Source of the DNA: Rhodospirillaceae bacterium
Lineage (GTDB): Bacteria > Pseudomonadota > Alphaproteobacteria > Rhodospirillales > Rhodospirillaceae
Assembly (NCBI GenBank): GCA_002737725.1
Contig: NSIP01000005.1
Span: forward strand, 62,001-126,000
DNA: 64,000 nt
Reading direction: 5' to 3'
In this document: positions 1-64,000 of the stretch, one piece after another
Numbering within the stretch: position 1 is the first letter of the stretch
Layout of the letters: every line of letters starts with the position of its first letter
Position numbers and translations under genes: made by a program
Notes under the pieces: generated by a model
The model's input: only the letters and a program-made list of their open reading frames with translations
What the model was told of the DNA's origin: nothing
Databases searched by the model: none

Positions 1-319
1 CTTCAAACACACGACCCACAACCTCCAGCGGGCCAATCTCAAGCGTGATGACCGGCGAGTCTACGGCACCCACACGCAACTGCGCTGCGCTCATGCCTAA
101 TCCAAACGCGAGCACCGCCAACATGCTGATTGCGGGCGCATCCAGGCGTCGGTGCACCAATAACCCCAGAACCGCGTATACCGATATAGCAGGCACCGCC
201 CACGGCCACGGATCAACCAGCCAGGCGAAAAACACGCCGATGCCTGAGGCTAAAACCACCACCAGCCAAAGAAATGCTGAGCCCACCTGGGCCAGCACTT
301 CATCGCGCCAGGTTTCCAC
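1..319 (-). CDS. ComEC/Rec2-family competence protein, N-terminal part (runs off the window)
   Basis: The frame is open from the window edge back to an in-frame stop just upstream of 370. The visible part reads as two hydrophobic segments (around [20 protein letters not shown] and [16 protein letters not shown]), then a stretch ending in [10 protein letters not shown]. This is the layout of the N-terminal DUF4131-like region of ComEC, the inner-membrane channel for DNA uptake. I chose the GTG at 319 as start because the next in-frame stop is close upstream, but this is uncertain. The gene is divergent from gltX, and comEC beside gltX is a common alphaproteobacterial arrangement. Only about 106 residues are visible, so whether the gene is intact is unknown. 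Confidence 0.6.
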
Positions 320-393
320 CCATGCCTGCCAGCCGCCACAAACAAAGGCGGAACGGCACTGGGTACCCCCATCTCAGTCGTGCTGCTCAAGGG

Positions 394-399
394 TATAAT
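394..399 (+). promoter_or_regulatory. Possible -10 element for gltX
   Basis: A perfect TATAAT lies 95 bases before the gltX start in the divergent intergenic region. No convincing -35 hexamer stands 16-18 bases upstream, so this rests on the -10 box alone. Confidence 0.3.
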
Positions 400-493
400 T
401 CCGGGCCTAGATAATGGTCGGGAGTATGTTAAATCAGCCGCACACTTTGTGGTACGTGAAGTCGCGTTCCTTTTGCTTTTTTCTGGCAGACCC

Positions 494-1897
494 ATGACCG
501 TTGTCACCCGATTTGCGCCCTCACCCACCGGCTACTTGCACATCGGCGGAGCCCGTACGGCGCTGTTTAACTACCTCTATGCCAAGCACACGGGCGGTAA
601 GTTTTTGCTGCGGATTGAAGACACCGACCGGGCCCGCTCGGCGCAAGAGGCCATCGACACCATTTTCGCCGGGCTCAATTGGATGGGCCTGAATTGGGAC
701 GGCGAGCCGGTGTTGCAGTTTTCGCGCGCCGCCAGTCACCGCGCAGCAGCCGAGCGTTTGTTGGCGCAAGGCAAAGCTTACAAATGCTTTGCGACGCCCG
801 AAGAACTGACCGCCATGCGCGAGGAGCAAAAAGCCAAAAGCCTGCCCCTGCGATATGACGGTCGCTGGCGTGATCGCGATCCAGCCGAGGCCCCCGCTGG
901 TGCAAAGGCCGTGATTCGCTTTAAAGCCCCGCAAGATGGGTCCACGACGATTGCGGATTTGGTTCAAGGCGACGTGACGGTTGCCCACCAACAACTCGAT
1001 GACATGATTTTGCTGCGCTCGGATGGCAGCCCCACGTATATGCTGTCGGTGGTGGTTGATGACATCGATATGGGCATCACGCACATCATTCGCGGTGACG
1101 ACCACCTGACCAATGCGTTCCGCCAATACCAGTTGATCGACGCGCTGGGGCACAAACCTCCAGCATATGCACATATCCCGCTGATCCACGGGCCCGATGG
1201 TGCGAAGTTATCCAAACGCCATGGCGCGCTGGGCGTCGAGGCCTATCGCGATATGGGTTTCCTACCTGAAGCCATCCGCAATTATCTGCTGCGCCTCAGC
1301 TGGGGCCATGGCGATGACGAAATCATTTCCGACTCCCAAGCCATTGAGTGGTTCGATATCCCCAATATCGGCCGCGCCGCCGCGCGTTTCGACATGGCGA
1401 AACTCACTAATCTCAATGGTCATTACATCCGCGAAGCAAAAGACGAGCGCTTGGTTAATTTGGTCGCGCCACTGATCACCGCAAAAACCGGCCTGGAGAT
1501 CGACGCGATCGCCAAGCAGCGCTTAACGCTGGGCATGGCAGGCCTGAAACAACGCGCCAAGACTTTGGCCGAGTTGGCCGACAGCGCCGCGTTTTATGCC
1601 CGCAAACGCCCGCTTACCCTGGACGACAAAGCACGCTGCGTTTTGGCCGACGGCGGCAAAGCGTTCCTGGCCGAGGTCTTCACCCAATTTGAAGCCCAAG
1701 GCAAATGGACCGCCCTTGAGCTGGAAGCCTGGGCGCGCACGACAGCCGAAGCCAAAGGCATTAAATTGGGCCAGGTCGCCCAGCCCATTCGCGTGGCTTT
1801 ATCGGGCTCGACCGTCTCGCCACCTGTGTTCGAGGTGATGGAGATCTTAGGCAAAGAGGAAACCTTAGCCCGGATCAAGGAGGTAGCAACTGCTTAG
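494..1897 (+). CDS. gltX: Glutamate--tRNA ligase
   Basis: A class I aminoacyl-tRNA synthetase of 467 residues that charges tRNA-Glu (in alphaproteobacteria often also tRNA-Gln, for later amidation). The class I signature appears as HIGG at residues 16-19, after the family opening RFAPSPTG, and the KMSKS-type loop is KLSKR at 238-242. The frame is open upstream to 380, but homologues begin a few residues before RFAPSPTG, so I start at the ATG at 494. The length is normal for the bacterial enzyme. The usual alphaproteobacterial neighbour gltA lies 2.6 kb downstream, separated here by two inserted genes. Confidence 0.96.
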
Positions 1898-1995
1898 GCG
1901 GGCAGCGTCGCCAGTTGGTCATGCGTGTAGAAGCCGCTTTGGCTTCCGTGATGTCACTCGTACGCTGTATATAGCGTTTGGGGATGGAGTGTCGC

Positions 1996-3945
1996 ATGGC
2001 GTCACAAAACGTAGACCGTCGCAACTTCCTGTCGAAGGTTGCTGTCGCTAGCAGCGCAGCGGCTATCCCGACAGTTCACGCTGCAGAGCCTGCGAATAAG
2101 ACCCTCCCAGCCACTGAAGCGCGCCGCCTCGCCCCACCATCCGTGGCGCAACTTGCCGCAGATACAGGCGAAGCACGCCCCCAACTCCCCGCATCCGCAA
2201 CCGATTGCGGATCGGATTTTATGGTCGATGTCATCAAAACCCTCAACATCGATTACATCTTTTCTAATCCTGGATCGAGCTTCTTAGGCTTGCACGAATC
2301 AATCGTAAATTACGGTGGTAACAAGAGCCCCGAATTCATTACGTGCATGCATGAAGAGTCTTCAGCCGCCATGGCCAATGGGTACTACAAAGCCTCAGGG
2401 CGCCCAGCGTCGATTCTCTGCCACGGCACGGTGGGGCTTCAGCACGCATCCATGGCGCTTTATAATGCGTGGTGTGATCGCGTTCCCTTGATTGCCATTC
2501 TTGGCAACACCCTCGACAGCACTAAACGAGCAGGGGCTAATGATTGGCGGCATTCTGCGCAAGACCCGGCGGCCATCGTGCGCGATTTTACGAAATGGGA
2601 CGATCAGCCCATCTCGCTGCAAGCGTTCGCTGAGTCCATGGTTCAGGGCTACAAAATCTCGACAACACCACCGATGGAGCCCATCGTTTTGGTTGCCGAC
2701 AGCCAATTGCAAGAAATGGAGCTCGTGAGTCGCAGCGGGCTTTCGATTCCCAAACTCTCCCCGACTCTGCCGCCGCAAGGTGATGCTGGCGCACTTCGTG
2801 AGGCTGCTCAATTCTTGGTCGCGGCAGAACGGCCGGTGATTTTAGCTGACCGACTTGCGCGAACGGCAGAAGGCATGCGGCTTCTGGTTCAACTTGCCGA
2901 GACGCTGAACGCGCCGGTGGTGGACTTGACTAGTCGCCAAAACATGCCCACCACGCATCACTTGTATCAAAATGCGCAGAACAGAAAGCTCGTTGCGCAA
3001 GCCGATGTGATTCTCGGGTTAGAGGTCACCGACTTCTGGGGGCAAATCAATCAATTCAATCGAATTGATGATAGTAGCAGCCCGCGCATGAAGCCGGGAA
3101 CCAAGTTGATTCGAATTGGCGTGAATGACCTTTACATGAAATCCAACTATCAGGATTTCCAACGCTACGCCGCCGTAGATTTGTCCATCGCTGGCGACGG
3201 TGAGACAACGCTGCCAGCTCTTATTGATGCTGTGAAATCTGCGATGAGCGACAATCGAAAATTATCACTCGCTCCTCGGGCTGAGGTTTATCGCAAAATG
3301 TACGCGGAGAATTATGAAGCCGCACGCCAGGCCGCTGCGTTTGGTTGGGACGCAAGCCCGATCAGCACAGCGCGCCTCTGCATGGAGTTGTGGCAGCAGA
3401 TCAAGACTGAAGACTGGGCGCTTGTCTCGGTGGGCGCATCAGAAGGCTTCATCAGCAATTGGCCCCATCGCCTGTGGCATATTGATCGGCATTATCAATA
3501 CTTAGGCTATGGCGCAGGCGGTGGCGTGGGGTACGGGCTACCGGCCGCCGTCGGAGCCGCGCTTGCCAACAAGGCCTTAGGGCGTATGTCCGTCAACATC
3601 CAATGTGATGGGGACTTTATGTACGCCAATGGCGCATTGTGGACTGCCGCGCATCACCGCATTCCGCTGCTCACCGTCATGCACAACAACCGGGCTTACG
3701 CACAAGAAACCATGCTGCTGCAAGGCATTGCCAATCAGCGGAATCGTGGGGTTACGACAGCAAAAATTGGCACTGCAATCGAAGACCCCAATATCGACTA
3801 TGCAAAGCTTGCGCACGGCATGGGTGTTTGGGCCGAAGGCCCGATCACAGACCCCAAAGACTTAGCCCCTGCCATCAAGCGCGCAATTGGTGTCGTCAAA
3901 CAGGGGCTGCCTGCTCTGATCGATGTTGTCACCCAGTCGAGATAG
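1996..3945 (+). CDS. Tat-exported thiamine-diphosphate-dependent enzyme (acetolactate synthase-like)
   Basis: A 649-residue protein of the ThDP-dependent acetolactate synthase/benzoylformate decarboxylase superfamily. After a twin-arginine leader (DRRNFLSKVAVASSAAA, residues 7-23, with a plausible cut after VHA) come the N-terminal pyrimidine-binding domain with the activating glutamate (HEES, Glu120), a central domain, and a C-terminal diphosphate-binding domain. The last contains CDGDFMYANG (Asp538) followed by two asparagines at 564-565, matching the GDG...NN metal/cofactor motif except for Cys in the first place. I chose the ATG at 1996 because GGAG lies six bases upstream; the ATG at 1984 and TTG at 1978 lack this. 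The reaction cannot be named from sequence. Export is unusual for the superfamily. The next gene, 8 bases on, encodes a cytochrome c, which suggests an oxidative reaction passing electrons to a haem. Confidence 0.85.
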   Translation: MASQNVDRRNFLSKVAVASSAAAIPTVHAAEPANKTLPATEARRLAPPSVAQLAADTGEARPQLPASATDCGSDFMVDVIKTLNIDYIFSNPGSSFLGLHESIVNYGGNKSPEFITCMHEESSAAMANGYYKASGRPASILCHGTVGLQHASMALYNAWCDRVPLIAILGNTLDSTKRAGANDWRHSAQDPAAIVRDFTKWDDQPISLQAFAESMVQGYKISTTPPMEPIVLVADSQLQEMELVSRSGLSIPKLSPTLPPQGDAGALREAAQFLVAAERPVILADRLARTAEGMRLLVQLAETLNAPVVDLTSRQNMPTTHHLYQNAQNRKLVAQADVILGLEVTDFWGQINQFNRIDDSSSPRMKPGTKLIRIGVNDLYMKSNYQDFQRYAAVDLSIAGDGETTLPALIDAVKSAMSDNRKLSLAPRAEVYRKMYAENYEAARQAAAFGWDASPISTARLCMELWQQIKTEDWALVSVGASEGFISNWPHRLWHIDRHYQYLGYGAGGGVGYGLPAAVGAALANKALGRMSVNIQCDGDFMYANGALWTAAHHRIPLLTVMHNNRAYAQETMLLQGIANQRNRGVTTAKIGTAIEDPNIDYAKLAHGMGVWAEGPITDPKDLAPAIKRAIGVVKQGLPALIDVVTQSR

Positions 3946-3953
3946 GTAACCCC

Positions 3954-4334
3954 ATGCCCCAACGTTATGCCCTCGCTGCCGCCGCGCTGACCCTGTGGGC
4001 TTGTAGCACAATTGCGGCTGCCGATGAGACCAAGCCATCCGTGGCCCGTGGTCGTGACATCTTCATGAAAGTGGGCTGCTATCACTGCCATGGCACCCAT
4101 GGCCAGGGCAGCGGTGCAGGTTTAAAGTTAGCCCCAGACCCCTTGCCGACAGAAGCCATTGCCCAGTTCATTCGGGCAACAACGAGCACAATGCCCGCCT
4201 ACAGCGAGCACATCCTATCGGATTCTCAAATCGCTGATATTGCCGCTTACTTAGGCTCAATACCCGCAGCGCGATCGCCAGACGCGATCCCCGCACTAAA
4301 GAGTTCAAGCCAACACGTTAAGCCCCAGCGCTAG
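3954..4334 (+). CDS. Periplasmic monohaem cytochrome c
   Basis: A 126-residue secreted class I cytochrome c. It has a Sec signal peptide (hydrophobic run YALAAAALTLWACSTIAAA, cut near ADE), one haem-attachment site CYHCH at residues 42-46 and a likely axial methionine at residue 80 (TSTMPAYS), followed by the usual closing helix (SDSQIADIAAYLGSIP). It starts 8 bases after the ThDP enzyme stop and is surely co-transcribed with it. The natural reading is electron acceptor or partner of that enzyme, but this is inference. No other redox partner lies next to it. Confidence 0.9.
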   Translation: MPQRYALAAAALTLWACSTIAAADETKPSVARGRDIFMKVGCYHCHGTHGQGSGAGLKLAPDPLPTEAIAQFIRATTSTMPAYSEHILSDSQIADIAAYLGSIPAARSPDAIPALKSSSQHVKPQR

Positions 4335-4388
4335 CGCCATATCGTTGAAATAAGGACCAAAATCGCACTTTTTGGTGAGGTCCGAGCG

Positions 4389-4418
4389 TTGATTTGGAGG
4401 GTTTTTCCAGGCTATAAG
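4389..4418 (+). promoter_or_regulatory. Predicted sigma-70-type promoter of gltA
   Basis: TTGATT at 4389-4394 and TATAAG at 4413-4418 with an 18-base spacer. This leaves an 80-base leader containing a small hairpin (AGCCTT 4445-4450 / AAGGCT 4456-4461). It fits gltA having its own promoter rather than depending on the cytochrome operon. Confidence 0.5.
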
Positions 4419-4497
4419 CAGCCACAAATGCGGTGCCGGGGAACAGCCTTTACACAAGGCTTGCGTTTGCACTGCCGCACAACAAAAACCGAAAGGC

Positions 4498-5802
4498 ATG
4501 CCCGTGGCAAACAAAACAGTCACCGTCACTGATAACGAATCCGGCAAAAGCTGGAACTACCCGAAAATGAGCGGGACCACTGGTCCCGACGTTGTAGATA
4601 TTCGCAAGTTCTACGCCGATACGGGGATGTTCGCGTTCGACCCTGGATTCACCTCAACGGGCAGTTGCGAATCAAAAATCACCTACATCGACGGCGATAA
4701 CGGTTTGCTGTTGCACGGTGGCTATCCGATCGAAGAATTGGCCGAGAACTGCAATTTTGAGGAAGTGGCTTACCTACTGCTCAACGGCGAACTGCCCAAC
4801 GAAAAGCAGAAAGAGAAGTTCCAGCACGACCTGACCTATCACACCATGCTGCACGAACAAGTGCACAGCTTCTACTCGGGTTTCCGTCGCGATGCGCACC
4901 CAATGGCCGTGATGTGCGGCGTCGTCGCCGCGTTGTCTGCATTCTATCACGACAGTTTAGATATTAATAACCCCGAACATCGTCGCATTGCGTCGTATCG
5001 TTTGATCGCAAAAATCCCAACTATCGCGGCTTGGGCGTATAAGTATTCTATCGGTCAACCCTTTATGTATCCGCGCAATGACTTGGGCTATGCCGAGAAT
5101 TTCTTGCACATGATGTACGCCACGCCATGTGAGGACTACACGGTCAGCCCGCTTCTGGCGAAAGCGATGGATCGCATCTTGATCCTTCACGCCGACCATG
5201 AGCAGAACGCATCGACGTCGACCGTGCGCTTGGCTGGCTCCTCAGGCGCAAATCCGTTTGCTTGTATTGCCGCGGGCGTTGCCTCGCTGTGGGGCCCCGC
5301 GCACGGCGGAGCGAACGAAGCCGTGCTGAATATGCTGAAAGAAATCGGCACCAAAGATAACGTCAACAATTGCGTCAAACGCGCCAAGGATAAGAACGAT
5401 AACTTCCGCTTGATGGGCTTCGGCCACCGCGTCTACAAAAACTACGATCCGCGCGCGCGCATCATGAGCCGCACCTGCCATGAAGTGTTAGGCGAACTGG
5501 GAATTAAAGACAACCCGTTGCTCGACATCGCCATGGAGCTAGAGCGCATCGCGTTGGAGGACGAGTACTTCATCCAGAAGAAGCTCTACCCCAACGTCGA
5601 CTTCTACTCGGGCATCATTTTCCAAGCTATGAACATTCCCGTGACGATGTTCACGCCGCTTTTTGCCTTGGCCCGCACTACGGGCTGGATCGCGCAATGG
5701 AACGAGATGATCGAAGACCCCCAAAACAAAATCGGCCGCCCCCGTCAGCTCTATACGGGACAGACACCGCGCAAGTACGTTCCGATCAAAAAGCGGAAAT
5801 AA
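4498..5802 (+). CDS. gltA: Citrate synthase
   Basis: A 434-residue type II (hexameric-type) citrate synthase, condensing acetyl-CoA and oxaloacetate at the entry of the TCA cycle. The catalytic triad is visible: His269 in GPAHGGANE, His310 in [14 protein letters not shown] and Asp368 in [17 protein letters not shown] at 231-240 is also typical. Length matches the Gram-negative enzyme with its N-terminal beta domain. A predicted promoter lies just upstream and a strong terminator downstream, so the gene looks monocistronic. In related genomes gltA commonly follows gltX directly; here two redox genes sit between. Confidence 0.97.
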
Positions 5803-5818
5803 AGCGATCTCAATTCAT

Positions 5819-5848
5819 AAAACGCCCGGTCTCAACACTGGGCGTTTT
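5819..5848. terminator. Rho-independent terminator between gltA and the convergent gene
   Basis: AAAACGCCC (5819-5827) pairs with GGGCGTTTT (5840-5848) around a 12-base loop. The stem has A and T runs at its ends, so it can stop transcription from both sides. It ends exactly at the stop codon of the convergent small membrane protein. Confidence 0.8.
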
Positions 5849-6084
5849 CATTTATAGGCCCAGTCTTCCGCACCCAGCGTTTTGATTTTGTGCTCCGATA
5901 TGCCATCGCCCGCCGTCATATAGAACGAGCCGAGCAACAACCCCGTACAATCGGCAAAGGCCAAGAAGGCCCACAGCATGCGCCACTGTTGCTCGATGTT
6001 GTCTGCCCACAAGAAAACGTTGACAGCGCCCGCCAACCCGAAAAGCACCGCATAGTCTGTTGCCCGTGTCGATGAGACTGTCAT
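5848..6084 (-). CDS. Small two-helix membrane protein of unknown function
   Basis: A 78-residue protein I do not recognise. Two hydrophobic segments (around YAVLFGLAGAVNVFLWA and WAFLAFADCTGLLLGSFY) suggest a hairpin inner-membrane protein with a short polar tail. A strong ribosome-binding sequence (AGGAGGGG, 3 bases before the ATG) supports translation. It is transcribed toward gltA and shares the bidirectional terminator. Confidence 0.65.
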   Translation of the reverse strand: MTVSSTRATDYAVLFGLAGAVNVFLWADNIEQQWRMLWAFLAFADCTGLLLGSFYMTAGDGISEHKIKTLGAEDWAYK

Positions 6085-6239
6085 GCTCCCCTCCTATCGC
6101 AAGCCTTTAGCTTACGCCTGCCATGGCCAAATCAAAGTCCGAAGCTTGGATCTGCGTTTTTAACACTTAACTCCTTGATCTGCCTGGCAACCTTCAACCT
6201 GGAATGCGCATTTGTTATGATTGGTATAGAGTGAGGCCC

Positions 6240-6508
6240 ATGGAAATATTGCCGATTGCCGCCTCGTCTTTAAACGCCGCCTCGCGCGCGACAGCAGTGC
6301 GCGCCAATAATATTGTCAACGCCACGACGCCGAATTATGCGTCTCAGGCGCCAGTTTATTCCAGCCAGACAATGGTGGCGTGGCTATCTTTTTCCAAGAT
6401 GTGGGCCAACCCGTCAACGTGACACTTGATATCATTGGGTTGAGGTCCGCCCTCGATCAATATAAAGCGTCTGCAGCCCTGATTCAGACCAGCATTCGAG
6501 ATGAATAA
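6240..6508 (+). pseudogene. Flagellar basal-body-rod-like gene (FlgC/FlgB-type ends), frameshifted
   Basis: The first frame (ATG 6240, GAGG three bases upstream) opens MEILPIAASSLNAASRATAV and then ANNIVNATTPNY, the N-terminal helix and ANN-TPxY motif of flagellar rod and hook proteins. Near 6363-6365 homology passes to another frame, giving PDNGGVAIFFQDVGQPVNVT and then IIGLRSALDQYKASAALIQT, the C-terminal rod helix, ending at TAA 6506-6508. One missing base explains the switch. The repaired product would be about 89 residues, shorter than true FlgC (about 135), so it was a minimal orphan copy even when intact. No other flagellar gene is in the window. Sequencing error remains possible. Confidence 0.7.
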
Positions 6509-6526
6509 GACCGCACTTGAGATCGC

Positions 6527-8515
6527 CTAATTATTTCGGGCCAAACTCAAGACCATCCGTGCGGCTTGGCGGCTCGGCGACGACCCCTCAGGCGAGAGCT
6601 TTGCCAACGCGACTTTGAAGTCATCTTGCATTGATCTGCGTGCGGCCTCGTCGTGCATCAGCGTGAGCACGTCTCGTGCCAGAACTTCACCGCGGACATC
6701 ATCTTGCAAGCGCTCGGGGACAGTTTCACGATTCATCAGAACATTGACCAGGTTCACGTACTTGGTCCTGATCAAGCGGCGTAAAACAAAAGCGGACACA
6801 GGATTGGCGCGATAAGCAATGATATGCGGAACCCCCGCCATTGCCAGTTCGAGCGAAACTGTCCCTGACGCAGCCAATGCTGCACGCCCAGCAGCGAAAG
6901 CATCGAACCGCTCGGATGTTGTGGTCACAACGATGGGCTTTCTGGGCCAGCTCACCACGGCGTCTTGAACCCGCGTGACAACATTGGGCACAGTTGGAAT
7001 AACAATACGAAGATGAGGCACCTGAGCGCACAGGGCCCGAGCAGCAACTTCAAACGCGCTCATCAACTGTTTAATTTCTGAGTTTCGGCTCCCCGGCAAT
7101 ACAATCAGCACGGCCTCATGATCGGCGATGTGATGGCGGCGGCGAAAGGCAGATGCGTCACCCTTGTCTGCCCCGCACTCAAGTACCGGATGACCAACCC
7201 AAGATGTGCTGAGGCCATATTTTGTGAAATAGGCTGGCTCGAATGGAAACAACGTCATCAAATGCTGAACCCAGCGCGCCAGTTGCTTGGCACGGCCCGG
7301 TCGCCACGCCCAGACTTGCGGGGCCACATAACGCACACGCGGAATCTGGCTGTGGCTTTTCGACAGCCGCTCATGCACACGGCCCGTAAAGCCCCAAGAA
7401 TCGATGGTCACAAGGATATCGGGGGATTGCGTCTTGATGTCAGCAACCGTTTCACGCACGCGGCGCAGCACCATAGCAGCATTGGGAATCACTTCAAAAA
7501 TACCAAGCAAAGCCAAGTCAGCGGGGTCGAACAAAGATTGCAGACCAGCAGCTTTCATTTCAGGTCCACCAATACCAATGATGCGGGCACGACCTTGGCT
7601 CTCATTATTCAGGGCGCGCATCAGCAAAGCCCCGAGCTGATCTCCTGAAGGCTCGCAGGCCACCACATACACCAGTGGTGAGTCTGTTGCTGTCGTTGCT
7701 TGGCTTGATACGCCCACAAGGAAAAGGCCCGCAGCATCACCGGCTGCAATCACTTCTGCGCGATCAACAATCAAGCTCTGCCCTGCTTCGACCGCGATTC
7801 CGCGCAAGCCTGCCGCAGCAGCATTGCGAACCGTTGCCACGCCAATCGTCGGCAGATCGACGCGACGTTCCTGCTGTGGCTTTTTCATTTTGACCAGGGT
7901 TCCGCCAACGCCGCCTTTCGCTCTGGCGATCAATGCGTCTGTTCCATCGGCGCACTCAGCATCAACGATCTGCCCGCCATTGATAACGACGGCTTGGCCA
8001 ATGTCACGCCGCCCAAGGTCACGCGCAGATACGATTCCGATGGCAATATCAGATTCGTCGTTCGCGGTCGGTTGGTGTCGCCCGAGCACACCCAATGGAG
8101 CTAAAACATCGGTGAGCACATCGTGTACACCGATCACGCGCAATCCTGCGTGCTCGATCTCGGCAATGACGGCTGACAACAAACCATTATCGCCGATAAC
8201 ACGTCCGGCCAAGCGCAAGAAAAACCGAAAGGTGCGTAAGTCGGGCCACAGGTTCAGCCATGTGGGGCGTCGCACGACCCCGACCATGACAATCTCGCGA
8301 ACACCCGCAGACGACATGAGCTCAAAGCCAGTGCCAGCTTGTCCGAAGCGTATCCAAGCATCTGGCTCTTGCCCCAACTCAGCACTTGTCGCGAAGCCCT
8401 TGAGTGCAAGTACGAAGTACGCTCGCCCGGACGCGCGACACGCTGCGATCAGCTGAGCGGGCAGCGCGCCACCACCTGCGATGATACCAATTTTTTCGTT
8501 TTGGGTGTGCGCCAT
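6527..8515 (-). CDS. Fused UDP-2,3-diacylglucosamine pyrophosphatase (LpxI) and lipid-A-disaccharide synthase (LpxB)
   Basis: A single uninterrupted 662-residue frame holds two lipid A enzymes. Residues 1 to about 269 are LpxI (former DUF1009): opening IGIIAGGGALP, C-terminal KPQQERRVDLPTIG with the conserved Asp220, ending AAGLFLVGV. Residues about 281-662 are LpxB, a GT-B glycosyltransferase: ACEPSGDQLG (usually AGEPSGD), PQVWAWRPGR, LPGSRNSEIKQL and ASGTVSLELAMAGVPHIIAY. The linker is only about 11 residues (SSQATTATDSP). LpxI cleaves UDP-diacylglucosamine to lipid X plus UMP; LpxB joins lipid X to a second UDP-diacylglucosamine. The fusion thus joins consecutive steps. It is the last gene of the cluster, 17 bases after lpxA. 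Confidence 0.93.
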   Translation of the reverse strand: MAHTQNEKIGIIAGGGALPAQLIAACRASGRAYFVLALKGFATSAELGQEPDAWIRFGQAGTGFELMSSAGVREIVMVGVVRRPTWLNLWPDLRTFRFFLRLAGRVIGDNGLLSAVIAEIEHAGLRVIGVHDVLTDVLAPLGVLGRHQPTANDESDIAIGIVSARDLGRRDIGQAVVINGGQIVDAECADGTDALIARAKGGVGGTLVKMKKPQQERRVDLPTIGVATVRNAAAAGLRGIAVEAGQSLIVDRAEVIAAGDAAGLFLVGVSSQATTATDSPLVYVVACEPSGDQLGALLMRALNNESQGRARIIGIGGPEMKAAGLQSLFDPADLALLGIFEVIPNAAMVLRRVRETVADIKTQSPDILVTIDSWGFTGRVHERLSKSHSQIPRVRYVAPQVWAWRPGRAKQLARWVQHLMTLFPFEPAYFTKYGLSTSWVGHPVLECGADKGDASAFRRRHHIADHEAVLIVLPGSRNSEIKQLMSAFEVAARALCAQVPHLRIVIPTVPNVVTRVQDAVVSWPRKPIVVTTTSERFDAFAAGRAALAASGTVSLELAMAGVPHIIAYRANPVSAFVLRRLIRTKYVNLVNVLMNRETVPERLQDDVRGEVLARDVLTLMHDEAARRSMQDDFKVALAKLSPEGSSPSRQAARMVLSLARNN

Positions 8516-8532
8516 GGCCGGTGGGCCGGCGC

Positions 8533-9342
8533 TTACGAGCCGTTACCGTTGGTCGCCGCTGAGGGCGAGCACAAGGGGCGCGCGGAATCGGCGCGAATGA
8601 AGTTCACAATATCCATAACACCAGCTTGATCGGCATAGATGTCGGCGACTTCATTCAGGCGATCAGCCATAGTGCCGTCTTGGCTGAACAACAAGCCAAA
8701 GGCCGCTCGTAATTTCTGGATGTCGGAGCGCGAGAACCCACGGCGCTTCAGCCCAATCAGATTCAACCCCGTGAGATGAGCCCGGTTTCCCTGGGCCGCC
8801 CCATAGGGGATAATGTCGCGGTCGACGCCAGTTTTGCCGCCAATCATGGCGTGCTTGCCGATGCGCACAAACTGCTGCACGCCACACTGGCCGCCAACAA
8901 TGGCGAACTCGCCGATCTGAACATGGCCGCCAAGCGCCACACCATTTGTGAGGATCACATTGTTCTCAATGGCACAATCATGGGCAACATGGCTGCCCAC
9001 CATGAAAAAGCAATTATCGCCGACACGCGTGACCATACCGCCCAACTCGGTCCCACGATGCATCGTCACGTGCTCGCGAATCACATTATTCTTTCCGATC
9101 TCAAGCCGTGAGGGCTCGCCTTTATAACGCAGATGTTGCGGCGGAGAGCCCAGCGCGCAGTACGGGTGAACAATCGTTCCTTCGCCTATCGATGTGTTCG
9201 GATCAACCGCCACATGCGAGAGAAGTTTAACGCCTTTGCCTAAGCGCACATGGGCGCCGATGATACAATATGGTCCAATCTCGGCACTGGCATCTATGTC
9301 TGCTGTCGGATCGATACCGGATGTCTGGTGAAAATTTACCAT
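8533..9342 (-). CDS. lpxA: Acyl-ACP--UDP-N-acetylglucosamine O-acyltransferase
   Basis: LpxA, 269 residues, carries out the first committed step of lipid A synthesis, moving an R-3-hydroxyacyl chain from ACP to the 3-OH of UDP-GlcNAc. The N-terminal two thirds show the hexapeptide repeats of a left-handed beta helix (for example IDASAEIGPYCIIGAHVRLG), with the family stretch HVAHDCAIENNVILTNG containing the catalytic His region. The C-terminal helical domain follows, with a short low-complexity tail (SAATNGNGS). It starts 7 bases after fabZ, so the two are translated from one message. Confidence 0.95.
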   Translation of the reverse strand: MVNFHQTSGIDPTADIDASAEIGPYCIIGAHVRLGKGVKLLSHVAVDPNTSIGEGTIVHPYCALGSPPQHLRYKGEPSRLEIGKNNVIREHVTMHRGTELGGMVTRVGDNCFFMVGSHVAHDCAIENNVILTNGVALGGHVQIGEFAIVGGQCGVQQFVRIGKHAMIGGKTGVDRDIIPYGAAQGNRAHLTGLNLIGLKRRGFSRSDIQKLRAAFGLLFSQDGTMADRLNEVADIYADQAGVMDIVNFIRADSARPLCSPSAATNGNGS

Positions 9343-9349
9343 CGGATCA

Positions 9350-9814
9350 TTAGAACATTATCATTGCAGTATACAAAGCCTCAGCGACAACAACGCCATC
9401 GACTTTAGCTTTGCCCGAAAACTTCCAGACATTCCCGCGCTGGCGCTCTTTTTTGCAGTAGATCATCAGCTGATCACCAGGCTCGACGGGCTTGCGGAAG
9501 CGTGCATTCTCAATAGACATAAAATAGACCAGCTTTCCTTCGGTCTCAGCACCCAGATGTGACACAACGATCACTGCAGCCGTTTGGGCCATCGCCTCGA
9601 CAATTAAAACGCCCGGCATCACCGGGCGATCAGGGAAGTGGCCCTGAAAATGGGGCTCGTTCATGCTGACATTTTTCAGGCCCACGGCACTTTCGCCCGG
9701 CACGACATCCAGAACCCGATCAACCAGTAGAAACGGATACCGGTGCGGGATCATCTTTAAGATGCGATGAATATCGATTTTGGCAATGGCTGAGCTGGCG
9801 GGTTGACCATCCAT
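9350..9814 (-). CDS. fabZ: 3-hydroxyacyl-ACP dehydratase FabZ
   Basis: A 154-residue hot-dog-fold dehydratase of type II fatty acid synthesis. The family core is clear: IPHRYPFLLVDRV (catalytic His in PHR), the stretch FQGHFPDRPVMPGVLIVEAM with its catalytic acid in the central helix, and a closing beta strand. FabZ competes with LpxA and LpxD for 3-hydroxyacyl-ACP, and its placement between lpxD and lpxA is the usual proteobacterial order, which helps balance phospholipid and lipid A supply. Confidence 0.96.
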   Translation of the reverse strand: MDGQPASSAIAKIDIHRILKMIPHRYPFLLVDRVLDVVPGESAVGLKNVSMNEPHFQGHFPDRPVMPGVLIVEAMAQTAAVIVVSHLGAETEGKLVYFMSIENARFRKPVEPGDQLMIYCKKERQRGNVWKFSGKAKVDGVVVAEALYTAMIMF

Positions 9815-9916
9815 GACCTTGTCCCCGCGGTCCGGGGCCCCATTGCTGTAAAAGTCTGTGTATAAGCCGAAATTCGCTAATCTTGGATGGTATTTAGGGC
9901 CTCTTGGCGGCTGCGG

Positions 9917-10927
9917 TCAACCGCGCTTTGTCAAGCGCGCCAGGGTTGCGAGTTCGCGCCAAAACTGCCGAATTGGCTTGGCCGGATAGCCCATCACGGT
10001 CTGCTTTGCGGCCACGTCAGAAGATACGCCCGATTGCCCGGCAATTTGAGCCCCAGACCCGATGTTGATGTGATCAATAATGCCCACCTGGGGCCCGATG
10101 ACGACCCCATCCCCAATCACGCAGCTGCCAGCAATGCCAGCCTGAGCCACCACCAGACACCCATGTCCCATGACGACGTTATGTGCGATTTGAACTAAAT
10201 TATCGAACTTACACCCCCGCCCGATAATGGTGTCGCTGAGCATTCCACGATCAATCGTAGAATTGGCACCAATCTCAACATCATCATGAATCACAACGCG
10301 GCCAAGCTGGCGAGCTTTCACAGGGCCTTTTGGTCCAGCCGTGTACCCAAAGCCATCTTGGCCAATCTGCACACCAGGATGCACGATGACGCGATGGCCA
10401 ACCAAGCTAAACGAAATTGTAACGTTTGCACCGATATCACAATCATCGCCGATTACGACCCCCGCCCCGATTGCCACATGAGGCCCAAGCCTTGTCCGCG
10501 CGCCGATTTTAGCCTGAGCCCCGATGACTGCGCCCGGCGCAATGACTGCACTGGTGTCGATCTCAGCAGACGACGCGACAGACCCATCTGAGGGCCAGTG
10601 AGAAAGAACATCAGGATAAAAGACGTCTAGAATTTTGGAAAAAGCCGAGCGGGCGTCCGGGCAAATCAGAGCGACGCACGTTGATGGCACAGAAGCAGAA
10701 ATCTCTGCGTCAATCAGGCACGCGCCTGCCTTTGTCGCCGCGAGTTCAGGAATGTATTTGTGGTCTGAGACGAAAATCAAATCTGCCGATGTCGCGTTTT
10801 TCAGCGTTGCGACATCGGCGATTTGCGTGTTGGGGTTAGAAGACCCCGATAACTTCGCCCCCGCAATCTCGGCTAGACGCGCGAGAGACTGCGGCCCGGC
10901 TCGACGAAAGAACCGGGGATCGGGCAT
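9917..10927 (-). CDS. lpxD: UDP-3-O-acylglucosamine N-acyltransferase
   Basis: LpxD, 336 residues, adds the second hydroxyacyl chain (N-linked) to UDP-3-O-acylglucosamine. It has an N-terminal uridine-binding domain (about residues 1-100), a long hexapeptide-repeat beta helix (for example [20 protein letters not shown]) and the catalytic-His region in [19 protein letters not shown], then a short C-terminal helix. It lies 11 bases downstream of the skp/ompH gene. Acceptor and acyl length cannot be read from sequence. Confidence 0.95.
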
Positions 10928-10938
10928 GGATCTAAACG

Positions 10939-11595
10939 TTATGGCTTCTTTGCAACGGGTGCGGCAGCCGGACGCGGAGCCCCACCAGCAGCAGGTGCAA
11001 CGCCGGCTGGGTTACCTTGCTCGTCAACCCGCGCGAGTGTTGCTGGATCTTGGAACTTCACATTGGTCAACTTCGCATTGAGCTTGGTCAAAACCGGAGC
11101 AGTGATGTCCATGCCTGGGTCGACAACCAGCAGAATTTGGCTGCGTGCGAATACCGTATTGATGCCGCGCTCTTTAGCGACTTCGCCAGCGACCGCATAG
11201 ATCGCTTGACCAATTTCCTGCATCGACTGCTGGAACGAATAGTCCAAGCGCTCCTGCTTGTCGCGAACGCGTGTTTGGAAATCCGCAAGTTTCTTCTGGA
11301 AATCCGTAGCACGCGTTTGGAAAACGTCAGGTGACATCACACCACGTTGTTTCGCCAGTTCCTCGTCCTCAGTGCGCAGTTTCTTTTCATCTTCTTGCAC
11401 TTGTGTCTGATACAGCGTCGCCACCTTATCGCGTTCCAACCGCACGCCCTTAGACGCAAGCGAGTCGCGTAAAATTGCGTCGGTGTCGACGATGCCGATC
11501 GCCGGGGCTGGGAGGCGCTCGGTCTGCGCGATGGCAGCATACGAAATAAATACGGCAGAGACTGCCGCTAGAGTCGTCAAAAGTATCTTTTTCAT
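10939..11595 (-). CDS. skp: OmpH/Skp-family periplasmic chaperone
   Basis: A 218-residue exported protein. It has a Sec signal peptide ([20 protein letters not shown], cut near IAQ), then the OmpH family opening [13 protein letters not shown] and a long charged, coiled-coil-like segment (roughly residues 50-130, rich in Lys, Glu and Gln), as in the tentacles of Skp. It ends in an Ala/Pro-rich tail not found in E. coli Skp. The frame is open to 11619, but the ATG at 11595 has AAGGAAGGG just upstream and gives a proper signal peptide. It would hold unfolded outer-membrane proteins on their way to BamA, encoded immediately upstream. Confidence 0.88.
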
Positions 11596-11651
11596 ATTCC
11601 CTTCCTTGGTCTCGATCACGAGACTTGAGCTGTGTTGAAAAACAAAAGAAC

Positions 11652-13997
11652 TTAGAACCTTTGTCCGAAGTTCACTCGGAACTTCTGGCGATCATCAAAC
11701 GGCTGGGCGTTAAACACGAAAGGTGACCAATCGATCTGGATAGGTCCAACCGGCGACTCCCACTGCACACCAATTCCTGCCGATCCACGGAATTGAGACG
11801 AACGCTGAATGTTCACCAATTCAGCAGCGGTCAGTCTTCCAATCAAATCCTGAGGAGAGCCGATCGCGCCCCAATCGGTAAACAACTTCGGGGTAATTCC
11901 GATTTCCTTAGGTAAGCCCAAGGGAATCTTTAACTCTGCGGTTCCGGTGGCGATCCAGTCTCCACCCAACGCATCTCCCGTGGACGAATCACGAGGGCTA
12001 ACGCCGAAATCGTTGTAACCACGCAGGTTAGTACCACCAAGCTGGTAGCGTTGGTAGACCTTAATATCATCGCCAATGCCAACCAAATAGCCAGAATTAC
12101 CCAAGACACCGAGTACCCAACCATCGAACGGCTGATAGTACCAGCCCGCGCTTAAACCGCCGCGAACATACTTCTCAGACCCGCCCAATCCGGCCAAATC
12201 CGTCGAAAGACTGACGTAATATCCGCGCGAGGGCTCAATCACATTATTCAGGCGGTTCAATGAAATCGACTGGCTGACCTGCGAGGTCACCGTCGAACCT
12301 TCTTGCTCACGAATATAGGGTGAAGAGAACGCACTGATGCCCGTCAGCTTCGTCCAGGTGAGGTTATAACTGAAACGCTGGACCAGGTACTCGTTATAGT
12401 TAAAGCCCAATCGTGCCGTTCCACCGACAGACTTCGAAGTATAACCCGCCTGGTCTTGGTAATCTTGCTCTTGGGCAAACAGATCGCCACCCGCAAGGAT
12501 ACGGCGACCAAGAAAATAAGGTTCAGTAAAGCTGATTTGAATCTGAGTCTGTTGCTGAGCCAGACTGAAATTAAAGCGCAAATCTTGACCACGCCCCAAT
12601 AAATTGCGCTGACTCACACCGACATCAAACAGTGCGCCGCTGGCGCTAGAGAAGCCAATACCGAATTGCAATTCACCGGTCGATTGCTCCTCGACCTCTG
12701 CCGTAATCACGGTTCGGTCGGGTGACACTTGCGACGGTATATTTTCAACCTTTACTTTGTCTTCTTTGAAGAATCCCAAATTCTCTAACCGCTCTTTTGA
12801 GCGGCGGATTTTTGCGGTGTTGAAGGCGTCGCCTTCAGCCAGCAAGATTTCACGACGAATGACTTTATCGAGTGTGACGACATTGCCCTTCACCTCAACA
12901 CGCTCAACGAACACACGTGGACCTTCTTCGACCTCGTACGTCAGATCAATCGTGCGCGTTTTTTCGTCGCGATTCAGGCGCGGGTTGACGTCGATGAACG
13001 CGTACCCGGCATTCCCCACCGCATCGTTGATTTTGTTGATGGTGTCGTCAATTTTCTTTGCGTTATACCACTCACCCGGCAGCGTGAGGATGTCGGGCTC
13101 GAGACGCGCTTTGTCGAAGCCCTTTAGCTTCACGTCCGCATCGACCTTGCCGAGTTTGTAGCGTTGACCTTCCTTGACGGTAAAGGTCATGAAAAAGCTT
13201 TCGCGGTTCGGGGCAAGTTCAGCCACGCCCGAAATCACCTCGAAGTCAGCATAACCGTTTTGCAAATAATGGCGTCGAAGAAGCTCACGATCGAAGTTCA
13301 TGCGCTCGGGGTCGTAGGTGTCGTTCGAGGTGAGAAATTTCCACCACTTCTCCTCAACCGTCAGCACAACGTCGCGCAAATCGCCGTCGCTAAATTCTTT
13401 GTTGCCGATAAAGTCAATTTTACGAACATATGTCGGCTTTCCCTCGGTGACTTCGTAGACGAGGTCGACGCGGTTCTGAGGCAACTCGATAACTTTCGGA
13501 TCCACCCGCACGCCGAACCGACCTTTGCGCCGGTAAAGTTCGAGGATTTTCTCGACGTCCTGCTGGACCTTGGTTCGCGTGTAAACTACGCGCGGGCGCA
13601 ATTGAATTTCGGGCGTAATCTTGTCGTCTTCGATCCGTTTATTACCTTCGACCGAAATACGATTGATGATCGGGTTTTCGACGACCCTGACCACCAACAA
13701 GTCACCCTGGCGACCTACGCTCACGTCGGCGAACAATCCTGTCGAGAATAGGTTTTTGATCGAGCGGTCGATCCGCGCCGGATCAAAAGCGTCACCTTCG
13801 GCCACTGCGAGGTAGCTTCGGATGGTTGCGCCTTCAATACGCTGGTTGCCTTGCACCGCAAGGCCGCTGATCACGTCACTGCTTTGGGCGAATGCGGGCG
13901 ATCCGAACAACAAAAACAGAAGAGCCCCCAAGACGGGCACAACGTTGGCGCTACGTCCCTGATCTGTAAGGGGCTTGTTTGAAGACAGGACTAACAC
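11652..13997 (-). CDS. bamA: Outer-membrane protein assembly factor BamA
   Basis: A 781-residue Omp85-family protein, the core of the BAM complex that inserts beta barrels into the outer membrane. It has a signal peptide (VVPVLGALLFLLFGSPAFAQ), about five POTRA domains (roughly 38-420, e.g. ISVEGNKRIED) and a C-terminal 16-strand barrel with NLRGYNDFGVSPR, close to the conserved VRGY/F loop, ending in the aromatic signature VNFGQRF. The start at 13997 is GTG with a weak ribosome-binding sequence; no better one is visible upstream. It lies 27 bases after rseP. Confidence 0.95.
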   Translation of the reverse strand: MLVLSSNKPLTDQGRSANVVPVLGALLFLLFGSPAFAQSSDVISGLAVQGNQRIEGATIRSYLAVAEGDAFDPARIDRSIKNLFSTGLFADVSVGRQGDLLVVRVVENPIINRISVEGNKRIEDDKITPEIQLRPRVVYTRTKVQQDVEKILELYRRKGRFGVRVDPKVIELPQNRVDLVYEVTEGKPTYVRKIDFIGNKEFSDGDLRDVVLTVEEKWWKFLTSNDTYDPERMNFDRELLRRHYLQNGYADFEVISGVAELAPNRESFFMTFTVKEGQRYKLGKVDADVKLKGFDKARLEPDILTLPGEWYNAKKIDDTINKINDAVGNAGYAFIDVNPRLNRDEKTRTIDLTYEVEEGPRVFVERVEVKGNVVTLDKVIRREILLAEGDAFNTAKIRRSKERLENLGFFKEDKVKVENIPSQVSPDRTVITAEVEEQSTGELQFGIGFSSASGALFDVGVSQRNLLGRGQDLRFNFSLAQQQTQIQISFTEPYFLGRRILAGGDLFAQEQDYQDQAGYTSKSVGGTARLGFNYNEYLVQRFSYNLTWTKLTGISAFSSPYIREQEGSTVTSQVSQSISLNRLNNVIEPSRGYYVSLSTDLAGLGGSEKYVRGGLSAGWYYQPFDGWVLGVLGNSGYLVGIGDDIKVYQRYQLGGTNLRGYNDFGVSPRDSSTGDALGGDWIATGTAELKIPLGLPKEIGITPKLFTDWGAIGSPQDLIGRLTAAELVNIQRSSQFRGSAGIGVQWESPVGPIQIDWSPFVFNAQPFDDRQKFRVNFGQRF

Positions 13998-14024
13998 GAC
14001 GATCTTTGTAACCGGCCGGAAAAG

Positions 14025-15149
14025 TTAAAGCTGCACGATATCGTTCCAGGTCACGAAGACCATGAGCATCAGGACTAAAGCCAATCCGACCCTGAGGCCC
14101 CACTCCTGTACCCGTTCGGGAAGCGGATGCCCACGAACGGCCTCGATGGCGTAAAACAACAGGTGTCCGCCGTCAAGAAGCGGGACCGGGAAAAGGTTGA
14201 TAAGTCCCAGATTTACCGAAAGAATTGCCATGAAAATGACGAAATTCTCCCAACCCGATTTGGCCGCCTGCCCCGAATATTTAGCAATCCGGATAGGCCC
14301 GCCCAAATCCTCAGTTCCGCGTTGACCGCTGATCATCTGTCCGATGCCCACGAAAGTGCTGTCCACCACCGTATAAGTTTGACTGATGGACCAGCCTAAG
14401 GCCTGCACAAGGCCAGGACGCTCAATCTTGCGCGTCTCCCCGGACGACGAGATACCTAATAAGGCCCGCTTTGTGAGATTCCCAAAGGCATCTTTGTCTT
14501 CAATAATCCTCGGCTGCGCCGTCAATGTGAGTTGCTCACCACTGCGTTCCACGACAAAAGACATCGCACCGCCATGGCCAATGGCAACCACGCGTTGAAC
14601 GTCCTCGAAGCGCTCAACAGCCGAATTATCGATGCTCAAGACGCGGTCACCAGCCCGAAATCCAGCCACCGCCGCCGCGCTTTCTTTGACCACCTCACCG
14701 ATTACCGGCTCCGTGATGGGGCGACCGGCAAACAAAAACATCGCCCAAAACACAGCGATTGCGAAAATAAAGTTTGCCGCAGGCCCGGCGAATACAATAG
14801 CTGCGCGTTGAGGAATGGTTTTGTATTTGAAGGAGACCGCGCGCTCTTCGGGTGTTAGTTCGCGCGGCACAACTGGTTCGTCGCGCCCACCTTCAACCAT
14901 CTGCATGGTCTCGCCTTCACCGAACATTTTGACATAGCCGCCCAGCGGTATAGCGCTGAATTTCCATCGTGTACCGAGTTTGTCGGTATACCCAAAAATC
15001 TCCGGCCCAAAGCCAATCGAAAAACTCTCGCATCGAACCCCATTGCGGCGGGCGACAATGAAGTGTCCAAATTCATGGACGAAAACCACGATTGATAGCG
15101 TGAGAATAAAACTCACGGCGGTGACGGGAATGTCGAAGATGCTGTCCAT
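14025..15149 (-). CDS. rseP: RseP-type site-2 intramembrane metalloprotease
   Basis: A 374-residue M50 zinc protease. It has the zinc motif HEFGH (residues 25-29) in the first membrane helix, FGPEIFGYTDK and IPLGGYVKMFGE of the membrane re-entrant region, a PDZ domain in the middle (around FRAGDRVLSIDNSAVE) and the third zinc ligand region NLFPVPLLDGGHLLFY near the C terminus. In enterics it cleaves anti-sigma factor and leftover signal peptides. It has one PDZ domain, the common alphaproteobacterial form, whereas E. coli RseP has two. It lies between dxr and bamA, the conserved order. Confidence 0.93.
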   Translation of the reverse strand: MDSIFDIPVTAVSFILTLSIVVFVHEFGHFIVARRNGVRCESFSIGFGPEIFGYTDKLGTRWKFSAIPLGGYVKMFGEGETMQMVEGGRDEPVVPRELTPEERAVSFKYKTIPQRAAIVFAGPAANFIFAIAVFWAMFLFAGRPITEPVIGEVVKESAAAVAGFRAGDRVLSIDNSAVERFEDVQRVVAIGHGGAMSFVVERSGEQLTLTAQPRIIEDKDAFGNLTKRALLGISSSGETRKIERPGLVQALGWSISQTYTVVDSTFVGIGQMISGQRGTEDLGGPIRIAKYSGQAAKSGWENFVIFMAILSVNLGLINLFPVPLLDGGHLLFYAIEAVRGHPLPERVQEWGLRVGLALVLMLMVFVTWNDIVQL

Positions 15150-15167
15150 GGATTGCTCTGGGTCTTC

Positions 15168-16346
15168 TTATTCGGCTGCGTATGAGAGGGGTTTCAGGCT
15201 TTGTGCAACACGGCGGGCCTCAGCGTCGGTAGCCAAGATTTCGTCAAGTCCAGACATGGCGCAAGCCGGGGCCATGGCAAGGGCGCGCTCCACGATTGTG
15301 ACAATATCCAAAAACGCAATCTCGCCTGCGATAAATCGACCCACTGCCACCTCGTTCGCTGCATTTAAGATCGTCGGGGCTGATCCGCCAGCTTTCAGAG
15401 CATCGCGCGCAAGGCTTAAGGCCGGAAATCGAATGGGGTCGGGCTGTTCGAACGTCAGGGTGCCAAGCTTGGCAAGATCGAGCCTTTCAGCAGGAGCATC
15501 AATTCGATTTGGCCAACCCAGTGCATATGCAATCGGCGTGCGCATATCGGGCGAGCCCATCTGCGCCAAGACCGAGCCATCTTTGTACTCTACCATACTA
15601 TGCACGACAGACTGCGGATGAAGCACGATGTCTATTTTGTCTTGGCCCAGGCCAAACAAATGATGTGCTTCGATCACTTCGAGGCCTTTGTTCATCATGG
15701 TGGCGGAATCGATTGAGACCTTCCGTCCCATCGACCAATTTGGGTGCGCCATGGCTTGCGCGGGTGTCACCCTCATCATTTCAGTGCGCGACCACGTTCT
15801 GAACGGCCCGCCCGAGCATGTCAGCACGATACGACGAACTTGATCGGGTTGAGCAAAGTCAAAAACTTGAAAGATGGCGTTGTGTTCCGAGTCCACCGGC
15901 AACAACGTCGCCTTATATTTGGCAACATCCGCCATGAACATGTCGCCTGCGCAGACTAGGCATTCTTTATTGGCCAGGGCGACAATCGCGCCACGACCAA
16001 CCGCTTGCAGTGTGGGTTTCAAACCTGCTGCGCCAACAATCGCCGCCATCACCCACTCAGCGTTCATCGCGCCGGCTTCGCAAATCGAATCAGAGCCCGC
16101 AGCGACGCAGATGTTAGTTCCCGATAATAAATCTTTCAGTTCGGCATAAGCCGCGTCATCAGCAATCGCGACAAATTCAGGTTTCAAGTGCTTGGCCTGA
16201 GCTGCCAACTTCTCGGCGTTTTTCTGAGCCGTCAGCGCGACAACACGGTATCGGTTAGGATCGCGGTTTAAGAGGTCGATTGTGCTCTCACCGACGGAGC
16301 CGGTGGAGCCTAGAATTGTAACTGACCGGACCGCCCGCGTTACCAT
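15168..16346 (-). CDS. dxr: 1-deoxy-D-xylulose 5-phosphate reductoisomerase
   Basis: DXR, 392 residues, commits DXP to the MEP isoprenoid pathway. It has the NADPH-binding VTILGSTGSVGEST at the N terminus, the metal-binding DSEHNAIFQ, the substrate loop CSGGPFRTW and PNWSMGRKVSIDSATMMNKG. I start at the ATG at 16346, which overlaps the cdsA stop in ATGGTAA; the frame is open to 16406, but that would put 20 non-homologous residues inside cdsA. The overlap indicates translational coupling with cdsA, and the isoprenoid product feeds UppS two genes upstream. Confidence 0.95.
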   Translation of the reverse strand: MVTRAVRSVTILGSTGSVGESTIDLLNRDPNRYRVVALTAQKNAEKLAAQAKHLKPEFVAIADDAAYAELKDLLSGTNICVAAGSDSICEAGAMNAEWVMAAIVGAAGLKPTLQAVGRGAIVALANKECLVCAGDMFMADVAKYKATLLPVDSEHNAIFQVFDFAQPDQVRRIVLTCSGGPFRTWSRTEMMRVTPAQAMAHPNWSMGRKVSIDSATMMNKGLEVIEAHHLFGLGQDKIDIVLHPQSVVHSMVEYKDGSVLAQMGSPDMRTPIAYALGWPNRIDAPAERLDLAKLGTLTFEQPDPIRFPALSLARDALKAGGSAPTILNAANEVAVGRFIAGEIAFLDIVTIVERALAMAPACAMSGLDEILATDAEARRVAQSLKPLSYAAE

Positions 16347-17125
16347 GTCTTCACGCCGCCTTCGAGCACGTAGCACAACAGGGCCGCCATAGGCGCTGCT
16401 GCCCACAGGCCATCAAAACGATCCATCACACCGCCGTGACCAGGAATCAATCCGCCAGAATCTTTGAACTGGAATTTTCGCTTTAAGCCTGATTCGAACA
16501 GATCACCGATTTGCGTGAGAACCGATAACACCGCTGAGAGCACAAAGAAATTCATCGCCAAGGGTACGCCGACAGCTGCCAATAGACCGAGCCCCGCGGC
16601 TATTCCCGTCACCAGGCCGCCCAGAGAGCCCGCCCATGTTTTGTTAGGGCTGATCGCCGGCGCAAGTTTGGGGCCTCCAATCGCGCGACCGAAGAAATAA
16701 GCGCCAATGTCGGTCAGCCAAACAACCGCCAGCAGCCAAAACATCGACACCCAACCGCCAATGGCCGACACATAGATCAGTGACACAGCAGGCACTGCCA
16801 CGTATGGCACTGCCCACTGCACCATGTTCAGCCCCGGGCGCCCGGCCACTTGGTCGGCCACCACAACTGTGATAGTTGCGACAAGCACAATCACCCAGGT
16901 GATATTCACGCCGTCCACCGACATGGCCAAGACCGCAGCAACGCAAGCCGCCGCGATGAGGACGCGGCGCTTTGCGCCTTCTTCGCCGTCCATGCGTGTG
17001 AACTCCCACGACATCACTGCAGCAATAGCTGCAACAAGGATATTGAAATAGGGCTCGCCAAGATAAACGAGAAGCAAAAACAGCGGCGCAAGGACAGCCC
17101 CCGAGATCAAACGAGTCCAAAGCAT
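16340..17125 (-). CDS. cdsA: Phosphatidate cytidylyltransferase (CDP-diglyceride synthase)
   Basis: CdsA, 261 residues, makes CDP-diacylglycerol for all phospholipids at the inner membrane. It has about seven hydrophobic helices and the family signature near the C terminus, SPNKTWAGSLGG, then KDSGGLIPGHGGVMDRFDG. I chose the ATG at 17125 because GAGGGGG stands 6 bases upstream; the open frame to 17212 would overlap uppS. Its stop overlaps the dxr start. Confidence 0.94.
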   Translation of the reverse strand: MLWTRLISGAVLAPLFLLLVYLGEPYFNILVAAIAAVMSWEFTRMDGEEGAKRRVLIAAACVAAVLAMSVDGVNITWVIVLVATITVVVADQVAGRPGLNMVQWAVPYVAVPAVSLIYVSAIGGWVSMFWLLAVVWLTDIGAYFFGRAIGGPKLAPAISPNKTWAGSLGGLVTGIAAGLGLLAAVGVPLAMNFFVLSAVLSVLTQIGDLFESGLKRKFQFKDSGGLIPGHGGVMDRFDGLWAAAPMAALLCYVLEGGVKTW

Positions 17126-17135
17126 CGATGCCCCC

Positions 17136-17891
17136 TCACCCAGCCACGGCGCCAAAGCGGCGCTCGCGAGAACGAAAGGACGTGGTCGCCGCTTCGAGAT
17201 CGGCGAGACCAAAATCTGGCCAGAGCGTATCTGTGAAAAAAAGCTCGGCGTAGGCCAATTGCCACAAAAGAAAGTTGCTGATGCGCAACTCGCCAGACGT
17301 CCGAATCAGGAGATCGGGTTCGGGCAAACCATGCGTGAACAATCGACTCTCAAGCAAAGCTTCATCGATCTGATCGGGTGACACGATGCCTTTTACGCAA
17401 TCCTCTGCTAATGAACGTGCAGCTGCCGCGATCTCTTGTCGGCTGCCATAACTTAAAGCCAAGGTGAGAGTCAGCCGTGTATTTTTGGCGGTGCGCTGTT
17501 CAGCATCTTCGATCATCTTCACGGTGTCGGTGGGCAATTTACTGCGATCACCAATCACGCCAAACCGAACACCCTTCTCGGCCATCTCGTCAACTTCGCT
17601 TTGCAGATAAAGACGAAGTAGCCCCATCAGGTCGCGAACTTCGCTTTCGGGACGGCGCCAATTCTCGGACGAAAACCCGAAAAGTGTCAGGTAAGGGATT
17701 CCCAATTGCACAGCGCCCTCAATCGCGCGTCGCACGGCGTCTGCGCCGCACTTGTGACCTGCTGCACGCGGCAATTTGCGAGCTTTCGCCCAGCGACCAT
17801 TCCCATCCATGATGATCGCCACATGCACCGGTGCCCCAGCCGTAGGGCCAGAAGCGACTGGTGCATGCGAAAGGGCGCTTTGTGTGGACAT
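17136..17891 (-). CDS. uppS: Undecaprenyl diphosphate synthase (cis-prenyltransferase)
   Basis: UppS, 251 residues, extends farnesyl diphosphate to the C55 carrier lipid used for peptidoglycan and O-antigen. Motifs are IIMDGNGRWAK (catalytic Asp), GHKCGADAVRR, LTLFGFSSENWRRP and the C-terminal PDLLIRTSGELRISNFLLWQ. The first 20 residues (Ala, Pro, Gly and Ser rich) precede the conserved core and may be disordered. It sits between frr and cdsA, with 10 bases to cdsA. Confidence 0.95.
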   Translation of the reverse strand: MSTQSALSHAPVASGPTAGAPVHVAIIMDGNGRWAKARKLPRAAGHKCGADAVRRAIEGAVQLGIPYLTLFGFSSENWRRPESEVRDLMGLLRLYLQSEVDEMAEKGVRFGVIGDRSKLPTDTVKMIEDAEQRTAKNTRLTLTLALSYGSRQEIAAAARSLAEDCVKGIVSPDQIDEALLESRLFTHGLPEPDLLIRTSGELRISNFLLWQLAYAELFFTDTLWPDFGLADLEAATTSFRSRERRFGAVAG

Positions 17892-17910
17892 GAACGAGGG
17901 TAGGCCTAAA

Positions 17911-18477
17911 TTAGACTTGCGTGATTTCCTGCTCTTTGTGCTTCAGGGCTTCGTCAATTTTGCCGACCATTTGATCGGTCATTTTTTGCACTTCTTCCGC
18001 CATACGTTTGTGCTCATCTTGCGAAATAATGTGATCTTTTTCCATTTTCTTCAGCGCTTCGTTGCCATCGCGGCGCACATTACGAACCGCGACGCGGGCT
18101 TGTTCGGCGTACTTATGCCCAATCTTAGTCAACTCGGTCCGCCGTTCAGTCGTCAGTGGCGGGATCGGCACGCGGATCAGCGTGCCGTCAGCCATGGGGT
18201 TGAGCCCCAGATTGGCATCGCGGATTGCTTTTTCAACCGACTTTAACAACCCCTTATCCCAGACAGACACCGAGATCATGCGTGGTTCGGGAATGGAGAC
18301 ACTCGCAACCTGATTGAGAGGCATCATGCTGCCATAGGCATCGACTTGCACCGGCTCAAGCAATGCCGTCGTCGCCCGCCCGGTCCGTAAACCGGCGAAT
18401 TCTTTCTTCACCACGTCTAGGGTGCTCTCCATTTTATGTTGGAGTTCTTTTTTCAGTGACGGAAAATCCTGAGCCAT
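17911..18477 (-). CDS. frr: Ribosome recycling factor
   Basis: RRF, 188 residues, splits post-termination ribosomes together with EF-G. The core motifs are [28 protein letters not shown] and [13 protein letters not shown], and the C-terminal helix is lysine and glutamate rich ([19 protein letters not shown]). Two ATGs stand side by side at 18480 and 18477; GGAGG is 5 bases before the second, which I prefer. It follows pyrH with a 17-base gap, the near-universal bacterial order. Confidence 0.96.
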
Positions 18478-18494
18478 CATGTCCTCCGGTGTCG

Positions 18495-19217
18495 TTAAGT
18501 GCCAGCAATCACAGTAAATGCACCTTCTCCGTTCAAAACCCTGGCGATGGCATTTTCGGTGTGCATGTCGAATACTATAATCGGTAGGTTATTCTCGCGC
18601 GCCAAAGCAATGGCGGCCGTATCCATGACTTTCAGATCGTCAGCGATAACCTTGTCGAAAGTGAGGCGATCATAGCGTTTGGCTGCCTTATTCTTCTTTG
18701 GGTCGGCATCGTAAACGCCATCGACTTGGGTCGCCTTCATCAGCGCGTCACAGTTCATCTCTGCGGCACGCAAGGCCGCAGCGGTATCGGTCGTAAAGAA
18801 CGGATTGCCGGTGCCGGCGGCAAAAACCACCACGCGGCCTTTTTCCATATGACGCACGGCGCGGCGACGGATATAGGATTCGCAAACCTGCGCCATGGCG
18901 ATTGCCGATTGGACCCGCGTTGGAACGCCTGCGCCTTCCAGGGCGGATTGCACCGCCAACGCATTAATGATGGTCGCCATCATGCCCATATAATCGGCCG
19001 TGGTGCGATCCATGCCAGTGGCAGCACCCGAGACCCCGCGGAAGATATTACCACCACCAATGACGATACAGATTTGACGGCCACTATCGACGACGGCTTT
19101 CACATCCCGGGCCAATTTGGCCACGGTCTGATTGTGCAGCCCAAACTCGTTGGGGCCCATCAGGCCTTCGCCCGAGACCTTCACGAGGACGCGTTTATAA
19201 GGCAGCGGCTGAGCCAT
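18495..19217 (-). CDS. pyrH: Uridylate kinase (UMP kinase)
   Basis: A hexameric bacterial UMP kinase of the amino-acid-kinase fold, 240 residues, phosphorylating UMP to UDP. The N-terminal phosphate loop is [14 protein letters not shown], followed by [27 protein letters not shown] and the C-terminal [20 protein letters not shown] stable hairpin lies upstream between tsf and this gene, so its expression may be set separately from rpsB-tsf. Confidence 0.96.
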
Positions 19218-19261
19218 TATCCCCCGCGAAGCACTTGTTGAGGCATCACGTGCGGGTATGC

Positions 19262-19286
19262 AAAAGGGACGGCACCCCGTCCCTTT
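19262..19286 (-). terminator. Hairpin between tsf and pyrH (terminator or attenuator)
   Basis: AAAGGGACGG at 19277-19286 (read on the minus strand) pairs perfectly over 10 bases with CCGTCCCTTT at 19263-19272 around a 4-base loop, followed by a short T run. It lies in the 166-base gap after tsf and probably stops most rpsB-tsf transcripts before pyrH. Confidence 0.6.
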
Positions 19287-19383
19287 GCGCTCCGCTGCAT
19301 GCGTTCCAGCCTCATTTATAGCAAAGCCATGAGGTCAGGTCTTAGCCTAATTGGGGCCGGAAAGGAATATTATTATCAATGCG

Positions 19384-20313
19384 TTAACGAGTACCAGCGG
19401 CGGCGGCCACCTCAGCAGCGAAATCTTTCTCTTCTTTCTGGATGCCCTCGCCCAGACCGAAGCGAAGATAACCCGTCAGTTTAACTGGCGCGCCGATATC
19501 TTTGGCCGCCCTCTCTAATGCGGCTGAAACCTTGGTTTTGTCATCCATGACGAAGTTTTGCTCGAGCAGCACGACTTCCTCGTAATACTTGCGGATCCGG
19601 CCGACGACCATCTTCTCGGCGATGTCGGGGGTCTTGCCAGCGGCAATCGCTTGGTCAAGATAAATAGCTTTTTCGCGGTCCAGGGAAGCCGTGTCGACAC
19701 TGCTGATGTCAAGGAACTGAGGATTGGCAGCTGCCACATGCATGGCAATCTGTTTGCCTAACACCGTCAGCTGGGCGGCATCGCCAGTTGACTCCAGGGC
19801 CACCAGAACGCCGATCCGGCCCAAGCCGGGTTTGGCTGCCGTGTGGATATAAGACGCCACGACGCCCTGGCCAACAGACAAAGCCGCGCTGCGGCGCAGT
19901 TGCATATTTTCGCCGATGGTGGCGACCAAATGCGTGACTTGCTCGGCAACCGAGCGGCTCTCGCCAGGGTACGTGGTGGTCTTGAGCTTTTCGATGTCGC
20001 CCTTGGTGTCTAAGGACAGCTTGGCGCATTGATCCACAAAAGCCTGGAATGACTCGTTACGCGCAACGAAATCAGTTTCGGCGTTGACTTCGATGACCGC
20101 ACCCGAGGTGCCGTGCGTCGCCAAGCCCACGAGCCCCTCAGAAGCTACGCGCCCCGACTTCTTGGCCGCAGCCGAAAGGCCCTTCTTGCGCAGCCAGTCG
20201 ATGGCCGCTTCCATCTCGCCGCTGGTGGCAGCCAGGGCCTGTTTACAATCCATCATACCAGCGCCGGTCTTCTCGCGCAGGTCCTTCACCATTGAAGCGG
20301 TGATATCAGCCAT
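19384..20313 (-). CDS. tsf: Elongation factor Ts
   Basis: EF-Ts, 309 residues, the guanine-nucleotide exchange factor for EF-Tu. It has the N-terminal module with [19 protein letters not shown], then the core subdomains with [13 protein letters not shown], the Tu-contacting TDF motif. The length is normal for alphaproteobacteria. It is 103 bases downstream of rpsB, and the gap contains a GC-rich hairpin. Confidence 0.96.
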
Positions 20314-20359
20314 GGTCGTGTCCTTCGAGTTCGTTTGTCGGTCGTCAGGAGGTTGATGT

Positions 20360-20388
20360 CACGGACCGCCCCAAGGGGGCGGCCCGTG
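20360..20388 (-). promoter_or_regulatory. GC-rich hairpin in the rpsB-tsf gap
   Basis: CACGG-a-CCGCCCC (20360-20372) pairs with GGGGCGG-c-CCGTG (20376-20388), giving a 12-bp stem with one internal mismatch. No T run follows on the minus strand, so it is more likely an mRNA-processing, stability or attenuation element than a plain terminator. Partial attenuation between rpsB and tsf is known in other bacteria; here it is inferred. Confidence 0.45.
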
Positions 20389-20416
20389 AGTCACAATGAT
20401 ATGAGCTGACGCGGGT

Positions 20417-21298
20417 TTAGCCTTCAGCAGGCGTTGCTGCGTCGTCGGCCTTCTTGACAGTCCGTGCGCGTGAACGCGGCTTTTTCACGACGACGGTTTT
20501 GTTGTCGTCGTCATCGGCGGCAGCGCCCTCGGCTGGGGCACTGGCGGGCAGCGCTTCGACGGGGGTTGCCTCACCCTCGCCGACGTCGACGCCAGCCGAT
20601 TTCATCTCATCTGAAATACCGCCCAGAACTGTATTGGCGATCAACTCGCAATACATTTTGATGGCGCGAATGGCGTCATCATTGCCGGGGATCGGATAGG
20701 TGATGCCGGTGGGGTCAGAGTTGCTGTCCAAGATCGCCACCACGGGAATTTTCAGAACGCGCGCTTCGGCAACGGCAATGGTTTCCTTGTTGGTGTCGAT
20801 GACAAAAATAATGTCGGGGCGACCGCCCATGTCTTTGATGCCGCCCAGCGCACGGTTGAGCTTATCGCGCTCGCGTTGCATGTTGAGCTGTTCTTTTTTG
20901 GTCAGGCCCGCCAGCTTGGTTTCGTTGGCGATGGCTTCGTCCAGGTCCTTCAAGCGTTTGATGGAATTCGAAACTGTCTTCCAGTTGGTGAGCGTGCCGC
21001 CCAACCAACGGTGATTGACGAAATACTGCCCGCAACGCTCGGCGTATTCCTTCACGATGTCCTGGGCTTGGCGCTTGGTGCCGACAAACAGCACGCGTCC
21101 GCCAGCAGCCACAACGTCATGAATGGCTTTCAGCGCGCGGTCCATCATGGGAACGCTTTGTTGCAAGTCGATGATGTGAACGCCGTCTCGAACGCCGTAC
21201 AGGTACGGCTTCATCTTGGGGTTCCAGCGACGGGTCGAGTGTCCGAAGTGAGCGCCAGCTTCGATGAGCTGACGTAGCGATGCCGTTGGCAACGTCAT
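20417..21298 (-). CDS. rpsB: 30S ribosomal protein S2
   Basis: S2, 293 residues. Core motifs are [19 protein letters not shown] near the start, [35 protein letters not shown] and [21 protein letters not shown]. After about residue 245 comes an acidic, then basic, Ala/Pro/Lys/Arg-rich tail ([20 protein letters not shown]) that E. coli S2 lacks; such tails are common in alphaproteobacteria. The open frame reaches 21373, but the ATG at 21298, with AAGGAAA upstream, gives the conserved N terminus. Confidence 0.96.
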
Positions 21299-21429
21299 GG
21301 GGTGGTTTCCTTTTCCGGTTCTGCCTCCGCGGGTGGGGAACCAGCCAGGAACTAAGAGTTCATTGGCCAGCACCGGATCGACCCTGGGAACACCCCAGAT
21401 GCCGTAAGCCCGCGTGTGGAATGAGCGGG

Positions 21430-21458
21430 GTTATATGGGGGTTGGGGGTAAAGCGCAA
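21430..21458 (-). promoter_or_regulatory. Possible rpsB promoter
   Basis: Read on the minus strand, TTGCGC (21458-21453) and TATAAC (21435-21430) stand 17 bases apart in the 247-base gap between dnaE and rpsB, leaving a leader of about 125 bases. The -35 is only a half match. Confidence 0.35.
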
Positions 21459-21545
21459 GGCGCAGCTAAAGGAAGGCCTAGAGGCCCCTTTTTTATAGTA
21501 TTTTCAGTAACTTGGGTGCGGAGCTTACAATTCTCTTTTAAATCG

Positions 21546-24500
21546 CTACTGCGTTTCGCGGACGTCGGTGATGCCTGGAATGTTTTTCAGGCCTGCCAAC
21601 GTTTTGGGCTGAATGGCATAACGGCCTGGAAGCACGAGCTCGACCATGTGGCTATTGGATCGCGCCGCCAAGGTGATGTGCCCATTGCCGCGTCCATCGG
21701 CGGCTAGAATGTCTTGAAGTTCTAAAACCGGTAGCGCGTTAGTAACGCTGAGCTTGAGGTTCTTCAGGCGTGCAGCGAGCGCCTTTTCCAGCGGATCAGC
21801 CCGGCTGCACAACAGCCGTATGCGCTCTTCTTCCATCTGTGCATCCATGGTGAGCAGCAAAGGTGCCCCAGAGTCCATCAGGTCGCGCGAAGCCGAAAGC
21901 ACCTCGGAGAACATGGTAACCTCAAAGGTGCCCGTATCGTCCGACAGCAACACAAAGGCATACTTGTTGCCCCGTTTGCCGACGCGCTCGCGTTTGGCCA
22001 CCACCGTCCCCGCCATACGTATGGGCCGACTACATTCGTTTGCCGTGAGATTGGGCAAGTCCTTGGCTTTGATGACGTTCAGCGAAGCCAGTGTACCCGA
22101 ATAAGCATCAAGCGGGTGCGCCGAGAGGTAAAACCCGATGGCCTCAAATTCGTTCGAGAGTTTCTCCATCGGTCGCCAGTCGGGGATATTAGATAGCGAC
22201 AGCTTCACCCCGCCATCTTCACCACCAAAGAGGCTGACCTGCTTGGAGGATCGCTCGCTCGATTTATGCTGAGCGAAGCGCATCATGGTTTCGGCACCAG
22301 CAAACAACTTGGCCCGGTTCGGATCGATGGAATCAAGCCCGCCCGCTTTGATGAGGTTTTCCAGCAGGCGCTTGTTGATCATGTTTCCGTCCAAACGCCC
22401 GGCAAGGTCCGAGATGGATTTAAACGGCCCGCGCTTTTCGCGCTCGGCCACCACGGCAGCCATGGCCCCCTCGCCGACATTGCGGATGGCTGCGAGGGCA
22501 TAACGGATCCGACTATCTTCAACAGCGAACGACACATCAGAGCGATTAATGTCAGGCGGCACGATGGGGATGCCTAAGCGCACGCACTCACCCTTGAAGC
22601 CAGCCAGTTTGTCGGTGTTGCTGAGTTCCAGCGCCATGGACGCGGCCATGAATTCCACCGGATAATTGGCTTTCAGGTAGGCGGTTTGATACGCCACCAG
22701 CGCATAGGCCGCTGCGTGGGATTTGTTAAACCCGTACCCAGCAAACTTATCGATGGTGTCGAAAATCTCAGAAGCTTTGTCGCGGTCGATGCCGCGCGCC
22801 GATGCGCCATCAACAAACGCGGCACGTTGCGCATCCATCTCGGACTTGATCTTTTTACCCATGGCGCGGCGCAGTAAGTCGGCGCTGCCGAGCGAGTAAC
22901 CCGCCAACACCTGAGCGGCCTGCATCACCTGCTCTTGGTAGACCATGATCCCGTAGGTTTCTTTGAGAATCGATTCCAAAGATGGATGCAAATAATCAAT
23001 GGGCTCGGTGCCGTGCTTACGGTTGATGAAGCTGGGGATATTATCCATCGGGCCGGGGCGATAGAGCGCAACCACGGCGATGATATCTTCAAACACGTCG
23101 GGCTTCAGTTTGCGCAGCACATCGCGCATGCCCGAACTTTCCAACTGGAACACCCCGCTGGCATCGGCCCGTGTGAGCATGTCAAACGTCTTGCGATCAT
23201 CGAGCGGTAAGGCATTCAAGTCGATGGGGATGCCGCGCTTGGCCAGCAGTTTAACCGCACGATCAAGCACCGTCAGCGTTTTCAACCCTAAAAAGTCGAA
23301 CTTCACCAAGCCTGCCGCTTCAACATATTTCATGTTGAACTGCGTGACCGGCATGTCCGAGTTTGGGTCGCGATAAAGCGGCACCAATTGTTCTAAGGGC
23401 CGGTCGCCAATCACCACGCCGGCAGCGTGCGTTGAGGCGTGGGCGTACAGTCCCTCAAGCTTCAGTGAGATGTCAAATAGACGCGCGACAGAATCATCTG
23501 CCGTGCGAAGGCTTTGTAGCTCGGGGTCAGAGTCGATGGCCTGCTGCAACGTCACGGGGGCCGCAGGGTTATTGGGCACCAGTTTGCAAATTTTATCGAC
23601 GTAGCCGAGTGGCATTTCCAGCACTCGGCCAACGCCGCGCAGCACAGCGCGCGCTTGAAGTTTTCCGAACGTGATAATTTGCGCCACGCGGTCGCGGCCA
23701 TATTCCTGCTGAACGTAGCGAATCACCTCGTCGCGTCTGTCTTGGCAGAAGTCGATATCGAAGTCGGGCATCGATACGCGCTCGGGGTTCAAGAACCGCT
23801 CGAACAGCAAGTTAAAGCGCAGCGGATCAAGATCGGTAATCAGTAACGACCAGGCCACCACCGATCCCGCGCCCGAACCACGACCCGGCCCAACCGGAAT
23901 GCCTTGCGCCTTCGCCCATTGAATGAAGTCGGCGACAATCATGAAGTAACCGGCAAAGCCCATTTTATTGATGACATCAAGTTCGTATGTCAGCCGCTCG
24001 CGATAGGGCTTGGCCGTGTGCGCTTGCTCGTCTGTCGTCATCTGGGGCTTAAAGACGATTGTACTCAGCCGCTTTTCCAGCCCCTCACTAGCCCAGGCGC
24101 GTAAAGCTTCCTCTTCGGTACGATCACCGGTTTTGGGTGAACGCGGTAAAATGGGCTTGCGCTCGTCGACCAAGAACGCACAACGCTGAGCAATCACCAA
24201 TGTATTCGCGATCGCCTCGGGGATATCGGCAAACAGTGTTTGCATGTCCGCAGCCGACTTGAACCGATGATGCGGCGTCAAGCGGCGGCGGTCGTTGACC
24301 GACACGAACGATTTGTCGGCGATACAAATCAATGCATCGTGCGCGCTAAACATCCCCTCGTTGGTAAAGAAGGCTTCGTTGGTGGCCACTAAGGGTAACT
24401 TATATTGATCGGCCAGACTTAACAGTGCCGCCTCAATGCGGTCTTCTGATCCCAGCCCATGTCGAATGATTTCGACATACAAACGCCCGGGATAAATTTT

Positions 24501-25004
24501 GATCAATCGTTCCAATGACGCTTCGGCTTTATCGCGTTGACCCTCGGAAAGTTGCCGACCGGCAGTTCCGGCTGGGCCAGCCGTCAGCGCAATCAGCCCT
24601 TCATTCGAAGCCTCAAGGTCAGCCCACGAGATTTGCGGCGTCTCGCCCGAATCAGTTTCCAAAAACGCTTTGCTGACCAGGTGAATGAGGTTGAGATAGC
24701 CCTTCTCGTTTTGCACCAAAAGTACCAGGGCGTCGGGTTCGGGCAGTCGTCCGCTTTGGCCATGTCCAGTCGACACATCATCGCGGCGCACTGCCAGCTG
24801 ACAGCCGATGATCGGCTGCACGCCTGCCTTCAGACAGGCTTGGGAAAACTCTAACGCGCCAAACAAGTTGCGCGTGTCTGTGAGGGCGACGGCGGGCATG
24901 TTTTCGGCCACGCACAGCTCGACCAGCTTGGGGATTTTGATGGCGCCCTCGGACATGGAATAGGCCGAGTGAACGCGAAGGTGAACGTAGGGCGCGAATG
25001 TCAT
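21546..25004 (-). CDS. dnaE: DNA polymerase III alpha subunit
   Basis: The replicative polymerase, 1152 residues, of the DnaE1 type. It has an N-terminal PHP domain (HLRVHSAYSMSEGAIKI, then LTDTRNLFGALEFS), a polymerase core with the catalytic acidic triplet region MPDFDIDFCQDRRDEVI, GPGRGSGAGSVVAW, GVFQLESSGMRDVLRKLKPD, a helix-hairpin-helix region and a C-terminal OB fold (IRMAGTVVAKRERVGKRGNK). The open frame begins at TTG 25034, but ATG 25004 fits the family N terminus. It follows the alpha/beta hydrolase after 83 bases and precedes rpsB. Confidence 0.96.
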   Translation of the reverse strand: MTFAPYVHLRVHSAYSMSEGAIKIPKLVELCVAENMPAVALTDTRNLFGALEFSQACLKAGVQPIIGCQLAVRRDDVSTGHGQSGRLPEPDALVLLVQNEKGYLNLIHLVSKAFLETDSGETPQISWADLEASNEGLIALTAGPAGTAGRQLSEGQRDKAEASLERLIKIYPGRLYVEIIRHGLGSEDRIEAALLSLADQYKLPLVATNEAFFTNEGMFSAHDALICIADKSFVSVNDRRRLTPHHRFKSAADMQTLFADIPEAIANTLVIAQRCAFLVDERKPILPRSPKTGDRTEEEALRAWASEGLEKRLSTIVFKPQMTTDEQAHTAKPYRERLTYELDVINKMGFAGYFMIVADFIQWAKAQGIPVGPGRGSGAGSVVAWSLLITDLDPLRFNLLFERFLNPERVSMPDFDIDFCQDRRDEVIRYVQQEYGRDRVAQIITFGKLQARAVLRGVGRVLEMPLGYVDKICKLVPNNPAAPVTLQQAIDSDPELQSLRTADDSVARLFDISLKLEGLYAHASTHAAGVVIGDRPLEQLVPLYRDPNSDMPVTQFNMKYVEAAGLVKFDFLGLKTLTVLDRAVKLLAKRGIPIDLNALPLDDRKTFDMLTRADASGVFQLESSGMRDVLRKLKPDVFEDIIAVVALYRPGPMDNIPSFINRKHGTEPIDYLHPSLESILKETYGIMVYQEQVMQAAQVLAGYSLGSADLLRRAMGKKIKSEMDAQRAAFVDGASARGIDRDKASEIFDTIDKFAGYGFNKSHAAAYALVAYQTAYLKANYPVEFMAASMALELSNTDKLAGFKGECVRLGIPIVPPDINRSDVSFAVEDSRIRYALAAIRNVGEGAMAAVVAEREKRGPFKSISDLAGRLDGNMINKRLLENLIKAGGLDSIDPNRAKLFAGAETMMRFAQHKSSERSSKQVSLFGGEDGGVKLSLSNIPDWRPMEKLSNEFEAIGFYLSAHPLDAYSGTLASLNVIKAKDLPNLTANECSRPIRMAGTVVAKRERVGKRGNKYAFVLLSDDTGTFEVTMFSEVLSASRDLMDSGAPLLLTMDAQMEEERIRLLCSRADPLEKALAARLKNLKLSVTNALPVLELQDILAADGRGNGHITLAARSNSHMVELVLPGRYAIQPKTLAGLKNIPGITDVRETQ

Positions 25005-25087
25005 GGGCCGATAATCCCACACGCAGCCGCCCAAGTCAGCGGTGCTGAAGATTTATCCACAAGAAAATCAGGCTTAGGCGAACAGAA

Positions 25088-25981
25088 TTAAGCGTCTAAG
25101 AACCCGCGCACGACATCAGCAACCTCAACGGCATGCGAATCCATCATGCCATGGGTGCGGCCAGGCAAATCGTGGATACGGCTTTTGGCATTCAGATACG
25201 GCTTGGCGCGCGGTGTTATCTCCCACAAATCATCCTGCGGGTTGAGAACCAAAATAGGCTGGGCCACTTGCCCAATGGCCGCCTTCAAGTCGTAGTTAAA
25301 AGCCGCTGCAAACCCCCACGAACTGGTGCGGTAGTGGCGCATCCGTTCGAGGCTGATGTCCCAATAGCGGTCATCTGTGGGCACGTCGGTAAACATTCCC
25401 TTCCCGTTCTTGCGTACGTTTTGCAGTGTGGTGTCGAGCATTTGCTCGAAGCTTGGCGCGGGGCGAACGTTGGACGCTCGTAATTTTGCCAGTTCCTCGT
25501 CCGTGAAGATTGGCGCTGAAATCAGTACGACTTTGCGAATGCGCTTAGGGAAAGTTTTAGCCATCTCAATCGCGGTAAACGAGCCGGTGTGATAGCCCAT
25601 GATATCGGTTTGCGTGATGTTCATCTCGTCCATAAACTTGATGATCGCGCGACCAAAATCGGGAATCTGCACGGGCTGGGGCGGCTTTTCGGAGCTGCCA
25701 TAGCCGGGCGTATCGGGCGCAAAGGCATTACGATCTTTGCCCATCTCTTCGATCCAATTCTCGTAGAGAATTCCCGACAGCGGACTGGCGTGCAAACACA
25801 CCAATGGAGTTTTCGTGGCCTTTGCAGGCTTTACGTAACGATAATGAATTTGGCCATAGGGCCCGTCGACATAGGCGCGCTTAAATTTAGCTGTTGGGGC
25901 GTTATCAGCTTTTGCCGATGTGGCTGCAAGGGCGGCCACAACTGTGCTTGCCGCCATGAGTGTCCGTCGATCCATCGCCAT
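25088..25981 (-). CDS. Exported alpha/beta-hydrolase-fold protein with His at the nucleophile position
   Basis: A 297-residue alpha/beta hydrolase fold protein with a twin-arginine leader (MDRRTLMAASTVVAALAATS, then AKAD). The oxyanion region is LVCLHASPLSG, followed by TPGYGSSEKP. The nucleophile elbow, normally GxSxG, reads GYHTG with His131 in the catalytic place. The acid (NPQDDLWE) and histidine (GRTHGMMDSH) loops are present. I recall GYHTG/GxHTG variants in poorly characterised members of the family; whether they are hydrolases is not known to me. I chose ATG 25981; GTGs at 25990 and 25987 are alternatives. It follows lolD by 10 bases, so it rides on the lol transcript. Confidence 0.8.
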   Translation of the reverse strand: MAMDRRTLMAASTVVAALAATSAKADNAPTAKFKRAYVDGPYGQIHYRYVKPAKATKTPLVCLHASPLSGILYENWIEEMGKDRNAFAPDTPGYGSSEKPPQPVQIPDFGRAIIKFMDEMNITQTDIMGYHTGSFTAIEMAKTFPKRIRKVVLISAPIFTDEELAKLRASNVRPAPSFEQMLDTTLQNVRKNGKGMFTDVPTDDRYWDISLERMRHYRTSSWGFAAAFNYDLKAAIGQVAQPILVLNPQDDLWEITPRAKPYLNAKSRIHDLPGRTHGMMDSHAVEVADVVRGFLDA

Positions 25982-25991
25982 CAGCACCACC

Positions 25992-26669
25992 TTAAGCTTG
26001 AACTAAAACTCCGTGCTCCATTCGCACCGTGCGGTCCATGCGCGCTGCCAGTGCCGGATTATGCGTCGCAATCAGCGCCGCTAAACCCTGATTTTTTGCC
26101 AACGACACAAGCTGCGCAAACACGCCATCGGCCGTATCGGGGTCGAGGTTGCCGGTCGGCTCATCGGCTAACAGAACCGTGGGTGAATTCGCCAAGGCAC
26201 GCCCAATGGCGACACGCTGTTGTTCGCCGCCTGATAATTGCCCAGGGCGATGGTCCGCGCGGTCCGCAAGACCCATCTGTGTCAGTAACTGACGGCCACG
26301 TGTTTGTGCATCAGCTTTGGATTTTCCCGCAATCATCTGCGGCACGACGATGTTCTCGAGCGCGGTGAATTCGGGCAATAGGTGATGGAACTGATAGACG
26401 AAGCCTAAGTGTGTTCGGCGCAATTCCGTACGCCGTTCATCATCAAGCCCGCCACAGTCTTCACCATCCAGCATGACCTGACCCTGATCGGACTTCTCGA
26501 GAAGTCCGGCGATATGGAGCAATGTTGACTTGCCGGCTCCCGACGGACCCACCAGCGCCACGACTTCGCCGCGCGCAACATTCAAGTTCAACCCGCGCAA
26601 CACATGCAAGTAGGCCGCACCTTGCTGAAAACTACGATGAACGCCACTGAGTGATAGACCCGATGACAT
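25992..26669 (-). CDS. lolD: Lipoprotein-releasing ABC transporter ATP-binding protein
   Basis: LolD, 225 residues, powers release of outer-membrane lipoproteins from the inner membrane to LolA. It has Walker A GPSGAGKSTLL, Q-loop region FVYQFHHLLPEFTALENI (the LolD/MacB subfamily), signature LSGGEQQRVAIGRAL, Walker B TVLLADEPTGNLD and the switch His in IATHNPALAARM. I start at ATG 26669, 4 bases after the lolC stop; the open frame to 26756 lies inside lolC. Confidence 0.94.
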   Translation of the reverse strand: MSSGLSLSGVHRSFQQGAAYLHVLRGLNLNVARGEVVALVGPSGAGKSTLLHIAGLLEKSDQGQVMLDGEDCGGLDDERRTELRRTHLGFVYQFHHLLPEFTALENIVVPQMIAGKSKADAQTRGRQLLTQMGLADRADHRPGQLSGGEQQRVAIGRALANSPTVLLADEPTGNLDPDTADGVFAQLVSLAKNQGLAALIATHNPALAARMDRTVRMEHGVLVQA

Positions 26670-26673
26670 GTGA

Positions 26674-27921
26674 CTACTCGTACCGCAGCGCATCGACAGG
26701 GTCAGTCCGCGCCGCCCGCCAAGATGGGTAGAGCGTCGCCCCAAACGACAACACAAGCGACATCGCCAACACCGACAGCGTTTCAGTCCAATCCATCTCA
26801 GCGGGCATTTTGGTGAGATAATAAATTTCAGGCGAGAACAAATCAGTGCCCGTCAGCACGCTGAGAGCTTGACGGATGGACTCAATATTCTCGCATACCA
26901 AAATGCCAAGGCCAAAACCGAGCATGGTTCCGACAAAGCCAATGCTGGCCCCGGCCATGAAAAAGATGCGCATGATCATCCCGCGCGTCGCGCCCATGGT
27001 GCGCAGGATGGCGATATCTCGCCCCTTGTCTTTCACCAACATGATCAGGCCGGAGATGATATTAAACGCAGCGACGATGATGATCAGCGTCAGAATCATA
27101 AACATGACATTGCGTTCAACCTGAAGCGCATTGAAGAATGGGCCGTTTGTCTGCTCCCAACTCAGCACGCGCGTGTCAGGCCCGCTGAGTTGCTGCACCT
27201 CGCGCGCGATATTGCGGGCCATGTCGGGGTTTTGAACGTGAATCTCAAGGTTGGTGACCGAGTCAGGGAACTTAAAATAGCGCTGAGCCAAAGGCAGCGG
27301 CATAAACACGACCGAACTATCAAAGTCACTCATGCCGACATTGAAGATCGCGGCAATCTTGAAGGTTTGCAGGCGCGGCACCGCGCCAAAGGCCGTCACG
27401 TTTCCTTTAGGTGCCAGAAGCGTTAAATCAGAGCCGACGCTGAGATTAAATTTCTCGGCAAAGCGCGAGCCCACTGCAACCCCGTCACCGTCTGTGAATC
27501 CAGCAAGTGTACCGTCCAGGAGCGTATCGGCGATCCAGCGGCGTTGCAGAAGGTCGACGCCACGCACACCCTTCACCAGCGCGCCCGAGGATCGCCCCTG
27601 CCCCGTGGCCATCACCTGCCCCTCGATCAAGGGCACAGCAGAGGTGACTCCCGGAATGTTTTTCAACTTGGCCACAAGATCATCAAAATGATCTAGCGCA
27701 TAGGTGCGCCCCGATACATCGATATGCCCACTGACCCCCAGAATGCGACTCATCATGTCTTGGCGAAAGCCGTTCATGACCGCCATGACAATAATCAGCG
27801 TTGCAACACCCAGCGCAATACCAACAAACGAAAACCCGGCAATGACAGACACAAAACCATCACGTCGACGCGACCGTAAGTAGCGCCCCGCGACCATGCG
27901 TTCAAAAGCCGAGAAAATCAT
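26674..27921 (-). CDS. lolC: Lipoprotein-releasing ABC transporter permease (LolC/LolE family)
   Basis: A 415-residue MacB/LolC-type permease. One N-terminal membrane helix (VSVIAGFSFVGIALGVATLI) is followed by a large periplasmic domain (about 50-260) and three C-terminal helices with FNIISGLIMLVKDKGRDIAI and LRTMGATRG. Alphaproteobacteria usually have a single LolC/E-type permease forming a homodimer with LolD, so I use lolC for a gene that could equally be called lolE. It is 18 bases after proS. Confidence 0.92.
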   Translation of the reverse strand: MIFSAFERMVAGRYLRSRRRDGFVSVIAGFSFVGIALGVATLIIVMAVMNGFRQDMMSRILGVSGHIDVSGRTYALDHFDDLVAKLKNIPGVTSAVPLIEGQVMATGQGRSSGALVKGVRGVDLLQRRWIADTLLDGTLAGFTDGDGVAVGSRFAEKFNLSVGSDLTLLAPKGNVTAFGAVPRLQTFKIAAIFNVGMSDFDSSVVFMPLPLAQRYFKFPDSVTNLEIHVQNPDMARNIAREVQQLSGPDTRVLSWEQTNGPFFNALQVERNVMFMILTLIIIVAAFNIISGLIMLVKDKGRDIAILRTMGATRGMIMRIFFMAGASIGFVGTMLGFGLGILVCENIESIRQALSVLTGTDLFSPEIYYLTKMPAEMDWTETLSVLAMSLVLSFGATLYPSWRAARTDPVDALRYE

Positions 27922-27939
27922 GCGCGTGATCTGCCGATT

Positions 27940-29250
27940 TTAAGTCGTGAGTTTTTGCAAAACTGCATCAATGGAAAGTTCTTCGCGCACGCCGGTTGCG
28001 CGGCGCTTGAGTTCGATCTGGCCTTTCGCAAGGCCCTTGGGTCCGATCACCACATGCCAAGGTAAACCGATCAGGTCCATGTTGGCGAATTTGACGCCCG
28101 GGCGCTCATCGCGATCATCGTACAGCACGCTCACCCCCGCTGTGTTCAACTTGGCATAAAGATCTTCACATTCCGCGTCACACGCTGCATCGCCGGTCTT
28201 GAGATTAATCAGCCCCACGCAGTATGGCGCAACGGCATCGGGCCAAATGATTCCTGCGTCGTCATGGCTGGCCTCGATAATTGCGCCCGCCAACCGCGAG
28301 ACGCCAATCCCATAGGAGCCCATCATGGGGGTAATGCTGGTGCCATCTGGCCCGGCCACGGTCGCCTTCATGGCGTCTGAATACTTGGCGCCGAAGTGGA
28401 AGATATGCCCGACTTCAATCCCGCGCGCCGACACGAGATCGCTCCCAAGTTGCGCTGCGATGGCCGCATCATGCTTTTCTTCGGTGGCGGCATAAAGGCT
28501 GGTCCAATCATCAACGATCGATTGCAGATCACCTTCATAGCTCACATTTTCAGGGGCTGGCTTTTCAAGCAGGCCCTTGTGACAAAACACCGCGCTTTCG
28601 CCGGTTTCGGCCAACACAATAAATTCATGACTCATGTCACCGCCGATGGGTCCACTATCAGCCTTCATCGGGATTGCTTTTAAGCCCATGCGAGCGAAGG
28701 TACGTAAGTAGGCCACAAACATTTGGTTATAGGAATGCTTTGAGCGCGCGAAGTCCGTATCGAACGAATAAGCATCCTTCATCAAAAACTCGCGCCCGCG
28801 CATCACGCCAAACCGAGGACGCACTTCGTCGCGAAATTTCCAGTGAATCTGATACAGATTCATCGGCAAGTCGCGGTAGCTCTTCACGTTATTACGGAAG
28901 ATATCGGTCACAACCTCTTCGTGGGTGGGGCCGTACAACATATCGCGATCATGCCGGTCTTTAATGCGCAGCATCTCGGGCCCGTAGTCGTCGTAACGGC
29001 CGCTTTCTTTCCATAGCTCGCCCGACTGAATGGTCGGCATGATAATTTCCTGGGCGCCAGCCGCGTTTTGCTCATCGCGCACAATCTGCGCGATGTTTTG
29101 CAGCACCCGCGTGCCCATGGGCAGCCAGTTATAAATACCCGCCGCGTGCTGACGGATCATGCCAGCGCGCAGCATCAGTCGATGCGAGATGATCTGGGCT
29201 TCGGCGGGGTTTTCTTTGAGGGTGGGCAGGAAAAAGCGCGACAGGCGCAT
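27940..29250 (-). CDS. proS: Proline--tRNA ligase (short form without editing insertion)
   Basis: A class II synthetase of 436 residues. It has motif 1 and 2 regions with [20 protein letters not shown] and [21 protein letters not shown], motif 3 [10 protein letters not shown], and a C-terminal anticodon-binding domain. Bacterial ProRS is usually about 570 residues with an editing insertion between motifs 2 and 3; this copy lacks it, the form typical of alphaproteobacteria, where editing is left to separate proteins. It lies between the exported hypothetical gene and lolC. Confidence 0.95.
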
Positions 29251-29343
29251 GACTCAAAAGTCCTTAACAGTCCAAAATAAATACCATCTTCGCTCGGACA
29301 TTAGGCGAAGCCTGCCCTCGGTGCAACGTGACTTAACCCAGGA

Positions 29344-29832
29344 TTACTGAGGCTTACGGCCCGGTAATGTGCTACCCTCAGATGTGATCATGGACAACCG
29401 GCAGGCCTCGGTCAGCAGAACCTGATCTTGCGGTAGCATGCGCTCGCCGTTCCAAAACACATCCTGGCCTTTGACTGTGATTGTGCCCAGCGGCGCCTTA
29501 CCCTCAAACGGCATAACAATACGCATTGCCTGATCACGGGGTGTGGGTGGCGTGGTCCCTTTTGCAGCGCTCAGGCCCAGCCGGTCAGCTAAGTCGACAC
29601 AAATTTGAATAACGATGGCTTCAGGAAGCGCAATACTTGATCCACCATCAAGATCGGCGGGTGCGACAGCTTTGCTACGAACATCTACACCTAAGGTATA
29701 TGTGGCATCGTTTGTTGCCGCATGCTGCACCAAGCGTTGGCACACAGACCCCCGCACGGTCATGGTTGTGGCATTGGCGTTAAACGCTAAGACAAGGCTA
29801 GAAATCACAATCGAAACCGCAAGAGTCTTTAT
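29344..29832 (-). CDS. Exported protein of unknown function, probably starting at AUA
   Basis: I do not recognise this protein. From GTG 29808 the frame gives 154 residues, but that start cuts the signal peptide. Reading back to 29832 gives (M)KTLAVSIVISSLVLAFNA, a complete Sec signal peptide with its positive charge, and AGGAG stands 8 bases before that codon, which is ATA. No ATG, GTG or TTG occurs between it and the upstream in-frame stop other than GTG 29808. The mature part (about 140 residues) has two cysteines (SVCQRLV, QICVDLA) and a third near the C terminus (EACRLSM). It lies between the acid phosphatase and proS, where related genomes often carry a different small gene. Confidence 0.6.
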   Translation of the reverse strand: MKTLAVSIVISSLVLAFNANATTMTVRGSVCQRLVQHAATNDATYTLGVDVRSKAVAPADLDGGSSIALPEAIVIQICVDLADRLGLSAAKGTTPPTPRDQAMRIVMPFEGKAPLGTITVKGQDVFWNGERMLPQDQVLLTEACRLSMITSEGSTLPGRKPQ

Positions 29833-29895
29833 AGTCGCAGCTCCTCTTACTTCGTTACGTTGATTAGTTCAGCAATATGGCAAAACCATGTGCAG

Positions 29896-30735
29896 CTATT
29901 GCAAAGCCTTCAGAGTGTCGTGTTTGATGCGGCGGCGCTCGTCAATCGGCGCACGGAACTGAAAGTTGATTGATGCATTTTCCCACGACCCATACATCGG
30001 GTTGGGAATAATGATCCAATCCCGTCCCCACCGCTGGGCTTCACGCTCGGCTGTGGCGCGGCGATCATGGGCAGGCAGACGTTGGGCAGAGACAAAGTCG
30101 TTAAAGTCGTCGCCAAGCAACAGCAAGATACGATGCGTGGCCGCGACAGCCGCCCTGCGCGTTGCTTTATCGCCTGTCCATTCTGGCCGTTCGCGCTCGA
30201 GCATCACAGTATCGAATGTGTCTGGTAACTTCGCGCCGATAGCAGCCAAATTCTTACGTGTCGCCGCTTCTTTTTCGGAATTCCGGTTGGTGATATAGAA
30301 AATCGTCACGCCTTTTGATTGTGCGTACTGAATGAAATCGACAACACCAGGTAGCGGCTTCGCGTTCGCCTCTTCGACCCATTGCGACATGAGGTCAGCC
30401 GGTCGGCTGATGGTGTCGTTCATCAAGCGCACTTGATAAGGGCCATTGTCGAGAACGGTCTCGTCGATATCCATAATGATGGCTGGCGGTAGCTTGGAAA
30501 ATCTGCCGTTTTGCTCCAAAGCAGCCGTATGCGATTTGTCTTTTAGCGCCGCATCTAACTGCGTTTTAGCTGTGGCAAACGCCATGTACGAGGCCGCCTC
30601 AAACTCCGCACTGGTCATCGTCCACAGTACGGCGTTCAGTCGATCATCACCGGGGATCGCGGGAGCATCTTGCGCCACTGCATTTTGCCCGGCGACACAA
30701 AGCGCCAAAGTTATCGCGAATGTATGTTTTATCAT
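29896..30735 (-). CDS. Secreted HAD-type acid phosphatase (class C / 5'-nucleotidase e(P4)-like)
   Basis: A 279-residue exported phosphatase with signal peptide KHTFAITLALCVAGQNAVAQ. The class C acid phosphatase motifs are PAIIMDIDETVLDNGPYQVR (nucleophile and acid Asp of the HAD fold) and, later, LLLLGDDFNDF, with FYITNRNSEKEAATRKNL as motif 2. The cysteine near the end of the leader is not in a good lipobox (LALC), so it is more likely a soluble periplasmic protein than an e(P4)-like lipoprotein. It may free phosphate or nucleosides from nucleotides. It starts 11 bases after the epimerase stop with GAGGG upstream. Confidence 0.85.
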   Translation of the reverse strand: MIKHTFAITLALCVAGQNAVAQDAPAIPGDDRLNAVLWTMTSAEFEAASYMAFATAKTQLDAALKDKSHTAALEQNGRFSKLPPAIIMDIDETVLDNGPYQVRLMNDTISRPADLMSQWVEEANAKPLPGVVDFIQYAQSKGVTIFYITNRNSEKEAATRKNLAAIGAKLPDTFDTVMLERERPEWTGDKATRRAAVAATHRILLLLGDDFNDFVSAQRLPAHDRRATAEREAQRWGRDWIIIPNPMYGSWENASINFQFRAPIDERRRIKHDTLKALQ

Positions 30736-30746
30736 CGCTGCCCTCT

Positions 30747-31151
30747 TTAGGCTTGTTCAATCTCGACCAACGTCCCGCTGAAATCCTTGGGGTGTAAAAA
30801 CAACACGGGCTTGTTATGCGCGCCGATCTTGGGTTCGCCGTCGCCCAACACGCGCTTACCTGCCGCTTTGAGGTGATCGCGCGCCTTGATGATGTCATCC
30901 ACATCAAAGCAGACATGATGCATTCCGCCAGCTGGGTTCTTCTCTAAGAAAGCAGCAATCGGCGAGTTCGCACCCAAGGGATGCAACAATTCAATTTTAG
31001 TATTAGGGAGTTCGACGAACACAACCGTCACCCCATGCTCGGGCAAATCTTGCGGAGCCGAGACCTTGGCCCCCAAACCATCGCGATAATTGGCGGTGGC
31101 TGCTGCCAAATCTGGGACCGCAATCGCAACGTGATTCAATCGACCAATCAT
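30747..31151 (-). CDS. mce: Methylmalonyl-CoA epimerase
   Basis: A 134-residue vicinal-oxygen-chelate protein that interconverts (2S)- and (2R)-methylmalonyl-CoA in propionate use. Metal-ligand positions are visible as LNHVAIAVPDL, FVELPNTKIELLHPLG, GGMHHVCFDVDD and the final TLVEIEQ. The open frame begins at 31226, but ATG 31151 with GAGGAAA upstream fits the family. It sits 22 bases after the RNase J gene, a conserved alphaproteobacterial neighbourhood. No mutase or carboxylase gene is in the window. Confidence 0.92.
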   Translation of the reverse strand: MIGRLNHVAIAVPDLAAATANYRDGLGAKVSAPQDLPEHGVTVVFVELPNTKIELLHPLGANSPIAAFLEKNPAGGMHHVCFDVDDIIKARDHLKAAGKRVLGDGEPKIGAHNKPVLFLHPKDFSGTLVEIEQA

Positions 31152-31173
31152 GATTTCCTCATCGACATTTATC

Positions 31174-32877
31174 CTAAACCAGTGAGATATGAACTTTAAC
31201 CAAAGGTTTGCGGCCCGTAGGGGCAAAGACCTTACGCACCGCTGATTTCACAGCATCCTCAATCACCGCATCATCTTTTCGCGCCTTTTTGGGAAGCCGC
31301 TCGACGGCATTAGAAATGATCCAATTCCAATCGCGATCTTGCGCCACGCGGCGGTTGGGGTTCTCCAAGGGGTCTGTCAGACCCAATAAAGTGATTTGTG
31401 GATTGTCGACCAAACCATCATTGTCGAGAACAACCGAAACGACGACCGCCCCTTCAAACAGAAGTTTCTTGCGCTCCTTGATGATGGGGTCGGTCAGCGC
31501 CACTGTCCGGCCATCGAGCAGCGCCAATCGCCCATTCCAGACGTTGCCCATGATTTCAGCAGTCCCATCGCTGAACTTCAGCGCCGTGCCATTCTCAACC
31601 AGCACAGCTTGGGGAACTTGGCACTCTTTGGCCAGCTTGGCGTGCGCATTCATGTGCATCAACTCGCCATGCACGGGGATCGCGATACGCGGGCGTATCA
31701 GCCCATACATGCGTCGCAGTTCATCACGCGCCGGGTGACCGGACACGTGAATGCGCTCCTCGCGCCAGGTTACGATATCTACACCCGTGCGGATGAGTTG
31801 GTTCTGAACTTTGTGAACGGCCTGGTCGTTGCCCGGAATGACGCGTGATGAAAAAATCACCACGTCACCTTCTTCCAGGACTATGTCGGGATGCTGATCG
31901 AAGGCAATGCGCATGAGTGCCGCGCGCCCCTCGCCCTGGCTACCGGTGCATATGTACACAACCTTGTCTCGCGGCAGGTGGGCGGCTTCCTCGGCTTCAT
32001 AGAACCGAATATCGGGCGACAGGTAGCCGGTTTTGCGCGACGTCTCGACAATCCGCCATAACGATTGCCCCACGAGCGAGACATGCCGTCCATTGGCTTC
32101 GGCCGCATGGGCAATGCTTTGTAAACGCGCTACGTTGGAGGCAAAACAACCAACTGCAATTCGCCCCGTATAGCGCGCAAACAGCGTCACCAATGAATCG
32201 CGCACCTGGCGCTCGGAGCCCGCTTCGCCTTCGGTGAACACGTTGGTGGAATCGCCGATCAGCGCCAGAATGTCTTCACGCCCAATGGCTTCAAGTTTCT
32301 TGAAGTCGGTCGCCTCGCCCACCAATGGATCAGGGTCAAATTTCCAATCCCCCGTGTGAAAGATCGCGCCATATTTGGTACGAATCACCACTGCATTAGG
32401 CTCGGGGATCGAGTGGGTCAGAGTGACGAACTCAATATCGAAGGGTCCAATTTGCGCACGGCCACTCAAAGGCAGGATATGAACTGTTACCGCGTCCGTC
32501 AGGCCCGTCTCAGCCAGCTTGTTTTTAAGGAATGCCGCAGCAAACGGCGTCGCATAAATCGGACACTGTAACTGTGGCCACAAGTACGCCACAGCGCCTA
32601 AGTGGTCTTCATGAGCATGGGTAATCACCAGGCCATCTAATTTATCGCGCCGCTCGGCGATAAAACTAGGGTCGGGCATCACCACATCAATGCCGGGGAT
32701 GGTGTCATCGCCAAACGTGATTCCGCAATCAACCATAAGCCAGCGCCCATCGCAGGCAAACAGGTTCATATTCATGCCGATTTCACCGGCCCCACCTAAG
32801 GGGACAAACCACAAGCCTTGATCGAGTCCTTTGGGGATCGACCAGGATGAGGCGTCGAAGGTGCTCATGCGGTTCAT
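31174..32877 (-). CDS. rnj: Ribonuclease J
   Basis: A 567-residue beta-CASP metallo-beta-lactamase nuclease with endo- and 5'-exonuclease activity on RNA. The zinc motif is THAHEDHLGA, followed by GDWKFDPDPL, the beta-CASP motifs including GDSTNVF and STGSQGE-type CTGSQGEGRAAL, and VSGHPARDELRRM with the last ligand. The ATG at 32877 overlaps the coaX stop in ATGA, so translation is coupled. Alphaproteobacteria commonly carry RNase J together with RNase E. Confidence 0.95.
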   Translation of the reverse strand: MNRMSTFDASSWSIPKGLDQGLWFVPLGGAGEIGMNMNLFACDGRWLMVDCGITFGDDTIPGIDVVMPDPSFIAERRDKLDGLVITHAHEDHLGAVAYLWPQLQCPIYATPFAAAFLKNKLAETGLTDAVTVHILPLSGRAQIGPFDIEFVTLTHSIPEPNAVVIRTKYGAIFHTGDWKFDPDPLVGEATDFKKLEAIGREDILALIGDSTNVFTEGEAGSERQVRDSLVTLFARYTGRIAVGCFASNVARLQSIAHAAEANGRHVSLVGQSLWRIVETSRKTGYLSPDIRFYEAEEAAHLPRDKVVYICTGSQGEGRAALMRIAFDQHPDIVLEEGDVVIFSSRVIPGNDQAVHKVQNQLIRTGVDIVTWREERIHVSGHPARDELRRMYGLIRPRIAIPVHGELMHMNAHAKLAKECQVPQAVLVENGTALKFSDGTAEIMGNVWNGRLALLDGRTVALTDPIIKERKKLLFEGAVVVSVVLDNDGLVDNPQITLLGLTDPLENPNRRVAQDRDWNWIISNAVERLPKKARKDDAVIEDAVKSAVRKVFAPTGRKPLVKVHISLV

Positions 32878-33653
32878 GGCTTGCTGTTTCGGCGGTGAAC
32901 GGCCAACAGCCCGCGTAAGGTCAGGACTTCTTCAATTTGGTCGATGACCGTCGTCGCCTTCGCAAATAATGGCGCGAGGCCACCTGTTGCAAGAACGCGC
33001 ATGGGCACGCCACGTTCCGCCTTGATGCGGGCGACAAGGCCCTCAATCAACCCCACATATCCCCAAAACACACCCGAGGTCATGGCCGCAACGGTGGATG
33101 TACCGACCACAGTCGCATTGCCAGGATGCTGCACCGGAATACGTGGAAGCAGTGCTGTAGCCATGTGCAATGCCTCCATACTGAGGTTAATCCCTGGCGC
33201 GATCACGCCTCCGCAATAGGCCCCATTGCCATCGACAACATCGAACGTTGTCGCTGTTCCAAAGTCGATGACAATCGAGGGCCCTTGGAACAATGCATGA
33301 GCCGCGATCACATTCACAACACGGTCAGCACCAACCTCTCGCGGGTTGTCGATTTTAATTTCAGTGCCAAGATCAAGGCCCGGCTCCCCGATAAATCGCG
33401 CTGCACACTTAAAATATTTCTCGCACAATTTAGTTAAGTCAAAATTTCGGGCTGGCACGACTGACGCAAGAATGACGGCATCGATTTCTGCTGGCATGAC
33501 GTTGTCATGCGTCATCACCTGCGTCAGCCAAATGCCAAATTCATCCGCGGTCTTGTCGGTCTTGGTGGCCGCGCGCCACTGACCACGCAGCGTCTCGCCG
33601 TCGAAAACTGCAAAAACGATGTTGGTATTGCCGCAATCAATCGCAAGAAGCAT
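32874..33653 (-). CDS. coaX: Type III pantothenate kinase
   Basis: CoaX, 259 residues, does the first step of coenzyme A synthesis and is not inhibited by CoA. The ASKHA-fold phosphate motif is MLLAIDCGNTNIVFAVFD at the N terminus, followed by VGADRVVNVIAAHAL, IDFGTATTFDVVDGNG with the catalytic Asp in VGADR, and CGGVIAPGINLSMEAL. I start at ATG 33653, 7 bases after birA; the open frame to 33722 lies inside birA. The stop overlaps the RNase J start. Confidence 0.95.
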   Translation of the reverse strand: MLLAIDCGNTNIVFAVFDGETLRGQWRAATKTDKTADEFGIWLTQVMTHDNVMPAEIDAVILASVVPARNFDLTKLCEKYFKCAARFIGEPGLDLGTEIKIDNPREVGADRVVNVIAAHALFQGPSIVIDFGTATTFDVVDGNGAYCGGVIAPGINLSMEALHMATALLPRIPVQHPGNATVVGTSTVAAMTSGVFWGYVGLIEGLVARIKAERGVPMRVLATGGLAPLFAKATTVIDQIEEVLTLRGLLAVHRRNSKP

Positions 33654-33660
33654 GTGTTTC

Positions 33661-34464
33661 CTATGACGGCAAGACAACATCACCGGCAAGGACGCGCCGA
33701 CGATGGCCTGAGTTATCCTCAATCACCAATGCGCCATCAGAGTCGATATCAACAAACCGACCCGTCAGGACCTGTGAGGGTAATTTTACAGTAATGGTCT
33801 CGTTGAGTCCGGCAGCATGTGCAAGCCAGATCTTGCGGATCGGCTCGAAGCCCTCTTGCCTCCAGATTTCAATATAGCGGGCAAGATGCTTGGCTAAAGC
33901 TTCCAAAGCAAGAACAGGCTTAACATGGCTGCCGTATTGGGCCAAGGACGTGACCGCATACAATGGTTCAGGTAAAGCAACGGGAACGAGATTTAAACCC
34001 ATTCCCAAGACAACGTAGACATCGGGGCTCTCTGGGGCGCAGGCCGTTTCCAGCAAAATACCAGACACCTTCGCGCCTTCAAACAAGACATCGTTCGGCC
34101 ATTTACAGCGCAAGGCCGCATCGGACGCCTGATCAGGTACAAGGGCTTGAATTGCGGCAATCATGGCGACGGCTGCGACAAAACCGATCTCGGGCGCACG
34201 CAGCAAACCGCCATCCGATTTGACCAGAAATGATGCGTAGAGGTTGCCTGCGGGGCTAACCCAGGCCCGGCCCCCACGTCCGCGCCCAGCGGTTTGAGAT
34301 TTGGCCGCGACGATGAGCCCCTCTTCGGCTTCGGTGCCGGCCTCTAGCATCTGGCGCAGAGTCGTGTTGGTGCTCTCAAGAACATCGAACGCCATCATCC
34401 GCCACCCTTCCGGAAGACGGATTTGAAAATTCGAAAGGGCCGAGGTGATGCGGGCGAAGGCCAC
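33661..34464 (-). CDS. birA: Biotin--[acetyl-CoA-carboxylase] ligase
   Basis: A group I biotin protein ligase of 267 residues, lacking the DNA-binding domain of E. coli BirA. Motifs are VLESTNTTLRQML, the biotinoyl-AMP loop TAGRGRGGRAWVSPAGNLYA, LRCKWPNDVLFEGAKVSGIL with the catalytic Lys, and the small C-terminal domain. I chose GTG 34464 because AAGG stands 7 bases upstream; TTG 34470 is also open. It directly follows nuoN, as in many alphaproteobacteria. Confidence 0.93.
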   Translation of the reverse strand: MAFARITSALSNFQIRLPEGWRMMAFDVLESTNTTLRQMLEAGTEAEEGLIVAAKSQTAGRGRGGRAWVSPAGNLYASFLVKSDGGLLRAPEIGFVAAVAMIAAIQALVPDQASDAALRCKWPNDVLFEGAKVSGILLETACAPESPDVYVVLGMGLNLVPVALPEPLYAVTSLAQYGSHVKPVLALEALAKHLARYIEIWRQEGFEPIRKIWLAHAAGLNETITVKLPSQVLTGRFVDIDSDGALVIEDNSGHRRRVLAGDVVLPS

Positions 34465-34476
34465 ACCCAAACCTTG

Positions 34477-35919
34477 CTAACCGAGGGATAGGGCCTTGGC
34501 GGCCGTATCAGCACCGCCGACAAAAGGTGCGGAGGCGAAGAACAAAACTAGCATGAGAACGCTGCAGGCCGTCATGATCAGGCCCGTGGCGGTATCAGGG
34601 CGATCAAAGGCATCCGCGGGTGCATCGAAGTACATGATTTTAATTAGCCGCCAGTAATAGAAAGCCGCAACAACGCTGGCGAGCAACCCAAACACCGCCA
34701 ACGGAACCATGCCCGCTTTAATCGCCGCCATGAAGACAAAGTACTTCCCAAGAAAGCCTGCCAGCGGCGGAATGCCCGCCATCGAGAACATCAACAATGC
34801 CAAGGCTATGGCAATACCAGGATTCGTTTTTCCAATTCCCGATAAATCTTTGATGTCCTCAACCGCGCGGCCTTTGACACGCATCGACAGAATGACCGCA
34901 AAAGTTCCGAGATTCATGAAAACATAGATCAGCATGTAGAACAGCATGCCGCGCGCGCCCTCGGTGGTGCCAACCGCCAGACCGATGAGCGCATAGCCGA
35001 CGTGACCAATGGAGCTATAGGCCATGAGGCGCTTAATGTTGGTTTGCGCAACGGCAGCAACGGCCCCCCAACCCATCGATAACAATGAGATAAAGACCAA
35101 GACCTGTTGCCATTGGCCAATCAATGGGGCGAAGGGCCCGGCCAGAACTTGAAGGAACAACGACAAGGCTGCGACTTTAGGTGCCACTGAAAAGAACGCC
35201 GTAATGGGCGTCGGGGCGCCTTCGTAGACATCGGGCGTCCACATGTGAAAAGGAACAGCCGAGACTTTGAAGGCCAATCCTGAAATCACGAACACAATGC
35301 CGATAACAACGCCTAGATTACCCGTGGGTTCAGACGCCATGGCGGTGGCCAAGCCGTCGAACGAGGTCGTGCCGCCAAAGCCATAGACCAAGGACGACCC
35401 ATACAGTAGCAGGCCTGAGGCCAGGGCCCCAAGGACGAAGTATTTCACGCCCGCTTCAGTCGAGCGCAAATTGTTGCGATGGTACGAGGCCAGCACGTAG
35501 AGGGCTAAGCTTTGCAATTCTAGGCCCACATACAGCGAGATGAGATCATTGGCCGAGATCATCATCAACATGCCTAAGGTCGCAAATAGCACGATAATCG
35601 GCAACTCGAAGCTCGCGATTTGCTCTTTGTGAACCCAGGCGTTGATGAGCCACAGCGACACCGCTGCACCAGCCAGTGTGAGCAACTTAGCGAAGGATGT
35701 AAAACTACTGACTATAAACATGCCGCTAAATGTCTTTACCGGACCCTGTGAGCCCGTGACGATTAAAACAGCAGTAATCGCCATGGCCGCAACTGCAAGC
35801 CAGCTGATCAAACCCGTTGCGTCTTTGCTGCGAAAGACACCAATCATCAGCAACGCCATACCAGCGAGGGCGAGGAAAGTTTCAGGGTAAGCTGGAACCA
35901 GGTCGGGCATCGTGCTCAT
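34477..35919 (-). CDS. nuoN: NADH-quinone oxidoreductase subunit N
   Basis: An antiporter-like membrane subunit of complex I, 480 residues, about 14 helices. The proton-channel core is visible: FKVSAVPFHMWTPDVYEGAP with the lysine and histidine of the antiporter fold, and LMAYSSIGHVGYALIGLAVG. It is the last nuo gene and begins 13 bases after the nuoM stop. Confidence 0.95.
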   Translation of the reverse strand: MSTMPDLVPAYPETFLALAGMALLMIGVFRSKDATGLISWLAVAAMAITAVLIVTGSQGPVKTFSGMFIVSSFTSFAKLLTLAGAAVSLWLINAWVHKEQIASFELPIIVLFATLGMLMMISANDLISLYVGLELQSLALYVLASYHRNNLRSTEAGVKYFVLGALASGLLLYGSSLVYGFGGTTSFDGLATAMASEPTGNLGVVIGIVFVISGLAFKVSAVPFHMWTPDVYEGAPTPITAFFSVAPKVAALSLFLQVLAGPFAPLIGQWQQVLVFISLLSMGWGAVAAVAQTNIKRLMAYSSIGHVGYALIGLAVGTTEGARGMLFYMLIYVFMNLGTFAVILSMRVKGRAVEDIKDLSGIGKTNPGIAIALALLMFSMAGIPPLAGFLGKYFVFMAAIKAGMVPLAVFGLLASVVAAFYYWRLIKIMYFDAPADAFDRPDTATGLIMTACSVLMLVLFFASAPFVGGADTAAKALSLG

Positions 35920-35932
35920 GTCAGTTCGGTCC

Positions 35933-37495
35933 CTATTTCAACCAAGCCACGACGCGCTCGGCCAAGTCGGGCAAGGCTGCGGCCTGCGGTGCGGCAAGCG
36001 CTGCATGATACTTGGTCAGCAGATTATCGACCGACACGCTCATTACATCGAGAATGGGCGCTGGATAGACGCCCATCCACATCACCGCAATGACGAGCGG
36101 AGCAAGAATTGCAATCTCACGCGTGTCTAAATCAAGCATCGCTTTGACATCAGGCTTGGTCAGTTCGCCATAAACCACCCGGCGATACAAATAAAGCATA
36201 TAGGCTGCACCCAAAATCACGCCTGTAGCCGCTAACAAAGCAACCCAGGTATTGGCCTGGAATGCTCCCGTGAGCACCAAAAATTCACCCACGAAGCCAG
36301 CCGTTCCAGGTAGACCAACAGACGCCAGCATAAAGATCATAAACGCAAAGGCGTATTTCGGCATGTTGTTGACCAACCCGCCGTATCGCGAAATTTCGCG
36401 TGTGTGCAAGCGGTCGTAAACAACGCCAACGCATAGGAATAAAGCAGCAGAGACAACACCATGCGAGAGCATCTGGAAGATGGCACCCTCGACGCCTTGC
36501 TTATTAGCGGCAAAAATACCGATGGTGACGAAGCCCATGTGCGCCACGGATGAATAAGCAATGAGCTTCTTCATATCCTCCTGCACCAGCGCAACGAGTG
36601 AGGTGTAGATTACCGCGATGATCGACAGTAAGAACACCATAGGCGCGAAATAGGCACTGGCGTCGGGCAACATCGGCATTGATAGCCGCAGAAAACCGTA
36701 TCCACCCATTTTCAGCAGCACGCCTGCCAGAATCACCGAGCCAGCCGTGGGCGCATCAACGTGCGCATCAGGCAGCCAGGTGTGCACCGGCCACATCGGG
36801 ATTTTGACGGCGAAAGAGGCGAACATTCCAAGCCACAGCCAGGTTTGCATTTCAGTGGCAAATTTCGCGTTCATCAGCGTTGGGATGTCGGTGGTGCCTT
36901 CTTGCAAGTACATAGCCAAGATTGCCACTAACAGCAGCACAGAGCCCGTGAGCGTGTAGAGGAAGAATTTGAAAGCTGAATAAACGCGACGCCCCCCGCC
37001 CCAAATGCCGATGATCAAGAACATCGGCATCAAGACGCCCTCGAAAAACACATAGAACAGAACCATGTCGAGCGCGCAGAACATGCCCACCATCATGGTT
37101 TCTAAAATCAGGAACGCGATCATGTATTCGCGCACCATTTTCTGGATGGCGTGCCGACTGGCTAGAATGCAGATGGTCGTGAGGAACGTCGACAGAATGA
37201 CAAATGGCATAGAGATGCCATCCACACCCATGCGATAGGCCATGTTGAACTGCGGCAGCCACTCGACCTTTTCCTCGAATTGGAAGGCTGCTGTGCTGGA
37301 GTCAAATCCAAACCAAATCGTCAGCGACAACAAGAAAGTTGTGACCGTCACCAGAAGTGCAACTTGACGCGATTGCTGCGCCACCACAGCCTCTTCGCCA
37401 CGGATAGACAACAGAATGATAGCCCCGATCACCGGCAGGAACGTGATGACCGATAAGATGGGCAAGTCGTCTAAAAATGTTACGAGCGCGTCCAT
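35933..37495 (-). CDS. nuoM: NADH-quinone oxidoreductase subunit M
   Basis: The second antiporter-like complex I subunit, 520 residues. Typical stretches are [38 protein letters not shown] with the channel lysine, and [20 protein letters not shown]. It carries one of the proton paths in the membrane arm. It starts 3 bases after the nuoL stop. Confidence 0.96.
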
Positions 37496-37498
37496 GAC

Positions 37499-39433
37499 TT
37501 AGCCAGCCCCGACCGCGACGAACCACGTCACGAAAACCGCGATACCAACAATCATGGCAAATGCATAGTGATAGAGATAACCCGATTGCAGAGCACCGAG
37601 GCGCTTGGCAGCCCGCGTAACCAGCGCAGTCAAGCCATCAGGCCCAAAGCCATCGATAATGTAAGTGTCGCCGCCCTTCCAAAACCATTTTCCAAAGCGG
37701 AAAACGTTTTTGACAAAAATGAAGTCGTACAACTCGTCGAAGTACCACTTGTTGAGTAGGAACTGATAAACGCCGGGGAACGCGCCTGCGATTTTGGAAG
37801 GTAAATCAGTGCGGCGGATATAAAGGAAATAGGCCAGCAAAATGCCTGAGAAGCTGACCACCAGCGGCAAGGCGACAACCCACCCCGGCACATGATGTGC
37901 GGCTTCAATAACATCCTTGCCTGGCGTACTACCAATGGCCTCGCGCCAGAACTCGGCGCGCCCCTCGCCCACAAACACTTCATGACCAAGGTAGCCCGCG
38001 AACAAGGCCCCCAAGGCTAAACCCGCCAAGGGAATGGTCATGATCAGCGGGCTTTCATGCACGAGTTCCATCGTATGATGGTCGGCGCGCGGTTTGCCGT
38101 GGAATGTAAGGAACAACAGCCGCCATGAATAGAACGCCGTCATAAACGCAGCAGCGATACCCAGAATGAAAGCAACGCGCCCTGCTGGCGTGCCTGCCCC
38201 ATAGGCGGCTTCCAAAATCATATCCTTCGAGTAGTAACCAGCGAAGAACGGAATACCAGCCAAGGCCAAACTGCCGATCCACATGACTGTGTAGGTGAAT
38301 GGAATCTTTTTCCAAATTCCTCCCATGCGGCGAATGTCTTGCTCGTCGGACATCGCATGAATCACCGAGCCGGCACTGAGGAACAGCAACGCCTTGAACC
38401 AGGCGTGGGTCATGAGATGAAAAATGCCCGCCTGATAAGCGCCGACACCACAGGCAAAGAACATGTAGCCCAGTTGCGAGCAAGTTGAGTAAGCAATGAT
38501 GCGCTTGATGTCGTTTTGCACGCAGCCAATCGTTGCGGCGAAAAACGCCGTCGATGCGCCGATCAATGTCACAACCGTTAACGCATCAGACGCCAGTTCA
38601 AACAGCGGCGACATCCGCGCGACCAAAAACACACCCGCCGTCACCATGGTTGCAGCATGGATCAGCGCTGAGACCGGTGTGGGGCCTTCCATGGCATCGG
38701 GCAGCCATGTGTGTAGGAACAACTGCGCCGACTTGCCCATGGCGCCGACGAAAAGCAGTAGACAAATAATCGTCATGCCATGCCAATCGCGCGAGAAGAA
38801 ATGTACGGTGGCATCGGCTTTTGCGGGCGCAGCCTGAAAAATCACGTCGAACGTAACAGCATCAAACACAACGAAAATACCGAAGATGCCCAACAGGAAG
38901 CCGAAGTCACCGACGCGATTAACGACAAAGGCTTTAATAGCGGCTGCATTGGCCGAGGGCTTTTTGAACCAAAACCCGATGAGCAAGTAAGAAACAACGC
39001 CCACGCCTTCCCAGCCGAAGAACAACTGCACGAGGTTGTCAGCCGTCACCAACATCAACATGGCGAAAGTGAACAGCGACAGATAGGCCATAAAGCGTGG
39101 TTGGCTATCGTCGTGGTGCATATAGCCCACGGCATAAATATGAATCAGCGTCGAGACGCAGGTGACGGTCATCACCATGACGGCGGACAACGTATCGAAC
39201 CGCAACGCCCAGTTGGCCTCGAACGTGCCCGATGTCAGCCATGTGGCGACAGGCAGCACTTGGTCTTCGCCACCCAGCGCAACGTCCATAAAAATGGGAA
39301 TCGAGCAGATGGCGGCGATACTAACGCCCAAGCAAGTGACGATGTGTGCACCACGGTCACCAATTTGACGTCCAAAGAAGCCTGCGATGAACGCGCCAAG
39401 CAAGGGCATAAAGACGGCAAGGTAATACGTCAC
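37499..39433 (-). CDS. nuoL: NADH-quinone oxidoreductase subunit L
   Basis: The distal antiporter-like subunit, 644 residues. It has the common 14-helix core with FFGWEGVGVVSYLLIGFWF, KSAQLFLHTWLPDAMEGPTP and KRIIAYSTCSQLGYMFFACG, then the C-terminal extension that forms the long lateral helix along the membrane arm (residues after about 500). The length is normal. It starts 6 bases after the nuoK stop. Confidence 0.96.
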   Translation of the reverse strand: MTYYLAVFMPLLGAFIAGFFGRQIGDRGAHIVTCLGVSIAAICSIPIFMDVALGGEDQVLPVATWLTSGTFEANWALRFDTLSAVMVMTVTCVSTLIHIYAVGYMHHDDSQPRFMAYLSLFTFAMLMLVTADNLVQLFFGWEGVGVVSYLLIGFWFKKPSANAAAIKAFVVNRVGDFGFLLGIFGIFVVFDAVTFDVIFQAAPAKADATVHFFSRDWHGMTIICLLLFVGAMGKSAQLFLHTWLPDAMEGPTPVSALIHAATMVTAGVFLVARMSPLFELASDALTVVTLIGASTAFFAATIGCVQNDIKRIIAYSTCSQLGYMFFACGVGAYQAGIFHLMTHAWFKALLFLSAGSVIHAMSDEQDIRRMGGIWKKIPFTYTVMWIGSLALAGIPFFAGYYSKDMILEAAYGAGTPAGRVAFILGIAAAFMTAFYSWRLLFLTFHGKPRADHHTMELVHESPLIMTIPLAGLALGALFAGYLGHEVFVGEGRAEFWREAIGSTPGKDVIEAAHHVPGWVVALPLVVSFSGILLAYFLYIRRTDLPSKIAGAFPGVYQFLLNKWYFDELYDFIFVKNVFRFGKWFWKGGDTYIIDGFGPDGLTALVTRAAKRLGALQSGYLYHYAFAMIVGIAVFVTWFVAVGAG

Positions 39434-39439
39434 GTCGCC

Positions 39440-39763
39440 CTAGCCTTTCATCTGATTGATGTCTTCGACCTCGATCGAGCGGCGGTTGCGGTAGAACACC
39501 ACAACAATGGCGAGCCCAATGGCCGCCTCGGCCGCAGCGACGGTCAGCACGAGCATCGTGAAGATTTGCCCGGCGAGGTCGTTGAGGAATGACGAAAACG
39601 CAACAAGATTGATGTTGACCGATAGCAGCATAAGTTCAATCGACATCAAAATGACGATGAGGTTTTTGCGGTTGAGAAAAATACCGAAAATACCAAGCGT
39701 AAAAAGCATCGCGCTGACGGTGAGATAGTGCCCAAGGCCGACGTGCAGAAGACCGCTACCCAT
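39440..39763 (-). CDS. nuoK: NADH-quinone oxidoreductase subunit K
   Basis: A 107-residue, three-helix complex I subunit. The conserved glutamates of the E-channel are visible in [19 protein letters not shown] and in [20 protein letters not shown]. The start codon overlaps the nuoJ stop in TAATG, so the two are coupled. Confidence 0.95.
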
Positions 39764-40380
39764 TACGCGATCCCCTTGCCGACTTCAGCTTTGACAACTT
39801 CAACCGTGTCTTCCGCTCGGCGATTGACCTGCGTCGAGATGTCTTGTTTGCGCACACCGACGCGACGGCGCATGGTCAATACAATTGAACCTATCATCGC
39901 GACCAGTAGCACTAAACCTGCCGCTTGGAATACATACACATACTGCGTGTACATAATGCGGCCTAAAGCTTCAGTGTTTGGGATTTGTGTGAGGTCCGGC
40001 GTGGGCGCGAGGCGCAGGGCCTGAGCCTCAGGCGACATCGCCCACCCGCCGAACACCAAAGCCAATTCTACCAGCAACACGATTCCGATGAAGGCCCCGA
40101 CTGGCAAGTATTTCATGAACCCTTCGCGGATCATGGCAACGTTAATATCAAGCATCATCACCACGAATAGGAACAGCACAGCCACCGCGCCGACGTAAAC
40201 CACGACCAATATCATAGCCAAGAACTCGGCACCCAGAAGTAAAAATAGCCCGGCGGCGTTGAAGAACGTCAAGATCAGCCACAACACAGAGTGCACCGGA
40301 TTGCGCTGAAAAATAACGTTCAAAGCCGAGACGACAGCGATGAAGGAAAACAGATAAAATGCGAGCGAGGCGATAATCAT
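39763..40380 (-). CDS. nuoJ: NADH-quinone oxidoreductase subunit J
   Basis: A 205-residue, five-helix membrane subunit. It opens with [20 protein letters not shown] and [20 protein letters not shown], the helix with the pi-bulge that changes shape during proton pumping. The C-terminal polar tail after VLTMRRR (about 40 residues) is variable in the family. It lies 5 bases after nuoI. Confidence 0.95.
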
Positions 40381-40385
40381 CTCAT

Positions 40386-40874
40386 CTACCTATACGGCGC
40401 GTTTATTACTAAACGCTTCGCCAATTCTTTTTCCCAGCGGTCGCCGTTCGAGAGCAGCTTGTCTTTGTTGTACAGCAACTCTTCGCGGGTCTCGGTGGCA
40501 AATTCAAAATTTGGCCCTTCGACAATGGCATCCACAGGGCAGGCTTCCTCGCAGAAGCCGCAATAGATGCATTTGGTCATGTCGATGTCATAGCGCGTGG
40601 TACGACGGCTGCCATCGTCGCGCGGCTCGGCTTCAATCGTGATCGCCTGGGCTGGGCAAATCGCCTCGCAGAGTTTACAGGCAATGCAGCGCTCTTCGCC
40701 ATTGGGGTAGCGACGCAAGGCATGCTCACCGCGGAAGCGTGAAGACAGCGGACCCTTTTCGTGTGGATAATTAATCGTCACTTTTGGGCCGAACATATAC
40801 TTCAGCGTCAGCCACATGCCCGAGAGCAACTCGAGCAGCAGAAACGAACGGGCAGAGCGGTTAATGAATGACAT
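40386..40874 (-). CDS. nuoI: NADH-quinone oxidoreductase subunit I
   Basis: A 162-residue peripheral subunit with two [4Fe-4S] clusters (N6a and N6b), from the motifs [16 protein letters not shown] and [19 protein letters not shown]. It passes electrons from NuoG toward NuoB. An amphipathic N-terminal segment ([17 protein letters not shown]) attaches it to the membrane. It lies 12 bases after nuoH. Confidence 0.96.
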
Positions 40875-40886
40875 ACCATCCCTCCC

Positions 40887-41897
40887 TTAAACCGGAACCC
40901 GGCCGGTGTAGACCAAAAACCCGGCCGTCAAAACCAACCAGATGAGCGACAACGGCAGGAATACTTTCCAACCCAAGCGCATCAGTTGGTCGTAGCGGTA
41001 ACGTGGGAATGTCGCGCGCACCCAGATCATCAAGAATAAGCAAAACGAAATTTTAAGCGCGAACCAGACAATCCCAGGCACGGCATTCAAGATCGCGATA
41101 TCAAACGGTGCCAACCATCCCCCGAGGAACAAAATCGTCACAACGCCTGACATCATGATCATGTTGGCGTATTCGCCCAAGAAAAACAGCGCGAACGACA
41201 TCGACGAGTACTCAGTCATGAAGCCGGCAACAAGTTCAGATTCCGCTTCGGGCAAGTCGAACGGATGACGATTGGTTTCAGCCAACACCGAGACGAAGAA
41301 GATCACGAACATCGGGAAGTGCGGAATGAAGTACCACATGCCCTTTTGTGCCATGACGATCTCGGACAAGTTCAAGCTGCCCGCCGTCAGCAACACCGAG
41401 ATCATGACAAAGCCGATGGAGACTTCGTAACTCACCATCTGGGCAGCCGAGCGCATCGCGCCCAAGAAAGCGTAACGGCTGTTGGACGCCCAACCCGCCA
41501 TGACGATTCCGTAAACGCCCAATGACGAGACGGCGAACAAATAAAGAATGCCGACGTTGATGTTGGAGATGAACCAGCCCTCATTTACGGGGATCACCGC
41601 CCAGGCAATCATCGCCAATGAGAATGTTACCATAGGTGCCAGGAAGAACACCACGGGGCTTGAACCTGTGGGCAGCACCGTTTCTTTGGTCAGTAACTTC
41701 ACAGCGTCGGCAAATGGTTGAAGCAAACCAAACCAACCCACCACGTTGGGACCGATACGCATTTGCATAGCACCGATAATCCGACGCTCGGCATAGGTGA
41801 CGTAAGCCACAGCGACGAGCAGCGGTAAGACGAACAGCAAGATCTTGCCCAAGATCCAGGCAAACGGAATCAAATATCCATTGATGAACTCAGCCAT
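40887..41897 (-). CDS. nuoH: NADH-quinone oxidoreductase subunit H
   Basis: A 336-residue, eight-helix subunit that forms much of the quinone chamber. Conserved stretches are [52 protein letters not shown] and [18 protein letters not shown] with the acidic loop. The start overlaps the nuoG stop by 8 bases. Confidence 0.96.
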
Positions 41898-43956
41898 GGG
41901 TGCCGGTCCTTGCCTTGCCGCCCATCACAAACTCCTCGGTGCATTGCGCCATGGTGCGTGAGGCGCGGCTGATGGAGTCGGTCATGTAGTAATTCTTAAT
42001 CGGATAATCGAAGCCCGTTGCTGCAATGCTGCCCGCTGTTCCGAAGGGTGACCACATAGCCTTAGTCACGCTATCAAGCGCCGCAAAAATTGGGTTAGCG
42101 ACACGCATGGCCGCACGCAGCTGATCAAGCGAGTCAAACGGTAGTTTTTTACCCAACACATCTGATAGCGCACGAACTATCGCCCAATCTTCGCGCGCAT
42201 CGCCAGGCGGGAACACCGCACGTTCAGCGCGTTGCACCCGGCCTTCGGTATTCACGTAAGTGCCGCTCTTTTCCGTATAGGCCGCACCCGGCAACACCAC
42301 ATCGGCGCGATGCGCGCCACGGTCACCATGGTGGCCTTGATAAATCACGAACGCTTTGCCCAACTTGGCGGTATCGATTTCATCGGCACCCAGCAGGTAC
42401 ACGACTTCAATCTCACCCTTTGCTGCCGAATCCAAAATACCGCGCGTATCTTTGCCGCCAGCGCCCGGAGCAAAGCCCACATCAAGCCCACCGACACGTC
42501 CAGCAGCGGTATGTAAAACGTTAAAACCGTTCCAGCCATCTTTGACCAAACCGCACGTATCAGCCACTTGGCGAGCGGCGGCCAAAATGGCCGCGCCATC
42601 AGCACGCGAAAGTACGGCCATGCCCAGAATGATCATCGGCTTTTTGGCGTTCTTCAAAGTTTGCGCAAAGGCATGGCTGCCATCGGCAATTTTGCTCAGT
42701 GCATCGGCTCTGTTCGCTAAGTGCTGATATTTGTAAGTCAGGTCAAGCGCATCACCGATCACTCCAATCTGCACGTTCCCGCGCAAGTAACGCTTGCGAA
42801 TACGGGCGTTCAGAACTGGCGCTTCGCGGCGCGGGTCAGAGCCCACAATCAAAATGGCATCAGCCTCTTCAATGCCCGCAATGCCGCTGTTGAACAAATA
42901 GGAGGCGCGCACGGCAGGGTTCACCGCCGCGCCGTCTTGGCGACAGTCGATATTGGCACTGCCCAACGATGTCATGAGTTGCTTCAGCGCAAACATCGAT
43001 TCGGCATCGACGAGGTCACCTGACAATGCCGCGACCTTAGGGCCCGCAACATTTTTCAGCTTCGCGCCAATGGCTGCGAAAGCCTCTGCCCAGGTCGCTT
43101 CTTTCAGTTTGCCGTTGGCGCCACGCACATAAGGCTTATCAAGGCGTTGATACTGCAAGCCATCGCAAGCATGGCGCGCTTTATCCGAAAGCCACTCTTC
43201 GTTCACTGTTTCGTTCAGCCGCGGCAGCACGCGCATGACTTCGCGACCACGCGCGTCAATGCGTACCGCCGAGCCCAACGCATCCATCACATCGATGGAT
43301 TCGGTTTTGCGCAATTCCCAAGGCCTTGCCGAGAATGCATAGGGCTTGCTGGTCAGCGCACCGACCGGGCAAAGGTCAACCACATTGCCGGATAGCTCTG
43401 ACGTCAGCGCTTTTTCCAAATAAGTTGTGATCTCCATGTCTTCGCCACGACCCGTCGCGCCGAGTTCTTGCACGCCCGCAACTTCGGTCGCGAACCGCAC
43501 ACACCGCGTGCAGTGAATGCAGCGCGTCATGATGGTGGAGACAAGCGGCCCCATGTTTTTGTCTTTAACGGCGCGTTTGTTTTCCTCGTAGCGCCCACGA
43601 TCAGAGCCATAAGCCATGGCCTGATCTTGCAAATCGCACTCGCCGCCTTGATCGCAAATCGGGCAATCGAGCGGATGGTTGATCAGCAAAAACTCCATCA
43701 CACCATTGCGGGCTTTGTTGGCTTTGTCCGAGCGCGTGTGAACAACCATGCCTTCGGCCACCGGCATCGCGCACGAGGCCACAGGCTTAGGCGATTTTTC
43801 AACTTCTACCAAGCACATGCGGCAGTTGCCCGCAATCGACAGTCGCTCGTGGTAACAGAACCGCGGAATCTCAACGCCCGCCAATTCCGCCGCCTGAATG
43901 ATGGTGGTATTCGCAGGCACTTCAACTTGTTGGCCGTCGATAGTGAGCTTGGTCAT
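41890..43956 (-). CDS. nuoG: NADH-quinone oxidoreductase subunit G
   Basis: A 688-residue iron-sulfur subunit. It has an N-terminal ferredoxin domain ([2Fe-2S], [20 protein letters not shown]), a His/Cys-ligated cluster region [20 protein letters not shown], [4Fe-4S] cluster [10 protein letters not shown], then a molybdopterin-oxidoreductase-like domain that no longer binds the cofactor. It carries several clusters of the electron wire. It follows nuoF by 17 bases. Confidence 0.96.
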
Positions 43957-43973
43957 GATTCAGTCCAGCTCCC

Positions 43974-45272
43974 TTAAGCGGCCTTGGCGCTTGCGCGCAC
44001 TTTAGATTCACGATAGCTCGCAATGCGCTTTTCCAACTCAGGACGGAAGTGACGGATCAATCCTTGGATCGGCCATGCCGCTGCATCACCCAGCGCACAA
44101 ATCGTATGGCCTTCGATCTGATAGGTCACACGTTCAAGCGTATCGATTTCTTCTAAGGTTGCGTCGCCCTTGACCATGCGCTTCATCACACGCGCCATCC
44201 AACCTGTGCCTTCGCGACACGGTGTACATTGGCCGCAGCTCTCGTGTTTATAAAACGCAGACAGGCGCGCAATCGCCGCAACGATGTCGGCGGACTTATC
44301 TATCACCATCACTGCGGCAGTACCCAAACCAGACTTCACATCACGCAAGCCATCGAAATCCATCAACACATTATCGCAAATTGATTTGGGCAGAACCGGA
44401 ACTGATGCACCCCCAGGAATGATCGCAAGTAAGTTATCCCACCCACCACGCACGCCACCGGCATGCTTCTCAATCAATTCCTTCAATGGAATGCTCATGG
44501 CGTCTTCGACGTTGCAGGGGTTGTTGACGTGACCCGAGATACAGAACACTTTTGTGCCAGCATTATTGGGACGACCAAAGCCCGCGAACCACGATGCGCC
44601 ACGACGTAAAATGGTTGGTGCCACCGCGATGCTCTCAACGTTGTTCACAGTGGTCGGGCAACCATAGAGACCAACGCCCGCCGGGAACGGTGGCTTGAGG
44701 CGCGGCTGTCCCTTTTTGCCTTCCAAGCTTTCAATCAGGGCAGTTTCTTCGCCGCAGATATAAGACCCTGCCCCACGGTGCAGATACAGGTTGAACTTCC
44801 AGCCCGAGCCGCACGCGTTGTCGCCGATCAGGCCAGCGGCATACGCCTCATCTATCGCAACTTGCAGGTTGGAGGCTTCATTATAAAACTCGCCACGGAT
44901 GTAGATGTAGCAAGCATGCGCACGCATTGCGAAGCTGGCCATCAAGCAGCCTTCAACCAACTTATGCGGATCAAAACGAAGCATGTCGCGATCTTTGCAG
45001 GTGCCGGGTTCCCCCTCGTCCGCGTTCACGACCAAATAATGCGGGCGGTCGCTCTCGGTCTTGGGCATGAAGGACCACTTCAAGCCAGTCGGGAAACCAG
45101 CCCCGCCACGGCCACGCAGGCCAGAGCGTTTCATCTCATCAATGATCCAATCCGCACCCATATCCAAAATCTCTTTGGTGCCTTGCCAATCGCCACGCGC
45201 TTTGGCCCCAGCCAAACGCCAGTCATGGTGGCCATAGAGGTTGGTAAAGATACGATCTTTGTCTGCGAGCAT
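43974..45272 (-). CDS. nuoF: NADH-quinone oxidoreductase subunit F
   Basis: The NADH- and FMN-binding subunit, 432 residues. It has the NADH/FMN loop [52 protein letters not shown] and the N3 [4Fe-4S] cluster site [15 protein letters not shown]. This is where NADH is oxidised. It follows nuoE by 9 bases. Confidence 0.97.
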
Positions 45273-45281
45273 CGGTTTTAC

Positions 45282-45974
45282 TCAGGTTTTCGGGGCAGCG
45301 GCTTTAGCGGCCGCATCAGCTTTGGCTTTTTCAAAGGCGGCCTTCGCTGCTGCCATATCTTGCATGGGCGCAGGCTTAGGCTCGTCGGTCAGACTGGTGA
45401 AATTCCCCAAAGGCGCGGAATGAACGCGACCATTTTGCGGACCAGCTTTGGGCTTTTCACCGCGCTTCAACGCATCAATGATTTTTCTCATCGAGGTAGC
45501 ATCGACGTCCTCGAAATAATCATCGCCGATCTGCGCCATAGGCGCGTTCACGCAAGCCCCAGCGCATTCAACTTCCATCAAACTGAATTGGCCGTCAGCG
45601 GTACGTTCGCCCAGGCCAATGCCCAATTTTTCTTTGCAGGCATGAACCACCGCATCCGAGCCACGCAATTGGCATGGTAAATTCGTGCAGACCTGGATGT
45701 GATGCTTACCTACCGGGTGCAACTCGAACATGGTGTAAAACGTGGCGACTTCCAGCACACGGATCGAGGCCATATTCAACATCTGAGCAATCACGTCGAT
45801 GGCAGGCTTCGTCACCCACCCTTCTTGACGTTGCGCCAAATCCAGCAACGGCATCACCGCGCTGGCTTGGCGGCCGGCTGGGTATTTCGCAATGATTCGT
45901 TTGGCGCGCTCCGCGTATTCGGGCTTGAAAGAAAAACTATCAGGTTGTTCTTTGGCGAGTTGACGAACACTCAT
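45282..45974 (-). CDS. nuoE: NADH-quinone oxidoreductase subunit E
   Basis: A thioredoxin-fold [2Fe-2S] subunit, 230 residues. The four ligands lie in [10 protein letters not shown] and [12 protein letters not shown]. The core ends near residue 175; the remaining 50 or so residues (Lys/Ala/Pro-rich, [13 protein letters not shown] at the end) are a tail absent from E. coli NuoE but common in alphaproteobacteria. The ATG overlaps the nuoD stop by 4 bases. Confidence 0.95.
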
Positions 45975-47158
45975 CGGTCAACCTCACCGAACACAATATC
46001 AATGGAACCCAGAACCGCAGGCACGTCGGGCAGCATGTGCCCGCGCAGCATGAAATCCATACCCTGCAAATGAACAAAGCCTGGCGCGCGAATACGGCAA
46101 CGGTACGGGCGGTTAGTGCCATCGGCCACAACATAGACACCGAACTCACCCTTGGGCGCTTCAACAGCTGCGTAGACTTCGCCTGCCGGAACTTTGTAGC
46201 CCTCGGTATACAGTTTGAAATGATGGATCAACGCTTCCATCGACGATTTCATCTCGGCACGTGGGGGCGACATGATTTTGCGATCATTGACGCGCACCGG
46301 ACCGGTCGGCATTTTTTCTAAACACTGTTTGATGATGCGAATGGATTGGCGCATCTCAACAACGCGCACCAAATAACGGTCGTAGCAATCGCCGTTCTTA
46401 CCAATGGCGATATCGAAATCCATATCTTCGTAGCCGTCGTATGGCTGGGCTTTGCGCAAATCCCAAGCGATCCCTGATGCGCGCAGGTTTGGGCCTGTGA
46501 ATCCCCAAGCCACGGCTTCATCGGCTGTGACGCGACCGATGTCGACCACGCGCTGTTTGAAAATGCGGTTCTCGGTCAGCAGGCCCTCCATATCATCGAT
46601 AATCTTCGGGAATTGGTTGGCCCAGGTCATAATGCGCTCGGGCAAACCCGCAGGCATATCCATCGACACACCGCCGGGGCGAATGTAGGCTGCATGCATA
46701 CGCGCACCGCTCACCGCATCGTAAAACTCCATGAGTTTCTCGCGTTCCTCGAAGGTCCATAGGAACGGTGTCATGGCGCCCACGTCCATCGCGTAAGACG
46801 CGATGTTCATGATATGATTGAGAATGCGCGTCAGCTCGCAGAACAGCATACGAATGTATTTCGCGCGCGGCGGCGGCTCAATGCCCAGCAAGCGTTCCAC
46901 CGCGATGGCAAACGCCTGCTCCTGATTCATCGGCGAGACATAGTCTAGCCGGTCGAAATACGGCACCGCTTGCAGATAGCTTTTATACTCGATCAGTTTC
47001 TCGGTGCCGCGATGCAGCAGCCCGATGTGTGGATCAACGCGGTCGATCACCTCGCCGTCCATTTCCAGCACGAGGCGCAACACGCCATGTGCAGCAGGAT
47101 GCTGCGGTCCGAAGTTAATCGTATAATTTTCAATCTCGACGTCGGCGTTGACGGTCAT
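45971..47158 (-). CDS. nuoD: NADH-quinone oxidoreductase subunit D
   Basis: A 395-residue, 49-kDa-type subunit at the quinone site, separate from NuoC (the two are fused in E. coli). Motifs are [40 protein letters not shown] and the stretch [20 protein letters not shown] near the quinone-binding His and Tyr, with a C-terminal region descended from hydrogenase large subunits. It lies 3 bases after nuoC. Confidence 0.96.
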
Positions 47159-47161
47159 GGG

Positions 47162-47791
47162 CTATGCCTTCCCCGTCATTGCTTTTTCGTCGCCGGGCAA
47201 AGCAGTACGCAACCCTTCCCATGGACTTAAAAAATCGAAGTTGCGGAAGTCTTGCGTCAGTGTCACGGGCTCATATATGACCCGCTTCTGATCTTCGTCG
47301 TAGCGCATCTCGACATAGCCCGTCAGCGGGAAGTCTTTGCGCAACGGATGTCCATCAAAACCATAGTCAGTCAAAATACGCCGCAAGTCTGGGTGATCAG
47401 AGAAGAACACGCCGTACATATCCCACACTTCACGCTCAAACCAATTGGCACATGGGAAGACAGCCGACAGTGATGGCACAGGCGATGCTTCGTTCGCTGT
47501 CAACCTCACGCGAACACGATGATTTTGTTTCATGCTGAGCAAGTGATAGACGATCTCGAAACGCTCTTCCTTATCGGGATAGTCGACACCGCAAATATCG
47601 ATAAGCTGAGTAAACTGACAGTTTGAATCATCACGCAGGCAAGTGATCATTCGTGTAATTGCGCTGCGGTGAACACGCACACTTAATTCGCCACCCTTGA
47701 CCTCTGTACTCAGAACAGCCGAGGGCAGTGCCGAGGCAATGTAGCGGCCAAGTTCGCGAAGCGTTTCAAGCGTCTCTGGGGTTGTCGTCAT
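47162..47791 (-). CDS. nuoC: NADH-quinone oxidoreductase subunit C
   Basis: A 30-kDa-type subunit, 209 residues. The family signature is [20 protein letters not shown], followed by [20 protein letters not shown] and [18 protein letters not shown]. It is structural and has no cofactor, anchoring NuoD and NuoI. It lies 15 bases after nuoB. Confidence 0.95.
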
Positions 47792-47806
47792 CGGGAAAAT
47801 GTATTC

Positions 47807-48358
47807 TTAACGATCAATGGTGCCGACACGGCGAATTTTTTTGTGAAGCTGTAGAATGCCATAAAGCAAGGCCTCGGCTGTCGGCGGGCAACCTGGAACA
47901 TAGATATCGACGGGCACAATGCGGTCACAGCCGCGCACCACCGAATATGAGTAATGATAATAACCGCCGCCATTGGCGCAACTGCCCATCGAGATGACCC
48001 AACGCGGCTCGGGCATCTGGTCGTAAACTTTGCGCAACGCAGGCGCCATTTTGTTGGTCAGTGTACCAGCAACGATCATCACGTCGGATTGGCGGGGGCT
48101 TGGACGGAACACCATACCGAAACGATCAAGGTCATAGCGCGCCATGGCCGAGTGCATCATCTCAACGGCGCAGCATGCCAACCCAAACGACATCGGCCAC
48201 ATGGAGCCGGTGCGGCCCCAATTGGCGAGTTTGTCCAGGGATGTCAGCAAGAAGCCCTTGTCCTGAAGTTCATCAGCAACACGCGACATGAACTCGCCAT
48301 CAGCAGGGGCGACGGCGCGTATCGGGTCGGTTTTGGCAACAGCCGGAAGTGCGGTCAT
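47807..48358 (-). CDS. nuoB: NADH-quinone oxidoreductase subunit B
   Basis: A 183-residue subunit holding cluster N2, the last iron-sulfur centre before quinone. Ligands lie in [11 protein letters not shown] (adjacent cysteines), [19 protein letters not shown] and [14 protein letters not shown]. The open frame reaches 48376, but ATG 48358 starts just after the nuoA stop. The first 25 residues precede the core. Confidence 0.96.
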
Positions 48359-48362
48359 TGGC

Positions 48363-48728
48363 TCACTCCCATTCAAGGGCGCCTTTGCGCCACTCGTAAA
48401 TAAATCCGATAGTGAGAACGCCGAGGAAAATCATCATGGACCAGAACCCGTAAAGTCCGATTTGACCCAGGCTGACGGCCCACGGAAAAAGAAAAGCAAC
48501 TTCGAGATCGAAGATGATGAACAAAATCGAGACAAGGTAAAAACGAACGTCGAACTTGCCTCGTGCATCATCGAAGGCGTCAAAGCCACACTCGTAAGAT
48601 GAATTTTTCTCGGGGTCTGGACGGCTGGGACCAACAATCAACGAGGCAACCACAATGATCAGGGCCAAGGCGAACGCTAGGCCAATGAAAATTAGGATCG
48701 GCAAATACTCTTTTAGTAGGTCATCCAT
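48363..48728 (-). CDS. nuoA: NADH-quinone oxidoreductase subunit A
   Basis: A 121-residue, three-helix subunit and the first gene of the 14-gene operon. Conserved parts are [20 protein letters not shown] (loop with the redox-sensitive Cys) and [20 protein letters not shown]-type sequence. I chose ATG 48728, which gives [16 protein letters not shown], over the upstream 48755 start that adds nine basic residues. Confidence 0.95.
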
Positions 48729-48820
48729 CGCCACGATCCTCAAACCGCGCCGCAACGCCCTAATCCTTGGGCAGATTTATTCTTCATTATTCCAGGGGGT
48801 TAGCCTCTCGCGACACAGAC

Positions 48821-48848
48821 ATCTTAATCCTCAATCCGCATCGCACAA
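48821..48848 (-). promoter_or_regulatory. Possible nuo operon promoter
   Basis: On the minus strand TTGTGC (48848-48843) and TAAGAT (48826-48821) are 16 bases apart, about 93 bases before nuoA. Both hexamers are partial matches. The 272-base gap between nuoA and tRNA-Val holds no other gene that I can see. Confidence 0.3.
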
Positions 48849-49000
48849 TGTGGCGTGATCTAAGCGGTGGCTCCCCTCAAGTCAAGCCAAACTCAGACAA
48901 TAAACGCTTTGACACCATTACGTTTTTTGCCGGTTTTGGAATGTCATTAGCCCCACATCAAAGGGGCCTACCGAGCCGAAGCGCCGGCGGGCGCGAAGCC

Positions 49001-49076
49001 TGGTGGGCGATGACGGGATCGAACCGCCGACATCTTGCGTGTAAAGCAAGCGCTCTACCATCTGAGCTAATCGCCC
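49001..49076 (-). tRNA. tRNA-Val (anticodon TAC)
   Basis: A 76-base tRNA with encoded CCA. Acceptor arms GGGCGAT / ATCGCCC, D-arm TAGCTCAGATGGTAGAGC, anticodon stem CTTGC / GCAAG around loop TTTACAC (anticodon TAC, valine) and T-arm GGCGGTTCGATCCCGTC, all standard. It lies between nuoA and a transposase remnant. Confidence 0.96.
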
Positions 49077-49149
49077 TTCCCGGCCTCTAGACCAGTAAAA
49101 GTGACGTTCTTTTATGGTTCGGCTGGATGTTTTGCAAGGACCCTACACC

Positions 49150-49660
49150 TGCCCCTTCCGTTTGCCACGTCCGGGTATATTCGTGATGGAGTCCTCCGAG
49201 ATGCTGGCGTGAATTGATTGCGCCGCGGCAATGGATCGTCCGGTGGTGTAAACTTGGAACGGCCTGGGCGCGTTGCTAGCCCTGTATCCAGCATTAGCGA
49301 TGACAAGGCTGATGCTGGCTCCTGTGAGCTTCCTCCATGGCGGGGATGATGATGACCAACGTATGCCCATCTTAAGGGTTGCCTGGCAGCACTTTCACAT
49401 GGGTGACGAACTGGCCCGCCCTTGGGGTGGGCTCAAGGCTGTGGCGACGCTCACTTTAAAGACGAACTCATAGGGCTTGTGGGCCCTGCCCTTGCCGATT
49501 CACTCGACCTCTAAGAGCATGAGGGCATAGACCTTGCGCCCGCGCTGGCGCTGCTTCTGGCGCATCACGCGCGCCGTCAGGCTCAGGGCCCTGGCGAAGG
49601 CGTCGATCAGATGGTCGTGACTTTGATCTTGCGCGCGATGTCGCGGCACACCCTAAAGCA
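49150..49660 (-). mobile_element. Remnant of an IS5-type transposase gene
   Basis: On the minus strand, pieces in changing frames recall IS5-family DDE transposases: RQKQRQRGRKVYALMLLEVE, then (after a stop) IGKGRAHKPYEFVFKVSVAT, then in another frame GQFVTHVKVLPGNP and, after a stop, DGHTLVIIIPAMEEA, and last ANAGYRASNAPRPFQVYTTG. In-frame stops (TGA, TAA) and several frameshifts rule out a working enzyme. No terminal inverted repeats or target duplications were found, so the limits are approximate. It sits beside tRNA-Val and explains the otherwise gene-free stretch 49077-49742. Confidence 0.75.
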
Positions 49661-49685
49661 ATGCCTTTAGGAAATCCATGTCCCC

Positions 49686-49722
49686 AAAAACAAAAATGCT
49701 GACCCCCCGGGGCCGGCATTTT
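49686..49722 (-). terminator. Terminator of hupB
   Basis: On the minus strand AAAATGC (49722-49716) pairs with GCATTTT (49699-49693) around a GC-rich inner stem, followed by a T-rich run broken by one G. It begins 20 bases after the HU stop codon. Confidence 0.75.
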
Positions 49723-49742
49723 CGCAAATGACTGGAGCCAAA

Positions 49743-50018
49743 TTAACGGTTCACTGCGTCTTTCAAGGCCTTGCCAGCCGAAAATTTTGGACGCTTGGAG
49801 GCTGGAATTTTGATCTTTTCGCCAGTGCGCGGATTACGCCCTTCACTGGCGGCCCGTGACGCGACTGTAAACGTGCCAAAACCGACTAGGCGCACTTCAC
49901 TGTCTTTTTTGAGTGAGTCGGTTATGGAGTCCAGAACGGCGTCAACTGCCTTCGCCGCGTCAGCCTTGATCAGGCCTGTCATCTCTGCGACGGCTGCAAT
50001 CAGATCATTTTTATTCAT
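49743..50018 (-). CDS. hupB: DNA-binding protein HU
   Basis: A 91-residue HU/IHF-fold histone-like protein. It opens [20 protein letters not shown], has [20 protein letters not shown], the DNA-intercalating beta arm with the RNPRTG motif, and ends [15 protein letters not shown] 50018 with AAGGG upstream is the right start; the open frame runs back to 50102. It follows lon after 271 bases and has its own terminator. HU downstream of lon is the usual proteobacterial order. Confidence 0.95.
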
Positions 50019-50289
50019 TTGGTTTGAACCCTTTTGGTTGGTGTCGTGAGGAATGGGAAAACACATCATCTGGTGGCGACCGAAGCACCCCGGCTGTTGC
50101 AAGACCGAGAAACCCAGGAAAACTGCCCAGTTCCGAATATAAGAGGCAGTCTAAGCCGCAGATTCCTTGAGCGTCAATGAGTTGCCGACGAAAAATTGGG
50201 GATAAGTCTAGGTTTTTCGCGGTTCAAAGGCCCCAGACGGCACCCCGCCCAAAAAGAAACGCCGAAGACAGGCTTTTGCCCGGCCCGCG

Positions 50290-52710
50290 TTAATGCGTCC
50301 GCAGCCCTTCTTCATCGTCGTCGGCACGCGCTTTTGATTTACGGCTGTCTTTTTCATCATCCGGATCGATGTCATCTTTCGCCAAAATGGGCACCAGCGG
50401 TTTGGTCAGAGCTTTCTCAAGCACCTGATCGACGGTCGCAACACTGATAATTTTCAGTTCGCGTTTGACGTTATCGGGAATCTCTTCGAGATCCTTTTCA
50501 TTGTCCTTGGGGATCAGCACAGTTTTGATGCCACCCCGCAAAGCCGCCAGTAACTTTTCCTTCAATCCGCCAATCGGCAGTACGCGCCCGCTCAACGTGA
50601 TCTCGCCGGTCATGGCGGTATCCTTGCGCACCGGAATGCCCGTGAGGACCGAGATAATCGATGTGCACATCGCAACACCCGCCGATGGACCGTCTTTCGG
50701 CGTGGCGCCCTCGGGCAGATGCAAGTGAATGTCTTTTTTCTCGAAGGTCTTGGTCTTGATTCCAAACGACAGCGCACGACTGCGCACGAACGAACGCGCG
50801 GCTTGAATCGACTCCTTCATCACGTCGCCTAGCTGGCCTGTCAGTGTAACAGCACCTTTCCCAGGCATAGTCACGGCTTCAATCGACAGCAACTCGCCGC
50901 CGACTTCGGTCCACGCCAGACCGGTCGTAATGCCAACCATGTCTTCACGCTCAGCTTCGCCGTAGCGGTATTTCTGAACGCCTGAGAATTTTTTCAGAGT
51001 CTTGCGCGTGACGGCAACGGTCTTGAGCTTCTTAAGGATAATTTCTTTCGTGGCTTTGCGAGTCAGATTGGCCAACTCACGCTCGAGATTGCGCACGCCG
51101 GCTTCGCGCGTGTAATAGCGAATCAGATCGCGCAAGGCATCGTCAGAGATCGACCATTCGCCCTTCTTCAGTCCATGGGCCTCAAGCTGCTTGGCAATGA
51201 GATGGCGCTTGGCAATCTCGACCTTCTCGTCTTCGGTGTAACCAGAGACGCGCAAAATTTCCATACGATCCAACAACGGTTGCGGCATGCGCAATGTATT
51301 GGCCGTAGTGATGAACAATACATCCGACAGGTCATAATCGACTTCGAGGTAGTGATCCTGGAACGTGTGGTTCTGTTCTGGGTCCAACACTTCGAGTAAG
51401 GCTGACGACGGATCGCCGCGCCAATCGGCCCCGAGCTTGTCGATTTCGTCGAGCAAGAATAGCGGATTGGATGTCTTAGCTTTGCGCATGCCCTGGATCA
51501 CCTTTCCGGGCATCGAACCGATGTACGTACGCCGGTGGCCGCGGATTTCAGCTTCATCACGCACGCCGCCGAGCGACACGCGCACAAAGCTGCGCCCCGT
51601 GGCCGATGCAATGGAACGGCCAAGCGATGTCTTGCCCACGCCCGGCGGGCCGACGAGGCACAAAATGGGGCCTTTGAGTTTCTTCGTCCGCGTCTGAACG
51701 GCAAGATATTCAACAATGCGTTCTTTCAACTTTTCCAAGCCGAAATGATCTTTGTCGAGTTGGGCCTGCGCGGCCTTCAGATCGATATTGATCTTTGAGC
51801 GCTTGCTCCAAGGAATCGACGTCAACCAATCAAGATAGTTGCGCACGACTGTAGCTTCGGCTGACATCGGGCTCATATTCTTGAGCTTCTTCAACTCAGC
51901 CAAAGCCTTATCCTTGGCTTCCTTGCTCATCTTGAGCTTCTTGATCTTGTCTTCCAGCTCAGCGTTTTCATCGCGACCTTCCTCGTTTTCACCGAGTTCG
52001 CGCTGTATCGCCTTCATCTGTTCATTCAAGTAGTACTCGCGCTGGGTCTTCTCCATCTGGCGCTTGACCCGATTGCGGATCTTGCGCTCGACTTGCAGGA
52101 CGCTGATTTCGGATTCCATGAACGCATAGATTTTCTCCAAGCGTTCGGCAATGCCCTTGGTCTCTAGCAAATCTTGCTTGTCAGAGATTTTCAAGCCCAG
52201 GTGCGAGGCAATATTGTCAGCCAGCCTCGACATGTTGTCGATCTGATTGATTGACACCAAAACCTCTGGCGGAATTTTTTTGTTGAGTTTGATGTACTGC
52301 TCGAACTGCGACACAACCGAGCGCGACAACGCTTCCAGTTCCCTGTCGTCTTCCTTGGCATCATCAATCAACTCAGCATAAGCCTCAAAGAATGTGTCGT
52401 TCTCTTTGTAGCCTGTGATCCGCGCACGCTGACCGCCCTCGACCAGCACCTTCACAGTGCCGTCAGGCAGCTTTAGCAATTGTAACACGGTCGAAACCGT
52501 GCCGACCTCGTAGATATCTTTCGACGCAGGATCGTCTTGCGAGGCGTCTTTCTGGGCGACCAGCAGTATCTGTTTGTCGTCTGCCATCACGTCCTCGAGC
52601 GCGCGAACCGATTTTTCGCGGCCAACGAACAACGGCACGATCATGTGGGGGAACACCACAATGTCGCGCAACGGCAAAACGGGAAATAACTTACCTTTGG
52701 GAACGCTCAC
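50290..52710 (-). CDS. lon: ATP-dependent protease Lon
   Basis: LonA, 806 residues. The N-terminal substrate-binding domain ([20 protein letters not shown]) is followed by a coiled region, an AAA+ module with Walker [14 protein letters not shown] and Walker [11 protein letters not shown], and a C-terminal Ser-Lys protease domain with [11 protein letters not shown] (catalytic Ser) and [15 protein letters not shown] (catalytic Lys). GTG 52710 has GAGG six bases upstream and is preferred over TTG 52713. A hairpin (TGGCAC 52726-52731 / GTGCCA 52742-52747) lies in the leader. It follows clpX, forming a protein quality-control block. Confidence 0.96.
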
Positions 52711-52782
52711 CAATCACCTCTTTGCTGGCACACCTTAACGCGTGCCAAATTGATATCTTCAATGCACCGCCGATCTGAACGA

Positions 52783-54051
52783 TCAGGCCGGCGTCCCGAC
52801 ATCGCTACGGCGATCGGCCGCATAGATGTACAAAGGCTTGGCGCGCCCCTCGCTCACCTCTCCGTTCACCACAACCTCTTGCACACCTTCGAGGCCGGGG
52901 AGATCGAACATGGTGTCGAGCAGGATGCCCTCCATGATGGACCGCAAGCCACGCGCACCGGTCTTACGGGTAATGGCTTTACGGGCCACAATCTTCAGAG
53001 CGTCCTCAGTAAATGTAAGTTGAACGCTCTCCATGTCAAATAAGCGCTGGTATTGCTTGGACAGTGCGTTTTTTGGATTGGTGAGAATGTCGACCAGGGC
53101 TTTTTCGTCGAGATCCGTCAAGGTCGCCAAGATGGGCAAGCGGCCGACAAACTCAGGGATCAGGCCATACTTCAACAAATCTTCAGGCTCGACTTCCTTC
53201 AACAACTCGCCGGTCTGGCGGTCGTCAGCCGACTTCACATCAGCCCCGAACCCAATCGCAGCACCACGTCCGCGTTGCGCAATGATTTTTTCTAGGCCCG
53301 CAAAAGCACCGCCGCAGATGAACAGAATATTGGTCGTATCAACCTGCAAGAATTCCTGCTGCGGATGCTTACGCCCGCCTTGTGGCGGCACCGATGCTAC
53401 GGTGCCTTCCATGATTTTCAACAAAGCCTGCTGCACACCCTCGCCCGACACGTCACGGGTGATCGAGGGGTTGTCAGACTTACGTGAAATCTTGTCGATT
53501 TCGTCGATGTAGACGATGCCGCGCTGGGCGCGCTCGACATTGTAATCAGCGGCCTGCAACAACTTCAAAATGATGTTCTCGACATCTTCGCCAACGTAGC
53601 CCGCTTCGGTCAGCGTCGTGGCATCGGCCATGGTAAAGGGCACATCGAGAATGCGGGCCAAGGTCTGCGCTAACAGCGTCTTGCCGCAACCCGTGGGGCC
53701 ACAGAGCAAAATGTTGGATTTCGCGATCTCGACTTCCGCATTCTTCGTGGTTGCCGATAACCGCTTGTAATGGTTGTGGACAGCCACCGAGAGAACTTTC
53801 TTGGCGTAATCCTGGCCAATCACGTAGTCGTCCAAGACCTTGCGGATGTCGCGTGGGGAAGGAACCCCTTCCCGTGACTTCACGAGATTGGTCTTGTTTT
53901 CCTCACGGATGATATCCATGCACAACTCGACACATTCATCGCAGATGAATACGGTCGGGCCCGCAATAAGTTTGCGGACCTCGTGCTGGCTCTTGCCGCA
54001 GAACGAGCAGTACAAGGTATTCTTCGAATCACCGGTCGATGACTTGGTCAT
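52783..54051 (-). CDS. clpX: ATP-dependent Clp protease ATP-binding subunit ClpX
   Basis: A 422-residue AAA+ unfoldase feeding ClpP. It has an N-terminal zinc domain with CSFCGKSQ and CDECVELC, Walker [16 protein letters not shown], Walker B VYIDEIDK, the ClpP-docking loop region with [10 protein letters not shown] after the AAA core, and sensor 2 near [14 protein letters not shown] 279-base gap separates it from clpP, so it probably has its own promoter there, though I could not fix one; the gap holds a small inverted repeat (54120-54132). Confidence 0.97.
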
Positions 54052-54330
54052 CGTCTTTACTCCTGGCGGGCCCGCGCGTTGTCGTTACGAGCCAGCAGAC
54101 CACTATACTTCGTATGTTACCCGAGTTTCGGGCATAAACAACCTCATAGCATCTCATGTCTTTGTCATCAGATCATTAACGCAACATCGCAAACCGCATC
54201 GACTCGCACTCTCAACTGCCGATAGCAATAGCTCCTCCGATGAGCGCCACGCATTGTAGGATGAGCAATTCATGCTGCCGCTCACCAACCCATAGCAACG
54301 AGGGTTACACCGACTCGGTTGCCGCGCCTT

Positions 54331-54993
54331 TTAAGCCTTCGCCTCGTCTTTAGCGCCGTTTTCGTCCTTTGCTGGGCGAGGGCGCTCGGTTTCCACTTTA
54401 TCGATCAAACCGAATTCTTTGGCTTCGGTCGCGCTCATGAAATTATCGCGGTCCATGGCATGCTCGACCTGTTCCAGCGTCTTGCCCGTGTGTTTGACGT
54501 AGATGCCATTCAAACGGGAACGCAGGGTCATAATTTCGCGGGCTTGAATTTCAATATCAGCCGCCTGGCCCTGGAAGCCGCCCGAGGGCTGATGGATCAT
54601 GATGCGAGAATTGGGCAATGCAAAACGCTTGCCCGGAGCGCCAGCTGCTAACAACAGCGAGCCCATCGAAGCAGCCTGCCCAACGCACAACGTGGCGACC
54701 TCGCAGCGGATGTATTGCATGGTGTCGTAGATCGCCAAACCCGCCGTCACCACGCCGCCGGGCGAGTTGATATAAAAAGAAATGTCTTTGCCAGGATTCT
54801 CAGATTCCAAAAACAACATTTGCGCGCAAATCAATGACGCCACACTGTCATTGACGCCCCCGGTCAGGAAAATGATGCGTTCTTTCAGAAGACGAGAATA
54901 AATATCGAACGCGCGTTCGCCCCGATTGGTCTGCTCGATGACCATGGGGACTAGGTTGTTATTATAGATTTCCATCTGATCGTGATCGCGCAT
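54331..54993 (-). CDS. clpP: ATP-dependent Clp protease proteolytic subunit ClpP
   Basis: A 220-residue serine protease forming the degradation chamber. The triad is visible: Ser in [15 protein letters not shown], His in [14 protein letters not shown] and Asp in MDRDNFMSA. The N-terminal [20 protein letters not shown] is the start of the folded part. ATGs at 54993 and 54975 are both possible; the frame to 55029 is open but lacks a good site. It ends in a charged tail ([14 protein letters not shown]). It lies between tig and clpX, the standard order. Confidence 0.95.
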
Positions 54994-55069
54994 GAGACAC
55001 CCAAATCGACTGCGCCGCTCACGCGGCAAGAACAGGCTACATAGTTTTTATTTAAGTCCGCGCAACCCG

Positions 55070-56407
55070 TTAGGCCAAAGCCATCGGGGTTTCAGGGTCT
55101 TTCTGAAGCTCCTCAATCGTGACAGCCTTCTCAGAAATCTTCGCCTGACCAAGGATGAAATCGACAACTTTGTCTTCGAATACTGGTGCCCGCAGAGATT
55201 CAAGAGCCTCAGGTGAGTTCTTGTAATAGTTCACGACGGCTTGTTCCTGACCGGGGTAGCGAGACGCCTGCTCGGCAAGGGCTTTACCCAATTCTTCGGG
55301 AGACACGGCAATGTTATTCTTCTGACCGATGTCAGAGAGTAACAGGCCCAAGCGAACCCTTCTCTCGGCAATCGCACGATATTCTTTGCGAAGGTCCTCA
55401 TCTGTCTTATTAGTGTCTTCAGGATCAAGCTGGCCAGACGTTTTGGCTTGCTCAATTTGACTCCAAATCGCCTTGAACTCGGCGTCCACCATGCCTTCGG
55501 GCACAGCAAAAGTGTCCAACTCGGCTAATTTGTCGAGGAGAGTACGCTTCAGTCTGAGCCGTATGAGCCGATCGTAACTGCTTTGCATGGCTTCGCGGGT
55601 TCTGGCCTTCACCTTTTCAACGCTGTCTTCGCCTAAGCGTTTAGCAAAATCGTCGTCCAGGGCTGGGCTTTCAGAAGTTCGCAGTTCTTTAACTGACACA
55701 TTAAAAATCGCGGCCTGGCCAGCCAAGTTTTTAGTGCCGTAATCTGCTGGGAAGTTGATGTTTAGAACAGCGTTATCACCAGCCTTTACGCCAATCAGTT
55801 GATCTTCAAAGCCGGGGATAAACTGACCCGACCCAAGTTCGAGATAAGAGTCGAATCCCGTTCCACCATCGAACACTTCGCCATTTAGCTTGCCGACGTA
55901 ATCAATCACGACCACATCGCCTTTTTTAGCTTTACGATTTTCCTGGACGATCTGAGTTTTTCGATTATTGGCAAGCAACTCTTGTATTGCCTTATCGAAA
56001 TCGGCGTCTTCGACCTTGGCAACCCATTTTTCGAGTTCAACTTTGCTAAAATCTTGAGCATTGATCTCGGGTAGAACTTCGACCTTCACATCGAATTCAA
56101 GATCCTTGCCTTCTGCAAATTTGACCAATTCGACTTTGGGCTGCATCGCTGGTTTCAGCGCTTTTTCAGCAATCACAGACTGGGTTGATTCATTAATCGT
56201 CTGATCCAGAATCTCGCCCATAACTGATTGCCCGAAGCGCTTACGCAACAAGTTCATCGGGGCCTTGCCCGGGCGAAAGCCAGGCAAATTCACCTGTAGT
56301 CCAACTTCTGATAAACGTGTCGTCATGCGCTGCTCGATAATCGAGGCGGCGATCACAACATTGAATTCGCGCTTGAGCCCTTGTGTGGCTTTTTCTGTAA
56401 TTTGCAT
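55070..56407 (-). CDS. tig: Trigger factor
   Basis: A 445-residue ribosome-bound chaperone and peptidyl-prolyl isomerase. The ribosome-binding domain has PGFRPGKAPMNLLRKRFGQS, the TF signature; the FKBP-like domain (about 150-245) has KKGDVVVIDYVGKLNGEVF; the long C-terminal helical domain follows. The open frame continues back through tRNA-Leu to 56677, which cannot be coding, so I start at ATG 56407 (MQITEKATQ, matching family N termini). An in-frame ATG at 56452 is less likely. Confidence 0.94.
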   Translation of the reverse strand: MQITEKATQGLKREFNVVIAASIIEQRMTTRLSEVGLQVNLPGFRPGKAPMNLLRKRFGQSVMGEILDQTINESTQSVIAEKALKPAMQPKVELVKFAEGKDLEFDVKVEVLPEINAQDFSKVELEKWVAKVEDADFDKAIQELLANNRKTQIVQENRKAKKGDVVVIDYVGKLNGEVFDGGTGFDSYLELGSGQFIPGFEDQLIGVKAGDNAVLNINFPADYGTKNLAGQAAIFNVSVKELRTSESPALDDDFAKRLGEDSVEKVKARTREAMQSSYDRLIRLRLKRTLLDKLAELDTFAVPEGMVDAEFKAIWSQIEQAKTSGQLDPEDTNKTDEDLRKEYRAIAERRVRLGLLLSDIGQKNNIAVSPEELGKALAEQASRYPGQEQAVVNYYKNSPEALESLRAPVFEDKVVDFILGQAKISEKAVTIEELQKDPETPMALA

Positions 56408-56524
56408 GACCCTGTCTCGTACTCCCAAAATCTGTCTTGTCTCTGATTCATTCATCGTCGCATTCAGTTCGCGCTCGCGCCATGGTGCGCATGACCTGAA
56501 GCAGTCGCGCGCAAACTGTCGGCG

Positions 56525-56611
56525 TGGTGCGGGTGAAGGGACTCGAACCCCTAAGGCCTTTCGGCCACCAGGACCTAAACCTGGCGTGTCTACCAGTTCC
56601 ACCACACCCGC
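56525..56611 (-). tRNA. tRNA-Leu (anticodon TAG)
   Basis: An 87-base class II tRNA with encoded CCA. Acceptor arms GCGGGTG / CACCCGC, anticodon stem CCAGG / CCTGG around TTTAGGT (anticodon TAG, leucine), a variable arm hairpin (TGGCCGAAAGGCCTTA) and T-arm GGGTTCGAGTCCC. It lies upstream of tig, where alphaproteobacteria often have this tRNA. Confidence 0.96.
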
Positions 56612-56777
56612 TGGCCGACGGGTGCGCCTCCCGCTCGAATGCCGCCTTCGTTTAATGGGGCGTGGCGCATTACACAAGCCATAGCAGCAAAAAGCTCTTC
56701 AATGGCCTGTACACGCCGCACATTTGATATGATATTTTACATCAATAATAGTTCTTAGTATATTGTAATATAGTTGT

Positions 56778-58286
56778 TTATTTGACTTCTACAATTGCGT
56801 TTGGCAAGTCTTTCGCGATCAATCCCGGGCCAATTATTGTACTAGCTTCGCCGTGAAGCCAAACGGTAGCACAAGCGGCATGCCAAGGCGACATACACTG
56901 GCTCAATAGACCAGCGACAAGCCCAGCCAACACATCGCCTGAGCCACCTGTCGCCAGCCAAGGCGAGCCATTGATGTTGATCGCTACGCGGCCATCGGGT
57001 GCGGCAACCAAAGTATCGGCACCCTTCAAAACCACGATCGCGCTACTTGATGCAGCAGCATCGATAACACGCGCAATTTTGGCGCCCTTTCCTCCGAACA
57101 ACCGTGTCATTTCCCCCTCATGGGATGTCAGGAGCGCGGGTGCAGACCGCGCTTGGATGGCATCAAATAGTAACTGCGGATCGGCTGAAAAACTGGTCAG
57201 GGCATCGGCATCCAACACCACTGATCGCGATGAATGCAGCAGCCGCAGCACCAAACTGCAGGTCGCGGGCCCAACGCCATACCCAGGCCCAATCAAGGCC
57301 ACATTCTTGCGATGATCGCTGAGGAGATTATCAATCTCAGTTGTAGAATCGATAGATGCCACAAACGCGCCCGGCTGGTCGGCGGTGAAGATTCTCAATG
57401 CCCGGCTTGGCACAGCCATACGTCAGCAGCCCCGCCCCTGCCCGGCGCGTGGCTGCCCCAGCTACGCGTGCCGCCCCCCGTCATCTGCCCACCGCCGAAG
57501 GCAATGACGTGACCGCGCTTATACTTGTGTGACTGCCAATCAGGTTTTGATAATGACCACAATCATGGGTCATTCAGGACTAAGCTCGGCTTGATGATCT
57601 CGAGCACACTCTCAGGGATGCCGATGTCAGCCGCCACGACTTCACCGCACAACTCCCGCCCAGGGTAAAGCACATGGGCCGCTTTGAGCCTGAAGAAAGT
57701 CACGCTCTGCGCACATTTAGCGGCTATGCCTGCTTTTCCTGGGTGATCACGGCCTGGCAAGACAAGCCCCGTATCCCCATGCAAACCGCTCGGAAGATCA
57801 ACCGCAATGCAGGTGAGCCCCAGTTCAATCACCTGATCGATGGCCAGTGCGGCTGCGCCTGACAAGCCGCGACTTAAGCCAGCCCCGGAATAAGGCATCT
57901 AACACCAAGGGTCGCTGAGATAGAAAATCGCCAAGCGTGGATGAGTCTAAATTGAGCACATCACCGCCAACGCCACGCCAGGCTTGCGCGTAAAAGGCGG
58001 CATCGCCCTTGAGTTCATCCTCTTGACCCAACAGCGCCAACCGGACCGGCCACCCCGCTTAGTGAAGGTAGCTCGCAACTAGGAAGCCGTCGCCACCATT
58101 GTTTCCTGGCCCACAGAGAATCGCCACTGCTTGGCGCGGCCAACGCTTTTCGATCTCGCGCGCAACGGCGGCACCCGCCGCCGCCATCAGGCTGAGGCCC
58201 GAAATTCCAGCGGCCATGGCGGCTTGATCAGCCGCGGTCATCTCTGCGACTGTGATCTCTGCTTGAGGAAATGTTCCGGCAGTCAT
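56778..58286 (-). pseudogene. nnrE/nnrD: Bifunctional NAD(P)HX epimerase / NAD(P)HX dehydratase gene, inactivated
   Basis: A once two-domain repair enzyme for hydrated NAD(P)H. The N-terminal NnrE part is readable: MTAADQAAMAAGISGLSLMA, ILCGPGNNGGDGFLVASYLH, then VLDALFG, GLSRGLSG and CIAVDLPSGLHGDTG. The C-terminal NnrD kinase-like part gives KRGHVIAFGGGQMTG, ALIGPGYGVG and NGSPWLATGGSGDVLAGLVA. Five lesions break it: TAA at 58061-58059 where CAA (Gln) is expected, an extra base near 57883-57888, TGA at 57565-57563, an extra G in the six-G run near 57473-57479, and an extra base near 57417-57424. The two nonsense codons are C-to-T type changes and are unlikely to be sequencing slips. No other copy is in the window. 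Confidence 0.88.
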
Positions 58287-58386
58287 ACTCAATTACATTG
58301 CCTGCTTTTTTTATGGCCAACCGGCCAATCTCAATGCAGGTTGGTATAAGTATTTAATCCCGCAGCGGTATATACTGTGCGGGTAT

Positions 58387-58412
58387 GCCTGTTAATTATC
58401 GCATTAACAGGC
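58387..58412. repeat. 10-bp inverted repeat upstream of the dadA-like gene
   Basis: GCCTGTTAAT (58387-58396) and ATTAACAGGC (58403-58412) are perfect inverted copies around a 6-base loop. No T run follows. It lies about 100 bases before the dadA-like start and could be an operator or mRNA hairpin. Confidence 0.5.
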
Positions 58413-58508
58413 GGAACAGGCACAGCGGAGCAGAATCGCTGCTGACGTTGTCGTGCTGATCTATGGCCATTGGCCAAAATAGGATCGCTAAAGAATCTGG
58501 AGTGAATC

Positions 58509-59774
58509 GTGCACGTGGCTGTCTTGGGCGCTGGAGTCATCGGAACAACCACCGCATTGGCCTTGGCCGAGGACGGGCATCGGGTCACCGTGATCGACAG
58601 ACAAGCAGGCCCAGCACTTGAAACGAGCTTTGCCAATGGTGCGCAAATCTCGGCCTGTCATGCCAAGCCTTGGGCGGGGCCAGGCACGCCGTGGCAGGCG
58701 TTCAAGTGGATGTGGCAGCCCGAAGCGCCCCTTTTGTTTCGACCCTGGCGCTGGGACCCACCGCTGTGGGCCTGGGGCATGCGGTTCTTGCGCAATTGCA
58801 CACCGGGCCGCGCGCGCGTGAACATGGAACGCGCCTTGCGCATGTCGCTTTACAGTCGAGCCGTGCTCGTCGCACTGCGCCAACGTACCAACATTCAGTA
58901 CAGCCAAGTCCTCCAAGGCATCCTTCATATTTACCGCACGCCGGAGGAGTTTGCCGAAGGTCAGAAAAATGCTGAAAATCTAGCCACGCTGGGCCTGCCC
59001 CAAGATGTGCTGAGCCCGGCAGATTGCGTGCGACTGGAACCTGCCCTTGCTCATGCTGCAAAACATGACCTGGTTGGCGGCCTCATGAGCCCGGCCGATG
59101 AAAGCGGCGATGCTCAGCTCTTCTCGGCTGAAGTCATGAAATTAGCCGCTGCACGTGGCGTAGATTTTCGATGGAGCGAGACGATCACGCGTATCGAATC
59201 TGATCGCGGACAGATTCAACGCGTTCATACGAATCTCGTTGTTGTTGAAGCTGATATTTTTGTTTTAGCTGCCGGAAGTTACAGCCCCATGCTTGCGCGT
59301 GACTTGGGCTTGAAACTTCCCGTTTATCCCGCCAAGGGCTATTCGATCACTGTCGAGATCGACACGCCTGAAGCTGCGCCCACGATCAGTATCACGGATG
59401 AGACGCGCTATATGGTGTTCTCGCGGCTGGGCAACAAAATGCGCGTAGCAGGAACTGCAGAACTGACAGGCTGGGATACACGGCTCGATCCGGTGCGCGT
59501 TGACCCTCTGATTCGAAACGCGAAAGCCTTATTCCCAAAAGTCTCAGACTATGCAGAGGTCAATCCCTGGTGCGGCCTACGCCCGGCGACGCCGGACTCG
59601 GTGCCGATCATTGGGACCACGCCCATTGGAAACCTGCTCTTGAATACGGGTCATGGAACACTGGGGTGGACCATGGCGATGGGTTCAGCGCGCGTCATCG
59701 CAGATCTTGTTTCAGGTCGCACACCCGAGATCGACCTTGAAGGCTTGGGGCTTCAGCGCTTCAGTGGCGTTTAA
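58509..59774 (+). CDS. FAD-dependent D-amino-acid dehydrogenase-like oxidoreductase
   Basis: A 421-residue DAO-family flavoprotein close to DadA. The N-terminal dinucleotide-binding fold is VAVLGAGVIGTTTALALAED then GHRVTVIDR; ETSFANGAQISACHAKPWAG matches the DadA stretch after the Rossmann motif; the C-terminal FAD region is NPWCGLRPATPDSVPIIG and LLNTGHGTLGWTMAMGSAR. It would oxidise D-amino acids to 2-oxo acids, passing electrons to the quinone pool. The start is GTG 58509. It is the only plus-strand gene in the last 50 kb. No alanine racemase or regulator lies next to it, so substrate (D-Ala or another) is open, and I withhold the symbol. Confidence 0.88.
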   Translation: MHVAVLGAGVIGTTTALALAEDGHRVTVIDRQAGPALETSFANGAQISACHAKPWAGPGTPWQAFKWMWQPEAPLLFRPWRWDPPLWAWGMRFLRNCTPGRARVNMERALRMSLYSRAVLVALRQRTNIQYSQVLQGILHIYRTPEEFAEGQKNAENLATLGLPQDVLSPADCVRLEPALAHAAKHDLVGGLMSPADESGDAQLFSAEVMKLAAARGVDFRWSETITRIESDRGQIQRVHTNLVVVEADIFVLAAGSYSPMLARDLGLKLPVYPAKGYSITVEIDTPEAAPTISITDETRYMVFSRLGNKMRVAGTAELTGWDTRLDPVRVDPLIRNAKALFPKVSDYAEVNPWCGLRPATPDSVPIIGTTPIGNLLLNTGHGTLGWTMAMGSARVIADLVSGRTPEIDLEGLGLQRFSGV

Positions 59775-59944
59775 GCGCTTTGCCGCTTCGGTTTCGGCTT
59801 ACCGAAACCGCAATCACACTTCGATGACAACTTCACAATCTTAGCGATTAGCGGTGATCCTTTTGTTTTCCGATCACTCGGTTCCCAGCTAAATTCCGCG
59901 CCACACCTGTCGCAAGTTTGCCGCCTCGGTAATTGCGGCTGCAT
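59771..59944 (-). CDS. Small cysteine-rich, zinc-ribbon-like protein
   Basis: A 57-residue frame read from the sequence. It has QTCDRCGAEFSWEPSDRKTK in the first half and SSKCDCGFGKPKPKRQSA at the end, so CxxC and CxC pairs 30 residues apart that could bind one zinc, with a basic tail. The stop codon TTA/TAA overlaps the dadA-like gene tail to tail. A perfect 9-bp hairpin (59789-59810) lies within it. The ribosome-binding sequence near ATG 59944 is weak. It follows the 123-residue ORF by about 50 bases on the same strand. I do not know the family; the cysteine pattern is the main support. Confidence 0.45.
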   Translation of the reverse strand: MQPQLPRRQTCDRCGAEFSWEPSDRKTKGSPLIAKIVKLSSKCDCGFGKPKPKRQSA

Positions 59945-59992
59945 ATCAGCTTGATCTTTTGGGATAGCCCCTCCTCACATCGCCAGTCAGCG

Positions 59993-60364
59993 CTAATTTT
60001 TAGACGCGCGCCCCACCAATTTAGCTGGCTCCCCAAAAGCCAAAACGCGGCACTCCCCACCCATTTGTCCGGTCGATCCTGTCAGCGAGAGACCCAGCAC
60101 CACCGACGGCGTTTCAAAATAAAGCTTGCAAACAATTTGTGGCAGCCACATCTCATCGGTCAGCCCAGTTATGCCCAACTGCACGAAAGCCTCACGGTCT
60201 GCAAAGAAATGCGCAGCCCCTCCGCCTTTTGTAGGTTTGTCCAAAATAACGGCCATCGGAAAACCCGGATGAGACAAATATTTTTTGGCATCACAAATGA
60301 CGATTCCACCTTTAGTTTTACGCTCAATCGAGATCACGCGAGGCACAGATTTATTTGGACTCAC
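59993..60364 (-). CDS. Unrecognised 123-residue protein
   Basis: I do not recognise it. GTG 60364 lies in GTGA, overlapping the stop of the fragment upstream, which suggests translational coupling. The sequence is well mixed and protein-like: KGGIVICDAKKYLSHPGFPM, LDKPTKGGGAAHFFADREAF, then LTDEMWLPQIVCKLYFETPS. There is no signal peptide or membrane helix, and one cysteine pair is far apart. Because its neighbour is broken, this may be a surviving member of a decaying small operon. Confidence 0.45.
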   Translation of the reverse strand: MSPNKSVPRVISIERKTKGGIVICDAKKYLSHPGFPMAVILDKPTKGGGAAHFFADREAFVQLGITGLTDEMWLPQIVCKLYFETPSVVLGLSLTGSTGQMGGECRVLAFGEPAKLVGRASKN

Positions 60365-60635
60365 AAATTTTCTCGCGTCGCAGCAGCCGCGATCCACCGC
60401 ACCGCATCGCGAAAAAAGACCTGCGCTTCAGGTTCAAAGAAGACACGCCACAAATAGTCGTAGGCAAATGTCCGCCGCTGCTCGTCGTTCTTCAGGTCCT
60501 CACCCGCCGCCTTCACTCCTAGCTTCAAAAACGAACAGCCGCTCGATTGAAGTTGGCCGCCGACAGATAGGTAAAGCCATAGCCCTTCGACTCTTGAAGT
60601 TTTACAAGGATAACATCGGGATGGCGCCGGGGTTT
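60361..60635 (-). pseudogene. Fragment of an unknown gene, frameshifted and lacking a start
   Basis: Two frames join across a run of five Ts near 60518-60525: HPDVILVKLQESKGYGFTYL then SAANFNRAAVRF, and after adding one T, LKLGVKAAGEDLKNDEQRRT then FAYDYLWRVFFEPEAQVFFR and DAVRWIAAAATREN, ending at TGA 60363-60361. No ATG, GTG or TTG opens the first part after the upstream stop at 60638. The family is unknown to me. If restored, the product would exceed 84 residues and be coupled to the next ORF through GTGA. The flanking 60636-60909 has only scattered short open frames that I cannot support. Confidence 0.45.
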
Positions 60636-60909
60636 TCAGTCACGGGCGTTATTCTTCTGCAGCTGTGCGTGAAGTCAAAATAGGACACAAAAGAGACCGC
60701 GCCGCCAGGGCGTTACGGCGCAAAGGCGCGCTCGACATGAAACAATCCTGAACAATCATGTACGCATAGCAGCGATTAGCTTTCGATGTGAGCCCATCGC
60801 GCGCGTAGTGCCAGCGTGGTGGAAGGCGTATGCTGCAAGGCTCAAGAGTGAGGAGGTTGCTGCCACTCAGGCTGGTCATATTGCGATTGCGGCAGAGAAA
60901 ATGAAGCCT

Positions 60910-62100
60910 TCAGACTGCTGGACGGATCATGCGTCGTGGAATCACGAATGAAACAAACGAACAGATGGAAGCCACAAACGTAAATATCCCGAGCGTATTG
61001 GGTGTTCCATCCTGGATACTGCCTGCAACTTGCGCGAATACAGCCGCAATCGAGAGCTGGATAAACGACAGCAATCCTGAAGCTGTTCCGGCCAGTTCGG
61101 GGCGGACGCTCACGGCACCTGCGTTGGCGTTGGGAAGTGACATTCCATTCGCAACCCCCATAAACGTCACAGGGATGAACACCGTCCAGATGTTCCAGTA
61201 ACCTGCTTCGAGCATGACCAGCAGCACGAATGTTGAACTCACGGCCAGCACTAGTCCGATCCCAATCATGCGATCAATGCCAAGCCGCTCAGACAATCTG
61301 TTAGCGGCGATATTGCCGCCAAGATATCCAACCGTGGAAAGAATAAACCCAAGGCCATATTGGGTAGCCGAGTAGCCCATGACCGTGATCAGCGCATAGG
61401 GTGCGGCCGACAGAAAAACATAGAACGTCCCAATCATGAACGCGCTTTGCAAAGCGTAAGCCATGAACTCAGGCGAGCGCGCAAGCAGGTGATAACCCGA
61501 GAATAAGCTTGTGAAGAACGACATTGCGATGGGACTTTTGTTCGTTTCAGGCAACCGCGCTGCCGTGAATACCAATACGCCACCAACAAAGACGCTAATG
61601 AAAATGAAATTCCCGCGCCAGCCGATAGTGTCCACCAAAAAGCCACCGACCATGGGGGCTATCATGGGGGCAATAGCCATAATCGCAATCAACGAGGCCA
61701 AAGCTGCTGCGGCCTTCTCACGCCCATAAAGATCGCCGACGATGGCTCGAGAAATAACGACGCAGGCGGCCCCTCCAAACCCTTGAAACAATCGACCGGC
61801 AATCAGCATTTCAATGGTTGGGGCGAAGATACACGCCAAGTTGCCGCAAAAAAACATCAACATGCCCGTCAACATCATGGGGCGGCGGCCGAAGCGATCA
61901 GATAAGACACCCCAAAACAGTGTGCCGATCGCTAAGGCCAGCAGCGGCAGACTGACGGTGAGTTGAACATCCGATGCCGATCCACCGAAATGCTTTTGCA
62001 CGGCAGGCAATGCGGGCAGGAAGACTTGAATCGCGAAAGAGCTTAAGGCAATCGTCAAGGCAAGAATCGCTTTAAGGATTTTGTGCTGCGGTTCGGACAT
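60910..62100 (-). CDS. Major facilitator drug-resistance transporter, Bcr/CflA family
   Basis: A 396-residue, 12-helix MFS transporter. Family marks are FAIQVFLPALPAVQKHFGGS in helix 1, the A-motif-like LFWGVLSDRFGRRPMML between helices 2 and 3, and FQGFGGAACVVISRAIVGDL in helix 4 (Bcr/CflA). It would export drugs or sulfonamide-like compounds by proton antiport; the real substrate is unknown. ATG 62100 gives a normal first helix, but a terminator ends only 2 bases before it and no ribosome-binding sequence is visible. Same strand as the aminotransferase upstream. Confidence 0.88.
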   Translation of the reverse strand: MSEPQHKILKAILALTIALSSFAIQVFLPALPAVQKHFGGSASDVQLTVSLPLLALAIGTLFWGVLSDRFGRRPMMLTGMLMFFCGNLACIFAPTIEMLIAGRLFQGFGGAACVVISRAIVGDLYGREKAAAALASLIAIMAIAPMIAPMVGGFLVDTIGWRGNFIFISVFVGGVLVFTAARLPETNKSPIAMSFFTSLFSGYHLLARSPEFMAYALQSAFMIGTFYVFLSAAPYALITVMGYSATQYGLGFILSTVGYLGGNIAANRLSERLGIDRMIGIGLVLAVSSTFVLLVMLEAGYWNIWTVFIPVTFMGVANGMSLPNANAGAVSVRPELAGTASGLLSFIQLSIAAVFAQVAGSIQDGTPNTLGIFTFVASICSFVSFVIPRRMIRPAV

Positions 62101-62102
62101 GC

Positions 62103-62135
62103 AAAAAAAGTCTGGTTTACGGCGCAAACCAGACT
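62103..62135 (-). terminator. Terminator after the aminotransferase gene, touching the transporter start
   Basis: On the minus strand AGTCTGGTTT (62135-62126) pairs perfectly with AAACCAGACT (62118-62109) around a 7-base loop, followed by seven Ts (62109-62103). It is a textbook intrinsic terminator 44 bases after the aminotransferase stop. Confidence 0.85.
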
Positions 62136-62178
62136 GACCCTTTGCTTCTAAAAACCGCAATGCGCTTTGAGTTCAACG

Positions 62179-63303
62179 CTACACTTTCTTAAAGTGCGCG
62201 CGCAGAGCATCGATGAATTGCGGCATTTGTTCCAAGCGGCCCATGCTGACGCGGCACCATGTGTCATAAGGCGGGAAGGGTCGGCCCACAGCGATATTCT
62301 TCTGACGCATGGCCGTCGAGAATTCCCGCATCGGCTTGCCGGTATCGAACATCACAAAGTTGGCTTGGCTCTTAGTGTACTTGAGACCCAACTCATCGAA
62401 TGTTTTACACGTCATATTGAGGCATTCCCTAACCAGCTTCTTGCTGGTCGCCATAAATTCTTTGTCTTGATAGCTGGCAAGACCAGCCACCAAACCCATC
62501 TTGTTGGGCGAGGACATGCGCACAGCATTCATGCGTTTAATGATGTCCGGACGTGCCAAGGCAAAGCCTAAGCGTAAACCGGCCATGCCATGAATTTTTG
62601 AAAATGTGCGCGCAATAATGACATTTTTTCCGGCACGAACTTGGTCAACCATCGCGCTGCCCGCAGGATCATCAACGAGGTCAATATAGGCCTCGTCGAC
62701 CAGCACCATCGCGCGCGTATTCACAGCCCCGACGAAACTGCGCAAGTCCTTTGCAGGCATCATCGTCGCTGTGGGATTGTTCGGATTGCAAACATAGATC
62801 AAACCAGTTTTATTCGTGATGCGGCCTTCCATACCTGCGAGATCATGCTTCATGTCTTTGTCGAGATCGACCCATACAAGCTCACCGCCTGTTTTCTCGG
62901 CGTACCCCGGGGCTTGCTCGAAGGTCGGGCGCGCGGAAATCATCTCGCTGCCACTAGAGCCATACAGCAACGCTACAACACGGAGGATTTCAGCAGAGCC
63001 CTCGGTAATCATGACGTGCTCGGGCGTTAGGCCCTCACGCTCTGCGATCAATTTCGCCAATGCTGGCATCTCCGACGTCGCGTACTTCCAGCCCTCACTC
63101 AACGCCGCCGTCATGGCCTGCTTCGCGCTCTCAGATGGGCCGTAGGGATTCTCATTTGCGCTCAGTCGAAGCATCTCGCCACTGGCTGCGGGCATTGCGC
63201 CTTGCGCGAAGGCGCGGCGTTGCGGCAAGCCCGCCAAAGCGGCGCCGACAAATGCTGTTCCGGCGGTGCGAAAAATATCTCGACGCGATGCATTTGATGT
63301 CAT
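62179..63303 (-). CDS. Tat-exported PLP-dependent aminotransferase (histidinol-phosphate aminotransferase-like)
   Basis: A 374-residue fold-type I aminotransferase with a twin-arginine leader (ASRRDIFRTAGTAFVGAALA, residues 5-24). The core matches the HisC group: RLSANENPYGPSESAK, TEGSAEILRVVALL, YVCNPNNPTAT, VDEAYIDLVDD and the PLP lysine in ARTFSKIHGMAGLRLGFA (Lys236). Tat carries folded, cofactor-loaded proteins, so a periplasmic PLP enzyme is plausible. It is unlikely to be the biosynthetic HisC. Substrate unknown. It lies 32 bases after the broken metallo-beta-lactamase-fold gene on the same strand, and a strong terminator follows. Confidence 0.88.
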   Translation of the reverse strand: MTSNASRRDIFRTAGTAFVGAALAGLPQRRAFAQGAMPAASGEMLRLSANENPYGPSESAKQAMTAALSEGWKYATSEMPALAKLIAEREGLTPEHVMITEGSAEILRVVALLYGSSGSEMISARPTFEQAPGYAEKTGGELVWVDLDKDMKHDLAGMEGRITNKTGLIYVCNPNNPTATMMPAKDLRSFVGAVNTRAMVLVDEAYIDLVDDPAGSAMVDQVRAGKNVIIARTFSKIHGMAGLRLGFALARPDIIKRMNAVRMSSPNKMGLVAGLASYQDKEFMATSKKLVRECLNMTCKTFDELGLKYTKSQANFVMFDTGKPMREFSTAMRQKNIAVGRPFPPYDTWCRVSMGRLEQMPQFIDALRAHFKKV

Positions 63304-63335
63304 GGCCCGTTCCTTCCTAAAATTAAATTCTTAGC

Positions 63336-64000
63336 TTAATTCTTTTTGAGATTCTCATAAATAATCCGGGTCACAAACTCGGCATTTATGCAACCACTTG
63401 CCCACGTCTCATCAAGGTCTGCCGTCAACTTCATCGCGTTGATGGCCGGGAGGTCTTTGCCATCGGCCATGGCTTTTTGAATCCTGTCACGAACAACCAC
63501 TATCATGTCGCGGTATACTTTCATTCTCGCCTTGTTCGACAGTCTTCCATGACTTGGAATAACTTTTGCCTGATCGTTGATCTTAGCGATGTACTGATCC
63601 ATCACCGCAATCATGCCATTGATGTTCCCACCCGATCCAAGGTCGAAGAACGGATAGGTTTCATTGAAGAACGTATCACCAATATAATAGACGTCGGCTT
63701 CGACAAACCGAACGGCGATATCCGTATCAGTGTGTGCAGGGCCGATCTCCTTTGCGCCTCAATCGTATACCCGCACATATGCACGGTCATGGACTCGGGG
63801 AAACTCAATACCGGCCATGCAGCCTGAGGCGCAGACAGCGTTCTGCGACCTGACATCGCGCTGGTCTGTTCGGTCCTGTGTCGCTGAAACGTATTGTCGT
63901 GGGCAACAATAGTCGCGCCCAAGGCCGCAAAGTTGGCATTTGCATCCGTGTGATTGCAGTGAACATAGGTGTTCAGGAGTATCTTGATCGGCTTATCCAA
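63336..64000 (-). pseudogene. Metallo-beta-lactamase-fold hydrolase gene, frameshifted and with altered zinc ligands (runs off the window)
   Basis: Read from the right edge, one frame gives KILLNTYVHCNHTDANANFA, where the family has THxHxDHxxxNANF: the first zinc His is Tyr and the Asp is Asn. It continues LGATIVAHDN, SAMSGRRT and FPESMTVHM. Near 63750 homology passes to another frame: IGPAHTDTDIAVRFVEADVY, YIGDTFFNETYPFFDLGSGG, then VMDQYIAKINDQAKVIPSHG and VTRIIYENLKKN, ending at 63336. The expected PGHGP reads PSHGR. A shift of two bases (or loss of one) explains the frame change. Both ligand changes are C-to-T or G-to-A type, as expected of relaxed selection. The 5' end lies outside the window. 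Confidence 0.82.

Follow-up and report, generated by a model that had tools for sequence, protein, structure and literature searches.

The lpxI and lpxB genes of the window (the whole 64-kb stretch of DNA analysed here) were found to form one continuous gene, whose product is predicted, with a probability of about 0.8, to be a bifunctional UDP-diacylglucosamine hydrolase and lipid A disaccharide synthase; in this reading the two steps may also be coupled by a hand-off of lipid X. The frame lies on the minus strand, a strand that the initial annotation had not given for positions 6527-8515. It opens with an ATG ending at 8515, closes with the TAG at 6529-6527 and is uninterrupted over its 662 codons. 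The claim made there of a continuous frame with both enzymes at full length was borne out, since every Pfam domain of the fusion protein scored above its cut-off, with LpxB (residues 282-646) following the two LpxI domains (Table 1). In particular, the LpxI half covered profile positions 1-128 of 129 (PF17930) and 3-131 of 131 (PF06230), while the LpxB half covered 1-365 of 374 (PF02684, 296 bits) and reached 257 bits against a cut-off of 190.25 for TIGR00215. Sequence matches in the PDB extended over residues 7-272 for LpxI and 282-659 for LpxB, and the 11-residue linker described before was recovered, with G268 as the last anchor of LpxI ahead of it and P280 as the first anchor of LpxB behind it. 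The NCBIfam equivalog of LpxI, NF047836, gave 210.6 bits for the window against a cut-off of 400; all six separate LpxI controls also fell below it (232.5-267.5 bits), so this cut-off does not separate these lineages. As for a separate start of LpxB, two GTG codons were present at the junction of the window, neither with a Shine-Dalgarno-like site, and such a start was seen at the fusion junction of only 3 out of 48 fused genes.

Table 1. Positions of the fused gene, its parts and the neighbouring genes in the window
Feature	Positions	Strand	Remarks
lpxI-lpxB fusion gene	6527..8515	-	662 codons + TAG
LpxI half, residues 1-268	7712..8515	-	LpxI_N 8-136, LpxI_C 142-267; catalytic Q174, T192, D193, K209, D220
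Linker, 11 residues (269-279)	7679..7711	-	Low model confidence; no start codon with adjoining Shine-Dalgarno-like site
LpxB half, residues 280-662	6530..7678	-	Catalytic/substrate D372, W402, S476, R477, T552, E556
lpxA	8533..9342	-	Hexapeptide repeats and Acetyltransf_11; 17 bases upstream of the fusion
fabZ	9350..9814	-	FabA-like domain
lpxD	9917..10927	-	
skp/ompH-like	10939..11619	-	
bamA	11652..13997	-	POTRA and Omp85

The source genome (2.92 Mb in 37 contigs) contained one match to LpxB and one to LpxI. No LpxH above the cut-off was detected in it, the only match being a weak one (45.3 bits vs. 190.35), and the LpxI-bearing control Caulobacter likewise gave an LpxH match below the cut-off. 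With a single LpxI, a single LpxB and no LpxH above the cut-off, the fused chain must therefore perform both steps, unless an unrelated enzyme substitutes for one of them. A structural review (PMC6286764) lists active-site residues of both enzymes, which were mapped onto the fusion by alignments. Residues Q169, T187, D188, K214 and D225 of LpxI (Caulobacter numbering) corresponded to Q174, T192, D193, K209 and D220 of the window protein, and D98, W126, S200, R201, T277 and E281 of LpxB (E. coli numbering) to D372, W402, S476, R477, T552 and E556. All of these were kept in 48 out of 48 fused proteins except the LpxI aspartate D188, kept in 40 of the 48 and in 93 of 107 separate LpxI proteins. 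The intact motifs noted initially were thus confirmed for the main catalytic residues of both halves that the literature names. LpxI N74, described as a contact of the glucosamine (PMC6286764), is V80 in the window; asparagine appeared there in 2 of the 107 separate rows and in none of the 48 fused ones. Moreover, in comparisons with three full-length members of the genus, both halves were under purifying selection (dN 0.19-0.34, with dS of at least 2.0 or saturated), while the linker region was free of constraint (dN 0.77-1.13 over 12 codons).

An AlphaFold2 monomer model of the window chain, built with 47 fused sequences, had a mean pLDDT of 89.2, a pLDDT of 63 for residues 271-280 and a pTM of 0.64. 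In this model each half is well defined, the mutual placing of the halves is not fixed, and the linker is a low-confidence tether. After re-alignment of the Foldseek matches, the LpxI half superimposed on 4j6e with a Z of 30.4 (rmsd 2.0, 262 residues), and the LpxB half on 5w8n with a Z of 25.7 (rmsd 2.9, 292 residues, model residues 277-583). The match to the E. coli LpxB fold ended near the start of the dimer-swapped C-terminal part, and E. coli LpxB gives its last 87 residues to the dimer partner (PMC6286764; PMC5785501). Epimerase and other GT-B matches of the fold search were set aside as sharing the GT-B fold only. As a separate observation, the Tetrahymena complex I subunit 7tgh_T1 outscored 5w8n on the LpxB half (Z 28.9, rmsd 5.4, 377 residues); this subunit of the mitochondrial complex I supercomplex (also 8gym_T1 and 8b6f_A0), named a lipid-A-disaccharide synthase, matched the LpxB half by fold along its length and by sequence weakly.

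According to the mechanism proposed here, the N-terminal LpxI half would hydrolyse UDP-2,3-diacylglucosamine to lipid X and UMP, and the C-terminal LpxB half would combine lipid X with a second UDP-2,3-diacylglucosamine into the lipid A disaccharide. The LpxI step is known to yield lipid X, which LpxB joins to a second UDP-2,3-diacylglucosamine (PMC6286764), in agreement with the initial annotation, where the second half takes up the lipid X made by the first and UDP-diacylglucosamine serves both halves. A single chain contains one LpxI per LpxB, and therefore the fixed 1:1 ratio proposed earlier follows from the continuous two-enzyme chain. The tether would match the supply of lipid X to its use, and lipid X may pass a short distance at the membrane by means of the flexible link, without a closed tunnel. 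A precise channel or tunnel is disfavoured because the natural linkers of the 48 fused proteins span 4 to 48 residues and are unrelated in sequence. Furthermore, tethering might prevent the build-up of detergent-like lipid X, whose overproduction was reported to be toxic in Chlamydia (PMC4807358). Separate genes, often with a 4-base overlap of stop and start, would be a looser form of the same coupling. In the structure of LpxI with lipid X, the acyl chains are held and the sugar phosphate is out in the solvent (PMC5016852), and LpxI retains its ligand through purification (PMC5785501); an exposed sugar phosphate and a retained ligand suit a hand-off of lipid X. What counts against the coupling is the harm observed upon LpxH depletion in Acinetobacter, where the LpxH substrate and other intermediates accumulated and membranes were damaged, an effect that its authors considered may not be universal (PMC4985137).

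Regarding known systems, Caulobacter crescentus LpxI (4GGM/4J6E), whose gene lies between lpxA and lpxB, shares both domains, the catalytic residues, the operon place and the fold, but it is a stand-alone protein, while the LpxI of the window is continuous with LpxB. E. coli LpxB (5W8N/5W8S/5W8X) shares the GT-B fold and the catalytic residues; however, it is a stand-alone, C-terminally swapped dimer, whereas the LpxB of the window carries a complete N-terminal LpxI and was modelled as a monomer. The lpxC/fabZ fusions of Bacteroidetes, Chlorobi and Verrucomicrobia (PMC3087551) also join neighbours of a lipid A cluster into one chain, although the partner of the lipid A enzyme there belongs to fatty-acid synthesis, whereas LpxI-LpxB unites two consecutive lipid A steps. 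Finally, the chlamydial-type long LpxB (NF002173, 610 positions) has an N-terminal extension as well, but its N-terminal part is not LpxI, and the LpxB half of the window matched profile positions 224-580 with 134 bits, far below the cut-off of 1033.

Of the statement that no such case had been described, one part held and the other did not: no LpxI-LpxB fusion was found in the open-access literature searched, but the fusion is no isolated case, as at least 51 of the 292 order genomes with a match carry it and the tree indicates several origins. The founding LpxI papers and subscription papers lay outside the scope of this search, and a prior mention there is possible. No description of the fusion appeared in the available parts of PMC6286764, PMC3087551, PMC4085339, PMC10741038 and PMC5007114, and no mention of it in those of PMC12444477, PMC4807358, PMC5785501 and PMC5016852; in the parts available, the word 'fused' in PMC3087551 referred to lpxC/fabZ, and PMC4085339 offered a gene-order list. 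The window thus presents two known enzymes in a recurrent single-chain form, undescribed as far as the open-access literature was searched.

A profile survey for fused chains mapped on a tree, a check that the initial annotation had suggested, returned a fusion that was recurrent in the order, rare in the class and the phylum, and of several origins. The fused frame was present in all five genomes of the window's genus, four at full length and one (G007) cut by a contig end, the three other full-length members having 64, 64 and 71% protein identity to the window. In the window's family, 68 out of 73 genomes had an LpxI match, and frames of at least 667 residues appeared in three genera, including the window's own. 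For the order (Rhodospirillales, defined by named relatives), 317 genomes were searched with a profile built from 18 fused proteins, and the genes were fused in at least 51 of the 292 genomes with a match, spread over 8 families and 17 of the 108 genera. This lower bound, counted by hand, comprises 48 stop-free matches at full length and another 3 truncated at a contig end; it takes in neither flagged full-length matches such as those of G223, G148, G125, G206 and G245 nor the lowest-ranked matches. These 48 matches and the 48 fused rows used for the tree, residues and linkers are different sets, of the same size by chance. Two genera were fused in every genome with an LpxI match, namely g12 (7 out of 7) and g15 (6 out of 6).

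At the class level, at least 5 out of 338 genomes with a match were fused (G000, G513, G369, G490 and G585), a lower bound because frames were read for the top-listed matches and for 18 regions with a long LpxB. Where full-length matches flagged for an internal stop were read, most proved to be two genes divided by a genuine stop, yet G490 and G585 (family f85) had open frames in spite of this flag. Similarly, the 18 regions whose long LpxB frames lacked a joined LpxI match contained separate genes, except for the fused G513 and G369. In the phylum sample, a full-length stop-free match was found only in the window's own genome among the matches listed (1 out of 362 genomes with a match), and 20 loci were read, of which 17 had both genes and 1, the window's own, was fused. 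Among the best 80 loci of named public genomes, 70 had both genes and 11 were fused, including the cultured Roseospira visakhapatnamensis JA131 and several MAGs of Rhodospirillaceae. Candidate same-frame fusions in Pseudovibrio, Paracoccus, Aureimonas and Ca. Tokpelaia were rejected, as a stop lay between the genes. Overall, these samples fit the earlier view that the two are usually adjacent, separate genes in alphaproteobacteria. LpxI has also been found in diderm Firmicutes (PMC5007114), and the present surveys covered the window's order, class and phylum.

Several observations were made alongside these surveys. All three f85 genomes of the class sample (L201, L202 and L203; 0.8-1.0 Mb) were fused, with linkers of 5-8 residues, and their fusions were the most distant from that of the window on the tree. 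A second kind of LpxB fusion, 765 residues long, was found at L180:2356-4650 (G695, family f201), where LpxB carries a C-terminal family 4-type glycosyltransferase (Pfam LpxB 1-362, Glyco_transf_4 398-552 and Glycos_transf_1 569-735). In addition, contigs titled Tannerella, Bacteroidales, Prevotellaceae and Lactobacillaceae (L110, L135, L143, L151, L167 and L173) carried a near-alphaproteobacterial LpxB, and their titles look wrong.

Within the lipid A cluster of the window, only the lpxI-lpxB fusion looks unusual; the frames upstream of bamA on the same strand are those we take to be rseP, dxr, cdsA, uppS, frr, pyrH, tsf and rpsB. Elsewhere in the window (1978-4334, plus strand), a thiamine pyrophosphate enzyme with an N-terminal twin-arginine-like export signal, judged by eye, is directly followed by a small cytochrome c, an exported enzyme of this kind next to a cytochrome being unusual. 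The junctions of the cluster were compared in 227 loci, a set enriched in fusions as the search ranked them first, so that taxon fractions are taken from the other surveys. In these loci, lpxI and lpxB were fused in 48 cases; as separate genes they shared a strand in 177 and had opposite orientations in 2. Fused pairs were absent from all other junctions, namely lpxA-lpxI (0/220), fabZ-lpxA (0/202), lpxD-fabZ (0/95), skp-lpxD (0/63) and bamA-skp (0/38); lpxD-fabZ was judged in 95 of the 227 loci, given that the LpxD query matched something else in 107 and that LpxD or FabZ was absent in 25. The median gaps, whose lengths depend on guessed start codons, were -11 bases for lpxA-lpxI, 1 for fabZ-lpxA and 3 for separate lpxI-lpxB, of which 157/220, 162/197 and 154/177, respectively, were within 30 bases. 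An exact 4-base overlap, an arrangement of stop and start commonly read as translational coupling, was found in 51 of the 177 separate lpxI-lpxB pairs. Separately, in a small-genome genus of the window's family (g9; L002, L006 and L077), lpxI and lpxB lay tail to tail on opposite strands, breaking the usual operon order.

The main rival explanation, which has close to an even chance of being right, is a neutral fusion at an easy junction, in which a missing lpxI stop does no harm, so that the fused state comes and goes by drift, and both steps are performed by one chain without any coupling. The genes nearly touch or overlap, as the 3-base median gap and the 51 exact overlaps indicate, their termini are loose, the linkers are unrelated, and both enzymes are reported to be dimers (PMC6286764; PMC5785501). 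Moreover, the state is labile inside genera: in g68, G137 and G233 are fused while G192, G218 and G179 have separate genes, and in g201 of family f117 the fused G513 stands against the separate G401, G681 and G604. The benefit of the fusion cannot be large because of this lability. Against neutrality, g12 and g15 keep the fusion throughout, and tightness, that is, opportunity, does not explain the lpxI-lpxB fusions, because lpxA-lpxI and fabZ-lpxA are equally tight and were never fused. Quaternary structure could also explain this contrast, LpxI and LpxB being dimers and LpxA a trimer, and the control junctions may be barred by it rather than by an absent benefit. A selective reading is put forward tentatively: some 8 to 18 alphaproteobacterial lineages would have converged on fusing only these two genes of the operon, as tethering limits the escape of toxic lipid X.

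The number of origins was estimated on a tree of 155 rows (48 fused and 107 separate), built from LpxI and LpxB columns filled in at least 70% of the rows. Left out beforehand were 16 near-identical duplicates, one-gene loci, separate rows whose frames were short, and fused rows below 600 residues, together with 72 of 179 separate rows that were known by contig name only or exceeded two per genus. On this tree the fused state needed 18 changes, at least 15 of them forced by branches with an SH-aLRT of at least 95. The LpxB and LpxI trees needed 18 and 20 changes, respectively, with 9 forced in each, while a mixture-model tree of 65 rows needed 4, all forced. By parsimony, these were 18 gains and no losses, with a range of 12 to 18 gains over near-equal costs; removing the seven fusions seen in a single genome left 11 gains, which became 8 gains plus 5 losses when the gain cost was doubled. 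One of those seven, G186 (filed in f19), grouped beside a row of another family, perhaps because of a binning error. Judged from these sequence trees, lpxI and lpxB thus appear to have merged on several independent occasions within the alphaproteobacteria; such recurrence suggests a benefit in linking the two steps, or at the least that they are easily linked.

One or a few ancestral fusions followed by many later fissions are an unlikely alternative account. With gains three times as costly as losses, the root itself became fused and the tree had 8 gains and 14 losses; near-equal costs weighted towards losses (a gain costing slightly more, or double) gave 12 gains and 6 losses, the single-gene trees force only 9 changes each, and all trees were quick searches, midpoint-rooted and without bootstrap. 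However, at least 8 gains remain even under loss-favouring costs, fission would have to create a stop, a start and a ribosome site anew, fused genes are in the minority in both the class and the phylum sample, and junction length and sequence differ between clades. Lastly, an assembly or sequencing error joining two genes is hardly credible: the source is a draft of 37 contigs and seven fused lineages are known from one genome each, but all five genomes of the genus have the same fused frame, three at 64-71% protein identity, and eleven fused clades have at least two members, one including R. visakhapatnamensis JA131, so that the stop or frameshift at the junction envisaged initially is refuted for the genus, such errors still being possible for the single-genome cases.

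In annotation terms, a single gene accounts for both predicted activities in at least 51 of the 292 order genomes with a match. Antibiotics can be aimed at lipid A synthesis, whose middle steps may work as one coupled unit. The repeated fusion of producer and consumer, beside equally tight junctions that stay unfused, points to the hand-off of lipid X, for which natural fusions with linkers of 4 to 48 residues are ready-made test proteins. If convergent selection is true, these fusions would be natural evidence that the hand-off of lipid X is under selection.
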